Shown here: piece after piece, positions 1-45,851 of the stretch
Layout of the letters: the number at the start of each line of letters is the position of its first letter
Numbering within the stretch: position 1 is the first letter of the stretch
From: a virus
DNA length: 45,851 bases
IMG/VR virus record: IMGVR_UViG_3300030331_004592
Location: 1-45,851 of that record
Strand: one strand, 5' to 3'
The notes under the pieces: generated by a model
The model's database searches: none
What the model was told of the DNA's origin: nothing
The model's input: only the letters and a program-made list of their open reading frames with translations
Position numbers and translations under genes: made by a program

Positions 1-97
1 TAATTAGTCGAAGGGAGTACAAAAGATCTCTATGTAGAAAGAGTGCCCTTCTCGCATAGTCACTATGTTTTGATTGTTTGTTTTTACTTTAAATATA
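1..97. other. No supported gene; leader to terminator
   Basis: I see no credible gene here. On the plus strand one frame is open to a TAG at 57-59 and another to a TAG at 106-108, but neither has an in-window start, so this may hold the 3' end of a gene that begins left of the window. The latter frame runs into the terminator stem, which makes it the less likely of the two. The stretch leads into the hairpin terminator at 98-129. Confidence 0.35.
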
Positions 98-129
98 CCC
101 ACCGTTAGCTCTAGACGGTGGGTTTTTTT
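98..129 (+). terminator. Factor-independent terminator
   Basis: CCCACCGT (98-105) pairs perfectly with ACGGTGGG (115-122) around a 9-nt loop, and a run of seven T follows (123-129). This is a canonical plus-strand terminator for a gene to the left of the window. The T run overlaps the stop codon of the convergent minus-strand gp53 gene (complement of 128-130). On the minus strand the hairpin is followed only by a mixed A/T stretch, so termination in that direction would be weaker. Confidence 0.85.
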
Positions 130-787
130 ATACCCCAGATACTCTTGGATTATATGTAGATTTTAATCTCTTTGAAATAAAGTCTGATGATCTTCCGTAA
201 TTCATTATCTGTTTGTGTTCGGATATAAACGCACCAAGATACTGCGGTTTTAATACTTTTATTTTTCTTTTCTCTTCATTAAGTTTATTTTCATAATCAT
301 AATTTGTAATTTCTATCACAGGATTAACTGTTATAATAGTATTTGTATAGTTTCGATATTTAAAAGTAAAATTTTTATCAACTTCTAAACCAGCTGGCAT
401 TACAACACGATTAAATTCATCAACTATTTTTCGAGTTTCATGATGATGAGTAGCAAGTATGTTTTCTTCCGATCCATATTTTTCTAAGATGTATGAATGT
501 AATTCATTACTATCCAAAGGCCATTGATCTCGAATGTTTATAATATTGTTTGTTGTTAGTATGACCCAATCTAATTCAGAATCATCATATAATTCTTGAG
601 CGAGAACATCAGGTCTTTGTTGATCTTGAACGTAATAATAATCAAATCCAGTGATTGACTGATCTACATCACTTCTCAATTTAGATCTTTTAAAAATATT
701 TTTTACAGTAATTCTATCCTCAATTTTATTACGAGTTGGTAATAATGATGGATAAGATATATTTGGTAGTTCTTGAAAGTATGCCAT
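128..787 (-). CDS. 53: Baseplate wedge protein gp53
   Basis: This 219-residue protein looks like T4 gp53, the last wedge component, which joins neighbouring wedges around the hub; the T4 protein is about 196 residues, so the size fits. Typical features are the N-terminal YFQELP / YPSLLPTR segment, an early region listing structural contacts (DYYYVQDQQRPDVLA), and a WVILTTNN stretch near residue 75 that I associate with this family. It is the last gene of the minus-strand operon 2961-3401, 2488-2964, 787-2487, 128-787. Its ATG overlaps the gp48 stop codon (TAATG), which implies translational coupling. T4 likewise has 4 and 53 as neighbours. The name comes from sequence pattern and gene order, not from a search. 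Confidence 0.75.
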   Translation of the reverse strand: MAYFQELPNISYPSLLPTRNKIEDRITVKNIFKRSKLRSDVDQSITGFDYYYVQDQQRPDVLAQELYDDSELDWVILTTNNIINIRDQWPLDSNELHSYILEKYGSEENILATHHHETRKIVDEFNRVVMPAGLEVDKNFTFKYRNYTNTIITVNPVIEITNYDYENKLNEEKRKIKVLKPQYLGAFISEHKQIMNYGRSSDFISKRLKSTYNPRVSGV

Positions 788-2487
788 TAGTAACCTACTG
801 CGTCGATTGGAACTGGTCTCAAGTCTGGTCTGCCTTCATCATAGTTAAATACATTTTCATCATAATCTATATCGAAGATTGGTTCGAGTTCTGCAAATCT
901 TAATGATAATGTGATAGAAACAGGTTGTCCCCTATCATATGCATTCCACATTCCATCTGGTGTGTAGTTTACTGCAGAACCAGTACAAGCACACGTTTTA
1001 ATTCGAAGAACAGAATTATTTTCATCATCACCATCGAAGAAAAAGTTACCACCATCCTTTGTTGTTTTAAATATAATATCAAAAACGTTTGGTGTTCCTA
1101 AAAAGTAAGATGCACCTCCAGTTTTTGTACCTATTGCTTTTTTAGGTGCCATACCTTGTTTGAAAAATCTAATTATATTATTTACTCTGGTTGCCTCTTC
1201 ACGACTACGTGGAGTCATTTTCCATGAAAATGTAAATTCTCTGAGTGTTGGTGAATTGAATAATAATGCAAGATTATTATTTGGAACAACACCTTGACCT
1301 CTTGCAAGAACAGTTTCTGGAGATATGCCAAATTGTGCAGCATTTAAAAGTGCAGATCCCGCAAGTGTTCTTCCAAGGACATTTAAATTAGTTCCTTGTG
1401 TGGTAGCACTTTGAAAAACCTCTCTAACTTTTTTAATAAATTGATCATCAGTGACAGCATTTCCAAATCCACCAATAATTTGTCGTGCTTTCCCAAAGTT
1501 CCCAGCCTTTTTAAAATCTTCACTGTCGAAAACACCCTTCTCCCCAAAAAAAGCATCAGCAAGATTATCTGTTGCTCCGAATACTGCAGATGAAACTGCT
1601 GCAGTTAATGCATTTAATTGATCCGCACCCCAAGAAACATTATTTGAATCTGCCAAACTATTCGGCATTGGTAATTTAACTAATCCTAAAAAATCTTCTG
1701 CTAATCTTGGTGCTCCTGTACTAACACCCTTAGTTAGTATATTGTCAAAAGTAGTTTGTTCATCTTCTGATACATCATTTCTAAAAAATAAACCCTTATT
1801 TGGTGGTCGATAAGTAAACTGATTGATTTGCATATAGTCTTGTGAATTACCAAAGTCTGCATCTAATGGGTATGTTAAATTTCTTAGATGTAGTTTTCTA
1901 ATTATATTATCAACCTTTCCAAATTTTAAATCTGCATCTGTAGTTCCATCTTCTGTAATAGAGTTTGAAGAGTCTTGTCTTCCTATTGGAATTCCATTAG
2001 CATCATATTTAATATTTGAATTTAAATCTCGTGGATCGCCAGCATTAACTAGATTACCATCAATATTTGGTGGTATTTCAGCACCAGTAAAATCATATGG
2101 ATATGTTAACATATTATTCTCTACTGCTTTTTCTAATTTTTCTTGAGCAACTGTTATATCATTATTAGTTAACTTCTTTGAACTAGTATTATCTGTAAAT
2201 GCTCCTCCACCTTTACTCGTAATACCTTCGTACACATCAACTTGTGTATCTACTTCTGTGATTGTGGTGGTTGTTTGATTTCCATTACTCTTGACTTCAT
2301 ACTTTGTTCCATTTTCACCATCAAATTCTGCAACTGTTGCCTTATGTTTCTCCCTTAATGCTTGAATTCTTTTTGCTCTCGCTTCTGGTGATGTACGACG
2401 ATCAAATTCATTAGGATCATTAGTTATAATATCCGTAGATACGCTTGTTGATGAATTTTGTGTAACAATTATTCGTTGTGTTGTCAT
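787..2487 (-). CDS. 48: Baseplate tail-tube cap/initiator protein gp48-like
   Basis: This 566-residue protein is gp48-like and probably sits on top of the hub where the tail tube starts. The most recognisable part is the C-terminal third: a strand reading LREFTFSWKMTPRSREEA, then a helix VNNIIRFFKQGMAPKK, then PNVFDIIFKT and a last strand VSITLSLRFAELEPIF. This beta-helix-beta pattern is that of tube and tube-initiator proteins. The N-terminal 200 residues are polar, low in hydrophobic content and probably extended. A Cys pair (TCACTG) lies near residue 498. It is longer than T4 gp48 (about 364 residues) because of the N-terminal extension. The ATG directly abuts the stop of the upstream 158-residue gene. 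gp54 is the alternative name, since the two share a fold. Confidence 0.6.
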   Translation of the reverse strand: MTTQRIIVTQNSSTSVSTDIITNDPNEFDRRTSPEARAKRIQALREKHKATVAEFDGENGTKYEVKSNGNQTTTTITEVDTQVDVYEGITSKGGGAFTDNTSSKKLTNNDITVAQEKLEKAVENNMLTYPYDFTGAEIPPNIDGNLVNAGDPRDLNSNIKYDANGIPIGRQDSSNSITEDGTTDADLKFGKVDNIIRKLHLRNLTYPLDADFGNSQDYMQINQFTYRPPNKGLFFRNDVSEDEQTTFDNILTKGVSTGAPRLAEDFLGLVKLPMPNSLADSNNVSWGADQLNALTAAVSSAVFGATDNLADAFFGEKGVFDSEDFKKAGNFGKARQIIGGFGNAVTDDQFIKKVREVFQSATTQGTNLNVLGRTLAGSALLNAAQFGISPETVLARGQGVVPNNNLALLFNSPTLREFTFSWKMTPRSREEATRVNNIIRFFKQGMAPKKAIGTKTGGASYFLGTPNVFDIIFKTTKDGGNFFFDGDDENNSVLRIKTCACTGSAVNYTPDGMWNAYDRGQPVSITLSLRFAELEPIFDIDYDENVFNYDEGRPDLRPVPIDAVGY

Positions 2488-2964
2488 TTAAATACTATCC
2501 CAAGCGTTTTCTGGTGATACCTTCTGACCATATTTATTCGAAAAATTTTCAGTTACTAATTGTGTGATACTTAAATACTCTTCTGGGTCAGGTGGAATGA
2601 TAAAAGTGTCGCCCATATTGCTAATAAAATATTTGTGTAAAGTCTTTTTTGGTAAGGTCGCACCTATCTTATTTACCAAACTCTGTGCAACTCCACCACG
2701 ATAGGATGGATTTAGATAGTGTAAATTACCGCCAAGCATCTTATCTCCTTGAAAATCCATCACATACACGAGTGGTCTGCGATCATAAAATGGATACTTC
2801 TCTGGAAAAGATGCGGTGTATGTGAAGTAACAAAGTTCTCCTATCTCTGGAAAACGAGTCTCTGCAACATCAGAAAGTTCAATATACAATTCATTTGCAA
2901 ACCAATCTGGAGTGGTATTTGATTCGCCTTCTGCTTTTTCTCTGATTCTTTCTCCTATACTCAT
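2488..2964 (-). CDS. Conserved small phage structural protein, function unknown
   Basis: This 158-residue protein sits between gp4 and gp48. I do not recognise a T4 counterpart. A motif in the middle, YPFYDRRPLVYVMDF followed by GGNLHYLNP, has a look I have met in uncharacterised proteins of other large phages; the aromatic and proline content suggests a compact beta domain. The N-terminus is a short charged helix (RIREKAEGE). Its ATG overlaps the gp4 stop (ATGA), and its stop is directly followed by the gp48 start, so it is made together with tail-tube and head-completion proteins and is probably a minor virion or assembly protein. It is not long enough for gp2 (T4 about 274 residues). Confidence 0.6.
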   Translation of the reverse strand: MSIGERIREKAEGESNTTPDWFANELYIELSDVAETRFPEIGELCYFTYTASFPEKYPFYDRRPLVYVMDFQGDKMLGGNLHYLNPSYRGGVAQSLVNKIGATLPKKTLHKYFISNMGDTFIIPPDPEEYLSITQLVTENFSNKYGQKVSPENAWDSI

Positions 2965-3401
2965 TTGATACCTAGATTATCTTCCGTCATAATCTTAAAT
3001 TCAAAGTTGCGATCAGCACAGAACTCTCGTGCTGCTTTCCACTTTGCCTGATTGACTGCATATGTTTTGACAGAATGAGCCCATGCCTTTGTTCTTTTCT
3101 TTGGATTGGTGCTCGGCATCTTTGTTTCTTTCTTTGGTTTAACTTCTACGACCATAGTTCTTTTGTTTCCTTTCTTATCGATATATTTAAGAAAGAAATC
3201 TGGGAAATAACGATGAATACGGTTGTCAATTGGAGAACGATAAGGAATCCAGAACTCTTCTGACTGCCATTCACTCACTGTCTCATTCAAGTCACAGTAG
3301 TTCATAAATTTTCTTTCCCACAAAGACCTATAAATAATATTTTGGGGATTCCCTTTATACTTTTTCGGGTATCTTGGGTAATACTTTCCTTTATATGACA
3401 T
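2961..3401 (-). CDS. 4: Head completion protein gp4 (nuclease-like fold)
   Basis: This 146-residue protein matches the T4 gp4 (gp50) head-completion family in length and pattern. It has a TnsA/PD-(D/E)XK nuclease-like arrangement: E29 in SLWERKF, PD at 67-68 in RYFPDFF, and E86-V-K88 in VVEVKP. gp4 acts after packaging, on the filled head, before tail joining. The catalytic-looking residues are all present. It opens the minus-strand operon. A CTAAATAG late-promoter-like element (3430-3437) lies about 30 bp upstream. Its 5' coding region also holds a plus-strand TATAAATA for the opposite operon, so the two transcripts overlap in antisense. Confidence 0.8.
   Translation of the reverse strand: MSYKGKYYPRYPKKYKGNPQNIIYRSLWERKFMNYCDLNETVSEWQSEEFWIPYRSPIDNRIHRYFPDFFLKYIDKKGNKRTMVVEVKPKKETKMPSTNPKKRTKAWAHSVKTYAVNQAKWKAAREFCADRNFEFKIMTEDNLGIK
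3329..3336 (+). promoter_or_regulatory. T4-type late promoter (TATAAATA)
   Basis: This is a perfect match to the T4 late promoter -10 core, about 100 bp upstream of the gp54-like start at 3438 and on the same strand. It lies inside the gp4 coding sequence, which runs on the other strand. Initiation about 7 nt downstream would give a leader antisense to the start of gp4. Confidence 0.6.
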
Positions 3402-3429
3402 ACATATATTAACAGGATCAATTTAAAAA

Positions 3430-3437
3430 CTATTTAG
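3430..3437 (-). promoter_or_regulatory. Late-promoter-like CTAAATAG for the gp4 operon
   Basis: The plus strand reads CTATTTAG, so the minus strand reads CTAAATAG, sharing the TAAATA core of late promoters. It lies about 30 bp upstream of the gp4 ATG. The identical octamer occurs in the same orientation before the other minus-strand operon (41155-41162), which supports function. It abuts the ATG of the divergent gp54-like gene. Confidence 0.5.
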
Positions 3438-5828
3438 ATGGCAATAAAATCGGAAGACTTATATTTAAGTATACCTAATGCGAGTCCAATATTTTCAAAA
3501 CTGGCAATCTCCAGTCAGTTTAAAGTATCATTAGATCTTGTTCGCACTTCCATAACTGGTAGTAATGTTGGATTATTTCAACATTTAAGTAATTGTGGAA
3601 TATTTAATGACACGACATCTACAAGTCAGAAGTATGATTTTCTTTGTTCATCAGCATCTTTGCCTGGTTCTAACTTTAATATTTCGGAGGAGTTAGGGAG
3701 TCGTCAAGGAATGACAGAGAGATTTGCAACAAGAAGAATATATAACGAATTTGATTTAACTTTTTATATTGATAATGATTATAATGTATTACGTATGCTT
3801 GAAGAGTGGATGAATTTTATTAATCCAGTTTATAATCAGACAAATGGTAGATATGATGGAGCTGAATCAAGTCAATTGGACGCATATCAAGAAAGAAATA
3901 CATATTCAAGATTCAGATACCCAGATGATTATCGAAGAAAAATAAGAATTACTAAATTTGAAAGAGACTTTCTACAAAATCCAAATGATAAGAACAATAC
4001 TTTCAAGAATATGCCACTGTTAACATATCATTTTATTGATACGTTTCCAGTTAATATCAATGCGGTTCCACTGTCTTATGATGGTAGTTCAATTTTACAA
4101 GTAACAGCAGTCTTTACTTACTTGAGACATACGATTGAAAAACATGGTAACGTACAGGCATCCGTTAACGAAAAACTTTCGAACGCACAGTCAACTCAAG
4201 TGAATCCGCTTCGACCAAAAATGATTGGAAATGAAATAAAATCTAGTACAAGTAGTTCTGTTCCAACTCCTCCAGTTGGTTATGTTGCTGGTGAACCATA
4301 CTATGGGCCTTTCCATCTTCACGATATCACAGATAGATTTTTACCTTCAGATATTAGAATTGTAAATGATGATCTTTTTCTTATGGCAGGTGATATTGAT
4401 ACCTATCAGTTAAGTGAGTCTGAAAGGGCAGAATTTCCTGAAATAAAAAATAGTGGTTTGGTAAGAGTATCAGTTGTGCCAAGTGGTGCTGTAAGTATAA
4501 CTGATACAGAAAAAAATAATGGATTTGAGATGCCTAATGGTGAGGATTATTTAAGATTTGGTACCAGAAAAGGAGAGAGATATGTATTATTGAAAAAAAT
4601 AGATGCTCGAAATATTGTAAAATTTAGAGTTTATGCAAAAGTAGGAACTGGTTTAAGATCTCAAGGAGGAAATGGTGGCCATCGTCCAGACAATTCTGGA
4701 TCTGAGGATATTCATTTACAGTATTGGATTGGAGATGATGCAGGTAATCATAATTCTATGGAAAATATACCTCGCAATGAAGTTGATGATCCATTACTTA
4801 CTGAAATTGGAACAGTTATTCCAATATTAAGTTTAGATCCTAGTGATCCAGTTAACACTCCACCTCAAGAAGGTGATTATAATGATGGATCTCTAAAAGT
4901 TTTTGAAATTGATATTCCAGAGGGAGCAAGAAAAGAAAATGTATTCTTCAGAATAAGACAACCAAACGTTAGTACAACTGGTCGTGATAATTATGGTTTC
5001 TTAAAATTTGAATTTGTCGATGCTGTTCCTAAGTCTTCAATAAGAATTGATAATCATAGAAAAGAAACTGGTGACATTATAACTTATTTTAAAGGTGAAG
5101 ATGCAATAGGTGGTCTTGAGAACGGAACTAGGTATTTTACCATAAAAGTAGATGATAATTTAGTTCAACTCGCAACTTCTCTATCTAATGCAAATGCAGG
5201 AATTGCAATTACTTTTACATCAAAAGGATCTGGAAATCATCAACTATATGATAGGACTATTAAAATGGTTGGTGAAAGACATGCTTCTTATCCACATTCA
5301 GTGGTATATGATACGGTCACTGAAAGTTTATCTAATGATATTATTATTCAAACAGGAGAAGTTGATACTTCAGAACAACAAGAGCAACAGCAAGAACAAC
5401 AACAAGAACAACAACAAGAACAACAGCAGGAACAGCAACAAGAACAGCAACAAGAACAACAGCAGGAACAGCAACAGGATACTACACCACCATCAGCACC
5501 AACTAATTTAAATGTTACAACTGGTCAGGCTGATAACACTCCAACAGTCACAGGTAGTGCAGAAGCAAATAGCACAGTTAAATTGTTTAGTGGTTCTCAG
5601 GAGATAGGTAGTACGACAGCAAGTTCTGGTGGATCTTTCTCAATTACTGTTTCGAGTCCTTTATCAGATGGAACTTACATATTTGCATTAACAGCAACTG
5701 ATGCTGCAAATAATGTTTCTAGTTCTTCTACTATTTCACATACAATAAACACCAGTGGTTCTGGTGGTGGAAACGGTGGCGGTGAAAGCGGTGGCGGTGG
5801 CGGTGGTGGATATTACGGAGGTTACTAA
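3438..5828 (+). CDS. 54: gp54-like tube initiator with long accessory C-terminus
   Basis: This 796-residue protein starts with a tail-tube-like domain (about residues 1-240): RRIYNEFDLTFYIDNDYNVL, a helix LEEWMNFINP, IRITKFERDF and HFIDTFPVNI, the pattern of T4 gp19/gp54. T4 gp54 is only about 320 residues. The rest is accessory: a YYGPFHLH motif at about 287-294; about 310 residues of beta-rich insertion; the continuation KMVGERH...YPH at about 609; an (EQQQ) repeat at about 646-680; an Ig-like domain (about 684-770, opening TPPSAPTNL); and a glycine-rich end, GGGGGGGYYGGY. gp5 (11524-14202) has the same YYGPFH/KMVG domain uninterrupted and a similar GGGYGGGY end. The tube part probably starts the tail tube; the C-terminus likely projects outward and may bind surface sugars. 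The gp54 name is by fold and position. Confidence 0.6.
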   Translation: MAIKSEDLYLSIPNASPIFSKLAISSQFKVSLDLVRTSITGSNVGLFQHLSNCGIFNDTTSTSQKYDFLCSSASLPGSNFNISEELGSRQGMTERFATRRIYNEFDLTFYIDNDYNVLRMLEEWMNFINPVYNQTNGRYDGAESSQLDAYQERNTYSRFRYPDDYRRKIRITKFERDFLQNPNDKNNTFKNMPLLTYHFIDTFPVNINAVPLSYDGSSILQVTAVFTYLRHTIEKHGNVQASVNEKLSNAQSTQVNPLRPKMIGNEIKSSTSSSVPTPPVGYVAGEPYYGPFHLHDITDRFLPSDIRIVNDDLFLMAGDIDTYQLSESERAEFPEIKNSGLVRVSVVPSGAVSITDTEKNNGFEMPNGEDYLRFGTRKGERYVLLKKIDARNIVKFRVYAKVGTGLRSQGGNGGHRPDNSGSEDIHLQYWIGDDAGNHNSMENIPRNEVDDPLLTEIGTVIPILSLDPSDPVNTPPQEGDYNDGSLKVFEIDIPEGARKENVFFRIRQPNVSTTGRDNYGFLKFEFVDAVPKSSIRIDNHRKETGDIITYFKGEDAIGGLENGTRYFTIKVDDNLVQLATSLSNANAGIAITFTSKGSGNHQLYDRTIKMVGERHASYPHSVVYDTVTESLSNDIIIQTGEVDTSEQQEQQQEQQQEQQQEQQQEQQQEQQQEQQQEQQQDTTPPSAPTNLNVTTGQADNTPTVTGSAEANSTVKLFSGSQEIGSTTASSGGSFSITVSSPLSDGTYIFALTATDAANNVSSSSTISHTINTSGSGGGNGGGESGGGGGGGYYGGY
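5373..5477 (+). repeat. In-frame 12-nt tandem repeat coding (EQQQ)n
   Basis: One short EQQ unit is followed by eight 12-nt units of the form GAR CAR CAR CAR. CAA and CAG alternate, and a 24-nt double unit recurs with little change. The result is a charged, glutamine-rich linker between the KMVG domain and the Ig-like domain. The 12-nt period means that unit gain or loss keeps the frame, so the linker length could vary between strains. Confidence 0.9.
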
Positions 5829-5861
5829 AACCTTGCTATATACAATACTGAATAAAATATT

Positions 5862-6581
5862 ATGCCTTTACCAAAGATAGCGACCCCGACTTATGAATTG
5901 GTTTTACCATCAACGGGAAAGAAAATTAAATACAGACCATTCCTTGTAAAGGAAGAAAAAATATTAATTCTTGCACTAGAGAGTGAAGATCAAAAACAAA
6001 TTACAGATGCGATCAAATCTACTTTAAAATCTTGTATTCAAACAAGAGGAGTCAAGGTAGAAGATCTCCCAACGTTTGATATTGAATATATCTTTTTAAA
6101 TATACGTGGTAAATCTGTAGGTGAATCATTAGATGTTATGGTAACTTGTCCTGATGATGGTAAAACACAAGTGGAACATAAAATTTATATTGATGAAATT
6201 AAAGTTGAAAAAGATAAAAAACATAACCGTGACATTAAATTAGATAATACTTTAACTTTAAGAATGAAGTATCCATCATTAACTCAGTTTGTTGAAAATA
6301 ATTTCAATCCCTCTGCTGATGATAATCTTGAGAGTTCTATGAACGTAATTGCATCATGTATTGATGTTGTTTTTAATGAAGACGAATCATGGGCCGCAGC
6401 TGACTGCACAAAAAAAGAGTTAAACGATTGGTTAGAAACTTTAAATACAAATCAGTTTAAAGAAATTGAAACTTTCTTTGACACGATGCCAAAATTAACT
6501 CATATAATTAAAGTTACTAATCCAAATACAAAAGTTGAAAGTGAAGTTGTAATGGAGGGTCTGACAAGTTTTTTCGGATAA
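5862..6581 (+). CDS. 26: Baseplate hub/tail assembly protein gp26-like
   Basis: This 239-residue protein matches the T4 baseplate gp26 family (T4 gp26 is 208 residues). The diagnostic part is near the N-terminus: YELVLPSTGKKIKYRPFLV then KEEKILILALES. Next come DLPTFDIEYIFLNIRGKS and a VTCPDDG turn. It is followed by a 58-residue ORF in the -1 frame, and the last sense codons form a T TTT TTC slippery heptamer (6569-6575) with an SD-like GGAGGG 9 nt upstream. This resembles tail assembly chaperones such as lambda G/GT, where a short and a frameshifted long form act before the tape-measure gene. Large genes of tape-measure type do follow. The frameshift is inferred from sequence. Confidence 0.8.
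   Translation: MPLPKIATPTYELVLPSTGKKIKYRPFLVKEEKILILALESEDQKQITDAIKSTLKSCIQTRGVKVEDLPTFDIEYIFLNIRGKSVGESLDVMVTCPDDGKTQVEHKIYIDEIKVEKDKKHNRDIKLDNTLTLRMKYPSLTQFVENNFNPSADDNLESSMNVIASCIDVVFNEDESWAAADCTKKELNDWLETLNTNQFKEIETFFDTMPKLTHIIKVTNPNTKVESEVVMEGLTSFFG
6554..6575 (+). promoter_or_regulatory. Probable programmed -1 ribosomal frameshift site
   Basis: GGAGGG (6554-6559) lies 9 nt before T TTT TTC (6569-6575), which is read in the gp26 frame one codon before GGA TAA. A -1 slip on this heptamer continues as Arg-Ile-Ser-Met into the ORF at 6584-6760 with no stop between, giving a 299-residue fusion. An SD-like sequence about 10 nt upstream is the known stimulator in bacterial dnaX -1 frameshifting. 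GGAGGG is 24 nt from the ATG at 6584, too far to serve it as a ribosome binding site. I did not find a strong downstream hairpin by eye. Confidence 0.65.
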
Positions 6582-6583
6582 GT

Positions 6584-6760
6584 ATGTCTCATATTGATCT
6601 TGAGTCATACTTTAAACTTAATTTTTCTTTGATGCAACACCATAAATACTCTTTGACTGAAATTGAAAACATGATGCCTTGGGAAAGAGATATCTATGTT
6701 TCACTCTTAAATCAGTATATTGAAGAGGAAAATTTAAAAGCACAACAAGCAAGCATGTAA
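6584..6760 (+). CDS. Small tail-assembly-chaperone C-terminal ORF
   Basis: This 58-residue ORF starts two bases after the gp26 stop, in the -1 frame relative to gp26. The motif MPWERDIYVSLLNQYIEEEN is the W-E-R-(D/E)-I-Y pattern typical of short ORFs that follow gp26-like or G-like genes in tailed phages. It probably works as the C-terminal extension of gp26 made by frameshifting (see 6554-6575), and may also start independently, although its own ATG has only a weak GGA upstream. It takes the position that gp51 has in T4 but is far too short to be gp51. Its stop abuts the next ATG at 6761. Confidence 0.7.
   Translation: MSHIDLESYFKLNFSLMQHHKYSLTEIENMMPWERDIYVSLLNQYIEEENLKAQQASM
6641..6648 (+). 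promoter_or_regulatory. Late-promoter-like CATAAATA inside the chaperone ORF
   Basis: This is a NATAAATA core on the plus strand, 113 bp before the ATG at 6761. It could supply extra transcripts of the tape-measure candidates. It lies within a coding sequence where CAT AAA TAC is an ordinary His-Lys-Tyr, so chance is a real possibility. Confidence 0.35.
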
Positions 6761-8281
6761 ATGATTACACCGAATATTGCACCTAGAAGAATAATGGGAT
6801 CTACAGCCGCAGGATTATTTTCTGCTGCGAAGAGTAGTGTTCGGGCGATGGAAAGAACAACAAATGCAATTGTTAAATCACCAGACATAACCAAAGATGA
6901 GAAGTTAGGAATAAATTACATTCAATTTTTTGGATCGAAAAAGAATGCAAAGATATTAAAGAAGAGTTTAAAAACAATAAGAGATTCCTTAGTAGCAACA
7001 TTTTCAATTGCAAAACTGCTAAAATCTGAAATTACTAAAATATCAAAACTTTTTGGATCTGGAAGAAGAAGTATGTTTGGGTCTTTAGTTGGACTTGGTA
7101 TTCGTGGAGTAGGATTTGGAATTAAAACTTTACTATCTTTAGCAAAACTTCTGACAAATCCACTTGTCCTTAAGGTCTTAGGTATTGCTGCAGCAGTTGG
7201 TGGTACTTTTACTTTAGGTAAGTTTTTACTTGATAATCGAGATAGTATTAAAAACTTTATATTCAGTCGTGCAGAAGGTATATATGATGATATACAAAGA
7301 CTTGTTCAAACTATTGTTGAAAGAATTGTAGGAAAAACATTTAAGACTGATGTTTTAACTAATGTTGAATTTGAGAGTCAGAAACAATTAGATGAGGAAT
7401 TTAAAAGACTAATAGAAAAAGAGGATATGAAACCTCAAGATGCAAAAATTCAAGCTACTCTAAATGAAATTCAAAGATTAGGATTAGAAAGAGATAAATT
7501 AAATACTGCTATTGACGAAGGGACTTTTGTTGATGGCATGACCACTAAAGAAATGAGTGATAGACAAAAAGCAATTGAAACTAGAATGTCTGATTTAAGA
7601 ACAGGAGATAACACTTTAGATAAACTACAAAGAGGATTTAAATTATTTGGAATAGCAGGCCCTCAAATACCAGGATCTAGTTTTATTAAAAATCCTGCAA
7701 AACTATTTTTAAGAAAACAAATAAGACAAGCAACTGATGTTGATGGCACGTATTTGCCTGAAGCTTCAGGATACAACGAAAAAAGTTCTGCAGAAAAATT
7801 AAAGTTATTAAAAGCATTAAGAAATAAATTTATAACCACATCTGATCCTGAAGAGATTAAAACCATTTATACTCAAGATTTAATAAGGGGTGACTTAGAA
7901 CCTCATGAGATACCACAAGCCTTAGATATGATTGAATTTGCCAATCAGTTGGATGCGGTGGAAGGAGATCCTGATAAACTAGATGTAAATAAATTTTCCT
8001 TTAGTGATGAAAATACTATTAAACCACTTAGTTTGGAGGATGTAGTCAAAACTATTCCTAAATCACAACGTCCTAGTCAAACTTTTCTTAAAGATATACC
8101 TACATTAGGTGTAACTGGGGGCAATTTTATTAAACCTAAAATTCAGAATGGATCAGCAACTGATCTCTTTCAAAATCCAGTTGCAGCTTCATCTTCCTCC
8201 TCATTAATTCTGCATTCTAATTTTAATTCAGATAATGATTATCGAGATTTTAATGCATCAGAACTTGGTATAACTTTTTAA
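6761..8281 (+). CDS. Putative tail tape-measure/hub protein, first of two
   Basis: This 506-residue protein is basic and largely alpha-helical. A hydrophobic stretch at about residues 105-165 (FGSLVGLGIRGVGFGIKTLL, then LVLKVLGIAAAVGGTFTLG) could cross a membrane. Charged coiled-coil segments follow near 205-290. The C-terminus ends in a Ser run and polar NFNSDNDYRDFN, a tail I associate with tape-measure proteins. It lies directly after the frameshifted chaperone pair, where tape-measure genes almost always lie, and before gp27, as gp29 does in the T4 hub cluster. At about 1.5 angstrom per residue 506 residues would span only about 75 nm, so it may share the job with the next protein. No clear similarity to T4 gp29 is visible by eye. 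Confidence 0.5.
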   Translation: MITPNIAPRRIMGSTAAGLFSAAKSSVRAMERTTNAIVKSPDITKDEKLGINYIQFFGSKKNAKILKKSLKTIRDSLVATFSIAKLLKSEITKISKLFGSGRRSMFGSLVGLGIRGVGFGIKTLLSLAKLLTNPLVLKVLGIAAAVGGTFTLGKFLLDNRDSIKNFIFSRAEGIYDDIQRLVQTIVERIVGKTFKTDVLTNVEFESQKQLDEEFKRLIEKEDMKPQDAKIQATLNEIQRLGLERDKLNTAIDEGTFVDGMTTKEMSDRQKAIETRMSDLRTGDNTLDKLQRGFKLFGIAGPQIPGSSFIKNPAKLFLRKQIRQATDVDGTYLPEASGYNEKSSAEKLKLLKALRNKFITTSDPEEIKTIYTQDLIRGDLEPHEIPQALDMIEFANQLDAVEGDPDKLDVNKFSFSDENTIKPLSLEDVVKTIPKSQRPSQTFLKDIPTLGVTGGNFIKPKIQNGSATDLFQNPVAASSSSSLILHSNFNSDNDYRDFNASELGITF

Positions 8282-8290
8282 TTAATAATT

Positions 8291-9808
8291 ATGTTAAATT
8301 CTCCATTAAAAACAGTTGTAGATAAAATTAAACCCGTAAAAAGTAAATCTACGGTTAGTTCTCTAAGATTTGAGAGATCCTCTGACTTTAAAAAATTTAT
8401 TAGATTTATTAAGGATGAAACAGAAGAACTTGAAAAAATTAAACTACCAACTAAATCAGATGTAGAACCAAAATCTAAAACTCCTGTGCTTGGTCTGTTT
8501 GGGATTGCAGCGTTTGCTGGATTACTGGCACTTTTTGGTGGTGATAAAAATAAAAAAACAAAAGAACCTTTTGTATCATTTGAAGGTGGGTCAAAACTCG
8601 CTGTGCAATCTTCAGTCATGGGCACTAAAATTAGAAAACCAATAGAAAAGTTTAGAACCGATCCTAAAACTAAAAAACAATTTAAAAAAGAAAAAGGACA
8701 AATTATATTTAATAGTAAAAAGAGACTTAAAAAAATATTTAATAAAATAGTTAACAGAGTTGTAGATCCAAGGACAGGAGAAAGATTGTCGTTAAAAAAA
8801 TTTTTAAAATCCAATAAACTTTCACTAAAAACTCTTTTTGGAGAGAGAAGACAATTAAGAAAAAATATGGATAGATTATCTATGGAGAGAGTGTCTATGG
8901 CAGATGCAGAATATTTTAGGTCTATAGTTAAATTACAGAATATTGAAGTAAGAATTAGGGAATTATTAACAGAGAGAAAAATTTTAGGGAGGAAAATAAA
9001 ATTTAATAATCTTACTGTAAGTGCAATAAGAGAGATGATGGATGACTCAAAACTTCCTGGAGACGTTGGTAGCAAGGCATTAAATGAATTAGAACTACTT
9101 AGAGAAGCAGATCCAAGATTTAAAACAGTTATTGAAAAGGAAATTGGAAAAATAGATCCACTTGCATTCAATCCAAAAAAAATACCAACATTTAAAATAC
9201 CATTTTTTAAAGATAAAAGAGGTGCTAATTTTACATTCACTCCTAGAGATTTTTTATCTAAACAATTTAAAACAATTGGTAAGAAAACAAAAGGATTTAG
9301 AGTAGGAGTATCTTCTATAGCAAAAAAAACTCCTCTCTTAGGATCTAGTATTCGTTTTTTAAGAAGTCCCATAGTACAAGGTGGACTAAGCAAACTTAAT
9401 TTTGCTCTTCTTGCTGGAGGATTTGTGTATGATATCGGTGATCAGTTGATTGCAGGTGACACAATCTTTCATGAATTTTATAATTCGTTTGTCCGATTTA
9501 ACAATGAGTCTGGTGCAGGATCAAAAGATCCATCTAAGTTACGTTTGTTTAGGGGAAAATTAAGTGGAACTAAAGCAGGCCCGTTTCTTCCACAATCAAG
9601 AATAGATGCAATAAATGCAACAAGAGATAGGAAGAATCAGGAGATATTAAAAAGAAGAAACGCAGCCATCGAAGCAAACAAAAACTCTAATAACTCTGAT
9701 ATTATTCCGTTCTCAACAGGAGGGAATGATCAAGATCTTAGTGGTATTATAATTTCACCATCAAATACAACTTCTAAATTTACTGCTTCAAAATTAAATA
9801 AACAATAA
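8291..9808 (+). CDS. Putative tail tape-measure/hub protein, second of two
   Basis: This 505-residue protein is very lysine-rich and helical, with two hydrophobic stretches: VLGLFGIAAFAGLLALFGG near residues 69-87 and LNFALLAGGFVYDIGDQLIAG near 365-390. Between them are charged helices (RKNMDRLSMERV, RIRELLTERKILGRK). Its near-equal length and similar layout to the preceding protein suggest a split or duplicated tape measure or internal hub protein, though I cannot demonstrate homology by eye. It begins 9 nt after the previous stop, and its stop overlaps the gp27 ATG (TAATG). In T4 the genes next to 27 are 28 and 29, so an assignment to either is possible but not proven. Confidence 0.45.
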   Translation: MLNSPLKTVVDKIKPVKSKSTVSSLRFERSSDFKKFIRFIKDETEELEKIKLPTKSDVEPKSKTPVLGLFGIAAFAGLLALFGGDKNKKTKEPFVSFEGGSKLAVQSSVMGTKIRKPIEKFRTDPKTKKQFKKEKGQIIFNSKKRLKKIFNKIVNRVVDPRTGERLSLKKFLKSNKLSLKTLFGERRQLRKNMDRLSMERVSMADAEYFRSIVKLQNIEVRIRELLTERKILGRKIKFNNLTVSAIREMMDDSKLPGDVGSKALNELELLREADPRFKTVIEKEIGKIDPLAFNPKKIPTFKIPFFKDKRGANFTFTPRDFLSKQFKTIGKKTKGFRVGVSSIAKKTPLLGSSIRFLRSPIVQGGLSKLNFALLAGGFVYDIGDQLIAGDTIFHEFYNSFVRFNNESGAGSKDPSKLRLFRGKLSGTKAGPFLPQSRIDAINATRDRKNQEILKRRNAAIEANKNSNNSDIIPFSTGGNDQDLSGIIISPSNTTSKFTASKLNKQ

Positions 9809-11253
9809 TGGCACTCGCAATCTCCGCACTTAAATATAATTATGTTTCAATTCAGAATCCTAATTCTGGAAAACCTGCAATTGATCTAACAAGACATATT
9901 ATTCATACAGAATACTTTGAGGATTTATTAAGTCCAATTATCACAATGAGAATGAAAATTAGATGTGAATTTAATTTAATTGAAGATGTTCCAATTCGTG
10001 GCGGTGAAATGATTGCTTTTAGTGCAGATGTAGGAGGAACTGAAATTAAATTCGGTGATATATCTGATGGTAATATAATTGCAGACTCTGGTGAATTGTA
10101 TGTTTTTAAATTATCAGATTTAAATGCCCCAACAACATCACAAGATTTTATATTGAATATTGCTTCTTTAGAGTTTATTAAAAATGAAACATCAAGATGT
10201 CAATTTAAATTTAAGTCACAAACAATTGATAAACATGTAAGACAAATACTTGGGCCTCACGTGATGAATGTAAATCCAGATAAAATACTGGATAAAAATA
10301 TAGAGGAGACTGAAAATAGTTATTCTTTTATTGGAAATAATCGTAAACCTTTCTATACAATTGAGTGGTTATGTTCGAAAGCAATAACAAATTCAGTTCA
10401 AGGTGTGTCTGGTGAAGGTGATCAGGCACAAGGAAAAGGAACCGCAGGATTTTTATTTTATGAAAATAGAGAAGGGTTCAATTTTAAAAGCGTTGAATCG
10501 CTAGTTCGTTCAACAACATTGAAAAGTAATAAGAAAAAAGCAGTTTTTAATTATGTTTATAGAGGAAAGGGTGCAGTAGGAAATGCTTATGATTTGAATG
10601 AAAATACAGTTATAAATTTCTTCTATTACAATAAATCAGTCGATGTAAAAAAGGCATTATCAGCTGGGCAGTATGGAAGTTTAACTATATTTTATAATTC
10701 TTTAACTCAAAAATTTTCTCAAATTGAATATAGATTAGAAAAAGAAATAAAAGATAGTAAATTAGGATCTGAGAAAGATTTGTCAACTCCGAAAGGATTA
10801 GATCAATATAATAGTAGATTATATTCTCGAATATCAGATCATGGGGTGATGGCAGTGGGTGAAAATGGACTTGAATCCTCTGGAAGAGATCCAGTCGATC
10901 AGGCAAAGGCAATCTCAAGATATAATGCATTATTTTCACAATCCTTAAACATTCAAGTCCCATGTAATACAAATCTCAAAGTAGGTGATATAATAAACTT
11001 AACCTTCCCTGAGTTAAAAGGGGGTAAATCTAAAGATGCAGATGAAAACCTGAGTGGAAATTATTTAATTTCAAGATTAAATCACCATATGCAACCAAAT
11101 GCTTCTTTTACTTCTTTAAATTTGATTCGTGATTCTTATGGTAATTCAACTGCATATCCAGTTGATACCCTACAATCTGGAGGTGATCAGGAAGATGATA
11201 AGAGTAGTTCAAATAATAATGCTGCAATACCTAATCTTCCATATTTAAAATAG
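9808..11253 (+). CDS. 27: Baseplate central hub protein gp27
   Basis: This 481-residue protein fits T4 gp27 (391 residues), which forms the trimeric hub cup that binds gp5. The N-terminal part has the hub pattern: FEDLLSPIITMRMKIR, a Gly-rich turn IRGGEMIAFSAD, and a following barrel. Next comes the KHVRQILGP region, then KPFYTIEWLCSKAI, a segment typical of gp27-like and gpD-like hub proteins. The C-terminal part, NIQVPCNTNLKVGDIINLTF followed by LSGNYLISRLNHH, is the second barrel. It is translationally coupled to the upstream gene and separated from the gp5 gene only by the small CP12-like gene. Confidence 0.75.
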   Translation: MALAISALKYNYVSIQNPNSGKPAIDLTRHIIHTEYFEDLLSPIITMRMKIRCEFNLIEDVPIRGGEMIAFSADVGGTEIKFGDISDGNIIADSGELYVFKLSDLNAPTTSQDFILNIASLEFIKNETSRCQFKFKSQTIDKHVRQILGPHVMNVNPDKILDKNIEETENSYSFIGNNRKPFYTIEWLCSKAITNSVQGVSGEGDQAQGKGTAGFLFYENREGFNFKSVESLVRSTTLKSNKKKAVFNYVYRGKGAVGNAYDLNENTVINFFYYNKSVDVKKALSAGQYGSLTIFYNSLTQKFSQIEYRLEKEIKDSKLGSEKDLSTPKGLDQYNSRLYSRISDHGVMAVGENGLESSGRDPVDQAKAISRYNALFSQSLNIQVPCNTNLKVGDIINLTFPELKGGKSKDADENLSGNYLISRLNHHMQPNASFTSLNLIRDSYGNSTAYPVDTLQSGGDQEDDKSSSNNNAAIPNLPYLK

Positions 11254-11256
11254 CAA

Positions 11257-11264
11257 CATAAATA
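11257..11264 (+). promoter_or_regulatory. Late promoter CATAAATA for the CP12-like/gp5 operon
   Basis: This NATAAATA core lies in the short intergenic gap after the gp27 stop, 33 bp before the CP12-like ATG. The predicted start, about 7 nt downstream, falls at a small hairpin, GTACA (11270-11274) with TGTAC (11278-11282), so the transcript would begin with a stem. A strong ribosome binding site GGAGG (11285-11289) follows, 7 nt from the ATG. Confidence 0.65.
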
Positions 11265-11296
11265 ATAACGTACATACTGTACACGGAGGCAAAACT

Positions 11297-11524
11297 ATGA
11301 AAACCATAGAAGACCATATTCAACACGACAAGGAACTTCTTGCCGACCCAAATACATCTGAACCAATGAAAAGGCATACGATGGAGGAATTACATGAACT
11401 TGAAGTTTATGCCGATCATCATCACGATGAAATTGAAGCAGGCGATCATCATGATCCAAATGCACTAGAATTATTCTGTGAAATGCATCCTGACGAACCA
11501 GAGTGCCTAGTATATGACGACTAA
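11297..11524 (+). CDS. CP12-like protein
   Basis: This 75-residue acidic, His-rich protein ends in a CP12-type C-terminus: DP..LE.FC, then H-P-D-E-P-E-C, then VYDD, with Cys61 and Cys70 in the C-x8-C spacing of the CP12 redox pair. In cyanobacteria CP12 ties GAPDH and phosphoribulokinase together and slows the Calvin cycle; its C-terminal Cys loop and acidic tail bind GAPDH. The N-terminal Cys pair linked to phosphoribulokinase binding is missing, but MEELHELE resembles the central helix. The length is normal for CP12. It has its own late promoter and one of the best ribosome binding sites in the window, and its stop overlaps the gp5 ATG. Either a metabolic effector or a virion protein using the fold would fit. 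Confidence 0.65.
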   Translation: MKTIEDHIQHDKELLADPNTSEPMKRHTMEELHELEVYADHHHDEIEAGDHHDPNALELFCEMHPDEPECLVYDD

Positions 11525-14202
11525 TGATTGATCAGTTATCAACTCTTGGTAAAGTAAATTCTATTGGAAGAGATGGATTCTTGTGGTGGATTGGACAAGT
11601 TGCTCCACCACAATCTTGGAGAAATGTCAATGCGGCTATTCGAGAGGATGGATCTAAAGCAACAAGAGTTAAAGTTAGAATTGTAGGATATCATCCATTT
11701 GATCCAGAGGGAACTATACTTCCTGATGAAGATTTGCCTTGGGCAGATGTTTTACCAAATCCTTTTTCTGGAAGTGGTCAGGGTGGATTGTCAGAAAATT
11801 TAACTTTAGTTGGTGGTGAAAGAGTTCTCGGTTTCTTTTTAGATGGAGAAGATGCACAGGAACCAGTGGTAATTTCACTGTTTCCCAAATATAACGAAGC
11901 AGAAGATACATATGATGAAAAACAAATTCTCAACAGAAAAAGTAGTGGGTTTGATTCATTCTCAGCATATACAAGAAACGATTCTTCTCAACCCCCTTCT
12001 CCTGGTAATCATCAATTTGGATCTGTAAATCTGGGTTTGTCAGATAAGAAAATCATAGGTATTACAGTAGGACAAAATGATAAAGCAAACATATTTTTAG
12101 AAGATAAAGCAACTACAACAGTTACAGGTTGGACTTCATGTAACGATACTGCTGTCGGGAAAGTTAGTCAAGCAGTCACAGATTTTATTCAAATGCTTCA
12201 GGGACTTGAAAATGCAGGTGATTCTTGGATTGATCCTCTTACTAATACTATAATTGATATGCAGGCAGAACTTGCATTTATAAAAAATGAAGTTGCTGGT
12301 GTTGTAAGAGCATCTTTAAATGAAATGAAAGTTGGTTTAATGAAGCAAGTAAATAAAAAATTTAAAAAATTGATTGGAGATATAAAGAAAAATGATCCAG
12401 ATGGATTGTTTAAAGAAAAAGCAGCAGAAAAAAGCAAAGGAACAATTACAGATTTACTTAACTGTGCTTTTAACGCTGCACTCTTGAAAGCTGGCGAATT
12501 TATTTTAAATATGTTTAAAAACCTTTTAGGAAAGGCATTTAACGCTGCAATTTGTGCGATTGAACAATTCACAGCAGGTATTTTTTCAAAGTTATTTGAT
12601 ACTTTAGAATCAGCACTTGGAACTATCATGAGTGGATTGAATTGGTTAGTAGGTGGATTTGATTCAATTAAAAACACTCTTCGAAGTGTAAGTGGATTAG
12701 CAAGTAAAATATTGGGGTATATTAAGGGATGTAATATAGAGGTATGTGCTAAACCAACAACCTTTGCATCTAATCTTGGTGCAAGATTATCAGCACCTGA
12801 TGATTATGAGGGATTACTTAAAAAAGCAAATGTTTTATCAGGTATTTCTAAAGGTGTAACAGAAGCTGGTCGTGGGGGTATAATTAAAAGAGGTATTAAT
12901 GGTGCAATTGAAAGAATATTTGCACCCTCAGAGGTAAAAGCGTATGCGGATGATAAAGGTATAAGTCTATCAGAGGCAAAAAATATTCTTTCTGGTGGAA
13001 CAAATGAAACTGTAATAGATGGTGATGGTATAGGAGATACTACACTTTACAACGATGATCAGGCAATGAGTGGATTAACTATTTTTGGTGATGGTGATTT
13101 CCTATTTGAAGATTGTAATAGAACAAATGATAACCCACCATCACAACTTGATATTATCCCAAGAAGACCAGGATTTATATATCCAAAATGTTTACCACCA
13201 GATTATCAGGTAATTGGATCTGGAACAGGAGCAGAGTTACTTATCATAGTTGGTAACAGTCGTAGAATATTTTCAGTTGAAGTGATAAATGGTGGAAGTG
13301 GATATGATACAGATACACAAATAACAATTATTGATAATACTGGAAATGGAACTGGTGCAAATGTAAAACCAATTATAAAAGATGGGTCAATTGTAAGTGT
13401 CGTAATTCTGTCAGCTGGATTTGGTTATTGTCTTGGTGGTTCTGGTGGTTCTGATGTGGGAATTTCAACTAATATAACTGGTGAGATTACGGATATATAC
13501 GTATCAAAACCAGGAATTGGATATGATCCTAAAGATACGGTAACTTTTGAAGGAGTTGATGATGGAGTTAATATACCTATTGTTACAACTCCAAGTGGGT
13601 CTATTGCAGCTGTAAACTTCCCTCCAAGTATTCCTAAAGAATTTGAAATTCCCCCAGTTCTTATAGTTAATTCTGTAAATGGAATTGGTGTTGAATTAAT
13701 ACCAATCATGAAAACAAAACCTCAGACTAAGACTGATGTTGGTGCAGAAAGTAGAAAGAGACTTATTGGAATTGAGAGTGTTATTGATTGTATTGGAGAT
13801 AAAAATGAGTTGATTGGATATGTGAATGGTGTTGAATATTATGGGCCTTTCCATGTTCACCAGAGATCCGATGGATCAATCGTGAAGATGGTTGGATCTC
13901 AACACGTAGACTACCCACATGAAATAATTTATGCTACAATAGAGGAAAGTCTTGGAGGATCTCCAGTTGTTTCTCAAACATCTAGTTCTATAACTTCAGA
14001 TTCTACAGAAGTTCCAGAGACAGAAACACCTGTTGATTCAGAACCAACAATTGTAACAGAACAAACTTCTTCAACCTCATCAACTTCTATGGTAGACACT
14101 ACTACTGACACTTCAACTTCCTCTGGTACAAGTGATCCAACTCCACCAAGTAGTCCACCAAGTAGTCCACCTTCAGGTGGTGGATATGGAGGAGGTTATT
14201 AA
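11524..14202 (+). CDS. 5: Baseplate hub OB-fold protein gp5 (no lysozyme domain seen)
   Basis: This 892-residue protein has an N-terminal gp5 OB-fold (about residues 1-125): FLWWIGQVAPPQSW, VRIVGYHPFDP, WADVLPNPFSGSGQGG and GFFLDGEDAQEPVV. That domain sits on the gp27 trimer. T4 gp5 continues with a lysozyme domain, but I see no lysozyme catalytic pattern here. Instead there are long hydrophobic helices (about 220-400), a beta-rich section with GGSGY/PGIGY turns (about 570-700), a YYGPFHVH...KMVGSQH...YPH domain (about 768-812) shared with the gp54-like protein, a Ser/Thr/Pro-rich stretch, and a GGGYGGGY end. The beta-helical needle is on the next gene, whose ATG overlaps this stop (TAATG). 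Confidence 0.7.
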   Translation: MIDQLSTLGKVNSIGRDGFLWWIGQVAPPQSWRNVNAAIREDGSKATRVKVRIVGYHPFDPEGTILPDEDLPWADVLPNPFSGSGQGGLSENLTLVGGERVLGFFLDGEDAQEPVVISLFPKYNEAEDTYDEKQILNRKSSGFDSFSAYTRNDSSQPPSPGNHQFGSVNLGLSDKKIIGITVGQNDKANIFLEDKATTTVTGWTSCNDTAVGKVSQAVTDFIQMLQGLENAGDSWIDPLTNTIIDMQAELAFIKNEVAGVVRASLNEMKVGLMKQVNKKFKKLIGDIKKNDPDGLFKEKAAEKSKGTITDLLNCAFNAALLKAGEFILNMFKNLLGKAFNAAICAIEQFTAGIFSKLFDTLESALGTIMSGLNWLVGGFDSIKNTLRSVSGLASKILGYIKGCNIEVCAKPTTFASNLGARLSAPDDYEGLLKKANVLSGISKGVTEAGRGGIIKRGINGAIERIFAPSEVKAYADDKGISLSEAKNILSGGTNETVIDGDGIGDTTLYNDDQAMSGLTIFGDGDFLFEDCNRTNDNPPSQLDIIPRRPGFIYPKCLPPDYQVIGSGTGAELLIIVGNSRRIFSVEVINGGSGYDTDTQITIIDNTGNGTGANVKPIIKDGSIVSVVILSAGFGYCLGGSGGSDVGISTNITGEITDIYVSKPGIGYDPKDTVTFEGVDDGVNIPIVTTPSGSIAAVNFPPSIPKEFEIPPVLIVNSVNGIGVELIPIMKTKPQTKTDVGAESRKRLIGIESVIDCIGDKNELIGYVNGVEYYGPFHVHQRSDGSIVKMVGSQHVDYPHEIIYATIEESLGGSPVVSQTSSSITSDSTEVPETETPVDSEPTIVTEQTSSTSSTSMVDTTTDTSTSSGTSDPTPPSSPPSSPPSGGGYGGGY

Positions 14203-14843
14203 TGACTGAAGATGAAATTAGGAAAACTGTCAAGGACGAATTTGAACGTCTTTATAAAAGAGTTTTTCCAACATTTGTTATGTCTGGTGGAGCTCCAACA
14301 GAGAAACATGGGAAATCAGAATATTCTATAACCACTCAATCAGGACAAGGTATTCATTTTTATGAAGGTGGTATAGGTAAAATAAGAGCAGGTAAAAATT
14401 TAGAAATATACTCTGGTGATGATGCGAGTATTGGTGATGGAAAAGTAACGGGAGAAGGTGGAGTTGCTTTTAAAATTGAATGTAAACATGGTAGAATATT
14501 CATCACCTCAAAAGCAAGTGATATTGAATTGAACGGTAGGAACATAGTTCTTGCTGCAAAGAAAAATATTTACATAGATGCTGGTGATAATGTTCGAATG
14601 AGATCTGGTTCTCAGACGGATATTTTGGCTGGTGCAGATATGAATTTTGATTCTGGTCGAGAGTTGTTTATTAATGGTGGAGCAGCAGTCGGTATTCATT
14701 GTGAAGCTAGTTTTATAGAAACCACTTCTGGAGTAGATCTAGATATTGCACCTGACTTTTTTGATCAATTAAGCAGTTTTTACGGTGGATTACCAGTAGA
14801 TAAGATAACAAAATTCAATGATCCTTCTGGAGGATTAGATTAA
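14202..14843 (+). CDS. Beta-helical needle protein (gp5 C-terminal spike equivalent)
   Basis: This 213-residue protein has a helical N-terminus (KTVKDEFERLYKRVF) followed by short, regular beta strands alternating with G/D/N turns: GKNLEIYSGDDASIGDG, FITSKASDIELNGRNIVLAA and KNIYIDAGDNVRMRSGSQTD. That periodicity matches the C-terminal triple beta-helix of gp5 and VgrG spikes, which pierces the outer membrane. It follows the hub OB-fold gene with an overlapping start. Taken together, the gp5 function appears split over two genes: hub plus accessory domains, then needle. The last 25 residues are non-repetitive and may make the tip or carry the next protein. Confidence 0.65.
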   Translation: MTEDEIRKTVKDEFERLYKRVFPTFVMSGGAPTEKHGKSEYSITTQSGQGIHFYEGGIGKIRAGKNLEIYSGDDASIGDGKVTGEGGVAFKIECKHGRIFITSKASDIELNGRNIVLAAKKNIYIDAGDNVRMRSGSQTDILAGADMNFDSGRELFINGGAAVGIHCEASFIETTSGVDLDIAPDFFDQLSSFYGGLPVDKITKFNDPSGGLD

Positions 14844-15677
14844 ATGTCAATTAAAAATATCACAATGGAAACAATTGGTCTTCATGTTGGAGCATCTAAC
14901 TGGTCAAGACCTTCACAATCGGTTTTAAGTAAGGCTGGAACGTTTACTTGTGGTGGTATGTCTATTTTTGGTGACTGTAGTGATATTGGTGGTATTGCAT
15001 CAGTCACGATAGGAACAGCAGATGGGGACTCATTGCAAAAAAATAAAAAGTTATCCCTTCATGTAAAAGGAAATACAGTAATGAAGGGGGATACTCAAAC
15101 TTCTCATGCTTTGACAATATCTGGTGGTAATCCCATACCATTAAAAGTTATTGGAGACGCTATCTTCACTGCTCTAACTCCTCAGACATTAACTGCTAGG
15201 TTTCAACTTGCAGATGATAAACCATACAAACCTTTTGACATAGAACATCCAACAAAAGGGAAAGGGTGGAGACTTCGTTATGTTTCATTGGAAGGGCCTG
15301 AGGCTGGGGTTTACTGTAGAGGAAGACTTAAAGAGTCAAATGTAATTAAATTACCTGACTATTGGGAACAATTAGTTCATACAGATAGTATTTCAGTTCA
15401 ACTACAACCTATAGGAGATAGACATTTTCATTTAAATGTAGTTTCATTTGACAATAAAGAAATAATTATTAAGGAAGCAGATGATAAACCAATTGATTGT
15501 TTTTACCATGTATATGGTGAGAGAAAGGACGTTAATTCATTGATAGTTGAATATGAAGGTAATGGTAGATATGATTACCCAGATCCAAACTTCAATGAAA
15601 ATTCTGATATCTCACCCGAAGATCGTAATTATAAAGATCCAAAATATAGTTCTCTAAGAAATACAATCACAAGTTAA
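14844..15677 (+). CDS. Spike-associated structural protein with EGPE domain
   Basis: In this 277-residue protein, residues 1-130 are beta-rich and Gly-rich, with repeats like those of needles and fibres (LHVKGNTVMKGDT). From about residue 135 there is a compact domain with the pattern FDIEHPTKGKGWRLRY, then SLEGPEAGVYCRGRLK, then IKLPDYWEQLV, then VQLQPIGDRHFHL. I have seen this F-D-I-x-H-P ... E-G-P-E pattern in marine phage fibre and appendage proteins, often at the C-terminus, where it may assist trimerisation or self-processing. It starts directly after the needle stop, so it is a candidate spike tip or needle-bound protein. I find no PAAR-type gene nearby. The function is not established. 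Confidence 0.5.
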   Translation: MSIKNITMETIGLHVGASNWSRPSQSVLSKAGTFTCGGMSIFGDCSDIGGIASVTIGTADGDSLQKNKKLSLHVKGNTVMKGDTQTSHALTISGGNPIPLKVIGDAIFTALTPQTLTARFQLADDKPYKPFDIEHPTKGKGWRLRYVSLEGPEAGVYCRGRLKESNVIKLPDYWEQLVHTDSISVQLQPIGDRHFHLNVVSFDNKEIIIKEADDKPIDCFYHVYGERKDVNSLIVEYEGNGRYDYPDPNFNENSDISPEDRNYKDPKYSSLRNTITS

Positions 15678-15683
15678 TAAATA
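15676..15683 (+). promoter_or_regulatory. Late-promoter-like AATAAATA
   Basis: This NATAAATA core overlaps the stop codon of the 277-residue gene and lies 21 bp before the ATG at 15704. It is well placed to give the small 78-residue gene its own late transcript. Confidence 0.5.
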
Positions 15684-15703
15684 AAAACATCTGCAATTAA
15701 ACT

Positions 15704-15940
15704 ATGGAAATTCAAAGAGAGACACTAAGAGAGTTACAGTATCTGCAAGAAGACATTGCAGAACATTTTACTGATGAACATGTTGTAAGCGGTGAAACTT
15801 ATTGGACTTGTGTTGAATCAATTGCGATTGCCAAACTTGCAGAGTTACGTGGTGAACCACTTTACTATGAGAAGGTAAAAGAAGTCATGGAATCATTCTT
15901 AGAAGATAAAGATGAGGAAACTCCTCAAAATCAAAATTGA
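15704..15940 (+). CDS. Small conserved-looking helical protein, unknown function
   Basis: This 78-residue acidic protein appears almost wholly alpha-helical: RETLRELQYLQEDIAEHF, then a stretch with YWTCVESIAIAKLAEL, then EKVKEVMESFLEDKDEE. It has one Cys and no transmembrane segment. I do not recognise it. It has its own NATAAATA element and is followed by the 50-bp element at 15951-16000, so it forms a one-gene transcription unit between the spike genes and the giant structural genes. Regulator, chaperone or minor virion protein are all possible. Confidence 0.6.
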   Translation: MEIQRETLRELQYLQEDIAEHFTDEHVVSGETYWTCVESIAIAKLAELRGEPLYYEKVKEVMESFLEDKDEETPQNQN

Positions 15941-15950
15941 CTTTTTATTT

Positions 15951-16000
15951 CAAAAAAGGTGAAAAAAAAATTTGGGCCCAAAATCAGTCCCAAACCTTTT
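15951..16000 (+). repeat. 50-bp AT-rich intergenic element, copy 1 (terminator-like)
   Basis: The element runs from CAAAAAAGG to AAACCTTTT, so its arms can pair (AAAAGGT with ACCTTTT), and it has a perfect 12-bp palindrome TTTGGGCCCAAA (15971-15982) at the centre. A related copy of the same length occurs at 34951-35000; by hand count 36 of 50 positions agree without gaps. Both copies lie at the end of a plus-strand operon, which suggests transcription termination or 3'-end processing. A late promoter follows 3 bp later. Confidence 0.55.
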
Positions 16001-16002
16001 CT

Positions 16003-16010
16003 GATAAATA
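16003..16010 (+). promoter_or_regulatory. Late promoter GATAAATA for the giant structural genes
   Basis: This NATAAATA core is 33 bp before the ATG at 16043 and directly after the 50-bp element. It is the most likely start for the tightly packed genes from 16043 to 34929, between which I see no other good promoter. Confidence 0.6.
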
Positions 16011-16042
16011 AGACAGAAGAAAAAATTTAGTGTGCTAATACG

Positions 16043-19000
16043 ATGCCCCTTTCAAGGTTAGACCCGTCTGATCTGGATGCTACAGATAGTTTTGATAATA
16101 AAGGAAACTCTTTAACAAGACCCTTCGTTACCATACAAAGAGCATTGATAGAAGCTGCTAGATTTACATATCAATCAGGGTTTAATAATGATAAGTTTGA
16201 TAGAACTACAGTTTTATTATATCCTGGCGAACATATAGTAGATAATAGACCAGGATTACGTATTAAAGATGATGGTAGTTTAAAATTATTTAAAGAGAGT
16301 GCATCTGGAGATGACGAAGAAGTCACAGGATTAACAGATTTAGAATTAAAAAATAGTTCAGAATTTAATTTAAATGAAGTAGATAATATTTTATACAAAT
16401 TCAATTCAGTTCATGGTGGTGTAATTGTTCCAAAAGGAACTTCAATCGTAGGTTTAGACCTTCGAAAAACAAAAGTAAGACCATTATACGTTCCAAATCC
16501 AGACGTTGAAGATGATGTAATTGCAAGATCAGCACTATTTCGTGTCACTGGTGGTTGCTATTTCTGGCAATTTAGTATGTTTGATGCGAATAGATCAGTA
16601 TATTACAGTAAAAACTTTACCGAAAAAAGAAATCCAAACATATCACATCATAAATTAACTTGTTTTGAGTATGCTGATGGTATTAATAAAGTTTCTGGAT
16701 ATACCACAACGGATTTACAACAGTATTATTTCAAATTAATGGTTGCCTATGGCCCTAATACTGGAAATAGGGTAATTCCATCTTTCCCGACTAACAAGGA
16801 CTTTGAACCAAATACACCTGAGAGTAAAATTGTTGGTGATTTGAGTCCAAATGATAATAAAATTGATGAGTTAACCTCTAGTGGATTAAGTGCATCTGCT
16901 TTGACGGAAAACGCACATGGATTAACTGTTGATGACCAGATTTTAATTACTGGAGTTGGATCAACTGATCTTTATAATGGAACTTATCGAGTCACTGGTG
17001 TCTCAAGTGATAGGAAATTTGATTACAAATTAAATTCGGACGCTATTGATGATACTGTAAGTCAGGTCAATCTTCAAACTGCGAAGGTTATTATTGAAGC
17101 TGATACAGTTACGGGTGCTTCTCCATATATTTTCAACTGCTCACTTAGATCTGTGTTCGGTATGTGTGGACTACACGCTGATGGTAGCAAGTCAACTGGA
17201 TTTAAATCAATGGTTGTTGCACAGTTTACTGGAATTGGATTACAGAAAGATGATAAAGCATTTGTAATTTACAACGAAAATTCTGGTGACTACTTAAATA
17301 GTGTCAATGCTGCTGCTGCAGGATTTGATACTCCATTATATCTTAATCCAAAATCAGAATATAGAAATAGATATGATAACTTCCATATAAAGGTATCAAA
17401 TGATGCGTTTATTCAGGCAGTTTCTGTGTTTGCGATTGGATTCTCAAATCATTTCTTAGCAGAATCTGGTGGAGAGCAATCAATCACAAACTCTAACTCT
17501 AACTTTGGTAATAAATCATTAGTATCAAAAGGATTTAAACCGAATGCATTTAATCGTGATGATACAGGTTATGTTACTCACATTGTTCCACCAAAAGATT
17601 TACAAAAAGAAGAAACAAATATTGTTTGGAGATCTTTAGATCCAGTTACAACTGTTTCCTCAGCTACAACATCAAAACTTTATATTGATGGCGAAAAAGA
17701 TATAACTAATCCACCAAACAGTATCATAAACGGTTTTAGAATTGGTGCGAAAATAAATGATAAATTATTCTTAAATGTGACCGTAGATGGTGAAAATAAA
17801 ACTTTCTCATCTCCAATATTGATGCAAGTTGAATCTGGTGACGGGCCAACATCTGAGAAAAAATTTACCATTGGTAGAGTTGGAGTTGCAAACAGTATTA
17901 CTAATGGTGTAATTTCTCTCACCACAAATCATAATTTACTTAAAGGTGAATCTATTCGAATCTTTAGTGATGATGGTAGAACTCCAGACGGAATCGAAAT
18001 AGGTAGAAAGTATTTTGCCATTCCACAAACTAATACTACACAAATTAAATTAGCAAATACAGTCAATGATGCTCTTTCTGATAAAGCGATTGTTGAAAAC
18101 ATTAATACGAAAGGTGGTATTTTGACTGTTCAGAGTACAGTAAATGATAAAATACCAGGAGAGATCGGACACCCAATACAATATGATGAGACTGAAAAAA
18201 ATTGGTATATTCTCAGTTCTTCAACAACCACAACAAATAAAATTTATGAAGGAATTGTTGGATTCTCTACACAAATTGAAGATAATAATTCAGCAACATA
18301 TGTAACAAGAAAATCAGAAACTCGTGCATTAAATGATCGTATTTACAGATTACGTTATGTGATTCCAAAAGATTTTGCTGGTGCAAATGTTGCAAAGAAA
18401 CCAGAAAAAAATTATGTATTGCAAGAATCTAAAACTGTTGGAGAGGAGAGTGCGATTACTAATATAATCACTAATCGTAATCCTAAAATCATTGCGGGTA
18501 TTGGAACTGATGCTAGTGATTCAACAAAGAGTATTGTAACAACAGAAATATCACATAAATTAAGCGTTGGTGATAGGGTTAGAATAAGTAAAGTGAGAAG
18601 TTCAACTAACACAACAGGTGTTGGTAATTCAGGATATAATGGACTTTTTACAGTTTCATCAACACCATCATCAAAAACATTTACATATACAAATACAAAT
18701 TTAAACTTTGGAGTTGCACCTGAATCATTTGTTGGAGTTGTAACTGATGCTCGTGCAAATGCAAATAATCTTTCTCTTTCAGATCTACCAGTATTTTCAA
18801 GAAGTGAATATGATACAACATACACCGTTCAGGAAGTTGAAACAATTCAGGATTATGTTTCTACTCAACAAGATGGAATTTATTACTTAACTTGTTTGAT
18901 TGGAAATTTATCACCCACTGTCTCTGAATTTTCTGAATTAAAATATAAACAAAGTTTCCTTAATTTATATCCAACTGTTGATAAAGATAATCCAAATAAT

Positions 19001-22000
19001 GATCCAGTTCAATCTATATCTGCAGCTTCGAATAAAGATTTAGGAAAAATAACTCTTAATAATCCACTGAATAGTATTACAAAGGAAGCAACAATAAATT
19101 ATTTAAGAGATAATCGCATTGGATTTGCAGTCACTTCTGCAGAAAGCAATATTTCTGGTATTACAACTTTAACATCTGATATAGAACATAATTTAAATGC
19201 AATTACAGGACTTTCAATTGATTCTGCAGGATCTGGATATGGTAATAATACAACCAGATATAATCTTACACTAACAGATCAAGGTAGTGGTAATGGAAAT
19301 GGAGCAACTGTAAAGGCCGTAACTAATGCGAGTGGAAATATAACTTCTATTGAAATTATTGATGGTGGATCTGCATATGGTATAGGACAAACATTAGCAA
19401 TAGATGGTGGAACATCTGGAGTTGCGGAAGTTACAAGTATTAATAACTGTGTGAATAATGTCATACAGGTAATTGGTGTAGGTGAGACTACGAATAGAAC
19501 AAATGGTGCATTTAATGGATTGTATAAAATCACAGGTGTTCCAAGCACAAAATCAGTCACATATACACACGTACAGAAAGGACAAACATCAGGAACTTCT
19601 GCAGGTATCTACACAGGGCCTGTTAATTCAACAAGTGGTATATTTACTTTACTTGATGAGGCAATTGGAATTACTAATATAGTCGGTGTTGCAGATACTA
19701 CCTTAACTGGAACTGTAACTGTTACCACAAGTTCTAATCACAATTTAGCAGTTGGAAATAAAATTAAAGTCGCAGGTTTAACTGGACTCACTGCTTCTAC
19801 ATACAATGGGACAGATTTTGTTGTAAAAGAAATAGTTGGAGTCACAACATTTACAATGAAATCACCTATTGGTATTTCAACAAGTGGTGAATCTGGTGCG
19901 GAACTTTACAGATATAGTTTAAATTCATTTGGTCAGGATAGTTCACTTGCTTCCGAAAAAATTGCAGGTGCTTTATCACCACTGGCAACAGGTATTGGTA
20001 TAACTATTACATCAACAAGTGGAATCGCAACTGCAGGTAATAATTCAGGTGAATCATCTGTAAATGTTGCAGATACAACTGCTATTAAACCTGGAGATTT
20101 CTTACAAGTTGGAAATGAAATTGTAAGAGTGAAGAGTAAGAGCACTGGTAATACTACTGGAATGACAGTTTTCAGAGGTGCGTTAGGAACTCAATCTGTC
20201 TCTCATGAAAAGGGTGAGTTAATCAGAAAAATAAATGTAATTCCATCTGAGTTACATAGATTCTCTAGTATCCGTGCTTCTGGTCACACCTTTGAATACA
20301 TCGGATATGGGCCAGGTAACTATTCAACTTCATTACCACAAAAAATTACAAAACAAATTGAACCAGATAAAGAACTTCTCGCAATATCAAGAGAAGAAAA
20401 GGGTGGAGTGACATTCTTCTCTGGTATGAATGATCGTGGTGATTTCTTTAGCGGACAGAAAGAGGAACCAAAAGAATTGTTCTTGGGTGATGCTAGTGAT
20501 TCAAACTTTGCTATATTTGATGACGTATTCATTCGTAATACACTACGTGTTGGAGGTGGCCCAAATCAAAATCTACCATCAGAATTTAACGGCCCTGTAA
20601 ACTTTACAAATAAGATAACTTCTACAGATTTTGAAGATGGTATTGAAGCAATTAAATTATTAGTTAAGGGTAATGCATTAAACAATCCATTATTCCAAGT
20701 CGGTGAAGATGCAAAACCATCATTTATTGTTAATAAAGATAGTCAAAAAGTTGGTATTAATACTCTTAATCCAAATACTAATATTGAATTAGATGTAGAT
20801 GGAACAATTCGTGCAAATGTTTATGAGAACTTTAAGTTAACAGACTTACCTGATGCAACTGAAGAAACAACATATGCAAGAAATCGTATTATCAAAGTAA
20901 AGGATGATGGTAGTGGATATGAGATGATTGATCCACATGAATTATCTGCATATGAATTGAGAAGTTTGGGAGTCAGTAATGACGGAACAATATATCAAGG
21001 AAATGGTGATAGCGTTGGTAGTGAATTCAAAATATCTGGAATCTCAACTTCTAATTTCTTTGTTGGTGAAAGAGTTAAAATATTTGGTGTGACTGCAGAT
21101 GGTGATAACACTGTAGTTCCAGATCCAGTACAAATTAAAGATGCAACTGTAAAATCAGTTACAGTGGTTCCATCTACTGGATTTTCTACTGCAGCAACTT
21201 ATTATTATTGGCAAGCACAATATCATATGAAGAATGGTAAGGTAGGTATAGCATCACAAATTGACCCAGATAGTTCTTACTCTACTGGTGGCCCATATGT
21301 TGGTGTTGCAAATACAGCCACTATCAAAAATGGAATTGTTATTCCAGATTTTAATAATGATAATCATAATGTTTTGAAAGTAAGTAGATCAGATACAAAT
21401 CATGGTATTTTAATATATCGTCAAAATTTTGGTACGGATGGAGACGCATCTGATGCAGATGTTAATGAAGCAAAATTAATTGCTGTTCTAGGTCAAAAAG
21501 AATTAGGATCAGCAACTGGTCAGATTAGTTGGATTGATTATGGAGTTTACGAGCAACCATTCTGGAGTGCTAAAGGAACTGTGAATGAATTCTTAGGTAA
21601 TGATGGAGACACCACAGAAACCAATCAAATTCATTTTCCAACCATTGTAGGTGTTGGCACAACTACTCACAGAAGGGGATGGGATATTTCTGAAGTGACT
21701 GAAATTGGAAGCGGAAATATTACAGTGGCTGGTAATTTTCAAACAAATGGAACGACAGTTGGTGGTGTAGGATTTGGAACTAACAATACTGTTAAGGTGG
21801 TTCATGATAATACAAAAGCATTGGCAGATGCAATTGCAGGTATTACTGCTGCTGGTGGATTCTATTTAGACCTACCAAGTGGAACCTATTTGACAAATAA
21901 ACTTGTAATTCCAACGAAGTTTACTCTAACAGGAACTGGAAAAAATAGTATTATTAAACAGCAATATTATGCAACAGATGCTAATTCTGTTGGTACTGGA

Positions 22001-23341
22001 GGAACATCTGGAACTAGTTTGCCATTTAATGGTAATTTAGTTGGTGTAGCAATAACTAATCCAACTGATATTACAATTTCAGACATAACATTTGATGGAA
22101 ATAGTTCAAACAATTTAATGTTTGAATTAGATAATGAAAATAATCTAGTGACATTTGAAGGTGGAACTTCAATGTTATTCAAAGACATGGAAATTAGAAA
22201 TAGTTCTGGTGGTGGTTTTTATGCAAGAAATTCAAGACGTATATCTGTAGAAAATAGCACTATTGTAGATGGCGGTCAAACAGAAAGATTTAATATTCGA
22301 CCACTCGATGTTCAGAATTCTGAAACCGTTAGAATTAATGATTGTTTATTTGAAAACTTTGCTGGCCCCATTGATGTATCCGTAACAACAGTTGTGTCAA
22401 CTGGTGGTAATATTATTCGAAATTGTGGTAGTGGTATTGATGCGTATGCTACTGGTAAGATCAATACACAAAATAACGTAATTCTTGGCCCATCTGACGA
22501 GTTTATTGCAACTCCTGATATTTACGACACAGACTTTGATTCAGTTAATATAACAATTCAATCTCATCCTGCTGCTTCTCCTCCCGAATTTTTAGGGCCT
22601 GCATTACTTTTTGTTGAAGATGGTGAGGGTAAAGATCTTAGTAGAAGCAAAGTTACAGTTACTGCAGGAATTGGAACTATGGTTGGATTATTCAGCACAA
22701 CGAGAACTGCTGGTCTTGGTGAAACGTTTGTTGGATTTGATGTGTTTACTCAAGATAACACTCCAGATGGACTTGGTAGGGAAAATGGATACGTTCAACT
22801 TAAACTACCATCAGCAAGAATTGTTAGTGCAGGATTAACAGCATATGCTGGTGCTGGAGTTACAAATAGCACTCTCGGATATCAAATTATTGGAGAGGAA
22901 TATATTCAGAACGCTGGTGTTGGAACCTTCATCGGAATATCAACTGCATACTGGGCGAATGGTGCTGGTTATGGTGCTGCTAATGGAGGATATGTTAATA
23001 ACCCTGTTTCCACCGCAACAACACAGTATGTGATTAAACTTTCAGATCCAAGTCAAGAATCTAATATTTCTGTTGGAGATTTTGTACAATTACCTAATCA
23101 TGATATGACACCTGCTATAGGATTAGGATTACCACCTAATTCTAAGGATGAAAATAATAATACTATTGCCAATCCTCCCAGTGGTCTTCGAGTTGATAAA
23201 AAAATATCTGGAGGTAGAATTGTACTAACAGGATTCACAGTTACTAATGCTAATCATGTGGATGAAGACACTAAGTCAGACGACTATATATCTATAAGGA
23301 GAATATTCACTATCGCTAAAGGAAGAGTCGGAGTTATTTAA
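16043..23341 (+). CDS. Giant beta-helical tail/baseplate structural protein
   Basis: This 2432-residue protein, the largest in the window, begins with a beta-helix-like part (FVTIQRALIEAAR, then VLLYPGEHIVDN). The middle (about 280-1290) holds several copies of a module reading H-x-L-x-x-G-D-x-(I/V)-x-I ... Y-N-G ... F-x-(V/Y), plus a GSGYG/GGSAYG segment (about 1063-1130) like that in gp5. Near 1415 is a GYGPGNYSTSLP segment and near 1450 GGVTFFSGMNDRGDFFSG. A second right-handed beta-helix of pectin-lyase type occupies about 1916-2172 (GGFYLDLPSGTYLTNKLVI, ISDITFDGNSSNN). It is probably a baseplate-periphery or side-fibre protein of the cyanomyovirus VrlC type, perhaps glycan-binding or -cleaving. 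No catalytic residues can be assigned. The N-terminal start has no strong ribosome binding site. Confidence 0.6.
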   Translation: MPLSRLDPSDLDATDSFDNKGNSLTRPFVTIQRALIEAARFTYQSGFNNDKFDRTTVLLYPGEHIVDNRPGLRIKDDGSLKLFKESASGDDEEVTGLTDLELKNSSEFNLNEVDNILYKFNSVHGGVIVPKGTSIVGLDLRKTKVRPLYVPNPDVEDDVIARSALFRVTGGCYFWQFSMFDANRSVYYSKNFTEKRNPNISHHKLTCFEYADGINKVSGYTTTDLQQYYFKLMVAYGPNTGNRVIPSFPTNKDFEPNTPESKIVGDLSPNDNKIDELTSSGLSASALTENAHGLTVDDQILITGVGSTDLYNGTYRVTGVSSDRKFDYKLNSDAIDDTVSQVNLQTAKVIIEADTVTGASPYIFNCSLRSVFGMCGLHADGSKSTGFKSMVVAQFTGIGLQKDDKAFVIYNENSGDYLNSVNAAAAGFDTPLYLNPKSEYRNRYDNFHIKVSNDAFIQAVSVFAIGFSNHFLAESGGEQSITNSNSNFGNKSLVSKGFKPNAFNRDDTGYVTHIVPPKDLQKEETNIVWRSLDPVTTVSSATTSKLYIDGEKDITNPPNSIINGFRIGAKINDKLFLNVTVDGENKTFSSPILMQVESGDGPTSEKKFTIGRVGVANSITNGVISLTTNHNLLKGESIRIFSDDGRTPDGIEIGRKYFAIPQTNTTQIKLANTVNDALSDKAIVENINTKGGILTVQSTVNDKIPGEIGHPIQYDETEKNWYILSSSTTTTNKIYEGIVGFSTQIEDNNSATYVTRKSETRALNDRIYRLRYVIPKDFAGANVAKKPEKNYVLQESKTVGEESAITNIITNRNPKIIAGIGTDASDSTKSIVTTEISHKLSVGDRVRISKVRSSTNTTGVGNSGYNGLFTVSSTPSSKTFTYTNTNLNFGVAPESFVGVVTDARANANNLSLSDLPVFSRSEYDTTYTVQEVETIQDYVSTQQDGIYYLTCLIGNLSPTVSEFSELKYKQSFLNLYPTVDKDNPNNDPVQSISAASNKDLGKITLNNPLNSITKEATINYLRDNRIGFAVTSAESNISGITTLTSDIEHNLNAITGLSIDSAGSGYGNNTTRYNLTLTDQGSGNGNGATVKAVTNASGNITSIEIIDGGSAYGIGQTLAIDGGTSGVAEVTSINNCVNNVIQVIGVGETTNRTNGAFNGLYKITGVPSTKSVTYTHVQKGQTSGTSAGIYTGPVNSTSGIFTLLDEAIGITNIVGVADTTLTGTVTVTTSSNHNLAVGNKIKVAGLTGLTASTYNGTDFVVKEIVGVTTFTMKSPIGISTSGESGAELYRYSLNSFGQDSSLASEKIAGALSPLATGIGITITSTSGIATAGNNSGESSVNVADTTAIKPGDFLQVGNEIVRVKSKSTGNTTGMTVFRGALGTQSVSHEKGELIRKINVIPSELHRFSSIRASGHTFEYIGYGPGNYSTSLPQKITKQIEPDKELLAISREEKGGVTFFSGMNDRGDFFSGQKEEPKELFLGDASDSNFAIFDDVFIRNTLRVGGGPNQNLPSEFNGPVNFTNKITSTDFEDGIEAIKLLVKGNALNNPLFQVGEDAKPSFIVNKDSQKVGINTLNPNTNIELDVDGTIRANVYENFKLTDLPDATEETTYARNRIIKVKDDGSGYEMIDPHELSAYELRSLGVSNDGTIYQGNGDSVGSEFKISGISTSNFFVGERVKIFGVTADGDNTVVPDPVQIKDATVKSVTVVPSTGFSTAATYYYWQAQYHMKNGKVGIASQIDPDSSYSTGGPYVGVANTATIKNGIVIPDFNNDNHNVLKVSRSDTNHGILIYRQNFGTDGDASDADVNEAKLIAVLGQKELGSATGQISWIDYGVYEQPFWSAKGTVNEFLGNDGDTTETNQIHFPTIVGVGTTTHRRGWDISEVTEIGSGNITVAGNFQTNGTTVGGVGFGTNNTVKVVHDNTKALADAIAGITAAGGFYLDLPSGTYLTNKLVIPTKFTLTGTGKNSIIKQQYYATDANSVGTGGTSGTSLPFNGNLVGVAITNPTDITISDITFDGNSSNNLMFELDNENNLVTFEGGTSMLFKDMEIRNSSGGGFYARNSRRISVENSTIVDGGQTERFNIRPLDVQNSETVRINDCLFENFAGPIDVSVTTVVSTGGNIIRNCGSGIDAYATGKINTQNNVILGPSDEFIATPDIYDTDFDSVNITIQSHPAASPPEFLGPALLFVEDGEGKDLSRSKVTVTAGIGTMVGLFSTTRTAGLGETFVGFDVFTQDNTPDGLGRENGYVQLKLPSARIVSAGLTAYAGAGVTNSTLGYQIIGEEYIQNAGVGTFIGISTAYWANGAGYGAANGGYVNNPVSTATTQYVIKLSDPSQESNISVGDFVQLPNHDMTPAIGLGLPPNSKDENNNTIANPPSGLRVDKKISGGRIVLTGFTVTNANHVDEDTKSDDYISIRRIFTIAKGRVGVI

Positions 23342-23343
23342 AA

Positions 23344-26300
23344 ATGCCTGATAACACTAATGTTAATAATAATGCGTCTGTGGTCGTTGTCGGAAGGACT
23401 GCTCCAGTCCCTCCAGGTCAACAAAAATCTGATAAATCTGTTCCCGTCGTCATTGCAAGTGATCAGTCAACGATTCCTGTTGCAGAACAAAATAAGGTAC
23501 AGTCAGAAGTTGCACTTTCACTCTTAGGAATACCAAGATCAGAAGTTGCACTTGGTATATTTGCAGATGTTAATACTTACGATGTAAACCCGACAGAATG
23601 GGCCGCACAACCAGATCAATTTACCACTGTTCCAGTAGGCACCGACACCCCATATAATGATGGTATAGAACAGGATATGGGATGGGGATTAACTCATGTC
23701 CCTGAAGAGTCTGGTGCATTAGTCGAAGCACCTGCAGATCGAACTGCTATTTTGACATCAAAGAGATTCTTTAGATATCAACCAGGTCGTGTTTCTGCTG
23801 CTACATTTGGTGTTAAAACCACAGTGATGAATGTCGATACAAATGACGCTACAACCAATCCTTCCGTATCTCAGAAACAAGATATTGGTAGTACAGTATA
23901 TAATCCAGCAATTCGCAAGTACGGAATATTTGATAACTTTGATGGATACTATTGGGAGACAAGAAATAACGGACAAGGAGATAATTTCTGTGTTGTAAGA
24001 AGAACACAATCACTTTTATTCAATAATCCACTTGATTTTGCTGGAACTGGAGGACAGACAGAAGATTTTGGTGCAACAAATCCATTAGATCTCACAGCAC
24101 CAAGAGGTAATGAAACTCCTGATAACCTAACTGTTCCTAATCCCAACACACAAATTTCTTTCCTTCCAGCTGGAAATCGTTATCCAGATGGTCACAACTC
24201 AACACCTCCAGGATTTGAAAACGTAAAACTTGGTGATCTTGTTATCTATCGTGATAACTTGATGATGATACATGCAGGTGCTTTTGATCCATCTCTTCTT
24301 CAGGAGGAACAGGAATATACTTTTGGTACAGATGCTAGTGAAGATGAACTTCTTTTTTCAATTAAAAATGATGGTACAAACTCAGGTCTTGGAAGAAGTA
24401 TAACAGGTGCAGTGTATGACATTGACACTGGTTTGATGACAGTTACAACACATGGAAGTCATGGATTCCAACCTAGTAAATTCGTGACCCTTGCTGGAAT
24501 CGGAATGACCTGTCAGTATAGTTATCCAGATTTTAATGGAGGGGGTGGAGATCCTATTGAATCTCAGATCAAAACATATCCTGATAGAACACACGGATAT
24601 AATATTCTTGAAGTTCCTTCCGCAGATACATTTATTGTTAATGTAGGTGTATCTACTGTTCCTACTTTCTATAATACTGCGAAATCAGTTAAAAATCATG
24701 CTCGTGTTATTGGATTATCTACAGGACAATATGTAACATATAGTAAAGGAGCAGCTTCTAGTGCTGTTGGCGGATTAACCGATCAGAAAATTTATAGAGT
24801 CAATAAAATTGATTTTGATGCACCTAGTGAAACTGTTAAAGTACAATTAAAAGATCTATCTGAAAAGATGGGTAGTGCAACTCCAGATGTTGGTCTTCCA
24901 CAGACAGCTGTTGGTATTAGTGGTGGTGATATTGCTGCTAATGTTGGACATAAACTTATTACTCCAGTTCCTTTTGTACAACCAGTTGCTGATGATGTTG
25001 TTGACGGAAAAAATACATATGAGTCTGCAGGAGGTTTTAAAAGATCTGGTCTATTTCCTTACATGTATACCGATCCAAATGACGCAACTAAACAAGTAGG
25101 ATACGTAGATACGACTCTTGATACTCAAACTACAAATGTTAACGAAACAAAGAATCAAATATCTGTACTTAATTTATACTATAGAAATTGGGTAAATCAA
25201 AATATTAAAAAAGAATTTTGGAACGTGTATGAATACCGTGTTCCAAGATCAAGATTCAGTGGTGATCGTTTAGATAATGCGACTGATACTTTATTATTCA
25301 GTGATGTGACTGCAGAAAATCGTGCAGGTTCAGTTGTTAGGGATTCTGTTGGTGCGATAACACAAGACACAAGTATATGGGATCTTGAGTTTGATAAAGT
25401 TACCATGTATAAGATTGAATTCTCATGGTATGGTGCTGTTGGTGCTTTATTCTTGGCATATGTTCCAGTCGGTGCTGGTGAAGCCAGATGGGTGCGTGTT
25501 CACCATCTAAGGGCATCAAACCAATTAAAGGGTTCATCATTAGGTAATGCAACTTTACCCATCACATACCTCGTTTACGGTGGTGGAGGAGGATTGAATA
25601 GATATGGATATCCTAATGATCTTGACAAAAGAAGTAACACATCATTTGGATATGGTTCTTCATCAGAACATATTATCAAATATGGTGCTTCATACTATAT
25701 TGATGGTGGAGATCGTGGAACTGTTAAACTATTCAGTCATGGAACACAAACAGGACAAACTATTTTTGGATCAAAGAGAACTTTTACTGTAGCTGCTTCT
25801 GGTAATGATAAGATAATTAGAAGTACAACAACTATGGAAGATGCGAATGATCCTTACATCACTGGAGGTAGTGCTGTTGGATTTACTTCATCATATTACG
25901 TTGGTGCAAAAATCATTACTGGAAATCCATTAGATCAAAATATTGAGGTTGTGTATGTAGATACGACTAATAATAGATTACATTTAAATGCACCTTTCAG
26001 TGTGGCTCCAAGCAATGGAAGCACTATTGATATAATTGCAAACCGTCCTAGATCTTTAATTGGATTAAAATGTAGAGATTTTATTGTAAGTAGTCAAGGT
26101 AAAGCAGTTAGAAATCGTACTCAAGTATATCCAACGAGATTGTCAACTGGATCTGAGGGATCTGTGATTAAAGTTGACTTACTTAAAACACCTATATTCC
26201 AAACAACTTCAACTGTGAGTGGTAGTTTTTCAATTACAACCGCAAATGTTGATATAGGTAAAAGAGGAAAACCAACTCTTATATCAACTCCAAGTAACCC

Positions 26301-26859
26301 CAATTATCTGGCAGAAGGAACTGGTGCGTATGGTTATATGCTTGGTAGATTTTCTCTTGATGGGTCAAATAAAAGAATATCAGTTCTTGGATATCTTGAA
26401 AGAAGAGGATCTACAAGTCCAACACCAGGATATTATTTTAATGCATTAGAGTCAACTAGTGATAGTATTATTTTAATTAGTACCGCAGATACGATTTATT
26501 CTAATGCTGCTAATGCTAAGTTCTTACATGAAGGGCAACTATCTCCTGAAGGAGTTGGATTTACAACAAGCGTTTTCGGTACTGATTCTACATTAGATCC
26601 TCTATCTTCAATTAAAGTTAGTCCTGATATAAGAGCACCTATTCCAAAAACAGGAACAATTGTTGCAAGTTTATTCATACCTGCATCTGGTGAAGATTTT
26701 GATTTATCATCATACTTTGATTTTAATAAAGAATATCTATCATTCCCACTTACAAATGTCATAGAAAGTTTGTATGTAGTTGGATCATCAGATAAAGAAT
26801 TTAATCCTTCAGCTGGAATTTCAACAACATCTGCTAGTATCACTTGGGAGGAGCAGTGA
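23344..26859 (+). CDS. Large structural protein, paralogue A
   Basis: This 1171-residue protein starts two bases after the previous stop. It shares several landmarks in the same order with the next gene product: SEVALSLLGIPRSEVAL; RFFRYQPGRVSAATFG; YKIEFSWYGAVGALF then GAGEARWVRVH; and YGASYYIDGGDRGT. This points to an ancient tandem duplication. The composition is beta-rich with few Cys. I have seen FRYQPGR-type proteins in cyanophage tail clusters, but no defined T4 counterpart is visible; a place in the baseplate wedge or as a fibre connector (where T4 has gp7 to gp10) would fit the position and size. SD-like GGAGGAGCAG near its end serves the next gene. Confidence 0.6.
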   Translation: MPDNTNVNNNASVVVVGRTAPVPPGQQKSDKSVPVVIASDQSTIPVAEQNKVQSEVALSLLGIPRSEVALGIFADVNTYDVNPTEWAAQPDQFTTVPVGTDTPYNDGIEQDMGWGLTHVPEESGALVEAPADRTAILTSKRFFRYQPGRVSAATFGVKTTVMNVDTNDATTNPSVSQKQDIGSTVYNPAIRKYGIFDNFDGYYWETRNNGQGDNFCVVRRTQSLLFNNPLDFAGTGGQTEDFGATNPLDLTAPRGNETPDNLTVPNPNTQISFLPAGNRYPDGHNSTPPGFENVKLGDLVIYRDNLMMIHAGAFDPSLLQEEQEYTFGTDASEDELLFSIKNDGTNSGLGRSITGAVYDIDTGLMTVTTHGSHGFQPSKFVTLAGIGMTCQYSYPDFNGGGGDPIESQIKTYPDRTHGYNILEVPSADTFIVNVGVSTVPTFYNTAKSVKNHARVIGLSTGQYVTYSKGAASSAVGGLTDQKIYRVNKIDFDAPSETVKVQLKDLSEKMGSATPDVGLPQTAVGISGGDIAANVGHKLITPVPFVQPVADDVVDGKNTYESAGGFKRSGLFPYMYTDPNDATKQVGYVDTTLDTQTTNVNETKNQISVLNLYYRNWVNQNIKKEFWNVYEYRVPRSRFSGDRLDNATDTLLFSDVTAENRAGSVVRDSVGAITQDTSIWDLEFDKVTMYKIEFSWYGAVGALFLAYVPVGAGEARWVRVHHLRASNQLKGSSLGNATLPITYLVYGGGGGLNRYGYPNDLDKRSNTSFGYGSSSEHIIKYGASYYIDGGDRGTVKLFSHGTQTGQTIFGSKRTFTVAASGNDKIIRSTTTMEDANDPYITGGSAVGFTSSYYVGAKIITGNPLDQNIEVVYVDTTNNRLHLNAPFSVAPSNGSTIDIIANRPRSLIGLKCRDFIVSSQGKAVRNRTQVYPTRLSTGSEGSVIKVDLLKTPIFQTTSTVSGSFSITTANVDIGKRGKPTLISTPSNPNYLAEGTGAYGYMLGRFSLDGSNKRISVLGYLERRGSTSPTPGYYFNALESTSDSIILISTADTIYSNAANAKFLHEGQLSPEGVGFTTSVFGTDSTLDPLSSIKVSPDIRAPIPKTGTIVASLFIPASGEDFDLSSYFDFNKEYLSFPLTNVIESLYVVGSSDKEFNPSAGISTTSASITWEEQ

Positions 26860-26862
26860 TCT

Positions 26863-29800
26863 ATGAATGGAGGAAAGGATGTTAAAATTGGGCATGATAA
26901 ACGTCCAGTATCCGTAATACCATCAGATGAACAACCATTATTTAATATTGCGAATGGTATACGTTTAACCGACGAATTTGGTAATCCACTTGTAACTAAA
27001 GTGGATCAATTTTTTGTTGGAGACGCATCTAAAAAAAGAGCAACATCAGTTGTATTTCCAACTGATCCTCTTGACAAATATAATATTGCAACTATTTCAC
27101 AAGTTGGAGTAGCAACTGGTGTAACTTATGGTGTTAATTTAGATGTCGATATTCCCACTACTCGTGTTGGATTTAACACAGTTGTAATTCCTGTTCTTCA
27201 GGTAAATACAAATGTAGTTGGAGTTGGATCAACAACACCTGGTGAAGTTAAGATATTAGAAAATGATAATACTACAGTTACTTTAAGTGGTTTTCCCGTT
27301 AAAGTAGAAGCAAGAACCTTATCTCCTACAGGATTAGATAAAAATAAAATATATTTTACATCAGAAAGCAGACCTCTTATTGATTCATTACAAATATCAG
27401 ATACGGTTTCTGGATTCAACATTCCTGATGGATCATATGTTTTAGGAAAAACATATGACAGAATCGAAATTTCAAAGTATATAACTTCAGGAATAAACAT
27501 TGACGATGTTACTTTTTTTCGTCAAACTAATCCCACATATGAGGCAGATAATGTATTAAAAATTGCTGAACAGTTTAAAGAAACAAGTGAAGTTAGTTCA
27601 ACTTTACTCGGTATTGATCGTGCTGAAGTTCAATTAAGTTTATTTTCAAATGTTTCATCTTACGGATTGAATAAAGATGATTGGGAAACATATCAGTATA
27701 ACAGTGGAACTAGTAAAGCATCTTGGGAGAGAAGAGTTAATAAAATTTACGGTAGAAAATATGAAGCAAGAATTGAGGAGGAAACACAAGAGTCTGCAAT
27801 TAAATTGTCTGCATTTCCTGTATCATATTCATTTCCTTATGGTGAAATTTACCAAAAAATAGGATTGTATAATAAGGACAAATACGATAAGTACATTGAT
27901 TTTATAAAATTAGGAAACGCTGCTTATAATTACTATAGTGGTGCAGGAAATAACATTTCTTTTGCAACTAATTTTTTAAATCCAAATGATGTTAGAATAG
28001 AATCAGGGGATGTATTCTACTCTAAAGTAGCAGGAAAACCAGATGATTTTACATATGCTTTTTCTAAAATAGATACTTGGTCTACGACATGGGGATTACT
28101 TAGAGACGAATCATTACCTAATCCAGCTGGTGGAAATTTGGGTTTTGCAGGATTGAAAGATATTTTAAATAATAATGGTATACCAAATGTTCCCTCTGAT
28201 GATGGAGCACCTGGATATAATACAAATTATACTAGATTTAGTGCGATTCAATCGAGAAGAGTTTTTAGATATCAACCAGGTAGAATTAGTGGATTCACAT
28301 TTGGATTAAGATCTTCAATTGAAAAAATAACTGGAGTGGTGCTTGAATGGGGAATTGCGAATACAACAGATCAATATATGTTTAGAATATATGGAGGATT
28401 TTTATCTATCATTCGCAGAAGCACAGTGCCTTTGTCTAGAGAGGTGTTAGTTAGAAATGGACTAGACCCAACAGAAATTACTAGTGTTAGAATCGGTGAT
28501 GATACTTATAATACAGTTCAACCAGAAATACCAAGTGGTGATCCTTTTGATGTGAAAGAAAATTTTGGGCCATATAGCACTAGTTCTGAGGAGTTAGAAA
28601 GAGCGATAAGATATCATACCATTGAAATACCAAGAGATAAATTTAATGGTGATCCTTTGAATGGTAATGGCCCATCTGGTTATACAATTGAACCAGATAA
28701 TGTCACTATGTGGAAAATTGAATTTGGTTGGTATGGTGCGATTGGTGCAAGATTCTACGCATACATTCCTGCAGGTGCTGGTGAAGCAAGATGGGTTGTT
28801 GTTCATACATTAGTAATTGAAAACTCTTTAACAGGCCCTTGTTTAGAAGATTCGTATTTTAGATTTAAATATACTTTAAAATGTTCTAATAATGAAAGAA
28901 TAACAACACCTCAATTTTTGTATAAGTACGGTGCTTCATATTATATTGATGGTGGTGATGAAGGAACAACTGAAATTTATTCTGTGAATACAGGATTAAA
29001 TCCAAAGACAATTACTGCAAACGAATCAACTATATTTGGAGTAAGACCTAAAGATGTATTTTATAGTGTAACTGGAATTGGTGCATCTGAGATAGTGAGA
29101 GAAATTGCAAATAGAAGACTTATTCTCCCAACTAAAATGAGTATGTCCACTAATGCATTAACAGAAGTTAAAGTTAGAACTTGTGTTGGTTGTAAGGGTC
29201 ATGCACATGTGATTACTCCTGGCGTTGGAACAACTATATCTGGGAGAGAAATTGAATTAATATTTACATCGGTGCCTAATCAAATATCTATTGTAGGCAC
29301 TGGGGCAAGTTTCACTGAGAGTGATATTGGTTCAAAATTAATTGCACCATCTATTTTTAATGCGTACATAATTGCAATGGGAGATGATACATCAGCAACC
29401 ACATATCCAAATGGTCTCAAAACTTATACATCTGCAAAAGTAGCTGGATGGGGGCCTGGATTGGATGGGTATCCGAATTATAATGAAAATGTAGATGAAA
29501 CTTCAGGTGGAAGAACAATTGGTGGAGCATTAGTAAAAGATTATGGACAGGGAGGAATAATTACCACAATACCCACAGGTGATAATCTAGCTACTGATAT
29601 ATATCCACATAAGGTTCGTTTAAGTAGTTATAATGAGGTTCATTTTGCTTCCGATCAGGAATTATCAGGCACTGAAATTAAAATTCAATTCTTAAATCCT
29701 AGACCAAAAGATGGGATTTCATCTTACAGAAGTAATACTCACTTTGCCGATTTTTTAATTGGTGTAACTGATAAAAAACCAACTGTTGGTGTTGATGGTT

Positions 29801-30909
29801 TAGAGGGTTGGGATAGTAGTGTTCTTTCATGGACGAATTATACTGATAATATTGCCGATCAAGTTGGACAGGGAACTACAACTATTTTACCAAATGAAAA
29901 TATATTATATGGTGAAAGCACTCATACTTGGGGTGGTATGAACGAAGATGGTGCTGAAGTTAATGAACGTTGGTCTCCTTCAGAATACAGAGTTAGAATG
30001 GGAGAAGATGTTCGAACACCTGTGGTTGCAAATCCCTCTGGAGGAGTCTGTTCGTCAGTAAAAATTGTAGTCAGTGAATCAACTACGATAGCTGAAAATG
30101 TGTTATATGTGCATGAAACTACAGATATTCCTGGTGGTGGTACAACATCAGACGCTGTTTCATATTTTGTGGTTAAAGGTGCATTTGGTGGTGGAATTAC
30201 TGATTGGTTAGGTGGTCAGGTAGTTACTCTAGATCCTACTGGCCCTAACGATACCATTACAGCAAAATATAATCAGAGAAAACCTGTATCATTTGTTAAT
30301 GATACAAGTTATTTTCAGGGAGCAGCAGGAGAATATATCGCACTAGACAGTTCAATTTACAGTGCAGATAAATCTAATATAACCCTCTTAGGGAGAACAG
30401 TAACACTGACAGCTAATAAGTTAAATGAAACTAAAATTAAATTGTTTAATTATTCAGTTTATCCTCTGTATCTTGTAGGCAAATTAAGAGACAATTCAAA
30501 AATAAATAATATTATGATTACAGAAAAATCTGGTGATTTTCAAAAAACCACCACACCTAAATTATATGTTACAGAAAATTCAAATGGTAGTGTTGATACT
30601 GTAAGTGGAGATGCCTTGAATGATCAGACACCTCCACCAAATTTCCTACCTATAGATAGATTATCATCTGCAACTGTTGATACGCAAAACTTAAGGGATT
30701 TAAGAAAATCAGTGGTGAGGGATACTTTTTTCGTTGGAGAAGATGAAACAAAAGAAATTGATATGACTAAAGTTTTTGGTGTTGATAGGAATGTAATTAC
30801 ACCAGATAATCTAAATATTGATGCTACTTTCATTACTGCAAAGAATATAACCACTTCGAGTAGTGGTAACAAATTTATTCAAAGTAGTTTAAATTTTAAG
30901 GAACAATAA
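26863..30909 (+). CDS. Large structural protein, paralogue B, with CxxC..HxH motif
   Basis: This 1348-residue protein is homologous in pattern to the preceding product: SEVSSTLLGIDRAEVQLSLF; RRVFRYQPGRISGFTFG; MWKIEFGWYGAIGARF then GAGEARWVVVH; YGASYYIDGGDEGT. It has an additional N-terminal beta part of about 230 residues and a longer C-terminus. Residues 774-782 read CVGCKGHAH, two Cys and two His in a metal-site-like spacing that the paralogue lacks. It starts behind a good ribosome binding site (GGAGGAG, about 26846-26853) and its stop overlaps the LRR gene ATG. It probably forms a heteromeric baseplate or fibre-network component with paralogue A. Confidence 0.6.
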   Translation: MNGGKDVKIGHDKRPVSVIPSDEQPLFNIANGIRLTDEFGNPLVTKVDQFFVGDASKKRATSVVFPTDPLDKYNIATISQVGVATGVTYGVNLDVDIPTTRVGFNTVVIPVLQVNTNVVGVGSTTPGEVKILENDNTTVTLSGFPVKVEARTLSPTGLDKNKIYFTSESRPLIDSLQISDTVSGFNIPDGSYVLGKTYDRIEISKYITSGINIDDVTFFRQTNPTYEADNVLKIAEQFKETSEVSSTLLGIDRAEVQLSLFSNVSSYGLNKDDWETYQYNSGTSKASWERRVNKIYGRKYEARIEEETQESAIKLSAFPVSYSFPYGEIYQKIGLYNKDKYDKYIDFIKLGNAAYNYYSGAGNNISFATNFLNPNDVRIESGDVFYSKVAGKPDDFTYAFSKIDTWSTTWGLLRDESLPNPAGGNLGFAGLKDILNNNGIPNVPSDDGAPGYNTNYTRFSAIQSRRVFRYQPGRISGFTFGLRSSIEKITGVVLEWGIANTTDQYMFRIYGGFLSIIRRSTVPLSREVLVRNGLDPTEITSVRIGDDTYNTVQPEIPSGDPFDVKENFGPYSTSSEELERAIRYHTIEIPRDKFNGDPLNGNGPSGYTIEPDNVTMWKIEFGWYGAIGARFYAYIPAGAGEARWVVVHTLVIENSLTGPCLEDSYFRFKYTLKCSNNERITTPQFLYKYGASYYIDGGDEGTTEIYSVNTGLNPKTITANESTIFGVRPKDVFYSVTGIGASEIVREIANRRLILPTKMSMSTNALTEVKVRTCVGCKGHAHVITPGVGTTISGREIELIFTSVPNQISIVGTGASFTESDIGSKLIAPSIFNAYIIAMGDDTSATTYPNGLKTYTSAKVAGWGPGLDGYPNYNENVDETSGGRTIGGALVKDYGQGGIITTIPTGDNLATDIYPHKVRLSSYNEVHFASDQELSGTEIKIQFLNPRPKDGISSYRSNTHFADFLIGVTDKKPTVGVDGLEGWDSSVLSWTNYTDNIADQVGQGTTTILPNENILYGESTHTWGGMNEDGAEVNERWSPSEYRVRMGEDVRTPVVANPSGGVCSSVKIVVSESTTIAENVLYVHETTDIPGGGTTSDAVSYFVVKGAFGGGITDWLGGQVVTLDPTGPNDTITAKYNQRKPVSFVNDTSYFQGAAGEYIALDSSIYSADKSNITLLGRTVTLTANKLNETKIKLFNYSVYPLYLVGKLRDNSKINNIMITEKSGDFQKTTTPKLYVTENSNGSVDTVSGDALNDQTPPPNFLPIDRLSSATVDTQNLRDLRKSVVRDTFFVGEDETKEIDMTKVFGVDRNVITPDNLNIDATFITAKNITTSSSGNKFIQSSLNFKEQ

Positions 30910-33626
30910 TGGCACTTACGAACCCTAAAATATTTGGTTTAAATGTTGAAAGTAAACTAACTGATGTAAAAAATAAAAATACAGCGTTACAGAACATCGG
31001 AATAAATCCACTTGATTTAGATATAATTAGAGGTTCAGCTAATGAGGGTATGACTCGTTTCGATTGGATTAGTTTTTCTCGTTTAAGTGTTCCTTTATAT
31101 AAAACTTTAGATCGTTTAAATCGAGAATCCACTGCATTTAGTGGTATTTTACAACAAAGAGCAGGAATAGATCAAACTTTATTTGGAAATTTAAATATTA
31201 ATGGGTCAATAAGTGGTAGTGCAATTCGTTATCGTTTTATCGATTTTGATGACGGTAATAAAACAAAAATTGCAGATATATCAACGTCGAGAGTAAGTGC
31301 ATGGAGTTCTTCAGATCCTAGAGCAAATAATCAAAATTTAGAAACACAAAAATTAGCAAGAATTTCTTATGGTGCAAGAATAGGAATTGTAGAAGATGGA
31401 AAACTAGTCTTTGGGGAACAATCAACTGCAACTAAAGCAATAGGAAATGCGTCTAGCACCTCTGCTATTCAGAAAGATGCTCAAGGGAATGATATTCCTG
31501 GCCCAGCAAATCAACCTAGACTTCAAACAACAATAGTTCCAGAACCAGTTGAATTTCCGTCTGAAATTCCTACTTCAGTGATTAAATGTAAAATTCCAAA
31601 TCCTAGTACTGGGTCGATGGAAATTGTGTCTTTATATGCAATGAAAGGAATACCGATAGTTTTCAGAGGATTTTTCAAAAATTTAAATGCCTCTGTTAGA
31701 GTTAATAATAACAATCCGAGAGTAAGTTGGAAAATAGTAGAGACTGCAAACGAAAATTTATTTACTAATTACAAAAATAGGGGATCTACCACCTCTTCAA
31801 TTAGATTCAGATCACCAGTGTCGAGGGAGAGATTTATAAAAATATATAAAAATCCAAATGAAATTACATCCATTCAAATTCGAAATGCGACAATCAGAGA
31901 ATTACCTTCAATAAAATTAGAAGACTGTACTAATTTAGATTTTTTAAATAATCAAATTAAAACATTTCCTAATTTTAAATTTATTGCACCAAACTTAAAA
32001 ACTTTAACACTATCTAATAATCCTCTTTATCTAAGTGATATAGAAGATGAAAGGAATTTTAACATCAAAATTTTGGATAAAATTGACGATAGATTAAATT
32101 CTTTAAATTTAGGGGGAACTTTTTCTGGATCAATTGAAAGGAATATAATATCTCAAAAATTACCAGACTTGCAAACCTTTAACGTAGGAAGAACAGCAGG
32201 AAGATCTTTTAATCAAGATAATAGACCAACAGGATCGACTCAAGTTAAGCTTAATGGAGTTCTCACAACAGGAAATAATGAAGGCACTGAAGCATTTTGT
32301 CCTGATGTTCCAGAGGGTGTAACACTTTATAGTATTAGTCGAAATAATTTTCGAAGTGTTGACTTGAATGAAATACTACCCAATGAGAAGGCATTTGATT
32401 CAGATGGCACTGAACAGACATATAAAAATGGATCTTTTAGTTTCAAAAAACTTCCAAAATTAGTTAATCTTAATTGTTTTGGAAATGAATTTTTAAATGA
32501 TGATGATTCTGGTGGAATTACTACCTTAAAAAGTGCAACTGAAAATACAATTGAAATTATATCTTACAGTTCAACTGATCTTGGTATTCCAACTAATTTA
32601 CAGAATTGTACTAGTTTAAAAGAATATAATTCTACTTACAATGGAGGTGCACTGAATACACCTATGGTTGATTCTAGTGGTAATTATTTATTCGAAAACT
32701 GTACATCATTAAAAAAAATTCGTTTTTATGCAACTAATTTAGGGCAAATAAATTTTCCCAATAAATTCACTAATCCTAAATTAGAAGATCTTGATATAAG
32801 ACTTACAAATATTAAAGGTGGAAAACCAAATGTTGCTGATGCACTTCAAACTCATGTAATTCATGCGGATACATTTGAAGATGCAACTGAACTTAAACAA
32901 CTCTATATACAATCTAGATATTTATTAGAAAAAGATATAGATCCACAAGCATTTGCAAAAAATACAAAGTTAGTAAATTTTAGGTATTATTCTTATGGTA
33001 GGTCAACTGGTCTTATTTCTGCTCTGTTTAGTAATAATGCAAGTTTAAGAACTGTATATATGGTTCGTAATGCATTTTCTGGATCACCACCTAATTTTTC
33101 TGCAAATGCATTAATTCGAAGTGTACAGTTGCAGTATAATAAATTAAATGGAACGATACCTGCTTACACAAATTTAAACAGTCTAAGGTTTTTATATCTT
33201 AATAATAATGAATTGACTGTTCTTAGTGAATTTGGATTACTTCCAGGCTTACTAAGATTTTATGCACATAATAATCAACTTGGTGGAGAGATACCAGATT
33301 TTAGTGGATGTAACAATTTAAGAAATTTAACCTTACATCGTAATCAATTTACTGCATATAAAAAAGGTGCATTATCTAAACTTTATAAAATAAAATATAT
33401 TGATTTATCATTTAATAAATTATCTCAAACTTCACTAAATAATATATTATTAGATTTACTAGAAAACTGGAATTCAATTAAACGTGGAGGAGTTACAGTT
33501 AATTTAAAAAGTCAAAATGGTGGTGTAATTCCTACTCCATTTGGGGCTGGAATGGATGCTGCTAAAACTTTATCAAATAATGGTTGGAGCATTGGAATTT
33601 CTGGTGGAATTCAGTCTAATTTGTAA
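30909..33626 (+). CDS. Leucine-rich-repeat tail protein
   Basis: In this 905-residue protein, residues 1-290 form a conserved-looking N-terminal domain (MALTNPKIFGLNVESKL, TRFDWISFSRLS, LFGNLNINGSISGSAIRYR) that probably anchors it to the virion. From about residue 319 to 841 there are irregular leucine-rich repeats: LKTLTLSNNPL, LYSISRNNFRSVDL, LRFLYLNNNELTVL, LLRFYAHNNQLGGEIPDF, LRNLTLHRNQF and IKYIDLSFNKL. The GEIPDF/GTIPAY endings resemble plant-type LRRs. The C-terminus (KTLSNNGWSIGI) caps the repeat. LRRs bind proteins or glycans, so a receptor-binding role is likely. The ATG overlaps the upstream stop (TAATG), so expression follows the structural operon. Confidence 0.75.
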   Translation: MALTNPKIFGLNVESKLTDVKNKNTALQNIGINPLDLDIIRGSANEGMTRFDWISFSRLSVPLYKTLDRLNRESTAFSGILQQRAGIDQTLFGNLNINGSISGSAIRYRFIDFDDGNKTKIADISTSRVSAWSSSDPRANNQNLETQKLARISYGARIGIVEDGKLVFGEQSTATKAIGNASSTSAIQKDAQGNDIPGPANQPRLQTTIVPEPVEFPSEIPTSVIKCKIPNPSTGSMEIVSLYAMKGIPIVFRGFFKNLNASVRVNNNNPRVSWKIVETANENLFTNYKNRGSTTSSIRFRSPVSRERFIKIYKNPNEITSIQIRNATIRELPSIKLEDCTNLDFLNNQIKTFPNFKFIAPNLKTLTLSNNPLYLSDIEDERNFNIKILDKIDDRLNSLNLGGTFSGSIERNIISQKLPDLQTFNVGRTAGRSFNQDNRPTGSTQVKLNGVLTTGNNEGTEAFCPDVPEGVTLYSISRNNFRSVDLNEILPNEKAFDSDGTEQTYKNGSFSFKKLPKLVNLNCFGNEFLNDDDSGGITTLKSATENTIEIISYSSTDLGIPTNLQNCTSLKEYNSTYNGGALNTPMVDSSGNYLFENCTSLKKIRFYATNLGQINFPNKFTNPKLEDLDIRLTNIKGGKPNVADALQTHVIHADTFEDATELKQLYIQSRYLLEKDIDPQAFAKNTKLVNFRYYSYGRSTGLISALFSNNASLRTVYMVRNAFSGSPPNFSANALIRSVQLQYNKLNGTIPAYTNLNSLRFLYLNNNELTVLSEFGLLPGLLRFYAHNNQLGGEIPDFSGCNNLRNLTLHRNQFTAYKKGALSKLYKIKYIDLSFNKLSQTSLNNILLDLLENWNSIKRGGVTVNLKSQNGGVIPTPFGAGMDAAKTLSNNGWSIGISGGIQSNL

Positions 33627-33645
33627 GTAAATTCAGGATAATTAA

Positions 33646-34929
33646 ATGGCAGTTATAAACAATCAAGGATATCGAAGAGATTTAAATTTAGAGGAAACAC
33701 CTGATGATGGTGGAGCATTTGATAACCTGGCAGGAGCTGGTGCTGCGAGTGATATAAGATTACTTCAAAATAATTTAAGAAATACCTCAAGGGTTGGTTT
33801 TAATACTATCAGTAATAATTTCTTTTCATTTGCATTTGATAGAAAAATAGGAATTAGCACTCTTACTTCTTCTCAAAAAGATCTTGCAAATACAGTTATT
33901 ACGATTACTTTAACTGAACCTTATGAAGTAAAAAAAGGACATTTAGTTGAACTTAGAAATATAACTGGAGTTTCTTCTGCAGTATCTTTAAATGGACAGT
34001 ACTCAGTTCAATCTGTAACCCCTGATTTGAAAGTAATCACTTTAATTAATTCAGTGATAAAGTATACAAATACAAGTGATTTTTCAAGTGGAGTGGATTT
34101 TGTACTTAAACCTCAAGATATATTTACATTTACAGACGGTGATATCGTTGGATTAAGCACTGATATAACTTTTACAGTTGGTGGATCTACGACTAGTCTT
34201 ACGAAAAATAATACTTATTTTGTTGTTAATTCAAATGGAGTGAATGAATTTAAACTATCAAGCACCTCTGGTGGAAGTGCCATTGTTATTGATGGAATTT
34301 CTCCTTCAAGCCCAGATAATTTTTCATTTATTCGATCTGATGCAGTTTATCAACGAGAATTAATTAATTATATTGAACCAGAAATACAAGATTCTGGAGA
34401 GGAGGGTGATGATTTTAGATATTTGGATGAATCAATAAATGATACTTTTGATAATACCATAACTAATATTGAAACCTCTGATTTTTTTGCTAGTAAAAAA
34501 TATAGAGGGGATCAAGATGTTACTACTAATGAACAGATTAAAACTGAAGGAAATATTTCTCTAAATGATCCAGTCAATAATATTACTGGTAACGGTGTAG
34601 ATAATTCAAATGCACCTGGAATTTACATTGGAAACACTCGTGCATTTTCAAGTGATAATAATCCTTGGGATAAAGTTGGGGCAGCATTAACTACATCTTC
34701 AGAGGAAGTATCAATTGGTGAGTTAGTTTTTCTTGATGGCACTGTTTTAAATGGCAGTCAAGATGGATCAATGATTATTGAAGGAATTAAAAATGATATA
34801 ACTTCTGTATCTGGCCAGAGTGCAGATAGTTCCTTATCTGGTGGAAACTTTACACATAAATTACCGATCAAAGTTCAAGATGAGAATGGAGACCAAGAAG
34901 TATATTACCTACTCCTATCCAACACCTAA
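33646..34929 (+). CDS. Structural protein with phage beta-hairpin module
   Basis: This 427-residue protein is the last gene of the long plus-strand block. The N-terminal 60 residues are polar (MAVINNQGYRRDLNLEETPD). Residues about 85-130 (ITITLTEPYEVKKGHLVELR, then LNGQYSVQSV) match the repeated G-x-x-V-x-I ... Y-x-V module of the giant 2432-residue protein. Around residue 160-215 a second element (DGDIVGLSTDITFTVGG, then NNTYFVVNSNGVNEFKLSS) resembles the insert in the gp54-like protein. It probably belongs to the same baseplate/fibre assembly. No T4 equivalent is recognised. The convergent region after it carries copy 2 of the 50-bp element. Confidence 0.5.
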   Translation: MAVINNQGYRRDLNLEETPDDGGAFDNLAGAGAASDIRLLQNNLRNTSRVGFNTISNNFFSFAFDRKIGISTLTSSQKDLANTVITITLTEPYEVKKGHLVELRNITGVSSAVSLNGQYSVQSVTPDLKVITLINSVIKYTNTSDFSSGVDFVLKPQDIFTFTDGDIVGLSTDITFTVGGSTTSLTKNNTYFVVNSNGVNEFKLSSTSGGSAIVIDGISPSSPDNFSFIRSDAVYQRELINYIEPEIQDSGEEGDDFRYLDESINDTFDNTITNIETSDFFASKKYRGDQDVTTNEQIKTEGNISLNDPVNNITGNGVDNSNAPGIYIGNTRAFSSDNNPWDKVGAALTTSSEEVSIGELVFLDGTVLNGSQDGSMIIEGIKNDITSVSGQSADSSLSGGNFTHKLPIKVQDENGDQEVYYLLLSNT

Positions 34930-34950
34930 ACCAAAATCAATTTTTAAATC

Positions 34951-35000
34951 CAAAAAAGTCGGAAAAAAAATTTCGGTAAAAATTTGACTCAAAACCTTTT
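34951..35000 (+). repeat. 50-bp AT-rich intergenic element, copy 2
   Basis: This matches the element at 15951-16000 in length and at 36 of 50 positions by hand count, with the same ends (CAAAAAAG ... AAACCTTTT) and a matching A-run followed by TTT; the GC palindrome of copy 1 is lost here (TTTCGGTAAA). It lies between the convergent ends of the 427-residue gene and the PA14 gene, where termination is expected. T residues continue to 35002, so the CCTTTTTT end could act as a U-rich tail. Confidence 0.5.
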
Positions 35001-37433
35001 TTAAGTTGTTGCTAATATTTTAAAAGTTCCTGTTGGTGTTTTAATATCTATTGTTCTATTGACATCAGTTGACTGTCCAGTTGTTAAATCAGTTGCATTA
35101 TTGGAAGAGGAATTATCTTGTATAATTAAAGAATCAAATTTTAAATTACCACTTACAATTCCTAGATCCTTATGTGTTGGAATAGTATTTAATCCTTCGT
35201 CACTCGCATTAAATGGTGGTGAAGTATCTGTTGGTGGGCAGCATAATGTATAATCAACAGTGTTTTTGGAAGGTTCTACTGCTGTAAACTGTGCACCATT
35301 AGGAAGAGATCTCGTAATGCCAGTATTTAAAGTTATTGTAGTTCCTTGTACGTTGGTTACTGTTATGCCATTTTCACCAAAATATGACCCTTGAAGTTCC
35401 CAGCCTATCGCAACATTTTTTGCGTCAGTAACAGTTACTATTCCTACTCCTTGATTAAGGGTACTGTCAACATCTGAGATTAAACACTGTACGGTTGGAG
35501 TGTTATCAATACGATCACAAAAATTTTGTAAAGAATTATCTCTTAATCCTTTTGAGTCATAAAAGAATACATCCTGATTTGCACTCATACTAACATTTGT
35601 ACTTAAAGTTAATGACTCACCATTATCAGCAATTAAGTCTACTTTTGTGAACGAAGGAATATTAGCACCGATTGCGATCATGCCTACCTGAACATCTCGA
35701 TGTCTTGTTGACATTGAAATTGGATTTGGTCTAAATGGATTTGTTGATGCAGATCTTGTAATTACAGGACTATTACTTGTACTACCGACACGAACTCTTC
35801 TTACAAAACCACGATGATTAATAAATCTAACTGTTTCTGTAGCAGTTCCAGAATTAAATACAGGAAGATCTAGAATAACAAATTCATTATCTAGTATACT
35901 CTTTACTCTTGCAAAAAATGGGATACTTGGAATAGTGGTATCCTGCACTCCAATGACGTAGTTACCAACTTCAATATTTGTTGTCATAACACCGCTAGAT
36001 AGTTCTAAAACAGTAGACCCTCCCGTTTTTATAACACTTATTTCACTTCTAGTAATTTGTGTTAAATTTTGTTTTGGCACGTATTTAATATCTACCTTAT
36101 TATTGGTGCTTACTTTTACATAATCTTCAGCATTTTGTGACCCTATGTCTGTGCCAATTCCTGAAGTATTTGTCCCACCAAAAAGAACAGAATTATCGTT
36201 ATATTTGTTAAAAACACCTTTAACAGCGTTCGAAAAATTATAATCTAAACTGAATAAACTGGTATATCTTAAATCAGCTGTACTTGCAAAGTTTCTTTGT
36301 TTATAATTAAAATCTATAGATTGAACGATATCCTTTGAGTCGAAATTTTTATGATGAAAATAACGATATCTAATTCTATATTTTTGATATGCTTCTAAAA
36401 CTTGCGTTGTTATTGAATGAGTTAATGGAGTGGAATTGTTTAAATCTCTAAAAAATGTTAAATTTTGATTAGTTATAGCCCCTGTAATTGAATTTGTTGA
36501 ATCAGAAACTAATGTAATAGTCTGATTTGCTTTACTGAAAGATTCTATCACTGCTCCATTGACAATATTTGAATTTCCTGTCACACTCATACCAATACCA
36601 ATAGTATTCATTTTTTCAATGAGCGATGAATCTACTGTGAGATCATTTCCTGCAGCTGCAGCACTCACTTGAAAAATTGTAGAAATTCCAACCCTCATAT
36701 GCTCTGTATATGTTCCTATTCCAGATGGTGATATTATATTTTTATTATTATTCTCTTGATATCCAACCTGTTGGAAATCCATCGTGAAATATCCAGTAGA
36801 GGTAACTTGAAAATTTACTGGCCCAGTTATTGTAGGGATAAAATATCCCTCCCACTTTACACCTGTATTACTTTTAGCAGATTGTGGATGAATTTTTGTA
36901 GAGTATGCAAAATCACCCTCTTCCCAAAAATTATCATCAGGTAGTAATCCATTAGTTGTAACTCCTACAAAAATATCTGCTTCAGGAAGATTTGGATTTA
37001 CGTTATATTCAAAATTAGCATGCTCATCAAAATTTATCTGATCATTTTGATAATATTTTGCAGTTAATCCATTACCACCTGCTAATCTAGGCTCTCCTGA
37101 AAAAACTTTAATTTTATCTAAACGATTTTGATATGTAATTCGAGGATCAAAAAATTCCTCTGACTGCCCATCAGGTGAAACAAATTTTTCTGCACTTCCA
37201 GCAATATTTAAATAACCTTCGTTTGTTAAACCATTTGCAAAAATATTTTTAATAACTTTTAAATCATCTGCTACAAAAGTATTTTCATTATCATTAATTA
37301 AAGTATCTATTAAGTTAGTTAAACCTTCACTTGGACTTGATAAGTCTGAAAAATCTTGATCCCTTCGAATACCAATTCGATTGAATGATTTTTGTAATGA
37401 TCTTCCTGCGGTTTCGTCTTTATATAGTGCCAT
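35001..37433 (-). CDS. PA14-domain tail/fibre protein
   Basis: In this 810-residue protein, residues about 1-115 form a helical, polar N-terminal anchor (SLQKSFNRIGIRRDQDFSDL). Residues about 120-360 look like a PA14 domain: GLTAKYYQN (122-130), VKWEGYFIPTITGP (192-205), VNFQVTSTGYFTMDF (206-220), and the closing YRIRYRYFHH strand near 350. PA14 domains usually bind carbohydrate, which suits a host-surface adhesin. The C-terminal 400 residues contain repeated beta modules (VGNYVIGV, VQVGMIAIGANIPSF, VAIGWELQGSYFGENGI). It lies 10 nt downstream of the 1230-residue fibre gene on the same strand. Which of the two carries the receptor specificity is open. Confidence 0.65.
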   Translation of the reverse strand: MALYKDETAGRSLQKSFNRIGIRRDQDFSDLSSPSEGLTNLIDTLINDNENTFVADDLKVIKNIFANGLTNEGYLNIAGSAEKFVSPDGQSEEFFDPRITYQNRLDKIKVFSGEPRLAGGNGLTAKYYQNDQINFDEHANFEYNVNPNLPEADIFVGVTTNGLLPDDNFWEEGDFAYSTKIHPQSAKSNTGVKWEGYFIPTITGPVNFQVTSTGYFTMDFQQVGYQENNNKNIISPSGIGTYTEHMRVGISTIFQVSAAAAGNDLTVDSSLIEKMNTIGIGMSVTGNSNIVNGAVIESFSKANQTITLVSDSTNSITGAITNQNLTFFRDLNNSTPLTHSITTQVLEAYQKYRIRYRYFHHKNFDSKDIVQSIDFNYKQRNFASTADLRYTSLFSLDYNFSNAVKGVFNKYNDNSVLFGGTNTSGIGTDIGSQNAEDYVKVSTNNKVDIKYVPKQNLTQITRSEISVIKTGGSTVLELSSGVMTTNIEVGNYVIGVQDTTIPSIPFFARVKSILDNEFVILDLPVFNSGTATETVRFINHRGFVRRVRVGSTSNSPVITRSASTNPFRPNPISMSTRHRDVQVGMIAIGANIPSFTKVDLIADNGESLTLSTNVSMSANQDVFFYDSKGLRDNSLQNFCDRIDNTPTVQCLISDVDSTLNQGVGIVTVTDAKNVAIGWELQGSYFGENGITVTNVQGTTITLNTGITRSLPNGAQFTAVEPSKNTVDYTLCCPPTDTSPPFNASDEGLNTIPTHKDLGIVSGNLKFDSLIIQDNSSSNNATDLTTGQSTDVNRTIDIKTPTGTFKILATT

Positions 37434-37440
37434 TTTTGAT

Positions 37441-37448
37441 TATTTATG
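37441..37448 (-). promoter_or_regulatory. Possible late promoter CATAAATA before the PA14 gene
   Basis: The minus strand reads CATAAATA 8 bp upstream of the PA14-protein ATG and overlaps the stop codon of the upstream fibre gene. A start 7 nt downstream would give an almost leaderless mRNA, so either that is how it works or the match is chance. Confidence 0.3.
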
Positions 37449-40400
37449 CTACGAGGTGAAATGTTAATGAACTTTTATTCTTAACTAAAACCACATCAGT
37501 AGTAATAGTTGTTTCTCCTATTGCAGAAATTGCAACTGTATCACCTGCGGTTAAATTTAGATATGCTGTAAAGTTCACACTTGATTCATTATGTGAAGAA
37601 TAATATCTGATGTAATTATTAAGACTTTGATCTGTATCACTATCAGTTCCATTAATTCTATATCTAAATCTAATATTTGTTCTCTGGCCACTACCTGTTC
37701 CTGATACAAATCCATTAAATGTAACCATGTAAATTCCATCGAAAGGAACAGTCACATCAGTTGCAGTGTTTGTAAATCCACCATTTTCAAATATTTCAGT
37801 ATTTGTCTGTAACCATGATACTTTACCAGCACTTGAAGTGTTAATATTTGCAGTGTTACCTGATGCTCCTGTGTATTTCGCATATATACCACCTCGAATA
37901 CGAGCATTACTTGCTATATTTAATTGAACTACACCATCATGTGTGATACGTAATCTCTCATCAACAGTAGTGCCCCCTCTCTTTGAGGCAATAATAAAAT
38001 CAGAACTATGAGTAGTCCCTTCACCAGGATCTACTGCTCCAATGTAAACATTACCAGGATTAGCTGTAGAACTATTTCTAAAAGTTCTAAATTCAATTAA
38101 AGATACTGTCTTATGTGTAGTTTGATCGTTATTGTTTATTACTAAACCAATCACTCCCGATGGAATATTACTATTTGTATCTGAACCAGTCCATTGATAT
38201 GTGTTGGCATTTTGTTTACGAAATGCTCCATCGGGATTTTCACTATCTATGGTTATCATTCCATTTGCCTCAATATGTAATCGTTTGACATAAGTTGGAG
38301 CATCACCTAGATTAGTTGTATGAACAAAAGTATCAAAATATATTTGAGTTTTTCCTAGTCTGAGTCTTGATCCACCACCACTTGCTCCAGCAACATTTGA
38401 TCCACCATCAGAGGCACGAATCATTGACGTTATATATCCATTACGATTAAACACCATTGAACCTGCGTTACTGCCAGGATTCATTTCAAGAGCTCTTGAA
38501 TTATCAGGACATGTAATTAGTACTCGTCCATCAGATTTGATACGAACTGCCTTACTCTCTGAATTATTTTGAGAAACACTTAAAACTAAAGATACATCTC
38601 TTCCAGCGTTACTAGACATATCTGCAACTTCTTTTTCAACACTAATACCAGTATAAGCATATGCTCTACTATCTGGAGACATAAAGAAACCAGCAGTTTG
38701 AGTTGTGGTATTATCATTATCAGTGTTCCACAGCATAATTTTTGTCTGACCACCATCATTTTTTTGTCTAACATCTAATATTGATTGTGGAGTACCAGTT
38801 CCGATACCAAGATTACCATCATCAAGAAGACGCATCTTCATACTATTACTATCACTTGCTGTATACCATTGATGAGTATTATCAGATGTTCGATATAAGT
38901 TTAATGTTTCACTATTATTCTGAGCATAAAAGTAAATACTACCATGAGTGGCACCATCTCCTTTTGCAGTGAGTTGTAAAACCCCTCCAGATTGTGAAAT
39001 ATTTCCATACTGACCAACTACGTATGGATTTGTATCTACTAATTTAATATTAGGTGAAACACTCCATATATCGATTTCTCCTGCAGGATCATCAGTTCCG
39101 ATACCAACATTACCATTACCATCAATAGTAAAATAATCATTAACACCAAATGCATCGCTCTTAGATATTTTAAAACTTGCTGCACCACCGTGTAATCCAG
39201 CAATCCAATCTTGAGTAGGAGTTTTAAACCTTACCCCTACTTGATTTGAACTATCTGTATCTTCAATTAAAATTTTAGGATTGCCAGGATCAGTAATATG
39301 TAATTTTTCTTGAGGATTATCAGTTCCTATACCAACTTTGCTAGAAGAAGGATTAGTGGCAGCAGTTATATTTCCACTTGTGTCGATGGAAAGTGCATCT
39401 ATATGAGATGTTGTTCTTTGTATTTTAAATTCATTACCACTTGTATTTGTAATTCTCCATTTGTCAGCAGCATCATCACCTTGATCAGCAATCAAATCTA
39501 TTCTTGCTGCACCTCCCTCTGGGCCAGTTATTGCTAAAGTATTTGCACCATCAAAAGTTAATTTTCCATCGGTATTAGTTCCCACTTGGAGTAGACTACC
39601 AGGATCATCAGTTCCGATACCAACTTTACCATCAGACTGAACACGGAATAACTCAGTTGCAGATGCTTTTGTTGTATAATCTTTATTAACTGCAAAATAT
39701 GCATTGGTATCATCATTATTAGAATCTATGAATAGATTAATATGATACCTTGAACCCATATTTAATGAATTTTCACTACTATTTCTCCATATCGTATCTT
39801 TAGTAGTTGTAGTACCATCAAAGAATATACCTTTATCATTATCAAGTGATAAATGTCCAGTTGTTATATCAACATTTCCACTTGAGTCGATGCGAAGTTT
39901 TTCAGTTCCGTCAGTTTCAAATCCCAAATAACTCTTATCATCAGTATTATTTGCATCATAATCTGCACTTAAAACAAGAGCTTTAGTAGAAATTATTTTC
40001 GATCCTATTCCACCTGCATTTCCATTACCTAATGCAATTGCTGTAGTGAATCCAGCTGCTGCCTTTACAATTGTCAATTTTGAATTATCTATGGCCGAAG
40101 CGGTGCCAATAAGAACATTAGATCCATTTGATTCATTGAGTCCTAACCTACCATCTGCATGTATGGTTAATTCTGCACCACCAGTTCCATTATATGTGAT
40201 TAGAAAATCTGAATCATTAGAATCATTTGTAAAATATTGAAAAAGAGTATCATGACTATTATCAAAACGTATTCCTGAACTGCTACCACCTGTCCCTCTA
40301 AGGTGTAAGAGTGATTGTGCGTTATCAGTTCCGATACCAACTTCACCTGTATTCATGATGCGAACTTTTTCATCTTCATTTGTTCCAAAAATAATTGCTC

Positions 40401-41136
40401 TATTCGCAGAATTATGGTATATGTTTAATCCTTGAGCATTAAGAGCAAAAGCAGCATTATATCCATTTCCATCTAATTTTAACTGCCCATTTGCAGCAGT
40501 ATCCATATCAATATCTTCATTATTATTTGATTGCTCTATTCGACCAGTTGGTGTGATCTCAAGTTTTTTAGTACCTGCTGTGGAAAATACATGAATATTT
40601 GGACTACTGGTAGCGTGTGGGCCTCTTGCATTATACATATCTGTTCCTTCTTCATCTTCAATAAAAACTCCATAATCATTAGTAGAATTTACATTTGCTC
40701 TTATTAGATATGCATGTGTACCAACACCAATTCTCATTCCAGAACTTGCAGCATTAGATATATCTAATGCATACTGTGGATTTGTGCTTCCGATACCAAC
40801 AAAACCCTGATCATCAACTGTAACTTTCTGTGATGCACCATCATATAATCTAAGTAAATCTCCACTACCACTTTGAGTAATCGCAACACCAACTGTAGAA
40901 TTATTTGCTGCAACTTCTACTTTATCTACTTCGGTTAAATTTGTGTCTAATGTTGTTGTGGTTCCATTGACTGTAAGATTTCCATCTATTGTGACATTCC
41001 CAGAAAAATCACCATCAGTTCCAGTGAAAATTCCAACGAACTGGGTAGCGGTGATTATTCCAGATGAATTTATATTGTGGGTGTTTACATTTGATAATGT
41101 ATGAATACCTGCACCTACAATCTTCGTGAACGCCAT
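37444..41136 (-). CDS. Long tail fibre with C1q-like tip
   Basis: This 1230-residue protein begins with a Gly/Thr-rich N-terminus (NTHNINSSGIITATQFVG, then VTIDGNLTVNGTTTTLD). The shaft has at least six V/L-G-I-G-(S/T)-x-x-(P/A) units (such as VGIGTDDP) followed by a short strand ending in L-x-(I/V/L), separated by 60-150 residues of variable beta domains. The last 125 residues have a C1q/TNF-like jelly-roll pattern: VTVPFDGIYMVTFNGFVSG, FRYRINGT, then VNFTAYLNLTAGDTVAISAI and a final SSLTFHLV strand. Such globular trimeric tips commonly bind ligands. The gene leads the minus-strand pair with the PA14 protein. Upstream is CTAAATAG (41155-41162). It most likely is a receptor-binding fibre. Confidence 0.75.
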   Translation of the reverse strand: MAFTKIVGAGIHTLSNVNTHNINSSGIITATQFVGIFTGTDGDFSGNVTIDGNLTVNGTTTTLDTNLTEVDKVEVAANNSTVGVAITQSGSGDLLRLYDGASQKVTVDDQGFVGIGSTNPQYALDISNAASSGMRIGVGTHAYLIRANVNSTNDYGVFIEDEEGTDMYNARGPHATSSPNIHVFSTAGTKKLEITPTGRIEQSNNNEDIDMDTAANGQLKLDGNGYNAAFALNAQGLNIYHNSANRAIIFGTNEDEKVRIMNTGEVGIGTDNAQSLLHLRGTGGSSSGIRFDNSHDTLFQYFTNDSNDSDFLITYNGTGGAELTIHADGRLGLNESNGSNVLIGTASAIDNSKLTIVKAAAGFTTAIALGNGNAGGIGSKIISTKALVLSADYDANNTDDKSYLGFETDGTEKLRIDSSGNVDITTGHLSLDNDKGIFFDGTTTTKDTIWRNSSENSLNMGSRYHINLFIDSNNDDTNAYFAVNKDYTTKASATELFRVQSDGKVGIGTDDPGSLLQVGTNTDGKLTFDGANTLAITGPEGGAARIDLIADQGDDAADKWRITNTSGNEFKIQRTTSHIDALSIDTSGNITAATNPSSSKVGIGTDNPQEKLHITDPGNPKILIEDTDSSNQVGVRFKTPTQDWIAGLHGGAASFKISKSDAFGVNDYFTIDGNGNVGIGTDDPAGEIDIWSVSPNIKLVDTNPYVVGQYGNISQSGGVLQLTAKGDGATHGSIYFYAQNNSETLNLYRTSDNTHQWYTASDSNSMKMRLLDDGNLGIGTGTPQSILDVRQKNDGGQTKIMLWNTDNDNTTTQTAGFFMSPDSRAYAYTGISVEKEVADMSSNAGRDVSLVLSVSQNNSESKAVRIKSDGRVLITCPDNSRALEMNPGSNAGSMVFNRNGYITSMIRASDGGSNVAGASGGGSRLRLGKTQIYFDTFVHTTNLGDAPTYVKRLHIEANGMITIDSENPDGAFRKQNANTYQWTGSDTNSNIPSGVIGLVINNNDQTTHKTVSLIEFRTFRNSSTANPGNVYIGAVDPGEGTTHSSDFIIASKRGGTTVDERLRITHDGVVQLNIASNARIRGGIYAKYTGASGNTANINTSSAGKVSWLQTNTEIFENGGFTNTATDVTVPFDGIYMVTFNGFVSGTGSGQRTNIRFRYRINGTDSDTDQSLNNYIRYYSSHNESSVNFTAYLNLTAGDTVAISAIGETTITTDVVLVKNKSSLTFHLVA

Positions 41137-41154
41137 ATAACTTTGACTTTTTTA

Positions 41155-41162
41155 CTATTTAG
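41155..41162 (-). promoter_or_regulatory. Late-promoter-like CTAAATAG for the fibre/PA14 operon
   Basis: The same octamer in the same orientation precedes the other minus-strand operon (3430-3437). Here it lies 18 bp before the fibre ATG. The next elements on the plus strand (41168-41175) point the opposite way, so this 20-bp gap is a divergent promoter. Confidence 0.5.
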
Positions 41163-41167
41163 TGTAT

Positions 41168-41175
41168 AATAAATA
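41168..41175 (+). promoter_or_regulatory. Late promoter AATAAATA for the small coiled-coil gene
   Basis: This NATAAATA core is in divergent orientation to CTAAATAG at 41155-41162. A perfect 10-bp palindrome ATACATGTAT (41178-41187) lies at the predicted start. Transcription from about 41182 argues for translation from the ATG at 41200 rather than the one at 41182. Confidence 0.5.
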
Positions 41176-41199
41176 AGATACATGTATTATTTAACGAAG

Positions 41200-41367
41200 A
41201 TGGAACCTGACAAAATGATGGAAGATCTGAATGCAAAAAAAGAAACTTTAGAAGCACAATTAACTGATTTGGAAAAAACTTTTAATCAAAAGAAAGAACA
41301 TTATTTAAAAATATTAGGTGCAATTGAAGCATTGGAAGCTCTTGATACATCAGTTCCTAAAGAATGA
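41200..41367 (+). CDS. Small coiled-coil protein next to fibre genes
   Basis: This protein has 55 residues from the ATG at 41200, or 61 from the ATG at 41182; I prefer the former because the predicted transcription start lies at about 41182. The protein is a single helical heptad-like stretch: MEDLNAKKETLEAQLTDLEK, then FNQKKEHYLKILGAIEALEA. Small coiled-coil proteins beside fibre genes often act as fibre-assembly helpers (T4 gp57A is the known case, also small and coiled-coil), but no sequence match to gp57A is visible. Its stop codon overlaps the next late promoter (41366-41373). Confidence 0.6.
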   Translation: MEPDKMMEDLNAKKETLEAQLTDLEKTFNQKKEHYLKILGAIEALEALDTSVPKE

Positions 41368-41373
41368 TAAATA
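41366..41373 (+). promoter_or_regulatory. Late promoter GATAAATA for the following fibre gene
   Basis: This NATAAATA core overlaps the stop codon of the small coiled-coil gene, 48 bp before the ATG at 41421. The predicted transcription start coincides with a perfect 14-bp palindrome, GACTTATATAAGTC (41380-41393), so the mRNA would begin with this self-complementary sequence. Confidence 0.6.
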
Positions 41374-41420
41374 GAAGAAGACTTATATAAGTCGTTTCTG
41401 GTAAATACCCAATATAATAA

Positions 41421-43277
41421 ATGGCAACACCTTTTAGGTTAAAGAGATCGTCTGTGACAGGAAAGAGACCTGCACTTACAGATCTACAAATAGGAGAATT
41501 AGCACTTAATTTTTACGATGGTCATCTGTTCGCAGAGAGAGACACTGGAGGTGTCGGCATCGGAACGACCATTGCATTATTAACTCCTTGGAGAGAAAAT
41601 TTTGGTGGTGGGTCGATTACTTATGTTGGAGTCGTAACAGCAAACACTTATCATGGAGACCAAGTAATTGGAACTCCTGCAGGTGGATTTAAGTCAGGAG
41701 CATTTACGATAAACAATTCGGATCATACAAAAGATTCAATAAACGAATTAAATTTTATATTAGGAAAGTTAGTTCCAAAAGCACCAGATACATTTGATGG
41801 ATTAGCATTATCTTTAACAGGAACTGCTGGTGTCGGAAGATTATGCCAAGGATTTACACCAACAAATAATACAGGTGGTTCAGCACCATCAGCAGGAACT
41901 CAATATACAAGAAATACAGATAGCACAGTTTCAACAAATTTCATTAATGATGTTGGGCCAGGAGATGCTGGAACTGTCACTGGATTTGTAAACGCAGTTG
42001 GAGTTGGAACTACAACATTAGATTCAGGCATTAATAATCATATATCAGATGCAGTTCAAATAGCAGATAATAAGGACGCAGCACAATCAACAAGAAACAC
42101 AGGTATCACATCACAGTTCTATCAAACATATGATGTTAAGTTACTTGATGCAGCATCACCTGATGGATTTAATAAAGCATTTTTGACTCATGGTTCAGCA
42201 ACAACTGGCGAAGTTTTCTGGTATGAGGATCCAAGCACAGTTTCTGCTCCAGTAATTTCTTTTGGTTCTGTAACAATACCATCACCAGGCGTGACTACAC
42301 ATTCATCAGGAGTTGCACATTACACAAATAGTGCATCAAACGCATTCACATATGTTTTGACAGTTACAAATGCGAGTGGTGATATGTATACTCAAAATAC
42401 CTTCTTGACTCAAGGTGGTGGTGATGGGGGAAACGCATTTGCAAATTCAGGAAATAAAAGTTATACAAATTTTGCTGGTGGAACAAATCCACCAACAAAA
42501 AACTATGGAGTTGGAACTGGTGTAACAACACTTATATCAAGTATTCCAAAAAATAATTTACATACTACAGTTACTTCGAATCATTTCTCAAGATACGATG
42601 CAACCACACCATATGGAACTCATTCCAACCAAAGAATTAGTTTTAGCACACCAATTAATATTATGAGTGGTTCGCATGGTTCTAAAATTCTTGAGACTAA
42701 TATATCAAGCACAGTTGGAAATGGAAATAATGGAGCAAGAGTTCCCGCAGTATCTAATACAGATAATCCAAGTCAAACTGGTGCAAGTTATAGTTGGAAT
42801 GTTGCAGATACTGTTGCAACATACGAGGCAATAGTTAGGGGTGGAGTTCTAAGACACGATCAAACTAATTATTCTTCAGGGTATTTACCAGTTGGCCCAA
42901 ATTATTCATCTGGTAGAAGTGGAATACAATATTACCAACTTCAACTAATTACACCAAATGTTTCAGAGTTTAATATTGTTGTAACTGGTTCTTATGGTGG
43001 TTGTTGGGTATGTATGCCTGACAACTCATCTTGGACGACAGGACTAAGTGATACAAACGGATGGGCAGATATGTTCACTGCCTATGGTGGATCAGGTGTC
43101 CCAAGAAATGCTGCACCAGGATGTGCGTCAGGAACAGTCATGTCAGGATCGAATGGAACATTCAAATGTGTATTTGGAACTGAATCATCATCTAATGATA
43201 CTAATAATCGAATTTTAATTCGATGGAGACTGGACACAGCTGATTCAATCACAGCAATGTCATATACTACTACATAA
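41421..43277 (+). CDS. Tail fibre/adhesin
   Basis: This 618-residue protein has an N-terminus (MATPFRLKRSSVTGKRPAL, then IGELALNFYDGHLFAERDTG, GVGIGTTI) of a type I associate with cyanophage fibres, where it probably attaches to the virion. The middle is Thr/Ser/Gly-rich beta structure without clear repeats. The last 130 residues form a compact adhesin-like domain: YYQLQLITPNVSEFNIVVTG, GGCWVCMPDNSSW, GGSGVPRNAAPGCASGTVM and a final RILIRWRLDTADSI strand; four Cys lie in this domain and could form disulfides. It is followed 15 nt later by another fibre with its own GTG start. Host-receptor binding is the likely role. Confidence 0.7.
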   Translation: MATPFRLKRSSVTGKRPALTDLQIGELALNFYDGHLFAERDTGGVGIGTTIALLTPWRENFGGGSITYVGVVTANTYHGDQVIGTPAGGFKSGAFTINNSDHTKDSINELNFILGKLVPKAPDTFDGLALSLTGTAGVGRLCQGFTPTNNTGGSAPSAGTQYTRNTDSTVSTNFINDVGPGDAGTVTGFVNAVGVGTTTLDSGINNHISDAVQIADNKDAAQSTRNTGITSQFYQTYDVKLLDAASPDGFNKAFLTHGSATTGEVFWYEDPSTVSAPVISFGSVTIPSPGVTTHSSGVAHYTNSASNAFTYVLTVTNASGDMYTQNTFLTQGGGDGGNAFANSGNKSYTNFAGGTNPPTKNYGVGTGVTTLISSIPKNNLHTTVTSNHFSRYDATTPYGTHSNQRISFSTPINIMSGSHGSKILETNISSTVGNGNNGARVPAVSNTDNPSQTGASYSWNVADTVATYEAIVRGGVLRHDQTNYSSGYLPVGPNYSSGRSGIQYYQLQLITPNVSEFNIVVTGSYGGCWVCMPDNSSWTTGLSDTNGWADMFTAYGGSGVPRNAAPGCASGTVMSGSNGTFKCVFGTESSSNDTNNRILIRWRLDTADSITAMSYTTT

Positions 43278-43292
43278 ACGAGGTAAAGAATA

Positions 43293-45851
43293 GTGCCAGC
43301 ATCACAAGAACAAAAAGTTGATTTTCTACTCAAAAAGATAGGTTATAGTGCCTCGAAAACTGGTATCGCAGAAGATTCAAGTTTAACTGGTAGTACCAAG
43401 AAAGCACCTTTTGCGGAAGCAATACCATCACCATTAGTTCTTCCAGCATCAACTATATGGTCAGAGAGTGGATTTATATCAGCAACTCCACCATCATCAA
43501 ATACTGCATATGTTGGAATCTATACTGCTGCAAATGCTTATAGAATGACATATGATAATACTGTTGGTGCAGCAAGAAGAACTTTTATAGCAAGATCTTC
43601 ATATGGAAATCAATCATCATCAATTGATGGAGATTGGATAGACACTCAATTTGGTGCAGATTATATTGTTCAGGTTTATAAAGGAGATCCAAATTCTGGT
43701 GGTGTATCTCTACAGCAGGCTGGTGCAAATGCGGGAACTGATGGTTGGTTCTTTGATTATTCTTCAGGTGTTCTCAATTTTAATGGAACAAATCTCCCTT
43801 CAGGAATTGGAACTGATAATGTTTATATTTTAGGATATCGTTATATTGGTAGAAAAGGAGTTCAACCACCAGCTGGTATCGGAACATTTCATGATCTTAT
43901 AGTTTATAATAATTTAGATGTAGCAGGTATAGCAACACTTGGATCTGGTAGTTCTGGTCAGGCATTATTACAATATCAAGGTACAACTAGATTAACTACA
44001 CAAACTTGGGGAACAAGGACAGAAGGAACAATTCAGGCATTAAATGGTAATGTTCAGCAATATAAAAGTGCTGCTAATGATACTGGTTCTTTACTTTTAA
44101 CAAATAATACGGGAAATGCTTTTGAAATAGGACATACAAGTTCAAATAGTTTTATCACAGGACACGTAGGAAATATAAGTATCAATGCTCCCACAGTTTC
44201 AATTAGCACAAACTTTAGTGTCGCTGGTGTCACGACATTCTCCGATGAAATTAAAATACCTGATAACGTAAAAATAAAAGTTGGAACACATGAAGATATA
44301 GAAATTTATAATAAGGGTAATCTTTCGATAATTGCAAATAAAGCTTCTGGTGCTAGTTCAAATAATAATCCACTCCATATCTTTAGTCACTTTGACATAA
44401 CTCATGGTTCAGGTTTTTCTCAATATTTTAAAGTTGGAAATTTAGTTGGTCAGGAAAGTGTTGGAGCTGGTGACTCTGCATTAAATTTAATAAGTGGAGG
44501 AGCTGTTGAGGCATTTTTTGATGGCATTAAACGTTTTGAGACAACCAGCACAGGTGCAGTTGTAACTGGAATATTAACAGCAACAGAAGCAACTTTAGGA
44601 AGTATTGGAATTAGCACAGGAAGAATTACAGGGCCTGCAATAACTTATATTGATCCTGCAACAGTCGGTGATAATACTGGATTGCTTGTAGTTAAAGGTA
44701 ATCTTCAAGTCGATGGAACTCAAACAATCGTCAACTCATCTGTAATGAGAGTGACTGATAAAAACATTGTACTTGCCAAGAATGCTACCAATGATGCTGC
44801 TGCAGATACTGGAGGTATTACAGTTGAGAGTGGGGATGGAGATAAGACTTGGCAGTGGTTAGACGCAACAGATTCTTGGACATCATCAGAACACATTCGA
44901 ATTTCTGATGATAAGGTATTTGGTTTTGCAAGTGATACAAACACTTTTATTAGTAGACCAGCTGCTGATACAATCACATTCACTCACGGTGGTAATCAAA
45001 GAGTTCACATCTCTCCTACTCAAACAAGAATAGGTTCACAGGCAGCAACTGACACAACAAGTCATAATATTCAATTAAGTGGTGCTGCAAATAATGATTC
45101 TATTCTTTCATTATACAATCCTACAAGCGATCAATATGAGAGTGTAAGACAAGGATTTTTCTTTAAAAATAGTAATAATAATGCAACTGAGTTTGCAAGA
45201 ATTCAATCAACTGCTATGGATACCACAGCAGCTACAGTAAAAGGAGATTTAAGATTTTATACAACTAATGGTGCTGATACAACTAATTTAACTGAAAAAC
45301 TTCGCATTCTATCAAACGGTAATGTCGGTATAAATTCCACTGCACCTTTTTATAAGTTAGATGTTAGGGGATCTGTTGGTGGATTTGATGATCTAAGAGC
45401 ACCTCATAGTGATACAGTTAAAACATACACAGTTCTGGTCGCAAATAAAGATGCAACACATAGATATCAAGGACAAGGAAGTGCTAAAGGATATAAGATA
45501 GACGGAGAGTTTTCACCTTTCATTACACTCACACCAGGTCGCACATATAGATTTGAGCAGAGTGATAGTAGTAATAATAATCACCCAATAATATTTTACC
45601 TTGAGGCAGATAAGACAACAGAGTATACCACAGGTGTAACGTATTATGCAGATGGTGCCAAGGCAACTTCAAGTGCATATAACAGTGCATTTAATGCTGC
45701 CACTACAAAATATACTCAGATTGTAGTCGGTGATGAAACACCTATTGTTCTACATTATCAGTGTTACAATCACGGATATATGGGCCATGCGGTTCAGGTA
45801 AATTCAAATGTAGTTAATACAAATTATGATGCTTTTCTTAGAGGAAACGTA
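43293..45851 (+). CDS. Tail fibre with cupredoxin-like domain (partial, runs off window)
   Basis: The reading frame is open from a GTG at 43293 to the last base, 853 codons with no stop. An AGGT ribosome-binding sequence lies at 43281-43284, and no ATG serves the N-terminal part. It begins MPASQEQKVDFLLKKIGYSA, a type of N-terminus I associate with cyanophage fibres. Later come fibre modules related to the opposite-strand 1230-residue fibre (LLVVKGNLQVDGTQTIVNS; LRILSNGNVGINST). Residues about 715-840 form a cupredoxin-like domain: TPGRTYRFEQSD, H764 in NNHPIIF, and C824-x2-H827-x2-M830 in YQCYNHGYMGH. That ligand set and the short C-x2-H-x2-M loop match type-1 copper proteins such as amicyanin. 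Whether copper is bound is unknown. Confidence 0.8.
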   Translation, partial: MPASQEQKVDFLLKKIGYSASKTGIAEDSSLTGSTKKAPFAEAIPSPLVLPASTIWSESGFISATPPSSNTAYVGIYTAANAYRMTYDNTVGAARRTFIARSSYGNQSSSIDGDWIDTQFGADYIVQVYKGDPNSGGVSLQQAGANAGTDGWFFDYSSGVLNFNGTNLPSGIGTDNVYILGYRYIGRKGVQPPAGIGTFHDLIVYNNLDVAGIATLGSGSSGQALLQYQGTTRLTTQTWGTRTEGTIQALNGNVQQYKSAANDTGSLLLTNNTGNAFEIGHTSSNSFITGHVGNISINAPTVSISTNFSVAGVTTFSDEIKIPDNVKIKVGTHEDIEIYNKGNLSIIANKASGASSNNNPLHIFSHFDITHGSGFSQYFKVGNLVGQESVGAGDSALNLISGGAVEAFFDGIKRFETTSTGAVVTGILTATEATLGSIGISTGRITGPAITYIDPATVGDNTGLLVVKGNLQVDGTQTIVNSSVMRVTDKNIVLAKNATNDAAADTGGITVESGDGDKTWQWLDATDSWTSSEHIRISDDKVFGFASDTNTFISRPAADTITFTHGGNQRVHISPTQTRIGSQAATDTTSHNIQLSGAANNDSILSLYNPTSDQYESVRQGFFFKNSNNNATEFARIQSTAMDTTAATVKGDLRFYTTNGADTTNLTEKLRILSNGNVGINSTAPFYKLDVRGSVGGFDDLRAPHSDTVKTYTVLVANKDATHRYQGQGSAKGYKIDGEFSPFITLTPGRTYRFEQSDSSNNNHPIIFYLEADKTTEYTTGVTYYADGAKATSSAYNSAFNAATTKYTQIVVGDETPIVLHYQCYNHGYMGHAVQVNSNVVNTNYDAFLRGNV

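Follow-up and report, generated by a model that had tools for sequence, protein, structure and literature searches.

The end of gene 26 in the window, a 45,851-nucleotide stretch of DNA from a T4-like marine phage, raises the question of whether the small open reading frame that follows is a gene of its own or the distal part of a longer gp26 product. The original prediction was that a programmed -1 frameshift joins gp26 to this 58-residue frame, and the comparative evidence for it is strong, coming from the slippery site in 255 of 257 related loci, from two flanking signals, and from the fused form represented by T4 gp51. A frameshift in gp26 is very likely real, and a short and a long chaperone made from a single frameshifted gp26 gene is, taken as a whole, the explanation we hold with high confidence on comparative grounds.

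The end of gene 26 and its -1 reading frame

Gene 26 (5862–6581, plus strand) encodes a protein of 239 residues that matches PF12322 (E = 3e-72) and positions 5–232 of 282 in phrog_150 (E = 1.9e-78), and is a candidate short, G-like tail assembly chaperone (TAC-N). Its 3′ end reads ATG GAG GGT CTG ACA AGT TTT TTC GGA TAA. The predicted heptamer T TTT TTC is found in the zero frame exactly at 6569–6575 (plus strand), just before GGA and the TAA stop at 6579–6581, and conforms to the X XXY YYZ pattern expected near the end of the first reading frame in programmed -1 frameshifting. From 34 nt ahead of the gp26 stop, the overlapping -1 frame runs without interruption via FF-R-I-S-M-S-H to a stop at 6758–6760, and its translation bears out the anticipated passage through R-I-S-M into the 58-residue frame. 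As it would be annotated, this frame (ORF2, 'gp51'; 6584–6760, plus strand) starts with an ATG at 6584–6586 that is in the -1 frame relative to the gp26 start at 5862, and it is probably no separate gene. The extension itself, a T-like domain corresponding to the C-terminal domain of gp51, spans 6575–6760 on the same strand and would complete a fusion product of 299 residues. The ORF2 part matches positions 60–115 of 121 in phrog_634, the gp51 family 'baseplate hub assembly catalyst' (E = 4.8e-28), and also the C-terminal end (241–278 of 282) of phrog_150, which indicates that the gp26 family profile already holds the joined form; the translated fusion matches phrog_150 over 5–278 of 282. In S-PM2 the peptide predicted across the FF-R junction is ...LQSFFRISMFYNN.

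Related gp26 loci gathered from IMG/VR and from named isolates provided 257 genes with a visible stop. T TTT TTN is kept in 255 of them, with C as the last base in 244, A in 7, T in 3 and G in 1, and in 254 exactly one codon (3 nt) separates it from the stop, whereas in phiN3 two codons do. The -1 frame is open in all 257 loci and leads into the same domain, that recognized by phrog_634 and phrog_150. When loci were clustered at 70% identity the heptamer was present at the terminal site in 53 of 55 clusters, which share phylogeny and are not independent counts, whereas the 53 cluster representatives have an in-frame TTTTTTN at just 2 of 12,448 other gp26 positions, a disparity that argues against chance. 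The base before TTT is T in 53 of 53 clusters, on AGT, GAT, TCT, AAT, GCT and ACT codons, although the frequency of third-position T for these residues elsewhere in gp26 is 28–75%.

The heptamer-bearing set spans Kyanoviridae, Eurybiavirus, Cr30 (only two gp26 relatives in IMG/VR), pf16, Moby, phiN3, AF3, ACP17, Vibrio V05 and D482, Ahp1 (no gp26 relatives found in IMG/VR) and S13, with Aeh1, phage 65, Ci1 and DLP6 as later additions. It takes in cyanophages and T4-like phages of Caulobacter, Pseudomonas, Rhizobium, Vibrio, Aeromonas and Cronobacter, and the heptamer with its open -1 frame is also present in isolates that are only 25–50% identical. Loss of the heptamer with retention of both reading frames, the pattern that would speak against frameshifting, is limited to 2 of the 257 loci, both Ackermannviridae-like (Vibrio D506, locus L094, near 2585; Serratia 3M, locus L097, near 1992), where the open -1 frame and its domain are kept and A CTT TTC or G GTT TTC replaces the canonical heptamer.

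Signals flanking the heptamer and the translation of ORF2

The Shine-Dalgarno-like element GGAGGG lies inside gp26 at 6554–6559 (plus strand), separated from the heptamer by precisely the 9 nt originally noted (6560–6568). In a position scan of 53 clusters, pairing with the 3′ end of 16S rRNA peaks where the 7-mer ends 8–9 nt ahead of the heptamer (mean -6.0 kcal/mol), compared with about -2.4 kcal/mol for the best secondary peak, further upstream. At this site 29 of 40 clusters use GAG for Glu, against 361 of 1155 Glu codons elsewhere.

A downstream hairpin, which the original prediction missed, pairs A6581–A6591 with U6601–U6611 (both arms on the plus strand) with one U-U mismatch in the window, and its 5′ arm contains the ORF2 ATG. 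In the corresponding scan, the folding z-score of 36-nt windows has its peak at 6 nt past the heptamer (mean -1.75 ± 0.28) and lies at roughly -0.5 to +0.3 once the start is more than about 20 nt distant in either direction. Within the group to which the window belongs, 88% of cells in the stem are paired in register versus 27–45% when the arms are slid, and one stem pair occurs as TA, GC and AT; covariation is limited, with pairs 8–34 and 14–28 exceeding shuffles, as pairs 7–35 and 12–30 do not. A single conserved sequence motif was rejected as a description of the hairpin, because the stems formed at this place are unrelated from one lineage to another, for example GCCCUC/GAGGGC in P-HM1, a 13-bp stem in S-PM2 and a further one in locus L256. 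On the evidence of folding and pairing, the conserved property of the predicted hairpin is its position, not its sequence. Unrelated strong hairpins are located just downstream of the heptamer in loci L256, L085 and L102 (z = -6.4, -5.8 and -3.6, respectively), and these suggest repeated stem replacement under selection for position. Both putative stimulators, the anti-Shine-Dalgarno match and the hairpin, are supported by these comparisons and stand at the right spacing from the heptamer. Across the clusters GGAGGG is conserved as a pairing peak, but in a number of distant relatives, among them Ahp1, S13 and V45v66, this element and the hairpin are weak or missing.

From the signal, the frame, their conservation and the homology of the product we infer slippage itself, at a rate that would leave most ribosomes to terminate at the TAA at 6579 and release the short chaperone. 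In a minority, with the anti-Shine-Dalgarno sequence bound to GGAGGG and the hairpin at 6581–6611 ahead, both Phe tRNAs would slip from TTT TTC to TTT TTT and enter the -1 frame, and the product would be the 299-residue long form with a helical C-terminal domain.

Among the alternatives, the one that fares best is that ORF2 encodes a separate small protein ('gp51') translated by termination-reinitiation at the ATG at 6584, with no fusion. This ATG follows the gp26 stop by 2 nt in the window, as it does in most close relatives (2–3 nt in many), and GenBank lists gp51 as a gene of its own in S-PM2, phiN3 and others. However, GGAGGG ends 24 nt before the ATG, too distant for normal initiation, and the AUG itself sits inside the hairpin stem. 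Moreover, in 55 loci none of the first 18 extension codons is ATG, GTG or TTG even though this stretch is conserved, and so ordinary initiation cannot yield a full-length free T-like domain in these phages, which include S-RIM2-like and Prochlorococcus-phage-type cyanophages, S13 and a Desulfovibrio phage. Reinitiation also leaves T TTT TTN in 255 of 257 loci unexplained and is at odds with T4 gp51 being a true fusion; we consider it improbable as a full account, although some free ORF2 product could arise in this way where an ATG trails the stop, the window included. Slippage by RNA polymerase on the run of six or seven T, as opposed to ribosomal frameshifting, would provide a -1 product as well, but six T are short for polymerase slippage, the run keeps a constant codon phase, and the flanking anti-Shine-Dalgarno and hairpin signals belong to translation, leaving it a very small probability. 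A third alternative does without recoding and ascribes the retention of Phe-Phe and the T run solely to the gp26 protein sequence or to AT-rich codon bias. It accommodates the conserved Phe-Phe and the commoner use of TTT for Phe (373 vs 230) but is already contradicted by the nearly fixed order of TTT then TTC, by the T that nearly always precedes on Ser, Asp, Asn, Ala and Thr codons (28–75% elsewhere), and by the open -1 frame with its conserved domain everywhere, and its probability is negligible.

In sum, the frameshifted short and long chaperone pair is favored by NNT before TTT in every cluster, by the anti-Shine-Dalgarno peak and the position-specific hairpin, by the startless loci, by T4 gp51 as a natural single-frame long form, and by the tape-measure-like gene that comes next.

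Proposed short and long chaperones in T4 and its relatives

The gene directly downstream (6761–8281, plus strand) encodes a 506-residue tape-measure-like protein with a partial match to phrog_1686, tail length tape measure protein (E = 1.1e-7). Placement directly upstream of a tape measure gene and the existence of short and long forms that share their N-terminal part are features of a tail assembly chaperone pair, the two forms arising by the predicted frameshift here and from the paralogous genes 26 and 51 in T4. The proposal that this locus follows the logic of lambda G/GT gains strong comparative support. On homology, position and analogy with lambda, we infer a chaperone function for gp26 and the fusion. 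By that analogy, the tape measure protein, product of the adjacent gene, would be coated by the G-like part, and subunits of the tail tube or baseplate hub would be brought in by the T-like part. A fold search with the gp26 model returned as its top PDB match the HK97 tail assembly chaperone (HK97 gp13, 2ob9), a weak hit (E = 0.79, probability 0.33); the equivalent search of the PDB with the gp51 model found nothing, a profile search of PDB sequences with gp26 and gp51 gave no meaningful match, and an NCBIfam search gave none. GenBank MN648195 labels both gp26 and gp51 'tape measure protein assembly chaperone', and T4 gp51 is required yet absent from particles (PMC3004832).

Elsewhere in the window, a 796-residue tail tube protein homologue (3438–5828) has a long C-terminal extension, unusual for a tail tube protein. 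The extension includes the motifs YYGPFH and KMVGERH..YPHSVVY, a Gln-rich 12/36-bp tandem repeat at 5374–5476, a domain of the bacterial Ig-like type and a tail rich in Gly. A gp5-like hub protein (11524–14202) ends with these same motifs, in the form YYGPFHxH and KMVGxxHxxYPHxxxY, and a Gly-Tyr-rich tail. The C-terminal likeness between the two (BLASTP E = 4e-7) suggests a module common to both proteins.

T4 genes 26 and 51 are divergent and lie on opposite strands, an arrangement common to Aes012 and Konradin, and so a gp26/gp51 frameshift cannot exist in T4. Nonetheless, T4 gp51 aligns with the window fusion along its length (hhalign, 16–290/304 vs 6–251/253 columns, 99.2%, E = 5.5e-20), while T4 gp26 aligns with the first part of the fusion and, by profile comparison, with gp51 columns 8–203 (98.8%, E = 6e-17). 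PF12322 matches the window gp26, T4 gp26 and residues 1–201 of T4 gp51, and in predicted models of the window gp26 and a T4-type gp51 the helices and strands follow one another similarly, with three extra helices at the end of gp51. T4 and its close relatives therefore appear from these profile matches to hold the same two forms as two genes, 26 (short) and 51 (long), with gp51 a full-length, in-frame fused paralogue of gp26. The suggestion that the T4 gp26/gp51 step resembles G/GT thus stands for the short and long pair but not for frameshifting.

In an unrooted comparison, the parsimonious reading would be that the frameshift is ancestral and that a duplication near T4 replaced it. We lean, with some reserve, toward a fuller version in which one frameshifted gene supplied the chaperone of the ancestral T4-type tail and was duplicated in T4 and its near relatives, with one copy fixed in-frame as gp51. 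In this version the cyanophage signal would be three-part, and its hairpin would bury the ORF2 start, leaving the fusion as the sole form of the T-like domain. Sullivan et al. 2010 (PMC3037559) described cyanophage gp51 as about 20% of the usual length, without the first ~200 residues, and gp51 as missing in Aeh1. On the frameshift reading, cyanophage gp51 looks about 80% truncated because the missing residues come from gp26 via the slip. Aeh1, which carries T TTT TTC and, after the gp26 stop at 2277, a -1 extension with the gp51 C-terminal domain, would have seemed to lack gp51 because the extension is unannotated.

Frameshifting would help to explain why T4 carries two related genes, and recasts gp26 and gp51, two poorly understood T4 hub 'catalysts', as a G/GT pair that can be tested. 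Several hundred T4-like phage genomes would have their annotation corrected, and these phages offer a natural comparison of frameshifting and gene duplication as means of setting the ratio of two chaperone forms.

Relation to known frameshifting systems

The slip signal of the window phage is unusually complete. The E. coli dnaX frameshift signal has a Shine-Dalgarno-like element about 10 nt upstream, the heptamer A AAA AAG and a downstream hairpin; the layout in the window resembles it, and the differences are the heptamer and the cellular nature of the dnaX gene.

The premise that such a frameshift was undescribed for a T4-type gp26 probably does not hold. Vladimirov, Gautam & Davidson (2022, Virology 566:9-15) had already identified the tail assembly chaperones of T4-like phages, in a study that PMC10885494 cites for one short gene and one long fused gene in T4-like phages and PMC12846349 for known poly-T slip signals in their TAC-N genes; its title stresses a mechanism other than frameshifting. 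As represented in these citing papers, the T4-like chaperone frameshift is known in kind, and the central claim here is probably not new. No description of the three-part signal or the sequestered AUG was found in the literature searched, which took in few subscription papers; this is weak evidence of novelty. As far as the citing papers report, the TAC-N/TAC-NC pairs of Vladimirov et al. share with the window a gp26-type short and a gp51-type long chaperone and poly-T slip sites. The frameshift of Pakpunavirus and Vandenendeviridae (PMC12846349) likewise has a conserved -1 site with a poly-T motif at the end of TAC-N, although the motif is GTTTTT and the phage family another.

Lambda G/GT and homologous chaperone frameshifts (Levin 1993; Xu 2004; reviewed in PMC5009743) have in common with the window a -1 slip at the end of a short chaperone gene, a long form with a small C-terminal domain, and a location just upstream of the tape measure gene. 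The window differs in that T TTT TTC stands one codon from the stop between an upstream Shine-Dalgarno-like and a downstream hairpin signal, that the tail is of the contractile T4 type, and that the protein belongs to PF12322 with no significant fold match to HK97 gp13. T4 itself matches the window in the products, gp51 aligning along the whole fusion and gp26 along its first part, and differs in encoding them as two divergent genes where no frameshift is possible.
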